This document shows positions 1-34,377 of a stretch of DNA of 34,377 bases, one piece after another. Position numbers and translations under genes: made by a program. The notes beneath the pieces were generated by a model, which worked only from the letters and a program-made list of their open reading frames with translations, was not told where the DNA came from and ran no database searches. The stretch's first letter is position 1, and every line of letters starts with the position of its first letter. This DNA comes from Candidatus Omnitrophota bacterium (lineage in GTDB: Bacteria; Omnitrophota; Gorgyraeia; Gygaellales; Profunditerraquicolaceae): the NCBI GenBank assembly GCA_029561735.1, contig JAKQWZ010000036.1, positions 1-34,377 on the forward strand, read 5' to 3'.

Positions 1-200
1 GCCTCCAAAACAATCTTGCTGCCGTTTTCAGCCCCAAGCATAAGTATGCCCATGATAGATTTTCCGTTTACGCTTTCCTGCTCGTTTTTAACGGTAATCC
101 GGGCGTCAAATTTATTGGCGATCTGGACAAATAGCGCCGCAGGCCTGGCGTGCAGGCCCTGCTTGTTTTTGATTACGAGTTCTTTCTTTATCGTTGCCAT
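1..200 (-). CDS. ptsH: Phosphocarrier protein HPr, C-terminus cut by window edge
   Basis: Minus-strand translation from ATG at 200: MATIKKELVIKNKQGLHARPAALFVQIANKFDARITVKNEQESVNGKSIMGILMLGAENGS..., with the HPr active-site motif GLHARPA. Confidence 0.9.
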   Translation of the reverse strand, partial: MATIKKELVIKNKQGLHARPAALFVQIANKFDARITVKNEQESVNGKSIMGILMLGAENGSKIVLE

Positions 201-201
201 T

Positions 202-1470
202 TTATATCTCTTCGAGTATCCCTAAAATAATCTTGGCTAATTTTTCCGGATCATGGCGTATTGTCTGCCCGGCAGTAACTGCGTTATTCTCAATTACGTG
301 GTAACCCATTTTCTCTATCACTTTTTTATCGCCGGCAACCAAATACGCTTTTTCTTTTTCATACCTCTTTAAAGCTTCCGGGCTGACATGGCCGGAGTGT
401 ATTATGCAATAATCAAGTATATGCTGGTTAGTATGGCTAATTAATGCTTTTATATGTTCTGAAGCGCTATAGCCGTCTGTCTCACCCGGCTGGGTCATCA
501 CATTGCAGACATAAACCTTGACCGCAGCCGAAGCAGTAACGGCATTGGCTATATCTTTTATAAGCAGGTTCGGCAATACGCTGGTATAAAGAGAGCCCGG
601 GCCTAAGATAATAATCTGGGCCTCTTCTATGGCCTTTAAGGCTTCGGGTGTGGCCCTGGAATCCGAAGGCTTTAAATAAACATTATTAATGGGAAGGTGG
701 GCCCGGGGAATATTATTCTCTCCCTCCGTGACCGTACCGTTCTTATGCACAGCTGCCAGCTTGACATTTGACAATGTTGAAGGTATTACCTGGCCCCTTA
801 ACGCCAGGACCTTGCTGGTTTCTTTTATCGCCTGGTCAAAATCTCCGGTCAGCTGTGTCATGACCGTTATAAAAAGATTGCCGAAACTATGGCCGTTTAA
901 CTCCGAATTGTCTTTGAAACGGAATTGAAAAAGATCACGCATCAAAGTCGAAGCGTCTGCCAAAGCCACCAGGCAGTTTCTTATATCCCCCGGAGGCAGA
1001 ATATCAAATTGCTGGCGCAGCCTGCCTGACGAACCGCCGTCATCAGCCACTGTCACTATAGCGGTAATATTGGATGTATGCTCTTTAAGGCCGCTTAACA
1101 AAACAGACAAGCCTGTGCCGCCTCCGATAGTGACAACCCTGGGGCCTCGGCTAAGCTGTTTCCTCTGATAAAGCAGGTCCATTAACTGCGCATCTTTGGA
1201 GACCGGGACAAAAACCGCTATCAAAGAACGCATCAACCTCTTGATGCCGAGTATTAAAATAATAATTCCTGACACTAAACCGATTACATCAAGAAGCTGG
1301 GCAGCAAGGTATTCTTCCGTGCGCAGATAGCTTGACCCGACGACAATAAGGATAACCCCAAAGCTGGCGTAAAGTATCCACCGCTTGACACCCATCCCGG
1401 GATACAGCCATTTCAACGCGCCCTTGGTTTTATTGGCAATAAGCCGTAATAGCTTAGACCTTCTTTTCAT
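202..1470 (-). CDS. YvcK/CofD-like gluconeogenesis factor family protein with N-terminal transmembrane extension
   Basis: RVVTIGGGTGLSVLLSGLKEHTSNITAIVTVADDGGSSGRLRQQ...PPGDIRNCLVALAD is typical YvcK. About 110 N-terminal residues contain two hydrophobic segments. Confidence 0.9.
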   Translation of the reverse strand: MKRRSKLLRLIANKTKGALKWLYPGMGVKRWILYASFGVILIVVGSSYLRTEEYLAAQLLDVIGLVSGIIILILGIKRLMRSLIAVFVPVSKDAQLMDLLYQRKQLSRGPRVVTIGGGTGLSVLLSGLKEHTSNITAIVTVADDGGSSGRLRQQFDILPPGDIRNCLVALADASTLMRDLFQFRFKDNSELNGHSFGNLFITVMTQLTGDFDQAIKETSKVLALRGQVIPSTLSNVKLAAVHKNGTVTEGENNIPRAHLPINNVYLKPSDSRATPEALKAIEEAQIIILGPGSLYTSVLPNLLIKDIANAVTASAAVKVYVCNVMTQPGETDGYSASEHIKALISHTNQHILDYCIIHSGHVSPEALKRYEKEKAYLVAGDKKVIEKMGYHVIENNAVTAGQTIRHDPEKLAKIILGILEEI

Positions 1471-1924
1471 CTTCCTGGTTTATGATATTAACCACTGTTT
1501 TCTCGTCAGGGCAGTTTAACAGGCTGTCGCGAAAATATTTATCTTTGAGTAAACGCGAAATACGCGCCAGGGCCTTTAAATGGGGGCCGGCTGAATCTTG
1601 CGGAGCAACAAGCAGGAAGAAAATATACGCGGGTTCTCCGTCAAGAGAATCAAAATCAACGCCTTTCCTGGAAAGGGCAAAGGCAGCCACAAGTTTAGTT
1701 ACGCAATCGCATTTGGCATGCGGTATTGCCACGCCCTGGCCTATTGCAGTAGAACCTAAAGCCTCTCTTGCCATTAATGCTTCAATGAGTTTGGCGCGAT
1801 TACGTTTATCAATATCTCCACCTTCAATAAGCTTATCTACCAGCTCTTTTATAACTTCTTCTTTTTTGACGGATTTAAGATCAGTAAGGATTGCGTGCTT
1901 GGAAAGAAAATCAAGAATTTTCAT
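1454..1924 (-). CDS. PTS EIIA (fructose/nitrogen-type) domain protein
   Basis: MKILDFLSKHAILTDLKSVKKEEVIKELVDKL...GSTAIGQGVAIPHAKCDCV; the IPHAK phosphorylation-site context is typical of EIIA-Fru/Ntr. Confidence 0.88.
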   Translation of the reverse strand: MKILDFLSKHAILTDLKSVKKEEVIKELVDKLIEGGDIDKRNRAKLIEALMAREALGSTAIGQGVAIPHAKCDCVTKLVAAFALSRKGVDFDSLDGEPAYIFFLLVAPQDSAGPHLKALARISRLLKDKYFRDSLLNCPDEKTVVNIINQEDEKKV

Positions 1925-1961
1925 AGCGGTTTCTCCTGGTTATGATTGTTTGTGCTTTAGT

Positions 1962-1994
1962 GCCGCCATATTCTTGCAGAATATAAGCGGCGGC
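1962..1994 (-). other. Hairpin in leader of PTS EIIA gene
   Basis: gccgcc...ggcggc outer stem with inner atattc/gaatat stem. Confidence 0.5.
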
Positions 1995-1995
1995 A

Positions 1996-2055
1996 TAAAT
2001 TCGGCCATACAACTTAGCTTTGCGCTTTGCGCTCGCTAAGTTGTGGCCTCATTTA

Positions 2056-2056
<1 letters not shown>
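1996..2056 (-). repeat. Palindromic intergenic repeat, copy 1 (TTAAATGAGGCC-hairpin-GGCCGAATTTA)
   Basis: Minus strand TTAAATGAGGCCACAACTTAGC...GCTAAGTTGTATGGCCGAATTTA. Related to 33599-33657, with covarying stem positions. Confidence 0.75.
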
Positions 2057-2128
<72 letters not shown>

Positions 2129-2150
2129 AAAACCATCTTTTTTAATTAAT

Positions 2151-2232
2151 TGCGGACGGAGGGAGTTGAACCCCCACAGGTTGCCCTATATGGTCCTAAG
2201 CCATACGCGTCTGCCAATTCCGCCACGTCCGC
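2151..2232 (-). tRNA. tRNA-Leu(UAG)
   Basis: GCGGACGTGGCGGAATTGGCAGACGCGTATGGCTTAGGACCATATAGGGCAACCTGTGGGGGTTCAACTCCCTCCGTCCGCA; class II variable arm; anticodon TAG. Confidence 0.95.
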
Positions 2233-2293
2233 GTACAAGAGCAAATTTTCGTCTCGCTTAAACCTAAACAAAAACTTTTTGCATCGCTCGACG

Positions 2294-2318
2294 CAAAATT
2301 TTGCTTTGCAAAATTTTG
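2294..2318 (-). other. Perfect 11-bp hairpin flush with tRNA-Lys 3' end
   Basis: CAAAATTTTGC-TTT-GCAAAATTTTG (+ strand), adjacent to the discriminator base at 2319. Confidence 0.6.
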
Positions 2319-2391
2319 TGAGCCTCCCGCGATTCGAACGCGGCACAGCCATCTTAAAAGGATGGTGCTCTACCAAATGAGCTAGAGGCCC
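2319..2391 (-). tRNA. tRNA-Lys(UUU)
   Basis: GGGCCTCTAGCTCATTTGGTAGAGCACCATCCTTTTAAGATGGCTGTGCCGCGTTCGAATCGCGGGAGGCTCA; anticodon TTT. Confidence 0.95.
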
Positions 2392-2400
2392 AAATTTATA

Positions 2401-2961
2401 TTAAATTTCCGTCAATTCTTTTTCTTTACTCTTTAACAACTCTTCTATCTTTAAAGTATATTTATCCGTCATTTTCTGCAAAGTATCCAGGCTGGTAAAC
2501 TTATCGTCTTCTGAAATAACTTTATCCTTTTCCATCTTTTCCAGTGTCTCTTTGGAGTCACGCCTGATAGTGCGCAGGGATATCCTTCCTTCTTCAGTCA
2601 TCTTATGCACGACCTTAACCAGCTCCTGGCGCCTTTCTTTAGACAATTGCGGCAAAGGAAGGCGGATAATTTTTCCGTCATTCTGCGGCATAATGCCCAG
2701 GTTTGATTTCATTATTGCTTTTTCAATTTCTACGATAGCGCTGACATCCCAAGGCTGCACGGTTATCAGGTGAGCGTCCGGAGCGGCAATAGCAGCCAGC
2801 TGCTTTAAAGGAGTATGCGTTCCGTAATAATCCACCTGAAGCCCCTCAACCAAATGCGGGCTGGCGCGCCCGGTGCTTATCTCATGAAATTCACGGGTCA
2901 TCGCCTCTAACGCCTTTTTCATCTTCTCTTCTGTCGCGTGCAAAACTTCTCTGGAAGTCAT
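2401..2961 (-). CDS. frr: Ribosome recycling factor
   Basis: Typical RRF: STGRASPHLVEGLQVDYYGTHTPLKQLAAI...IRLPLPQLSKERRQELVKVVHKMTEEGRISLRTIRRD. Confidence 0.95.
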   Translation of the reverse strand: MTSREVLHATEEKMKKALEAMTREFHEISTGRASPHLVEGLQVDYYGTHTPLKQLAAIAAPDAHLITVQPWDVSAIVEIEKAIMKSNLGIMPQNDGKIIRLPLPQLSKERRQELVKVVHKMTEEGRISLRTIRRDSKETLEKMEKDKVISEDDKFTSLDTLQKMTDKYTLKIEELLKSKEKELTEI

Positions 2962-2994
2962 ATTCCCTCCCCTTGGGCGTTTAATTCAACAAGA

Positions 2995-3717
2995 TTAATT
3001 TACTATTGTCCCAATCTTCTCGCCTAAACAGACCCGCTTGATATTGCCTGTTTTATTCAGGCTAAATACCACAATCGGCAGCTTATTGTCCATGCACAGG
3101 CTGATTGCTGTGGCATCCATGACTTTTAAGCGCTTTTCCAGGACTTCAATATACCTAAGGCTGGAAAATTTCTTCGCCGATTTTACTTTCATCGGATCAG
3201 CGGTATAGACTCCGTCAACTTTGGTAGCCTTTAATATGGCATCGGCATGTATTTCAATGGCCCGCAGCGCAGCCGCAGTATCGGTGGTAAAATACGGATT
3301 GCCTGTTCCGGCAACAAAAATCACCACCCTGCCTTTCTCTAAATGCCTGATCGCCCTTCTTCTGATATACGGTTCCGCAACCCTTTGCATCTCAATTGCA
3401 GTCATAACCCGGGTAGGCAATTTATTTTTTTCTAAAACATTCTGTAATGCCAGCCCGTTAATCACGGTAGCCAGCATCCCCATATAATCCGCCACTGACC
3501 TGTCCATATCCAGCCCCAGAGAGGCGCTATTTTCCTGCCCGCGAAAAATATTGCCTCCGCCCAGGACAATAGCAATTTCCACTCCCAGCTGTTTTATTTC
3601 CCGGATCTGCCGGCATATGGCAAGTAGCACATTGTTATCAATGCCATGGGCTTTGGCACCCTGCAGCGCTTCTCCGCTTACTTTTAAAACAATTCTTTTA
3701 AAAACCGGTTTTTTCAT
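2995..3717 (-). CDS. pyrH: UMP kinase
   Basis: [13 protein letters not shown]...[13 protein letters not shown]...[16 protein letters not shown]; adjacent to tsf-rpsB and frr. Confidence 0.95.
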
Positions 3718-4241
3718 TATTCCCCAATCTTATAACGGGTAAATCTGCGGACCACTATATTTTCTCCCAGCTTGGCAATAACATTTACCAGCAGGTCTTT
3801 TACGGTAATTGCCGGGTCTTTGACAAAAGGCTGTTCCATAAGGCAGTGCGCCTTATAATAATCCTCTTTATTTTTTTCATGCTTTAATACTTCGGCCGGC
3901 ACTTCTTCTTTTGCCACATAAAGCGGCGCGCAGGCAGTGATATGCATTGCCAGGTCTTTGGTAAAATTACAAAAATCCTGCCCCCGGGCCACAAAATCGC
4001 TTTCGGCATTGACTTCAACCAGCACGCCGATCTTATTGCCCATATGCACATAGGCCTCAATCCTGCCTTCTTTTGCCTGGCGGTCCTGTTTTTTAGCAGC
4101 TAATTCAACGCCTCTCTTGCGCAAAAGCGCCATTGCCTCTTTCATATCCCCCTTGGCTTCTTCAAGCGCCTTGCGGCAATCCGAGACGCTTGCAGCCGTA
4201 ATGCTCCTTAATTCTTTCACCGCTTCCAAAGATATCTTCAT
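3717..4241 (-). CDS. tsf: Elongation factor Ts (short form)
   Basis: [35 protein letters not shown]...[28 protein letters not shown]. Confidence 0.95.
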
Positions 4242-4259
4242 TTATATGCTCCTCGGGTA

Positions 4260-5147
4260 TTATATTTTCTTTTTTGCTTTAAACTTGTCATCCGAAGATT
4301 TCACGTGGGCTTTTTTTACCGGCTTGGTTTCATCTTGCGGGATTACTTCTTCAATTATCTCTTCAAGTTCTTTAATCTTGTCTTCCTCTTCCGGCAGCAC
4401 CAGTACAGCCTCTTCCATCTTCTCCTGCTTTATCGCTGCGCCGCTCTCCGACAGGTATGACAGGAACTTCTTTCTGCCTTCAATTATAGCGTCAGCGATA
4501 GTAGAAGATATCAATTTAATTGATTTTATGGCGTCGTCATTGCCCGGTATGGGAAAATTCACGATATCGGGGTCGGAATTAGTATCAACCAGCGCCACCA
4601 CCGGTATGCCAAGCCTCTTGGCCTCTTTTACCGCAGTCATTTCTTTTTTGGCGTCAATAACAAACATCGCTCCCGGCATGCGCTCCATAGCCACTATCCC
4701 GGAAAAGTTTTTATTCAGTTTAAACAATTCTTTTTCCAGGCGGGCAACTTCTTTTTTAGTAAGCTTCTGGAAAGTGCCGTCTTCGCGCATCTTTTCAATG
4801 TCTTTAAGGCGGTTGATGCTCTTTTTTACGGTGGAAAAGTTGGTCAGTAGTCCTCCGGGCCAGCGTTCAGATACATAATACATACCGCTGCGCAAAGCTT
4901 CCTGCTTGGTCACTTCCTGGGCCTGTTTTTTAGTCCCGACAAAAAGGACCATTTCCCCTTTAGACGTGATATCAAGCAGAAAATCCCTGGCCTTATTTAC
5001 ACATTCCTCTGTCTTCTCGAGGTCTACGATATAAATACCGCTTCTCTCGCCGAAAATAAACTTCTTCATTTTCGGATTCCAGCGCGAGCTTTTATGCCCA
5101 AAATGGACTCCGGCTTCTAAAAGTTGTTTGATTAGTTCTGAAGGCAC
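4260..5147 (-). CDS. rpsB: 30S ribosomal protein uS2
   Basis: [29 protein letters not shown]...; likely GTG start at 5147 after AAAGGGGG, rather than the ORF-track start at 5192. Confidence 0.93.
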
Positions 5148-5180
5148 GTTAATTCCCCCTTTGATTTTGATGAATATAAG

Positions 5181-5202
5181 CTGTTTTATCACCTAAAAAC
5201 AG
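5181..5202 (-). promoter_or_regulatory. Hairpin in rpsB leader
   Basis: CTGTTTT-TAGGTGAT-AAAACAG between the predicted promoter and rpsB start. Confidence 0.4.
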
Positions 5203-5209
5203 TTTTTTA

Positions 5210-5237
5210 AGTATAACATAAACACAACAGTATGCAA
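5210..5237 (-). promoter_or_regulatory. Putative sigma70-like promoter of rpsB operon
   Basis: TTGCAT-N16-TATACT on the minus strand. Confidence 0.6.
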
Positions 5238-5336
5238 CTACTTTTTCGTAAAATATTGGCTTATAAGGAACCTGCCGGCAGGCAGGCAAGGTGCAAGGTG
5301 CAAATAACGGGCAAAACCCGCTTAACAGCCTGCAGA

Positions 5337-7127
5337 TTATCTCTGTATCTCCTGCATCTGATATAATTTGCGGTAAAGTCCTTCTTGAGTGATTAGCTGA
5401 TCGTGGGTACCCTGTTCAACGATCATACCTTCTGATAAAACCACAATCGTATCAGCATGCCTTATGGTAGAAAGCCGGTGAGCTATAACAAACACCGTAC
5501 GGCCTTCAATAAGCCTGTTTAAAGCCTCCTGCACTATTCGCTCAGAGGTAGTATCCAGTTGCGAAGTTGCCTCATCAAGCAGCAATATGGGAGGGTTCTT
5601 CAAAAGCGCCCTGGCAATGGCCAGCCTTTGCCGTTCTCCGCCGGATAACTTCATTCCCCGGTCTCCGATTATCGTATCGTACCCTTGCGGCAGATGGATT
5701 ATGAAATCGTGTATATGCGCTTTTTTGGCGGCTTCCTCAATATCAGCTTGTTTTGCCTGCGAACTTCCGTAAGCAATATTTGCCCGGATAGTATCATTAA
5801 AAAGAATGGTTTCCTGGCTGACAATGCCGATTTGATTACGCAAAGACTTCAAGCTGACATCCTTGATATCCACTCCGTCAATAAGCAGCCTGCCTTTTTT
5901 AGGGTCGTAGAAACGCGGGATCAGGTCAATCATGGTGCTCTTACCCACACCCGAAGGCCCGACTACTGCCAGCATAGAGCCGCGCCTGACCTTAAGGTTT
6001 ATATTTTTTAAGATTTCTTTATTATCGTAATTAAACCAGATATTCTCAAAAACAACATCGTTCTTGAATCCGGCAAGCTCCATAGGCGACGGCTTCTCTT
6101 CTACCGACGGAAAAGTCTCCAAAACCTCGTGTATCCTGGTAGAGGCTGCCACTGCCTGCTGATTTAAAGAATGGACCTGGCTTAATTTTTTAAAAGGCCT
6201 CACAAGGGAAAATAACGCGCCCAGGGATAAACCGAAGACGCCAAAGGAAATTTTTCCTGCCATCACGTCTTTGCCCAGCCAGACAAAAACCGCAATACCG
6301 GCGATACAGCCTAAGAATTCGGTAGAAGGCCCTAGAAGCAGCAGTCGCTTAATTGATTTCATGGCCACTTTATAATAATCGCTGTTTATCCGGTTAAACC
6401 GGTCAATCTCGTATTGCTCCATGTTAAAAGCCTTGACGATCCGCGCGCCGATAATCGTCTCATAAAGTACTGAATTGATATCAGCCATCTTTTCCTGCCC
6501 GCGCTTGGATAATTTGCGCAAGGCCTTGCCCATATTGATTATCGGCAAGGAAATCAGCGGCATAAGCACTACCACTACTATCGCCAATTTAGGATTGAGG
6601 CTCAATGCCAGTATTCCAAAAAGAATTACCTGAAAAGTCTGGTAAAAAAGGTCTGTAGAGCCATAGGAAACCGCGTTTTCAACGAGCTTTACGTCATTGG
6701 TGATACGCGAGATTAATTCCCCTCCGCGTTTCTTGGTAAAATAGTCAAGCGAAAGGCTTTGCAGTTTAGTATACAATTCAGAGCGGATATCGCGCACAAC
6801 CCGCTGGCCGATATCAGACATCAGATAACCCTGAAAAAATGAAAACAACCCTTTAAGCATAAAAAGAACGATCATAGTTATAGCCACCCACTTTATGAGG
6901 ACGTCGGGCGGCGTGGAATTAAGTAAATCAACGAATCTATTAAGGAATTGCGGTAATTTTACCGGGATAAGGATCTGCTTATTGGTCATGATCCTGTCAG
7001 ACACCGGGATTATCATGGCCAGGGTAAAATTATCAAAAAGGGCGGAAAAGGCCATAGTGATAACAGCCAGAATAAACGTGCCCTTATGAGGCTTAATGAA
7101 TTTTAGTAACTTAAAGTAATCTCTCAT
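5337..7127 (-). CDS. ABC transporter ATP-binding/permease protein, MsbA-like exporter
   Basis: N-terminal TM domain; Walker A GPSGVGKST, signature LSGGERQR, Walker B ILLLDEATS. Start taken as ATG 7127 (GGGACAAAAG upstream), because 7190 lies upstream of the predicted -10. Confidence 0.9.
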   Translation of the reverse strand: MRDYFKLLKFIKPHKGTFILAVITMAFSALFDNFTLAMIIPVSDRIMTNKQILIPVKLPQFLNRFVDLLNSTPPDVLIKWVAITMIVLFMLKGLFSFFQGYLMSDIGQRVVRDIRSELYTKLQSLSLDYFTKKRGGELISRITNDVKLVENAVSYGSTDLFYQTFQVILFGILALSLNPKLAIVVVVLMPLISLPIINMGKALRKLSKRGQEKMADINSVLYETIIGARIVKAFNMEQYEIDRFNRINSDYYKVAMKSIKRLLLLGPSTEFLGCIAGIAVFVWLGKDVMAGKISFGVFGLSLGALFSLVRPFKKLSQVHSLNQQAVAASTRIHEVLETFPSVEEKPSPMELAGFKNDVVFENIWFNYDNKEILKNINLKVRRGSMLAVVGPSGVGKSTMIDLIPRFYDPKKGRLLIDGVDIKDVSLKSLRNQIGIVSQETILFNDTIRANIAYGSSQAKQADIEEAAKKAHIHDFIIHLPQGYDTIIGDRGMKLSGGERQRLAIARALLKNPPILLLDEATSQLDTTSERIVQEALNRLIEGRTVFVIAHRLSTIRHADTIVVLSEGMIVEQGTHDQLITQEGLYRKLYQMQEIQR

Positions 7128-7173
7128 CTTTTGTCCCTGTTTGCCGTTAGGCAGTTTCTTTAAAATTTTTAGT

Positions 7174-7202
7174 ATTCTACCACAAGGCATGCCGGTTGTC
7201 GA
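7174..7202 (-). promoter_or_regulatory. Putative promoter of the ABC exporter
   Basis: TCGACA-N17-TAGAAT on the minus strand. Confidence 0.55.
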
Positions 7203-7260
7203 GCATTCATTAACAAATAAGGTCGTTTATTTTTTGGAAAACACACCCATAAGATTTATG

Positions 7261-7289
7261 TTGAAAGCTTTTAAGTGTTGAGCTATCAT
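7261..7289 (+). promoter_or_regulatory. Putative promoter of the Gfo/Idh gene
   Basis: TTGAAA-N17-TATCAT; ATG begins 7 nt after the -10. Confidence 0.55.
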
Positions 7290-7295
7290 TGCTCT

Positions 7296-8222
7296 ATGGT
7301 TAAATTAAAAGTAGGCGTAATCGGCGTAGGGTATCTGGGCCAGATACATGCGCGTATATATAAGGAAATAAAAGGTTGCGAACTTGCGGCTGTCTGCGAT
7401 ACTAACCCGGAAAACCTTAAAACAGTCTCCCGGCACCTGAGAGTCCCGGGATTCAGCGATTATAAGGAAATGTTCGGCAAGGTTGACGCAGTCAGCGTTT
7501 CCACGCCCACTTTCTCTCATCATCAGGTCGCCGCAGACTGCCTGGAACACGGGCTGCACTGCTTAGTTGAGAAACCGTTTACCCTGTCACTGGGCGAGGC
7601 TGATTCGCTGATTGAGATCGCCGGGAAAAAGAACCTGATCCTGCAGGTCGGGCACATAGAAAGATTTAACTCCGCATTTAACGCTACCAGAGAAATAATA
7701 AAAGAGCCGAAATTTATTGAATGCCACCGCTTAAATCCGTTCACCAACCGCTCTACGGACGTAGGCGCCGTACTTGATATAATGATACACGATATTGATA
7801 TTATCCTGGGGCTGGTCAATTCCGAAGTAAAAAATGTGGAGAGCGTAGGCATTAACGTGCTGACAAAATTTGAAGATATCGCAAATGCGCGGATAACTTT
7901 TGCCAACGGCTGCGTAGCCAACCTTACAGCCAGCAGGATATCGGATGAGACAATGCGCAAGATCAGGATATTCCAGGAAAATATGTACATCTCTCTTGAC
8001 TACAAAGACGCCAAAGCGTGCGTTTACCGCAAGATTGATTCCAAGATCGCCAAAGACCACCTCCCTATTGAAAAAGAACAGCCCTTGCAAAAAGAACTCG
8101 CCTCATTCATTGACTGCGTAATAAACCGTAAAGAGCCGCTCGTGTCCGGAAGCACAGCCCGTCAGGCGCTTAAAATAGCCCTGCAGATCCAAGAACAGAT
8201 ATGGCAGAGAAACAAATATTAA
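7296..8222 (+). CDS. Gfo/Idh/MocA family oxidoreductase
   Basis: KVGVIGVGYLGQIHARIYKEIKGCELAAVCDTNPE...VEKPFTLSLGEADSLIEIA; overlaps lpxB by ~22 bp. Confidence 0.9.
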   Translation: MVKLKVGVIGVGYLGQIHARIYKEIKGCELAAVCDTNPENLKTVSRHLRVPGFSDYKEMFGKVDAVSVSTPTFSHHQVAADCLEHGLHCLVEKPFTLSLGEADSLIEIAGKKNLILQVGHIERFNSAFNATREIIKEPKFIECHRLNPFTNRSTDVGAVLDIMIHDIDIILGLVNSEVKNVESVGINVLTKFEDIANARITFANGCVANLTASRISDETMRKIRIFQENMYISLDYKDAKACVYRKIDSKIAKDHLPIEKEQPLQKELASFIDCVINRKEPLVSGSTARQALKIALQIQEQIWQRNKY

Positions 8223-9340
8223 TCATCTGCGGCGAAGCTTCAGGAGACCTGAATGCCGCTAATCTGGTAAATGCCGTAAAAACAATTGCGCCGGAAACCG
8301 GATTCTCCTGCGTAGGCGGCGAAATGCTGCGCCAGTCAGGCGCAAAGGTCATCTGCGATATTAAAGAGCTTTCCGTCATCGGTTTATTTGACGTCTTTAG
8401 CAAGCTTCCCAGGTTCTTTGCGCTAAAGAAACGAATACTTCAGGAACTAAAACAATCAAAATTTGATGCGGTTATATTTGTGGATTTCTCCGGTTTTAAC
8501 CTGCGCCTGGCCAGGGAAATCAATAAAACCATACCGGCTATCTATTATATCAGCCCTCAAGTCTGGGCCTCCCGCCCGGGGCGGATCAAGACTATAAAAA
8601 AGTATATTGACAGGATGCTGGTACTTTTCAAATTTGAAAAGGATTTTTACGCCAAATTCGGCATTCAGGCCGAATTTATTGGGCATCCGCTTCTGGATAT
8701 CGTCAAACCCACGATGGATAAACCCGGGCTTCTTTCTAATCTGGGTTTTTCAGGCGGCAAAAAAACTTTTGCATTATTGCCGGGTTCGCGTTGCGCAGAG
8801 GTGGAAAAAATACTGCCTGTAATGCTTAATGCCTGCCGTTTATTGGAGAATAAACTGGGCAGCATACAGATAGTAATCGCAAAATCAACGCAGGTAGATT
8901 GGGCTGTTTATAAACGCATAACCGACAGGTTTAACTTAAACATCAAAATAATTGAAGGCAAAACTTACGACTGCATAAATATCGCTGACTTCTGCCTGGT
9001 GGCAAGCGGAACAGCCACGCTAGAGGCGGCAATCATGCAAAAGCCATTTGCAGTAGTATATAAAATGGGCTGGCTTAATTACCTGCTCTACCGGCCGCAG
9101 GTCAAAGTAAAGTTTATCAGCCTGGTTAACATACTTTCCGGCAGGTTGATTGTACCTGAATTTGTACAGTTTAATGCCGACCCTAAGAAAATTTCTTCGC
9201 TAGCCATAAACCTGCTAAAAAATCCGGCGGAGCTGGATAAAATCAGGCAGAACCTGGTAAAGCTCAATGAAATGCTCGGCGAAAAAGGCGCTTCCCAAAG
9301 GGCAGCACGCATAATCACGGATTTTCTGAGAGACAAATGA
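8201..9340 (+). CDS. lpxB: Lipid-A-disaccharide synthase
   Basis: ILIICGEASGDLNAANLV...YYISPQVWASRPGRIKTIKKYIDRMLVLFKFEKDFY...FIGHPLLD. Confidence 0.95.
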   Translation: MAEKQILIICGEASGDLNAANLVNAVKTIAPETGFSCVGGEMLRQSGAKVICDIKELSVIGLFDVFSKLPRFFALKKRILQELKQSKFDAVIFVDFSGFNLRLAREINKTIPAIYYISPQVWASRPGRIKTIKKYIDRMLVLFKFEKDFYAKFGIQAEFIGHPLLDIVKPTMDKPGLLSNLGFSGGKKTFALLPGSRCAEVEKILPVMLNACRLLENKLGSIQIVIAKSTQVDWAVYKRITDRFNLNIKIIEGKTYDCINIADFCLVASGTATLEAAIMQKPFAVVYKMGWLNYLLYRPQVKVKFISLVNILSGRLIVPEFVQFNADPKKISSLAINLLKNPAELDKIRQNLVKLNEMLGEKGASQRAARIITDFLRDK

Positions 9341-10551
9341 GGATTAACCCTACCAAGTGCGTAGCAGAGATTATTTCAGTCCTCTCCTATATAAGCGATG
9401 TTGAGGGCACCCGCAAACTTTACCATTCCTGGAAAGTTGCGATACTGGCTAAGAATATATCCGAACGCCAGATAAATGATGAAAAACGGCGCGATCTTTT
9501 CTACGCGGCCCTTCTCCACGATATAGGCGGCATATCCCTGCCCTTTCATATAATACATTATCTTTTGCGCCAGGAAAAAGTTTACCGCAATATCGTCATC
9601 TCCCACCCTATTGTCGGAGCCGGGCTTACAGCCCAGATACCGCAGATGAACGCGGCTTCAAAATATATACTTGACCATCATGAATGGATAGACGGCACAG
9701 GATATCCGCGGGCAAAAACCAAAGAATTTATCCCTCTTGAGGCGCAGATACTCCGGATAGCCGACGCGATAGATATACTGCTTCAAAGCAAAAAGTACTC
9801 AAAACTTGCGCTGCTTATAAAACGCCTGAAGAAAAATGCAGGCAGAGAATTTGACGTGAAACTTTTGGATAAGGCAATAGCCGTCCTCAAGCAAAACCGG
9901 CTATTTGACAGGATAACAGACGAAAAAAATATAGTCGGGCTTTTTAAACACGCGTTTGCCGAAACAGGTTTTATCCATATACCCCGGCGTTCGGATGCAG
10001 TCGGTAAAACCCTGGAAACTGCGGCAGAGGTCATTGACATGAAACACCCTTATACTGCGGGGCACTCGCTGCGGGTGGGGCATTATTCCATGCAAGTTGC
10101 CAAAGCAATGAAATTAAGCCACGATGATATTACTAAAATAAAATGGGCCGGGCTTTTACATGACATAGGAAAAGTAAACCTTGAACGTAAAATATTAGAT
10201 AAGCCGGATTCGCTAAGCAAAGCGGAATACCACAGGGTGCAGGAACACGCCAACCTGACTAATGAAATAATGAATTTGATAACTGAACTTAAATTCCTGG
10301 CCCCTATCGCCTCCAGCCATCATGAATATTTTGACGGTTCAGGTTACCCTTACGGGCTTAAGGGAGAATTCATCCCCCTTGGCTCAAGGGTGATCAGCAT
10401 CTGCGACGCCTTTGACGCTATGATATCAAACCGGCCGTACCGCAAGAATCTTTCTCCGAAAACCGCCTGCTCCCAGATAAAAAAACGTTCAGGCAGGCAA
10501 TTTGACCCGGCAATAGTCAAAATCGCAATTCCAATACTAAAAAACCTATAA
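9337..10551 (+). CDS. Protein with two tandem HD-GYP-like domains
   Basis: N-terminal half LLHDIGG...DHHEWIDGTGYP; C-terminal half LLHDIGK...SHHEYFDGSGYPYGLKGEFIPLGSRVISICDAFDAM. ATG overlaps lpxB stop. Confidence 0.88.
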   Translation: MRINPTKCVAEIISVLSYISDVEGTRKLYHSWKVAILAKNISERQINDEKRRDLFYAALLHDIGGISLPFHIIHYLLRQEKVYRNIVISHPIVGAGLTAQIPQMNAASKYILDHHEWIDGTGYPRAKTKEFIPLEAQILRIADAIDILLQSKKYSKLALLIKRLKKNAGREFDVKLLDKAIAVLKQNRLFDRITDEKNIVGLFKHAFAETGFIHIPRRSDAVGKTLETAAEVIDMKHPYTAGHSLRVGHYSMQVAKAMKLSHDDITKIKWAGLLHDIGKVNLERKILDKPDSLSKAEYHRVQEHANLTNEIMNLITELKFLAPIASSHHEYFDGSGYPYGLKGEFIPLGSRVISICDAFDAMISNRPYRKNLSPKTACSQIKKRSGRQFDPAIVKIAIPILKNL

Positions 10552-11667
10552 AGAGAATTTTTGGGCTGCTTCGATCCGCTCTGATACAGGCGGGTGGTTA
10601 AAAAAGAATACCTTGATGATCCAATTAGGATTGGGGTCGGCTAAATTCTGGCCGGCTAATTTTTCCATCATAGATATAAAAGCACTTTTTAACCCGGTAT
10701 TGGCTAACGCGGCTTTATCCGCACTTCTCTCCATTATCCGGCTTAGCCAGTTTTCTAGCGGCTGGGTAATAATCCCGAATAGGATCATATAAATAAATAT
10801 AGCGGGCAGCCCGGCAATGTTGCTAAGCCCGGAAATATTAAAAAAACCTAAAACTACCGCACTGGTTTTAAATATAAGAAAAAACAAGCCGATGCTCGCG
10901 CAGGAATTGGCCAAGACCAGCTTCCAAAGATGTTTAAGCTTATAATGGGCGAATTCATGGGCTAGAATGACTTCAATTTCATCATAAGAGTATTTACTTT
11001 TTAGAGTATCGGCCAAAATCACTCTTCTGGTAGAGCCAAACCCCACAAAAGCCGCATTAGCTTTAAGCGTCTTTTTGCTGAAATCAATCTCATAAACATC
11101 CAGCAGCTTAATATTGTATTTATCTGCCAGGCTTAAAATCCTGCGGCGCAGGTCCTGATCCTGGAGTTTTTTGTATTTGAAAAACAGCGGTATTATCACA
11201 ACCGGCATGATCCTGGCCAAAAATAGGCTAAAGAATATCCAGATTGCTGATATCGCCAGCCACCAGTGCCGGGGGAAAATATCCAACACAAGATAAAAAG
11301 CTGACAGCATTACAAGCGCAATCACAAAACTTATTGCCGCTGATTTAAACTGGTCCGCCAGCCAGGCCGCAAGGTTTTGATTAGATAATCCGAATTTGTG
11401 CTCGATATAAAACGACTGCAGGAATACTAAAGGCAGGGTCAATGCCGAATAGCCCAAAAACACCCAAAAGAAATAAACCGGCATATTCAGGTACGCAGGC
11501 AAAAGCGACATATATACCTGGCGGGCAAGCTCTTTTGATAAACCGGATTTTAAGAATATAAAAAGGAGCGCCAAAGCATAAAGCGTATCCACAACAGCAA
11601 AAATATACCTTATCAGGGAATACCTGGAAGCTTTAAGCGTTAATTCTCCCTGCGGCTGTTCTTGCAT
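10546..11667 (-). CDS. M48 family metallopeptidase (Ste24/CAAX protease-like)
   Basis: Multiple TM segments and HEFAHYKLKH zinc motif. Confidence 0.88.
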   Translation of the reverse strand: MQEQPQGELTLKASRYSLIRYIFAVVDTLYALALLFIFLKSGLSKELARQVYMSLLPAYLNMPVYFFWVFLGYSALTLPLVFLQSFYIEHKFGLSNQNLAAWLADQFKSAAISFVIALVMLSAFYLVLDIFPRHWWLAISAIWIFFSLFLARIMPVVIIPLFFKYKKLQDQDLRRRILSLADKYNIKLLDVYEIDFSKKTLKANAAFVGFGSTRRVILADTLKSKYSYDEIEVILAHEFAHYKLKHLWKLVLANSCASIGLFFLIFKTSAVVLGFFNISGLSNIAGLPAIFIYMILFGIITQPLENWLSRIMERSADKAALANTGLKSAFISMMEKLAGQNLADPNPNWIIKVFFFNHPPVSERIEAAQKFSL

Positions 11668-11676
11668 GCTTTTATG

Positions 11677-11922
11677 TTATTTGGATCTCTTTACTTCAGG
11701 CTTGATGTTGATAAAAGTGCGGACCCTGCCATGAGAAGTTTTTTTCTTGGTAAAATAGACAGTCCCTGAGCAGAGAGCAAAAAGCGTCCCCTCTCCCCGG
11801 ACATTTATTCCGGCTTTATAGACATTGTACCGCCTGCAGAGAATCTCCGCCTGTTTGACGGGCTTGCCTTCAGAAACTTTCATACCCCAGTCTTTTTTTG
11901 GTCTAGCTTTTCCGCCTGCCAT
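11677..11922 (-). CDS. Divergent bL27-like ribosomal protein
   Basis: WGMKVSEGKPVKQAEILCRRYNVYKAGINVRGEGTLFALCSGTVYFTKKK aligns by eye to the bL27 core. Strong SD ACAGGAGG. Confidence 0.7.
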   Translation of the reverse strand: MAGGKARPKKDWGMKVSEGKPVKQAEILCRRYNVYKAGINVRGEGTLFALCSGTVYFTKKKTSHGRVRTFINIKPEVKRSK

Positions 11923-11966
11923 TGGATTGCCTCCTGTAATTTTCTGATTATTATTTTAGGTGCTTA

Positions 11967-11995
11967 ATTTTACACTCTTTTGTGCGTTTGGTCAA
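11967..11995 (-). promoter_or_regulatory. Putative promoter of the bL27-like gene
   Basis: TTGACC-N17-TAAAAT on the minus strand. Confidence 0.6.
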
Positions 11996-12001
11996 TGGAT
12001 T

Positions 12002-13396
12002 TTAAACCAGTATTACCTCTTCATCGCGTACCGGTATATGTACATCCAACCCGCTCTGGGTAAGCCGGTCATAGAAAATCCTTGTCTGCTCCGGTTCGCC
12101 GTGGACCAGGAATATCTTTTTAAGCGGCAGGCAGGCGCTGACATAATCATAAAGCTCATTCTGATCGGCATGCCCGGAAAATGAGTTGATAATAACAACT
12201 TCGGCATTAAGCTCGTATTCTATCCCGTAGATGCGCACAAAGGCAAGCTTATCTACTATTTTTCTTCCCAGGGTATCTTTAGCCATATAACCGACAACTA
12301 GAATAGTGTTTCGGGAATCTTCTATTGTATTCTTTAAGTGGTGCAGCACCCTTCCTGATTCACACATGCCGCTGCCGGCAATTATGATCATCGGCCTTTT
12401 ATCGTTATTCAGCGCTTTGGAATCCTCCTGGCTGCGCACGTATTCCAGGTTGAGAAATTCAAACGGGCTGTTCCCCGAACGGATATCCTCCTGCGTCTGC
12501 ATATCCAGATAATCGGCATGGTTCTTAAAAGCTTCGGTTATGTCCGTAGCCAGAGGGCTATCCACAAATATCGGTATTTCCGGGATTGCCTGCTCCTTAA
12601 GCAGCATATTCAAAAAATAAACCACTTCCTGTGTGCGCTCCAAAGTAAAAGAAGGGATTATTATCTTGCCTTTGCGTTTTATGGTCCGGTTTATAGCATC
12701 GGCAAGCCTTGATTTTGCCTCTTCTATCGGGCGATGGAACCTGCCGCCGTAAGTGCTCTCAATAATAAGATAATCCAGCCCTGCCATCACCTGCGGATTA
12801 TTCAAAAGGGGCAGATTATGCCTGCCCAGGTCAACCGCATACCCTATCTTTATTATTTTATGGTCTTCCTTAATCTCCAGCATTATAAGGCTGGAACCTA
12901 TGATGTGCCCGGCATCAAAGAGAGTTGCGTTGATATTATTGGCAACGCAAAATTTTCTGCCGTAATGCTCAGAATGAAATTTACGCGCAGCCCTGACCGC
13001 ATCCTTTAAAGTGTAAAGCGGCTTACGCGCAGGCAAGCCCAGCCTTCTGTTTATTTTATTAAGGTATTTAATATCCTCTTCCTGTATCTTTCCGGAATCT
13101 TCCAGCATTATCCGGGCAACATCTTTTGTAGCGCTTGTCGCATACACTCTGCAGCGCATTCCCTGGCGGATAATATTGGGGATATTACCGCAGTGGTCAA
13201 TGTGGGCATGCGATAAGATCATGGCCTTAAGCTTATGCGGGTTATAATGAAATGTGGAGTTCAACTCATAAGATTCATTCCTGCGGCCCTGAAACAGGCC
13301 GCCGTCAAGCAGGATCTCGCACTTGTCTGTAGATATTAAATGGCATGAGCCCGTGACTGTCCCCACCCCTCCTAAAAATTTAATTTTTACCGGCAT
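12002..13396 (-). CDS. MBL-fold metallohydrolase with beta-CASP/RNA-specificity domain
   Basis: FLGGVGTVTGSCHLI...ILSHAHIDHCGNIP...PIFVDSPLATDITEAF...IIAGSGMCESGRVLHHL. Confidence 0.92.
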   Translation of the reverse strand: MPVKIKFLGGVGTVTGSCHLISTDKCEILLDGGLFQGRRNESYELNSTFHYNPHKLKAMILSHAHIDHCGNIPNIIRQGMRCRVYATSATKDVARIMLEDSGKIQEEDIKYLNKINRRLGLPARKPLYTLKDAVRAARKFHSEHYGRKFCVANNINATLFDAGHIIGSSLIMLEIKEDHKIIKIGYAVDLGRHNLPLLNNPQVMAGLDYLIIESTYGGRFHRPIEEAKSRLADAINRTIKRKGKIIIPSFTLERTQEVVYFLNMLLKEQAIPEIPIFVDSPLATDITEAFKNHADYLDMQTQEDIRSGNSPFEFLNLEYVRSQEDSKALNNDKRPMIIIAGSGMCESGRVLHHLKNTIEDSRNTILVVGYMAKDTLGRKIVDKLAFVRIYGIEYELNAEVVIINSFSGHADQNELYDYVSACLPLKKIFLVHGEPEQTRIFYDRLTQSGLDVHIPVRDEEVILV

Positions 13397-14076
13397 TATT
13401 TTAGCCTCTCCCTGAATTTAAAGATTACGATAAAAACCAGGACAAGATAAATAAAACTGAACACATAAAGAAACCTGTTATTTAGCAAAAAATCCACCAA
13501 TAACCGCGGATGGGATATAAAACCTTTACCTACGCCCGCAAGTATATACTGTATCCAAAAAACCCTGACCGGCGTAGCCAAAAGCGCTGCCCACAAATAC
13601 CTCCCGAATCTGATATCGGTCAAGCCAAATCCCAGATCCAGGAAACGATACGGCACAAGCGGGACAACCCTAAGCATAAACAGCCAGATAAAATTTATGT
13701 TTCCAAGCTTTTCGCCAACCGGGACAGGTTTATTTTTCAGATAATTACGGACAAACCCCCTGCCTAAGCCCCGGGCAAGAAAAAACAAGATAAAAACATT
13801 GATTATTTCCGAGATATAGATTAGCAGCGCGCTTAATACCGGGCCGAATACCACCGCAGCTACAATCCAGAATATGTCTTTTGAGAAAAATACGAAAAAA
13901 GTTATTACAACATATAAAATAATGTAGGCCAGGCTTGCGGCCAAAAGCGGCATTGCGGATAAATAATTTTCCGCGCCTGTAGAATCCAGCTGAAAAAACC
14001 TGCCCCAATACCATAAAGATACAAGAAAGAATAAAAGGATGAAAAATTTGACGGCGTTTCTGTATTTTTGCGCCAT
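13396..14076 (-). CDS. TVP38/TMEM64 (DedA-like) family membrane protein
   Basis: Several TM helices; FFLARGLGRGFVRNYL...MLRVVPLVPYRFLDLGFGLTDIRFGRYLWAALL. Confidence 0.8.
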   Translation of the reverse strand: MAQKYRNAVKFFILLFFLVSLWYWGRFFQLDSTGAENYLSAMPLLAASLAYIILYVVITFFVFFSKDIFWIVAAVVFGPVLSALLIYISEIINVFILFFLARGLGRGFVRNYLKNKPVPVGEKLGNINFIWLFMLRVVPLVPYRFLDLGFGLTDIRFGRYLWAALLATPVRVFWIQYILAGVGKGFISHPRLLVDFLLNNRFLYVFSFIYLVLVFIVIFKFRERLK

Positions 14077-14099
14077 GGCAGGCAAGGCTGGCCCCAAGC

Positions 14100-15629
14100 T
14101 TAAGTAACAAACAGGTTCCGGGAAGAAAATTTACCGTCTGTGGTAAGGTTAACACCTAAACGTTTTAGGCCGACCTCATCTCCGGGAGTAGGTATGTGGG
14201 TCATATGGACTTCGCATCCGCGTAAAAGAGAAAGTTTCTGCATAGCCAGTTCTGCGGTATGATTCGTAGTGGCGCTGATGGACAATGCGATCAAAACTTC
14301 TTCCAAATCAAGGCTCTCCGATTCTTCATCAAGTATGCCTTGTTTAAGCTTGGAGATCTGGCTGATTATATGCGGCGATAACAAAAGTATCTCATCCGGG
14401 ATATTGGCCAGGGTCTTTAATGTGTTCAGGATTAAACTGCTGGCGGCATGCATAAGCTGGGAATTCTTACCGGTCACAATACGCCCGTCAGCCAGTTCAA
14501 TAGCTGCTCCGCAATAGATGCCGGCGTTCCCCTTGCCCTTAGCTTCAGCTTCGGCGGCTGTTTTCCTGGCAACCTCAACCACGTTGCGGTCAGTAAGCTT
14601 TATGCCCAATTCTTCCATTAAAAGCGACACCCTCTCAACCGTCTCTTTTCTTTCTATACCCATCACATATTCAGTGTTATAGCGGAAATACCTGCGGATC
14701 AATTCCTGCTTAGCGGCTTCCTGCACTGCTTTATCATCAACAATACCGAATCCGGCGCGGTTAACCCCCATATCAGTCGGCGAATTATATACCGGAAGAT
14801 TCATCTTTTTATCCAGGATCCTATCCAATATCAATTTTAATATCGGAAAACTCTCCACATCCCGGTTATAATTTATTGCCGTCTTTTTGTAAATATTCAG
14901 ATGAAACGGATCTACTAGGTTAAAATCCATTATATCGGCAGTTGCCGCTTCATAAGCCACATTTACCGGATGCTTAAGAGGAATATTCCAGATCGGGAAT
15001 GTCTCAAATTTAGCATAGCCTACGTTTATCCCGCGCTTATGTTCATTGTAAATTTGTGACAGGCAGACGGAAAGTTTACCGCTATTAGGTCCGGGCGCTG
15101 TCACTACCACGATCGGGTTTTTAGTAGCTACAAATTCATTCTTTCCAAACCCCTGATCGCTTACAACCAAATCTACGCTGGATGGATAATTTTCAATCGG
15201 ATAATGTAAGTATACTTTGACGCCTCTATGCTCAAGCTTATTTTTAAAGATCGTGGCCGCAGACTGGCCGGTAAAACGGGTGATTACTACGGCGATAATA
15301 TCCAGCCCCCACTTTCTCAAGTCATCAATCAACTTAAGAGTTGCCGCATCATAGGTGATGCCGAAATCCCCTCTAACTCTGCCCCTCTCAATATCAGCGG
15401 CATAGATACAAAGGACTATATCAATTTTATCTTTGAGCTGCTGTAGAAGCCGTATCTTTACGTTGGGATCGTATCCGGGAAGGACCCTCGCAGCGTGATA
15501 ATCAAAACAGAGCTTTCCTCCGAACTCAAGGTAAAGCTTATTGAATCTCTTCACGCGTTCAAGTATCGCCGCAGTCTGCTCTTTGAGGTATTTATCGTTA
15601 TCAAATCCGGGCTTTTTCATAATCTTCAT
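14100..15629 (-). CDS. DUF1846 (UPF0371) family protein
   Basis: KPGFDNDKYLKEQTAAILERVKRFNKLYLEFGGKLCFDYHAARVLPGYDPNVKI...; family-typical N-terminus and length of 509 aa. Confidence 0.85.
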   Translation of the reverse strand: MKIMKKPGFDNDKYLKEQTAAILERVKRFNKLYLEFGGKLCFDYHAARVLPGYDPNVKIRLLQQLKDKIDIVLCIYAADIERGRVRGDFGITYDAATLKLIDDLRKWGLDIIAVVITRFTGQSAATIFKNKLEHRGVKVYLHYPIENYPSSVDLVVSDQGFGKNEFVATKNPIVVVTAPGPNSGKLSVCLSQIYNEHKRGINVGYAKFETFPIWNIPLKHPVNVAYEAATADIMDFNLVDPFHLNIYKKTAINYNRDVESFPILKLILDRILDKKMNLPVYNSPTDMGVNRAGFGIVDDKAVQEAAKQELIRRYFRYNTEYVMGIERKETVERVSLLMEELGIKLTDRNVVEVARKTAAEAEAKGKGNAGIYCGAAIELADGRIVTGKNSQLMHAASSLILNTLKTLANIPDEILLLSPHIISQISKLKQGILDEESESLDLEEVLIALSISATTNHTAELAMQKLSLLRGCEVHMTHIPTPGDEVGLKRLGVNLTTDGKFSSRNLFVT

Positions 15630-15634
15630 TTTTT

Positions 15635-15663
15635 ATTATAATATAATTCGCGCGCTTTGTAAA
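15635..15663 (-). promoter_or_regulatory. Putative promoter of the DUF1846 gene
   Basis: TTTACA-N17-TATAAT; ATG starts 6 nt after the -10. Confidence 0.65.
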
Positions 15664-15682
15664 TCCATTTCGCAGAAACTCT

Positions 15683-15751
15683 GGTTTTCTTGCCTGCCTC
15701 TGTAGGCAGGGCCTGTCATTGGGCATCCTGCGCGCGCATGCCACACGCGAA
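15683..15751. repeat. 69-bp exact repeat, half copy of the palindromic element at 27857-27987
   Basis: ggttttcttgcctgcctctgtaggcagggcctgtcattgggcatcctgcgcgcgcatgccacacgcgaa is identical to 27857-27925. Confidence 0.9.
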
Positions 15752-15815
15752 CAACCCCTGGAGCAAAAGCAAAAGGATCTGCGGCAAGATAATAGTGGGG
15801 TGAATAAAAGAATAA

Positions 15816-17477
15816 TTACTTATCGTACGTGGAATAGTAATACGGTGTGAGGGCTTGGAATTCGGCAGCGCAGGTATCAACCAGCTTAAAATCCGGCTCG
15901 AGATTGATACTCTTTCTCATTTTGTATATTTCTATTTCTTTTTTATTCCATAGCTTGGCTAGCTGACGGTCGCTAAAGCCGAATTTCTTAGCCTGGGTCA
16001 ACAGCTCATCAGAAACCTTATCTTTATGCTTGAGCAGGGCCTTCTCCATCTCAATTATTTCTTTGATATTCTGCAAAAACCATCGGTCTATATGGCTAAG
16101 CTCAAATATCTTATCAATGCCTACGCCGATCCTAATGGCATCGGCAATATAAAATATCCGCTCGGCATTCGGCACTCTTATTTTCTCAAGTATCTCCTGC
16201 GTCAATTCTTCATCGGCTTTTGGTTCAGCCAGATCTTTAAAACATATGCTCTCCAATCCGGCTTTACCGATTTCCAGCGAACGCAGGCCTTTTTGCAAAG
16301 ATTCCTTAAAAGTCCTTCCTATTGACATTGCCTCGCCAACGGATTTCATAGATATGGTCAGAGTCGGGTCAGCTAAGCGGAACTTTTCAAAAGTAAACCT
16401 GGGGATCTTGACTACGCAATAGTCTATTGCCGGCTCAAAACATGCAGGGGTTTCCCTGGTAATGTCATTAGGTATCTCATCCAAGGTATACCCAACTGCC
16501 AGTTTAGCTGCAATCTTAGCTATAGGAAAACCGGTTGCCTTGGAAGCCAAAGCAGAGCTCCTGGAAACGCGCGGATTCATTTCAATAATAACCATCCTGC
16601 CTGTGTCCGGATGGACTCCAAACTGAACATTGGAGCCTCCTGTCTCTACGCCGATCTCCCTGATGCAGGCAATTGCCGCATCGCGCATATTCTGGTATTC
16701 TTTATCAGTCAGCGTCTGGGCGGGTGCTACAGTAATGCTGTCGCCGGTGTGTATGCCCATTGGATCAAAATTTTCAATTGAACATATGATTACCACATTA
16801 TCTTTTTTATCGCGCATAACCTCCAATTCATACTCTTTCCAGCCGATCACGGATTCCTCAATCAATATCTCGTTGATCATACTTGATTCTAATCCGCGTT
16901 TTGCCAACACTTTAAATTCTTCAATATTATAAGCAATGCTGCCTCCGGTCCCTCCGAGAGTAAAACTCGGCCGGATTATCGCCGGAAACCCTACTGACTC
17001 CACTATCTTAAAAGCCTGCTTCAAATCATAGGCATTGCCGCTTCTGGGCAGGTCTAAACCTATCTTGACCATAGCTTTTTTAAAAAGCTGCCTGTCTTCG
17101 GCTTTTTTTATTGCCTTGATATTGGCCCCTATAACTTCTACTTTATATTTTGACAATACCTTATTTTTAGCCAGCTCAACCGCGGTATTCAACGCAGTCT
17201 GCCCGCCTAAAGTAGGTAGTAATGCGTCAGGCCGTTCTTTGGCTATGATCCTGGCTACAACTTCCGGGGTAATCGGCTCTAAATATGTCCTGTCAGCCAA
17301 TTCAGGATCAGTCATAATAGTAGCCGGATTTGAATTGACCAATATTACATAATAACCTTCTTCTTTAAGTACCTTACAGGCCTGCGTGCCGGAATAATCA
17401 AATTCGCAGGCCTGCCCGATTACAATAGGCCCGGAACCGATAATCATTATCTTCTTGATGTCTTTACGTTTTGGCAT
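15816..17477 (-). CDS. carB: Carbamoyl-phosphate synthase large subunit, N-terminal half only
   Basis: [40 protein letters not shown]...; 553 aa, ending [20 protein letters not shown] at the mid-protein boundary of full-length CarB. Confidence 0.92.
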
Positions 17478-17479
17478 AA

Positions 17480-18556
17480 TTAATTATTTTTCATCATCTC
17501 TACGAACCGGTCAAACAGATACAACGCATCATGCGGCCCCGGAGAGGCTTCGGGATGGAACTGCACAGAAAAAAGCGGTAACTTCTTATGCCTCATGCCT
17601 TCAAGCGTATTATCATTAAGATTGACGTGGGTGATCTCAATATCTTTTTTGGATAGAGTCGCGGTATCCACGCAAAAACCGTGGTTTTGCACAGTAATCA
17701 AGACTTTACCGGTCTTCAGGTCTTTAACCGGGTGATTTGCGCCGTGATGGCCGAATTTTAATTTATAGGTAGCACCGCCTAAGGCCTGGCCGATTACCTG
17801 ATGGCCTAAACAAATCCCGAATATCGGCACTTTACCTAAAAGCTGTTTTACGTTTCCAACTATATAACTCAAAGCTGCCGGATCTCCCGGGCCGTTAGAT
17901 AACAATAATCCGTCCGGATGCAGGTTCATAATATCTGCTGCAGAGGAGGTGGCCGGCATAACCGTTACTTTACAATTAAGGCCGGCGAGAATCCTGAGCA
18001 TATTTAATTTTATTCCGCAGTCAAGAGCTACCACATGGTATTTTCCCTGAGCGTTCCATTCATAAGGCTTGCTGCAAATAACTTCTTTAACCAGGTCTCT
18101 GCCTACAAGGCCGGGAGATCTTTTAGCCGACTCAACAGCCTTGCCCTCATCGGTTTCCTGAGTGGTAATTACAGCCTTCATTGCGCCTTGCTCCCTGATA
18201 TGCAGTGTAAGGGCCCTGGTATCCACTCCCTCAATACCGACTACATTATTTTTTTTAAAATAGCTGTCCAGGCTGTCGCTTGACCGCCAGTTACTGGCTA
18301 TTTTACTTATCTCCCTGACAATAAATCCTTCAACAAAAGGCTTGCGCGCTTCAGTATCTTCGTTATTAACTCCGTAATTTCCGATTAAGGGATACGTCAT
18401 AGCCACAATCTGGCCCTTATAGGAAGGATCGGTGATAATCTCCTGATAACCGCTCATGCTGGTATTAAAAACAACTTCTCCGCAGGCCTCTGTGGTTGCG
18501 CCGAACGAATTCCCTCTGAAGACTGTCCCGTCCTCTAAAGCAAGAATGGCTTTCAT
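17480..18556 (-). CDS. carA: Carbamoyl-phosphate synthase small subunit
   Basis: [20 protein letters not shown]...[19 protein letters not shown]...[16 protein letters not shown]. Confidence 0.95.
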
Positions 18557-18567
18557 TTCAATGTTTG

Positions 18568-20222
<1,655 letters not shown>

Positions 20223-20258
20223 GTTTGTTTTGGCAACTCCCTATTGAATCGCCATATA

Positions 20259-20286
20259 ATTGTATCAAAAACAGCTCAAATGTCAA
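20259..20286 (-). promoter_or_regulatory. Putative pyrG promoter
   Basis: TTGACA-N16-TACAAT on the minus strand. Confidence 0.65.
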
Positions 20287-20299
20287 ACCGCTTTCTTTC

Positions 20300-20476
20300 T
20301 TATTCCTCTTGAGCCGCGCAAGAACAAGCCTGGTTTATTTTCAGGCTTTTGGCGGGAATTACTACGGAAACAGGGGCGTAGTCGCTAAACTCCTCGCAGA
20401 ATAAAACCTGCCCGTTCTTGGTATAGATACAGCTGGTTTTATTTACACAACTCAGGCAAAGGCCTTGCATTTTCAT
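20300..20476 (-). CDS. Small Cys-rich protein of unknown function
   Basis: MKMQGLCLSCVNKTSCIYTKNGQVLFCEEFSDYAP...CSCAAQEE; start overlaps the 3' end of the upstream gene. Confidence 0.6.
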   Translation of the reverse strand: MKMQGLCLSCVNKTSCIYTKNGQVLFCEEFSDYAPVSVVIPAKSLKINQACSCAAQEE

Positions 20477-22064
20477 AAGCACCCCTCTTTTTTGGCTCTC
20501 CGTCCAGTATCGCATCTACCTTGTCGCGGTCACAATCCATTACATAGCTTATACCGGAAACTTCAGCCGCCTCCCTGGTAAGAGAAACAATATCGTCGCG
20601 GGTAATATATTTTAAAGCGAATTTGCGTTCCCCGGCCATCAGCTGCTTCAAACCCGTGCTTAAACGGTCATAATAAGAATACATCCCTATTGCACCAAAA
20701 GGTATGTCCTTATAATCCTTGCCGTACTGGGCTTTTAACTTTTCAGCTGCGACAAATATCTGCTCTATTGTTTTGCCAAAACGCTGATATTCTGTTGGTA
20801 CCTTTTTCTCTTTTATCAGATTGCCTACTGTCTTGGCAGCCATAGCCGCGGCAAAAGTGGCTCTGCCCATACAGATCGCCTTTACAAACGGCGCGCCCAG
20901 TGCAATTGCTTTAAAGATATGGTCCTCAAGCGCTAATCCTCCGGCAATAGCTATTGGCGGGATATACCCCTGTTTTGCCTCAACGCGCTTTAACATCTGA
21001 TAGAGCAGGCTCTCTAATTCAACTGTCGGTACGCCCCATTCATTCATCATCCTCCACGGGCTCATGCCTGTTCCGCCGCTTGCTCCGTCAACAGTCAAAA
21101 GGTCTATTTTAGCGCAAGAAGCAAATTTCACCGCCCTTGCCAGATCAGCCGGCCGGTATGCCCCGGTCTTTAAAGTTACATATTTAAAACCGAGTTTGCG
21201 CAACCTTTCAATTTCTTTATAAAAACTCTCCTCTTCAACCATGCCTAAACGGGAATGCCTTTCAAATTCCTTGATCGCGCCTTCCTTATAGGCTTTTTTA
21301 GTAACAGGATCCTCCGGGTCAGGATAAACTATATAACCTCTTTTTTTAAGCTCAAGCGCCCTTTCCAATGACGGCAATTTTACTTCTCCGCCGATATCCT
21401 TGGCCCCCTGGCCCCATTTAGGCTCAATAGCATCAACGCCTAAACTGCGCACATATTCGGGCACGCCGAGCCTGCCGTCTTCAACATTATACTGCACTAC
21501 TATCGCGCCTTTTCCTTTGTGCCACCTTTTGTAAGAATTTATCCTGCGCTCCATTTCGGGTGATTTTACTATCCGTCCGTTCTTGATCTGGGCCTTATGG
21601 TCCATGCCGCAGACATTTTCTCCTATAACCACTATCGTCCCGCAGATTGCCGCGCCTATAGCGTTCTCATCCCAGTTAACCCGGGCCACTTCAGTAGAGC
21701 CAAGCGCGCCGGTAAAGAACGGCACATCCATCTCTATCTTATTTTTTCCGCCGACGTTTGTAGATATATCCACATCGGGAAATTTAGCTTTGTCAGGATC
21801 TGCCTCTATGCCCACAGCCCCAACGCATGTACCAAGGATATTAAAGTGCGAAAAATCGATCGGGTAATCTTTTTCCGAACCGGCGACAACTTTACCAAAA
21901 GGCTGGGGATATATCAGTTCCCTGCCCCGTATCGCTGATTTGGCTACTTCACATAAACCCACGCATCCGTCAAGACAGGTTACGCAAAGCCCCGAAACAG
22001 GAGACGGACTGACCCTGTTTCTGGTATTTGTTGCAGCACTGGCATTAGGTTTGCTCAAAGACAT
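20439..22064 (-). CDS. FMN-binding glutamate synthase family protein (GltB synthase domain)
   Basis: WGQGAKDIGGEVKLPSLERALELKKRGYIVYPDPEDP...LLTVDGASGGTGMSPWRMMNEWGVPTVELES...; N-terminal CVTCLDGCVGLC; SD GGAGGAG. Confidence 0.9.
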   Translation of the reverse strand: MSLSKPNASAATNTRNRVSPSPVSGLCVTCLDGCVGLCEVAKSAIRGRELIYPQPFGKVVAGSEKDYPIDFSHFNILGTCVGAVGIEADPDKAKFPDVDISTNVGGKNKIEMDVPFFTGALGSTEVARVNWDENAIGAAICGTIVVIGENVCGMDHKAQIKNGRIVKSPEMERRINSYKRWHKGKGAIVVQYNVEDGRLGVPEYVRSLGVDAIEPKWGQGAKDIGGEVKLPSLERALELKKRGYIVYPDPEDPVTKKAYKEGAIKEFERHSRLGMVEEESFYKEIERLRKLGFKYVTLKTGAYRPADLARAVKFASCAKIDLLTVDGASGGTGMSPWRMMNEWGVPTVELESLLYQMLKRVEAKQGYIPPIAIAGGLALEDHIFKAIALGAPFVKAICMGRATFAAAMAAKTVGNLIKEKKVPTEYQRFGKTIEQIFVAAEKLKAQYGKDYKDIPFGAIGMYSYYDRLSTGLKQLMAGERKFALKYITRDDIVSLTREAAEVSGISYVMDCDRDKVDAILDGEPKKRGAYENARPLPELCK

Positions 22065-22159
22065 CTGTTCTCCTCCTCGAGTTTTCAGGGAATCAATTTT
22101 TCACGGTAACCCCTGCCCTGTTTTCAGGAAATCACCTATTCTACCGGCAGCCCTGCCGG

Positions 22160-22855
22160 TCAGACAACTTTCTGCATATCGGCGGCTAAAATTATCGCCT
22201 CAGCTACTTCACGCATGGATTTACGTTTATCCATGCTGAATTTACGTAAATGCAAATAAGCCTGCTCTTCGGAAAAACCCTGGTCGCGCATCAAAATCCC
22301 TTTAGCGCGCTCAATTAATTTACGGGATTCCAGCTCATCCTGCATCATCTTGCTTTTAGAAGCCAGCTGCGCATTTTCTATGGCTACGGCTGACTGGGCG
22401 GCAATGCTGGTCAGGATGTTTATTTCGGTATCGCTGAATTTATGCGCGCTGGATGTATAGCAATTTAGCACCCCGATCACCGTGCCATTGGCAGCTAAGG
22501 GCATACACAAGAGTGAATGAAGTTTTTCCTTTTTTGCGATATCTTTATACTTATATTCTTTTTCATTCAATACGTTCTCAACGGTAAGCGGTTTATTAAG
22601 CCGGGCAACCTTACCCGCAATCCCTTCTCCGATTTTAAGCGCCGGCTTTTTATTGTATTCTTCGCTGATGCTTTGAGTAGCCCGGATCATTAACAGCTTC
22701 TTTTTTTCGTCAAGCAGCATTATGGAGCAAATTTTTGAATTAATAACATCTGCTGTCACCTTAACGATTAATTTTAAAATATCGTCTAAGTATTGGCCGC
22801 TGGATATGGCAATACTGATCCTGGAAAGGGCTTTGATTTGTTCTTCGTATCGCAT
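22160..22855 (-). CDS. GAF-ANTAR domain regulator (putative RNA-binding antiterminator)
   Basis: GAF region AGKVARLNKPLTVENVLNEKEYKY...LLCMPLAANGTVIGVLNCYTS and C-terminal ANTAR LESRKLIERAKGILMRDQGFSEEQAYLHLRKFSMDKRKSMREVAEAII. Start taken as ATG 22855. Confidence 0.9.
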   Translation of the reverse strand: MRYEEQIKALSRISIAISSGQYLDDILKLIVKVTADVINSKICSIMLLDEKKKLLMIRATQSISEEYNKKPALKIGEGIAGKVARLNKPLTVENVLNEKEYKYKDIAKKEKLHSLLCMPLAANGTVIGVLNCYTSSAHKFSDTEINILTSIAAQSAVAIENAQLASKSKMMQDELESRKLIERAKGILMRDQGFSEEQAYLHLRKFSMDKRKSMREVAEAIILAADMQKVV

Positions 22856-22867
22856 AGATTCAATCCT

Positions 22868-22913
22868 AAAAAAAAGACGCCCTTTAAAGGCAGTTTCTGC
22901 CCTAAAGGACGTC
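22868..22913 (-). terminator. Terminator-like hairpin 2 in the ANTAR leader
   Basis: GACGTCCTTTAGGGCAGAAACTGCCTTTAAAGGGCGTC followed by TTTTTTTT. Confidence 0.8.
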
Positions 22914-22924
22914 TTTATCCGCAA

Positions 22925-22955
22925 AACAAAAAAGGCATTCTCTCCCGAGAATGCC
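22925..22955 (-). terminator. Terminator-like hairpin 1 in the ANTAR leader
   Basis: GGCATTCTC-GGGA-GAGAATGCC followed by TTTTTTGTTTT. Confidence 0.85.
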
Positions 22956-23004
22956 TCATTGCTATCTGCAGTTAAGTACTGACATTGTGCTTAACCTTAA
23001 GATA

Positions 23005-23032
23005 AGTATAGCATTTTACCGCTGATTGTCAA
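23005..23032 (-). promoter_or_regulatory. Putative promoter of the ANTAR operon
   Basis: TTGACA-N16-TATACT, located after the gdhA stop and before both terminator hairpins. Confidence 0.7.
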
Positions 23033-23053
23033 CTTCTTTTATCTGCCGGCGGA

Positions 23054-24403
<1,350 letters not shown>

Positions 24404-25822
24404 TTATTTATTTTTTAAATAATCCGCAATAGATACTGATGCCTTCTTGGCCATGCCCATGGCCTCAATTACCGTGCCTTCTCCGCCGACAATATCGCCT
24501 CCGGCGAATACGCCTTTAACCGAAGTCTCCATGGTCTGCTGGTCGACAATTACGTCTTTGTATTTGTCAGTTTTTATTTCCGGCGTGGCCCGGGTCAACA
24601 CTTGATTCGCCTCCAGGCCAACCGCAATAATCGCCACATCGCAATCAATCTCAAATTCGCTTCCTTCAATTGCCACCGGCCTTCTCCTGCCGGAGGCGTC
24701 CGGCTCTGCCAGTTGGCATTTCAAGCATTTCAGTTTCTTCACAAACCCGTTTTCATCTCCGATAAAGGCAACCGGCTGGATCAAAAGCTGAAAATTAATC
24801 CCTTCCTCTTTGGCATGTTCAATCTCTAACCTGCGCGCAGGCATTTCTGCTTCTGTGCGCCGGTACAATATGCTGGTGTCCGGCTTAAACCCCCGGCCAA
24901 CCTGCAGCCTGAGCGCACAGCGGGCAGCATCCATAGCGGTATTGCCTCCGCCGATAACTATCATATGCCTGCCTATGCTTACCGGCGTATGAAATTCAGG
25001 AAATTTATAAGCAGACATTAAATTTACCCGGGTCAGAAATTCATTTGCCGAATAGATATTGCAAAGGTTCTCCCCGGGTATTTTTAAGAAACCCGGGACC
25101 CCTGCGCCCAAACCAAGGAATACGCTTGAATATTCATCCTGCAATTCTTTAAGCAGCTTGGTCTTGCCTACAATGACGTTTGCCTTGATTTCTACGCCTG
25201 ATTTTTGCAGTGATTCAATCTCATTATCAAGAATACTGCGCGGCAGCCTGAAAGGCGGAATGCCGTAACGCAAAACTCCTCCGGTTTTATGCAGGCTTTC
25301 AAAAATTGTCACTTTAGCCCCCAGCCTGCCCAATTCTCCGGCGCAACATAACCCGGCAGGCCCGGAACCAACCACGGCAACTGAAGCTTTTGAAAAAGAT
25401 TCCTGTTTTTCTGCTGGCAGGGGGATATTATTATTCATCCCGTAATCCCCTGCAAATCTTTCCAGAAAATTAATCCATATTGCCTGTTCTGAAGCATACG
25501 GCGAGCCTTTTTTAGTCAATACGCAGGCCTTCCGGCATTGATATTCAGCAGGGCATACCCTTCCGCATATAGAAGGAAAATTATTTTTCTCTCTTATCGT
25601 AAGGTATGCATTTTTATAATCTTTTTGAGTAATATGGTATATAAATCTTTTGATGTCTATACCCACCGGGCAGCCTGATATGCAGGTGGGATTTTTGCAC
25701 TGCAGGCACCTTCCTGCTTCCTGCAAGGCTTCGCTTTCGCTGTAACCCAGGATAACCTCGGAAAAATCTTTAATCCTGGCTTGCGCTGGGACTTCTTTAA
25801 CTTTTACCGGCTCTTTTTTCAT
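24404..25822 (-). CDS. NADPH-dependent glutamate synthase small-subunit/NfnB (SudA)-like flavoprotein
   Basis: CLQCKNPTCISGCPVGIDI...VAVVGSGPAGLCCAGELGRLGAKVTIFE...VIGGGNTAMDAAR; follows a SudB/NfnA-like gene. Confidence 0.9.
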   Translation of the reverse strand: MKKEPVKVKEVPAQARIKDFSEVILGYSESEALQEAGRCLQCKNPTCISGCPVGIDIKRFIYHITQKDYKNAYLTIREKNNFPSICGRVCPAEYQCRKACVLTKKGSPYASEQAIWINFLERFAGDYGMNNNIPLPAEKQESFSKASVAVVGSGPAGLCCAGELGRLGAKVTIFESLHKTGGVLRYGIPPFRLPRSILDNEIESLQKSGVEIKANVIVGKTKLLKELQDEYSSVFLGLGAGVPGFLKIPGENLCNIYSANEFLTRVNLMSAYKFPEFHTPVSIGRHMIVIGGGNTAMDAARCALRLQVGRGFKPDTSILYRRTEAEMPARRLEIEHAKEEGINFQLLIQPVAFIGDENGFVKKLKCLKCQLAEPDASGRRRPVAIEGSEFEIDCDVAIIAVGLEANQVLTRATPEIKTDKYKDVIVDQQTMETSVKGVFAGGDIVGGEGTVIEAMGMAKKASVSIADYLKNK

Positions 25823-26650
25823 TTAGATATTGCTAAGCTTACAAATATGTTTTTCCTGTTCCTGATAGACCTTGCTTCTTTTGCTTAATTCATCCCAATC
25901 TATAAGGTGCGCGTCAAAATCCGGGCCGTCCACACAGCTGAATTTAATACTGTTGCCTACCGTCACCCTGCAGCAGCCGCACATACCCGTGGCATCAACC
26001 ATAAGGGCGTTGAGCGAAACAATTGTCTTAACTTTAAAATCTTTGGTTAAATCAGAGACCCTCTTCATCATCGGTAAAGGGCCGACGCAATAAACAAGCC
26101 CGTATTTATCTTTCTTTAACAGCTCTGCCAAAGCATCGGTAGTAAAACCTTTTTTGCCGTATGAGCCGTCATCTGTCATTACATAAAATTCATCGCTTAT
26201 CTTCTTCATTTCCGTTTCAAGTATCAGAAGTTCCCTGGTCCTGGCCCCTAATACCGAAACCACGTAATTGCCAGCTTCTTTTAATGCCCGGGCAACAGGG
26301 TATATTTCAGCAATGCCAACGCCGCCGCCTACCATAATGGCCTTGCCGTATTTTTTTATTTCTGTGGGATGGCCGAGCGGCCCGGCAAGCGAATACAGGC
26401 TGTCCCCAACATTCAATTTAGCCAAAAGGCGCGTGGTCAATCCGGCTTCCTGAAAAATCAGGGTAATAGTGCCTTTATTCAAGTCTTTATCAACTATGGT
26501 CAAAGGCACCCTTTCTCCTTTTTCGCTGACCATAAAAGCAATAAACTGGCCCGGCCCGGCATTACGGGCAATATCAGGATGATAGATTTCCATTCGCACC
26601 ACTTTTACCCCGGCGCTCTCTGATAAAACCAGCTTGTCCAATATTTTCAT
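25823..26650 (-). CDS. Sulfide/dihydroorotate dehydrogenase-like FAD/NAD-binding protein (SudB/NfnA-like)
   Basis: PGQFIAFMVSEKGERVPLTIVDKD...MVGGGVGIAEIYPVARALKEAG...LNALMVDATGMCGCCRVTVG. Confidence 0.9.
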   Translation of the reverse strand: MKILDKLVLSESAGVKVVRMEIYHPDIARNAGPGQFIAFMVSEKGERVPLTIVDKDLNKGTITLIFQEAGLTTRLLAKLNVGDSLYSLAGPLGHPTEIKKYGKAIMVGGGVGIAEIYPVARALKEAGNYVVSVLGARTRELLILETEMKKISDEFYVMTDDGSYGKKGFTTDALAELLKKDKYGLVYCVGPLPMMKRVSDLTKDFKVKTIVSLNALMVDATGMCGCCRVTVGNSIKFSCVDGPDFDAHLIDWDELSKRSKVYQEQEKHICKLSNI

Positions 26651-26685
26651 GATTTTCCCTGTTTTAGCCTAATACTCCATAAAAG

Positions 26686-26718
26686 CAAAAAGACGCCCGC
26701 TCAAAAAGCTTGGACGTC
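26686..26718 (-). terminator. Terminator-like hairpin in the sudB/nfnA leader
   Basis: GACGTCC...GGGCGTC stem followed by TTTTTG. Outer stem sequence is shared with the ANTAR-leader hairpin 2. Confidence 0.7.
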
Positions 26719-26754
26719 TTTGTCTTAAACTTTTGTATGAATGATAATATGAGA

Positions 26755-26782
26755 ATAATAATACAAATATGATATTTGTCAA
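26755..26782 (-). promoter_or_regulatory. Putative promoter of the sudB/nfnA-gltD-gdhA operon
   Basis: TTGACA-N16-TATTAT; palindrome ACAAATATnATATTTGT (26763-26779) overlaps the -35 and spacer. Confidence 0.65.
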
Positions 26783-26790
26783 GAAATTTC

Positions 26791-26817
26791 TGCCTAATTT
26801 TTAGGCAATTTTGCCTA
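26791..26817. promoter_or_regulatory. Three alternating TTAGGCA/TGCCTAA half-sites upstream of the -35
   Basis: tgcctaatttttaggcaattttgccta; half-site centres about 10 bp apart. Confidence 0.5.
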
Positions 26818-27465
26818 TCTGTGGGACAGGACCCCTCTCTTCCTGCATAATCCGGATACAGGGCATTGGCTGCAAAGCGGTGATACCGGCAGGCATGTAT
26901 TTTGGCCAAAAGTGACTAAAGTAGTGTTGATTTTTATCCATTGATTTTTAGGCAGGATCTTGCGCAAAGCATATTCGGTCTCCTCGGGTGTTTTGGTTTT
27001 GATCCACCCGAGCCGGTTAGGTATCCTATGCACATGCGTATCCACGCAGATAGCCGGAACCCCGAAACCCAGGCCAAGCACCAAATTGGCAGTCTTTCTG
27101 CCTACGCCTTTTAATTGCAGCAATTCGGCTTCGCTGGCCGGAACTTTCCCGTTATATTCTTTTATTAGCCTCTTGCTCAACTCAAGTATTACCCCGGCCT
27201 TGGTATGATAGAAACCAACCGGATATATCAGCTTTTCTAATGCCGGTTTAGAAAGTTTTATCATTTTACGCGGCGAATCAGCCTGCCTGAACAGCCTCAT
27301 TGAGGCTTCGTGAGTGGTTTTATCTTTTGTGCGCAGGCTAAGAATGCAAGACACTAAAACCAGGTAAGGATCATGCCATTTATCAGAAACTATAGTTACT
27401 ATCGGGACGGTTAAACCTTTAACATGCCTTTCAATCAATTTTATAGTCCGGATTATTTTATTCAT
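26815..27465 (-). CDS. nth: Endonuclease III
   Basis: LLQLKGVGRKTANLVLGLGFGVPAICVDTHVHRIPNRLGW and Fe-S motif CLPVSPLCSQCPVSGLC. Confidence 0.93.
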   Translation of the reverse strand: MNKIIRTIKLIERHVKGLTVPIVTIVSDKWHDPYLVLVSCILSLRTKDKTTHEASMRLFRQADSPRKMIKLSKPALEKLIYPVGFYHTKAGVILELSKRLIKEYNGKVPASEAELLQLKGVGRKTANLVLGLGFGVPAICVDTHVHRIPNRLGWIKTKTPEETEYALRKILPKNQWIKINTTLVTFGQNTCLPVSPLCSQCPVSGLCRKRGVLSHR

Positions 27466-27466
27466 T

Positions 27467-27796
27467 TTATATTCTGCACTGGCATTTCTTACTTCTTAAA
27501 ATTTCTAACTGTTCTCTCAATGAGTTTACAAAGAATTTCTGCTGCGCTAAGCCTTTAGCATACTTAATCGGCAAAGGGCTTTTGTGGCAATAACCTCTGT
27601 TCTCCAATTCTTTTACCTGCTGCCGGTGCCTACGGTACAGCGCAGCCAGCTTCCCTCTCCAGCGCATAGTTTCAGGATGATGGGCATAGCCCTTTTTATT
27701 CTTAGTAATAACTGACCAGATCGCATGCAGCTCGCGATGCTCAGCCAGAAGGTGATTCCGGCACAACTTCTTCAACTCAATATCCCATATACGCAT
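27467..27796 (-). CDS. Pyrimidine dimer DNA glycosylase (T4 endonuclease V-like) family protein
   Basis: KKLCRNHLLAEHRELHAIWSVI resembles the T4 DenV ADQHLMAEYRELPRVF motif; adjacent to nth. Confidence 0.75.
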   Translation of the reverse strand: MRIWDIELKKLCRNHLLAEHRELHAIWSVITKNKKGYAHHPETMRWRGKLAALYRRHRQQVKELENRGYCHKSPLPIKYAKGLAQQKFFVNSLREQLEILRSKKCQCRI

Positions 27797-27856
27797 ATAA
27801 ATATTATACCACAGGTAGTCCTTATTTTGCTGTAGGCTTATTAAGCATTAGGCTTG

Positions 27857-27987
27857 GGTTTTCTTGCCTGCCTCTGTAGGCAGGGCCTGTCATTGGGCAT
27901 CCTGCGCGCGCATGCCACACGCGAAAGGTGTGGCATATGCTGCGTGCTCGGATTGCCCAATGCCACCCGCCCAAGGGCAAGAAAACC
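27857..27987. repeat. Nested palindromic element 1 (full copy)
   Basis: ggttttcttgcc/gggcaagaaaacc, cattgggca/tgcccaatg and atgccacac/gtgtggcat nested inverted repeats; left 69 bp identical to 15683-15751. Confidence 0.85.
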
Positions 27988-28000
27988 AAATATATTCATA

Positions 28001-28253
28001 TATAAATATCCTTGAAAGGGGTTTCGAGCGAATGTCGATTTTAGGCAAAGCAGCTCGAGCATTTTTGGGAATGCCGGTGGAGCCCCCCCCGCCAAAGGCG
28101 GAGGGGCGACAACACCGGCACGGCGAAGGTGTCTGAGCAGCATTTGTTAGAACAAATGCTGCGAGTTCTGCAGCCGCCAAAAATGCGAGAGACCTTTGCC
28201 GGCCCAAAGGGCAAAATCGACCTGAGCGAGAAACCCCTGAAAGGATATTTATA
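28001..28253. repeat. Multi-branched palindromic element 2
   Basis: Outer tataaatatcc...ggatatttata and gtcgatttt/aaaatcgac; ggcaaag/ctttgcc; gcatttttgg/ccaaaaatgc; tgccggtg/caccggca; gcagcatttgt/acaaatgctgc. Confidence 0.8.
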
Positions 28254-28261
28254 GAATAAAA

Positions 28262-30781
<2,520 letters not shown>

Positions 30782-30785
<4 letters not shown>

Positions 30786-32311
30786 TTTTTTATCCGCGTA
30801 ACAAAATCATTTTTGAATGCCGCCACTGAATTATCCAGGCGTAAAATCAGGTCATCGCTAAGCATCTTTTTATCCTGTATCTCTTTCTCAATTTCAGGAT
30901 GGGCTTCATCCATATACCTGTAAAAATCATGCATGAATTCACTGATCTTATCCGCAGGCAGATCATCAAGATAAGCCTTATTGCCGGCAAAAATAATCAT
31001 GACCTGTTTGGCTAAAGAAAGGGTCTCATATAAACCCTGTTTAAGTATTTCAATCATTTTCTTGCCCCTGATCAGCTGGGCCTGGGCGTTTTTATCTATC
31101 TCCGAGCCAAACTGGGTAAAGGCAGCCAGTTCCCTGTATTGAGCAAGGTCAAGGCGTAATTGCGCGGCAACCTGGCGCATAGCTTTGGTCTGGGCTTTTC
31201 CGCCTACGCGGGATACCGATAAACCAACGTTTATCGCCGGACGGACACCGGCGTAAAACAGGTCACTTTCCAGATAGATCTGGCCATCGGTTATTGATAT
31301 GACGTTGGTCGGAATATAGCTGGAAATATCTCCTGCCTGAGTCTCAATTATCGGAATAGCAGTCATTGAGCCGCCGCCTAAGTCATCACTCATTTTAGAG
31401 GCGCGCTCCAAAAGCCTTGAATGCAGGTAAAATATATCGCCCGGATACGCCTCTCTTCCCGGCGGCCTTCTTAAAAGCAAAGATAACTGCCTGTAAGCCT
31501 GGGCGTGCTTAGAAAGATCGTCATAAATAACCAGCGCGTGTTTGCCTGAATACATAAATTCTTCGCCGATAGCGCAGCCGGCATAAGGGGCCAGGTACTG
31601 CAAAGATGCCGACGCCCGGGCCGAAGCGCTGACTATAGTCGTATATTCCATTGCCCCGTATTTTTCCAGGATTTCGGAAACAGCGACTATATTAGACATC
31701 TTCTGGCCTATACCTACATAAATACAATGGACACCTTTGCCTTTTTGATTAATTATGGTGTCCAGGACTATTGCGGTCTTCCCGGTCTGGCGGTCTCCGA
31801 TAATCAGCTCGCGCTGCCCCCTGCCGATCGGGATCATTGAATCTATTGCTTTTATTCCTGTTTCCAGCGGCTCTTTGACCGGCTGGCGGTCTACTACGCT
31901 GGGGGCATGATATTCCAAGAGCCGGAATTTATTGGTATCCAAAGCTCCTTTGCCGTCTATGGGATGGCCAAGGGCATTAACAACCCTGCCTATTAACGCA
32001 TCGCCTACGGGAACTTGAATAATTTTTCCCGTGCGCTTTACTATATCGCCTTCTTTAATATTGCGGTCAGGGTTATCCGGGCCGAATATTACCGCGCCAA
32101 CGCTATCTTCTTCAAGGTTCAGCACCATACCAAAGACATTATTGGTAAATTCAATCAACTCCCCGATCATCACATCATCAAGCCCGTAAATACGGGCAAT
32201 GGCATCGCCTACCTGAATAACCCTTCCGGTAGACTCGGTCCGCAGGCGCGTTTTATATTTTTCCAGCTCTTTCTTGATAATAGCCGTTACTTCTTCCGGG
32301 CGTATTTCCAT
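30782..32311 (-). CDS. atpA: ATP synthase subunit alpha
   Basis: [30 protein letters not shown]... Confidence 0.98.
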
Positions 32312-32857
32312 TTATGAAATCCTTATCGTTTTTAATCTTTCTTTTAATTCATCCAAACGCCTGCGCACTGATCCGTCAATCACGGTATTGCCCACCATGG
32401 CCTGCACTCCGCCCAGCAGGCTGGCATCAAGGTCAAGATAGAAATTGAGTTTGCGCTTGAACCGTTTTTCCAGCTTGTTTTCTATCCTTTGGATAAGCTC
32501 CAGGTCCAAAGGGTAAGAAGTTTTAATCAGCGCGTCAAGCGCTTCGGCGTGAGAATAATGAATACGGATATAGTCAATGATTTCTGTTGTCAATTCAATA
32601 CGCCTCTTGCTTAAAAGCAAGGTTAAAAACTGGCGCAGCTCTTTAGAAAAATGTCCGTCCAATACATCTTCCATAAAAGCGGTTTTTTCCGTCAATGTGA
32701 TTTCCGGGTTTTCTACAAAATCCTTTACTTGCGGGTTATTCCGCAGGATAGTTTTAAGGTCTTTAATTTCTTCAACTATCTTTGCGATGCTTTGGCCCTC
32801 CCGGGCAAAACTGACATAGGCCTCGGCGTATCTTTTAGCAAGTATCTTTTCTTTCAT
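32312..32857 (-). CDS. atpH: ATP synthase subunit delta
   Basis: AKRYAEAYVSFA...LLGGVQAMVGNTVIDGSVRRRLDELKERL; operon position. Confidence 0.95.
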   Translation of the reverse strand: MKEKILAKRYAEAYVSFAREGQSIAKIVEEIKDLKTILRNNPQVKDFVENPEITLTEKTAFMEDVLDGHFSKELRQFLTLLLSKRRIELTTEIIDYIRIHYSHAEALDALIKTSYPLDLELIQRIENKLEKRFKRKLNFYLDLDASLLGGVQAMVGNTVIDGSVRRRLDELKERLKTIRIS

Positions 32858-33352
32858 TTATGTTTTTTCAATCCGGTTCAGAAAACTTTCTACTATCTTT
32901 CTATCCCCGTCTTCAGTAATCTTCTCTTCAATTACATCCTCGGTAGCCTTAATAACCAAATCAATTATTTCGTCCTTAAGCGATTCTTTTACTTTGGATA
33001 ATTCATATTTGGTATAGTTTCTGGCGTCTTCAATAATTTTCTGGGCTTCCTGATGCGCCTGTTTCTTGATTTCTACGGCCAGCTTCTCGCCTTCCCTGAG
33101 GGCGTCATCAATCCGGGATTTAGAGAGCTCATCAATTGATTTAAGCCTGGTTTCAAGCTCTTCCTGCAGCTTGGCTGCGGCAAGCTTGGTATCTTCTATC
33201 CTCTTAAACTCCGAAGCGATTGTTTCTTTGCGCCGGTCCAGGAGCCCAAGCAGTTTTTTCCAGACAAATATGCGCATCAGCAAAAGCAATACCAGAAAAC
33301 TTACAGCCTGGGCCGTTATCTCATTGGCGCTAAGAAGCTTTAATAGTTCCAT
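32858..33352 (-). CDS. atpF: ATP synthase subunit b
   Basis: Single N-terminal TM helix plus long charged coiled coil; operon position. Confidence 0.95.
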   Translation of the reverse strand: MELLKLLSANEITAQAVSFLVLLLLMRIFVWKKLLGLLDRRKETIASEFKRIEDTKLAAAKLQEELETRLKSIDELSKSRIDDALREGEKLAVEIKKQAHQEAQKIIEDARNYTKYELSKVKESLKDEIIDLVIKATEDVIEEKITEDGDRKIVESFLNRIEKT

Positions 33353-33355
33353 TTT

Positions 33356-33586
33356 TTAGATCTTGCCTGAAAGCACAAAGGCAAATACCAGCGCGTAAAT
33401 TGTCAATGCTTCAATAAACGCGCAGCCGGTCGCCATTGCAATCAGAATCTTTGTTGAGGCCTCTGGCTGCCTTCCGGTAGCTTCCATTGCCGATGAAACT
33501 GCTTTTCCCAGGCCCAATGCCGAACCAAATGCGGCAATCGCAACCCCCAAAGGAAGCGATATTGCCAGTAATGACTTGTAATCCAT
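33356..33586 (-). CDS. atpE: ATP synthase subunit c
   Basis: MDYKSLLAISLPLGVAIAAFGSALGLGKAVSSAMEATGRQPEASTKILIAMATGCAFIEALTIYALVFAFVL; start at 33586 after AGGAGG. Confidence 0.95.
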   Translation of the reverse strand: MDYKSLLAISLPLGVAIAAFGSALGLGKAVSSAMEATGRQPEASTKILIAMATGCAFIEALTIYALVFAFVLSGKI

Positions 33587-33598
33587 GATTATTCCTCC

Positions 33599-33657
33599 TT
33601 TAAATGAGGCCATAACTTATGGAGCCCCAGGCGACATAAGTTATTAGGCCGAATTTA
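33599..33657 (+). repeat. Palindromic intergenic repeat, copy 2
   Basis: TTTAAATGAGGCCATAACTTATG...CATAAGTTATTAGGCCGAATTTA; related to minus-strand 2056-1996. Confidence 0.75.
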
Positions 33658-34350
33658 CTCCGACGAACGTATTTTGTGAGTCGGAGCTACATTCTCCCCT
33701 TCGTGAGTTAATATTAGCGCAAAATAAATCGTGGTCAAAAGGCAAAATACCAGTGCCTGTACCGTTGCGGCAATTATCGCCAAAAGCATGCTAAAAATAA
33801 TAAGCGGTATGCCTTGAAGCCCGAACCCGGCTAACACCGCCAATAGTACATCTTCTCCCCAGATATTGCTGCGAAGACGAAGCGAAAGCGTGAGCGGCCT
33901 GACAAGCTCGTTTACTACGTGCAGAAAAAACATAAGCAAAGGAAACACTATTGATAAGGCCATCCCTCCCCGGGGATTGCCCATCAGGTGGTCTAAGTAG
34001 CCTAAAAAACCCATTTCCTTTATTGCAGTATATTGCACATAAATAAATACGCACAGCGCCAGCGACAAAGTTGTAGACCAGCTGGAGGTCGGGGACTTTA
34101 ATAAAGGTATAAGCCCGGACAGGTTCATCAAAAATATATATATAAAGAGCGTCCCGATAAACGGGGTATACCTGCGGCCGCAGGGGCCGAGTATCCCGCA
34201 AATAAATTCATCTAAAGCCCCGATTAAAAATTCAGCTGCATTCTGCAACCTGCCGGGTATCATCTTTGGCCGGCGCCCGGCAAAATACGCAATAATTGCC
34301 ATGGCCGCAACTATCAGCAGCGAAAAAATCACATTTTCCCATAGTTTCAA
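33655..34350 (-). CDS. atpB: ATP synthase subunit a
   Basis: IPGRLQNAAEFLIGALDEFI...VNELVRPLTLSLRLRSNIWGEDVLLAVLAG. Confidence 0.95.
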   Translation of the reverse strand: MKLWENVIFSLLIVAAMAIIAYFAGRRPKMIPGRLQNAAEFLIGALDEFICGILGPCGRRYTPFIGTLFIYIFLMNLSGLIPLLKSPTSSWSTTLSLALCVFIYVQYTAIKEMGFLGYLDHLMGNPRGGMALSIVFPLLMFFLHVVNELVRPLTLSLRLRSNIWGEDVLLAVLAGFGLQGIPLIIFSMLLAIIAATVQALVFCLLTTIYFALILTHEGENVAPTHKIRSSE

Positions 34351-34377
34351 AAATGGGGCCCATCCGGTATGTCCAAG

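Follow-up and report, generated by a model that had tools for sequence, protein, structure and literature searches.

A Multibranched Palindromic Element behind atpC Belongs to a Dispersed, Probably Mobile Family in Omnitrophota

Introduction

Immediately behind the gene atpC in the genome of a Candidatus Omnitrophota bacterium lies a segment of some 250 bases that is self-complementary almost from end to end, which raises the question of whether such a structure is a terminator, a large structured RNA, a mobile palindrome, or a combination of these. The window analyzed here is a stretch of 34,377 nucleotides (contig JAKQWZ010000036.1 of assembly GCA_029561735.1), in which the segment, hereafter element A, is present as a full copy at 28001–28253 on the plus strand (253 bases, in the orientation of the family alignment), forming a near-closed, multibranched palindrome. 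The atpC gene lies on the minus strand at 28262–28528, with its stop 8 nt from the start of this copy, and its assignment, and with it the originally predicted position of the palindrome, is borne out by the Pfam domain ATP-synt_DE_N.

Architecture of the Window Copy

The features of the window that are relevant to this analysis are as follows.

15683–15751, plus strand: half copy of element B (69 nt, 100% identity)
27853–27990, plus strand: element B, a second palindrome (fold z −7.5; copies in own genome)
28001–28025, plus strand: left outer arm, which differs from the usual family version AAATGAATCTGNCGNNTTTTC
28026–28034, plus strand: conserved GAGCGAATG, internal loop beside the outer stem (near-invariant alignment columns)
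28034–28042 with 28213–28221, plus strand: helix gtcgatttt / aaaatcgac (helix 3; fold and covariation)
28044–28050 with 28194–28200, plus strand: helix ggcaaag / ctttgcc (helix 4; double changes in 6 of 7 pairs)
28059–28068 with 28177–28187, plus strand: helix gcatttttgg (fold and covariation)
28072–28120, plus strand: branch 1, tgccggtg (28072–28079) / caccggca (28113–28120), helix 8, ending in a variable GC-rich hairpin
28137–28162, plus strand: branch 2, hairpin gcagcatttgt/acaaatgctgc (28137–28148 with 28151–28162), helices 14 and 15
28202–28212, plus strand: branch 3, small variable hairpin gcccaaagggc (fold and copy comparison)
28223–28230, plus strand: conserved TGAGCGAG, opposite side of the internal loop (near-invariant alignment columns)
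28230–28253, plus strand: right outer arm, complement of the left outer arm at 28001–28025
28262–28528, minus strand: atpC, F1 epsilon subunit (Pfam PF02823, E 4e-20)

The outer arms and every stem named in the original prediction are found in place by both sequence and folding, and the hairpin at 28202–28212 adds one stem to those named there. A fragment in another contig of the same genome (C43) has the same left outer arm as the window copy. Folded as RNA, the plus strand of 28001–28253 has a minimum free energy of −136.5 kcal mol–1, compared to a shuffle mean of −75.9 (sd 5.0), corresponding to a z-score of −12.2, and folding of the minus strand as DNA gives a z-score of −11.8. On either strand, 0 of 200 shuffles were as stable as the window copy. 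The open reading frames called in this segment had been regarded as byproducts of its symmetry, with which we agree, since core length is evenly distributed modulo 3 (27, 20, and 24 of 71 copies); protein coding by element A is thereby ruled out.

We also note that the internal loop, 28026–28034 with 28223–28230, may be capable of a kink-turn-like arrangement, with tandem sheared G-A pairs and a variable-length bulge. The half copy of element B, in turn, stops near the apex of the central hairpin, as if copying had ended at the tip.

Copies and Distribution of the Family

The genome from which the window derives (1.2 Mb, 82% complete, 95 contigs) contains three near-full copies of A, including that in the window, plus a fragment, and the two other near-full copies are 81–83% identical to the window copy, which itself scores 219.8 bits with the family covariance model R1. 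Elements of this family are roughly 200–260 bp in size. Within the same bacterial family they occur in 57 of 108 genomes, representing 42 of 60 genera, and a covariance model built on 36 copies detects them in 72 of 384 genomes sampled across the phylum, all in one class. Matches range from 0 to 9 per genome across 14 mostly well-assembled genomes, and these counts are likely low, as several copies in other genomes lie at contig ends. A 21-base exact family signature has 46 database matches among the genomes of 84,980 species, all labeled Candidatus Omnitrophota. IMG/VR viral contigs, phages, and plasmids gave no match, which rules out a phage, plasmid, or viral origin as judged from those collections, and no Rfam family scored above its gathering threshold (best 23 bits, compared to a cutoff of 60), which rules out a known RNA family. 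Judging from these sequence matches, the A family is restricted to the phylum Omnitrophota as far as tested, and it is absent from both Rfam and the literature searched.

This distribution also bears on the most immediate reading of the locus, namely that A is an elaborate intrinsic terminator or 3′ stabilizer private to the atpC operon, as its position directly behind atpC and its very stable stems would allow. However, no GC stem with a direct T run is found at the outer stem, the one such match being weak, internal, and on the minus strand, and the region holds two terminator-like sites compared to 1.2 expected. Furthermore, nothing similar lies behind atpC in the 12 other genomes in which this gene is readable, and A is found also behind folD, malQ, topA, and other genes. 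We therefore consider this explanation highly improbable, with a termination role being possible at this one atpC locus. Vertical inheritance of the atpC copy can likewise be rejected on the basis of the same 12 genomes, although none of them provides an exact empty site for the window copy.

Conservation of the Fold and the Level at Which It Acts

An RNAalifold consensus of 36 copies contains 53 pairs, with double changes in 32 of them. Among 81 aligned matches, in an alignment that is model-fitted and thus leans toward structure (although slid controls drop to about 38–48% paired), 97.3% of the cells pair, and double changes are found in 43 of the 53 pairs, compared to 25.2 in shuffles and 12–20 in slid-partner controls. 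The tip hairpins at three positions vary in both sequence and length between copies, yet remain paired, and the outer stem changes quickly, usually with compensation, enclosing a purine-rich internal loop, GAGCGAATG / TGAGCGAG, the two unpaired segments of which are nearly invariant. The fold of A is thus kept by compensatory change across a real family, and homologs with covariation support the structure more strongly than does the folding of a single sequence.

Where selection acts on the RNA, a stem can accommodate G-U pairs on one strand. Isolated mismatches in Watson–Crick helices, counted with G-U forbidden in the folding, amount to 17 G-T compared to 18 A-C; the model-fitted alignment, in which G-U is permitted, shows an excess, 97 G-U compared to 30 A-C, although a single doubtful pair supplies 46 of the 97, and a tRNA control gives 5 and 0 for the same mismatch classes from only six genes, too few to lean on. 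The stems of A are almost purely Watson–Crick, with no clear strand bias in G-U. A point against action as DNA is that G-A mismatches abound on just one of the strands (92 compared to 6 C-T), as would fit a motif in RNA and equally one in single-stranded DNA; the strand carrying them is mostly antisense to the neighboring genes. Double changes with few G-U intermediates are what would be expected from hairpin-templated DNA correction, or from selection for a folded single DNA strand. From the missing G-U bias, we infer that the fold acts at the level of DNA, unlike a selected RNA; that it does so as single-stranded or cruciform DNA together with an enzyme in trans is a more tentative proposal, which we put forward as one possibility.

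Were A instead a functional structured RNA family, either a cis-acting 3′-UTR element or a small RNA, with the RNA fold being selected and dispersal being secondary, this would account for the very strong covariation, for the conserved purine-rich segments left unpaired, for G-A mismatches confined to one strand, for the frequent placement behind stop codons, and for copies in presumably transcribed operons such as folD–metF. It would account less well for the patchy presence of A, with empty sites even among related species, for an unbiased mismatch count with no excess of G-U over A-C, for the antisense orientation of the strand with the G-A motif, or for the number of promoter-like sites adjoining A, which does not exceed chance. 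Taking also the absence of an Rfam match into account, we regard selection as an RNA as unlikely. The part of the original prediction that allowed for a large structured RNA, or for both an RNA and a mobile palindrome, thus holds insofar as the operon copies are presumably transcribed, and finds no backing in strand bias, promoters, or Rfam. Cotranscribed copies would nevertheless also fold as RNA: the upstream mRNA would carry the folded reverse complement in its 3′ region, with possible effects on its processing or stability, a role that is plausible by analogy with ERIC (PMC2267715).

Insertion and Turnover

In genome G093, A′ and C′ take up about 500 bp behind folD, ahead of metF, whereas G094, the closest sampled relative of G093, and about ten other congeners have a short gap only; some further congeners have other palindromic elements at this spot. 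Similarly, A is present between malQ and ttcA in G093 and absent in G094, and is present between topA and xerD in G095 and absent in G094. In G095, a TGA within the arm of A (AATGAACC) now seems to terminate topA. Filled and empty sites in related genomes indicate that A inserts; the empty genomes could in principle have lost it, but gain is favored by how short their gaps are and by how widely such genomes are spread. No clear target-site duplication is shared by the three filled/empty pairs. We consider it very likely that A is a real family that inserts, and the proposal of a nonautonomous mobile palindrome is supported by multicopy dispersal, by identical cores at unrelated sites, and by these filled and empty orthologous sites.

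In both G093 and G048, cores at different loci are identical over 177–186 nt, although within these pairs up to 6 of the 24 nt of the left arm are different. Likewise, G062 contains four short copies of A with similar 48-nt cores (2–5 differences) and different, compensated arms, such that the arms appear to change faster than the cores. Where copies follow the same gene in different genera (folD, malQ, and slipin), they are not close neighbors in a tree with few well-supported branches, suggesting independent insertion events or conversion instead of plain inheritance.

A number of individual copies are of interest in their own right. Two near-identical copies with similar flanks in G313 (L324 and L325) have the core inverted, which suggests in-place inversion through the arms. 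The genome of the window also contains a bare hairpin, TAAATATCCCTGAAAGGATATTTA (C30:14069–14093; L015, about 1070–1094), that resembles the window copy's outer arms fused directly, with no core between them, and, with a weak E-value, is possibly a deletion remnant of A. Finally, an extra peptide (SFPPQEGGAGEIVSRDRGVLSERSERRRGACPPSGR) in a ttcA-like gene of G093 (L146, 3219–4109) resembles an in-frame palindromic insertion.

Placement and Partner Elements

By ORF-based gene calls, 34 copies of A have both neighboring genes on their minus strand, compared to 10 with both on the plus strand, and mixed arrangements are rare; this orientation bias (34:10) would have p 0.0004 if the copies were independent. 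The minus-strand neighbor often stops within about 20 nt of A, and the adjoining genes are mostly housekeeping genes. The order in the window (atpC stop, A′, B′, next gene) matches this usual placement.

Of 58 copies of A, 26 are accompanied within 120 nt by another structured element, C (GCGGGTCCTGTCTTG ... GCCAAGCCACCCGC), in all cases upstream of A and in the same orientation as determined with a C profile, in agreement with an iterated C scan save for one odd overlapping exception in L108. Element B sits 10 nt to the left of A in the window, on the side where C sits in other copies, and the arms of B and C are alike by eye (GGnCCTGTC.TTGGG / CCCAA.GCCACCCGCC), which would suggest that B is a divergent member of C. 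As the C profile did not detect B in the window, we treat this kinship as a lead only. Separately, four loci (L191, L206, L209, and L322) have a further palindromic element, D, with a common AATGAATCTG end, and D-like sequence is also found behind folD in G079, G098, and G099.

At four further loci (L122, L136, L102, and L160), C lies 537–922 bp upstream of A, and the interval contains just one accessory-type ORF, which at one locus encodes an NYN-domain protein; such an arrangement, with C and A 0.5–0.9 kb apart, could be a loaded cassette. Together with the consistent upstream position and shared orientation of C, these loci are compatible with A and C being the two ends, or recombination sites, of a mobile gene cassette that is mostly empty (with A′ and C′ adjacent) and sometimes carries one accessory gene. 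However, 29 of the 58 copies of A have no C nearby, some copies of C occur without A, and the spaced pairs may simply be two adjacent insertions because both elements favor gene 3′ ends. In addition, the "loaded" slipin–purD locus has further genes outside the pair, and no linked recombinase was found, making a cassette a distinctly unlikely explanation. A broader proposal, in which A and C would be paired, structure-recognized ends of a new class of Omnitrophota mobile unit that moves as folded single-stranded DNA, inserts behind stop codons, can carry single accessory genes, and rewrites its outer stem with compensation as copies spread, is speculative and in our view quite unlikely.

Ends and the Search for a Mobilizing Enzyme

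The arms of A are inverted, and AAATGAATCTGNCG is common among them but is exchanged for compensated variants in copies such as that in the window. The end pattern AATGAATCTGNCG also surrounds quite different interiors, and one copy lacks precisely the inner body. Different interiors within common ends are typical of nonautonomous transposons. As a separate observation, five loci in G018 (L208, L211, L216, L320, and L321) have A-type ends around an unrelated palindrome (AGCGGGTCCTGCCG...CGTCACCCGCT).

We found neither a transposase nor a recombinase inside A or tied to it. A nonexhaustive search of 8 genomes with the exact end pattern identified no widely spaced end pair around a transposase, and partial matches turned out to be near-full, split, or contig-end copies, such that no autonomous version with A ends is found among the exact end matches or partial copies examined. 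Genes for Y1/RAYT transposases are present in 86 of 105 genomes regardless of the presence of A, and none of 20 Y1 loci has A-like flanks, on which basis we reject a RAYT/Y1 transposase as the mobilizer of A. One Y1/RAYT gene (L171) has its own hairpin repeat (AGGGGACGGTTCTATC...), a separate REP-like system unrelated to A.

Proposed Mechanism and Implications

Taking these observations together, the segment behind atpC is probably a dispersed, nonautonomous, MITE-like mobile element, with a fold that would act in DNA. In such a mechanism, an enzyme supplied in trans would place copies into short gaps behind stop codons, recognizing the termini and inner loop of the folded single strand or cruciform, and conversion among copies within a genome may homogenize the cores.

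Element A combines strong covariation with the lack of a clear RNA signature, which helps to tell selection on RNA from maintenance of a palindrome at the DNA level, and it provides a useful caution, since a pipeline scoring covariation would label it a structured RNA. Several families of mobile palindromes occupy the spaces between genes in small Omnitrophota genomes, and the occurrence of at least two of these together in a fixed order makes the search for a mobilizing enzyme concrete.

Comparison with Known Systems

In integron attC sites, structure is conserved over sequence, and recognition involves a folded single strand with unpaired signature bases. By description, A resembles attC in its structure over sequence, its unpaired conserved bases, and its site right behind a stop codon, but it is not seen in cassette arrays beside an integrase, and its neighbors are mostly housekeeping genes. 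REP/BIME palindromes are proposed to be mobilized in trans as hairpins by RAYT (Y1) transposases. REPs are 20–40 bp in length, most with GTAG/CGTC tags (PMC3733652); A is far larger and has no RAYT association, and thus falls outside REP/RAYT systems.

We set A apart from ERIC and bcr1 on the basis of their published descriptions. The ERIC/YPAL elements of enterobacteria are imperfect intergenic palindromes of about 127–170 bp, and Yersinia ERIC folds as RNA and thereby regulates the expression of neighboring genes (PMC2267715). A is likewise an intergenic imperfect palindrome; however, ERIC is one long stem-loop, whereas A is multibranched, with freely swapped tip hairpins, and belongs to another phylum. 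The bcr1 repeats of the Bacillus cereus group are dispersed, clade-restricted, noncoding, foldable, mobile-like elements of 100–400 bp (PMC6542083), listed with conserved structure (PMC2267715). A is similar in these properties, but the mobility of bcr1 is linked to a TTTAT motif, which is not seen with A, and A differs further in having several branches and outer arms that change with compensation; a sequence relation across phyla is not expected.

Bacterial MITEs, finally, are nonautonomous and ORF-less, with inverted ends, common ends around different interiors, and patchy insertion (PMC2229807). The ends of A are not a constant repeat, its filled/empty pairs show no clear common target-site duplication, and no autonomous parent was found in the search described above. 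A shares with MITEs its inverted arms, its common ends around different interiors, its patchy insertion, its multicopy, dispersed occurrence, and its lack of coding capacity.
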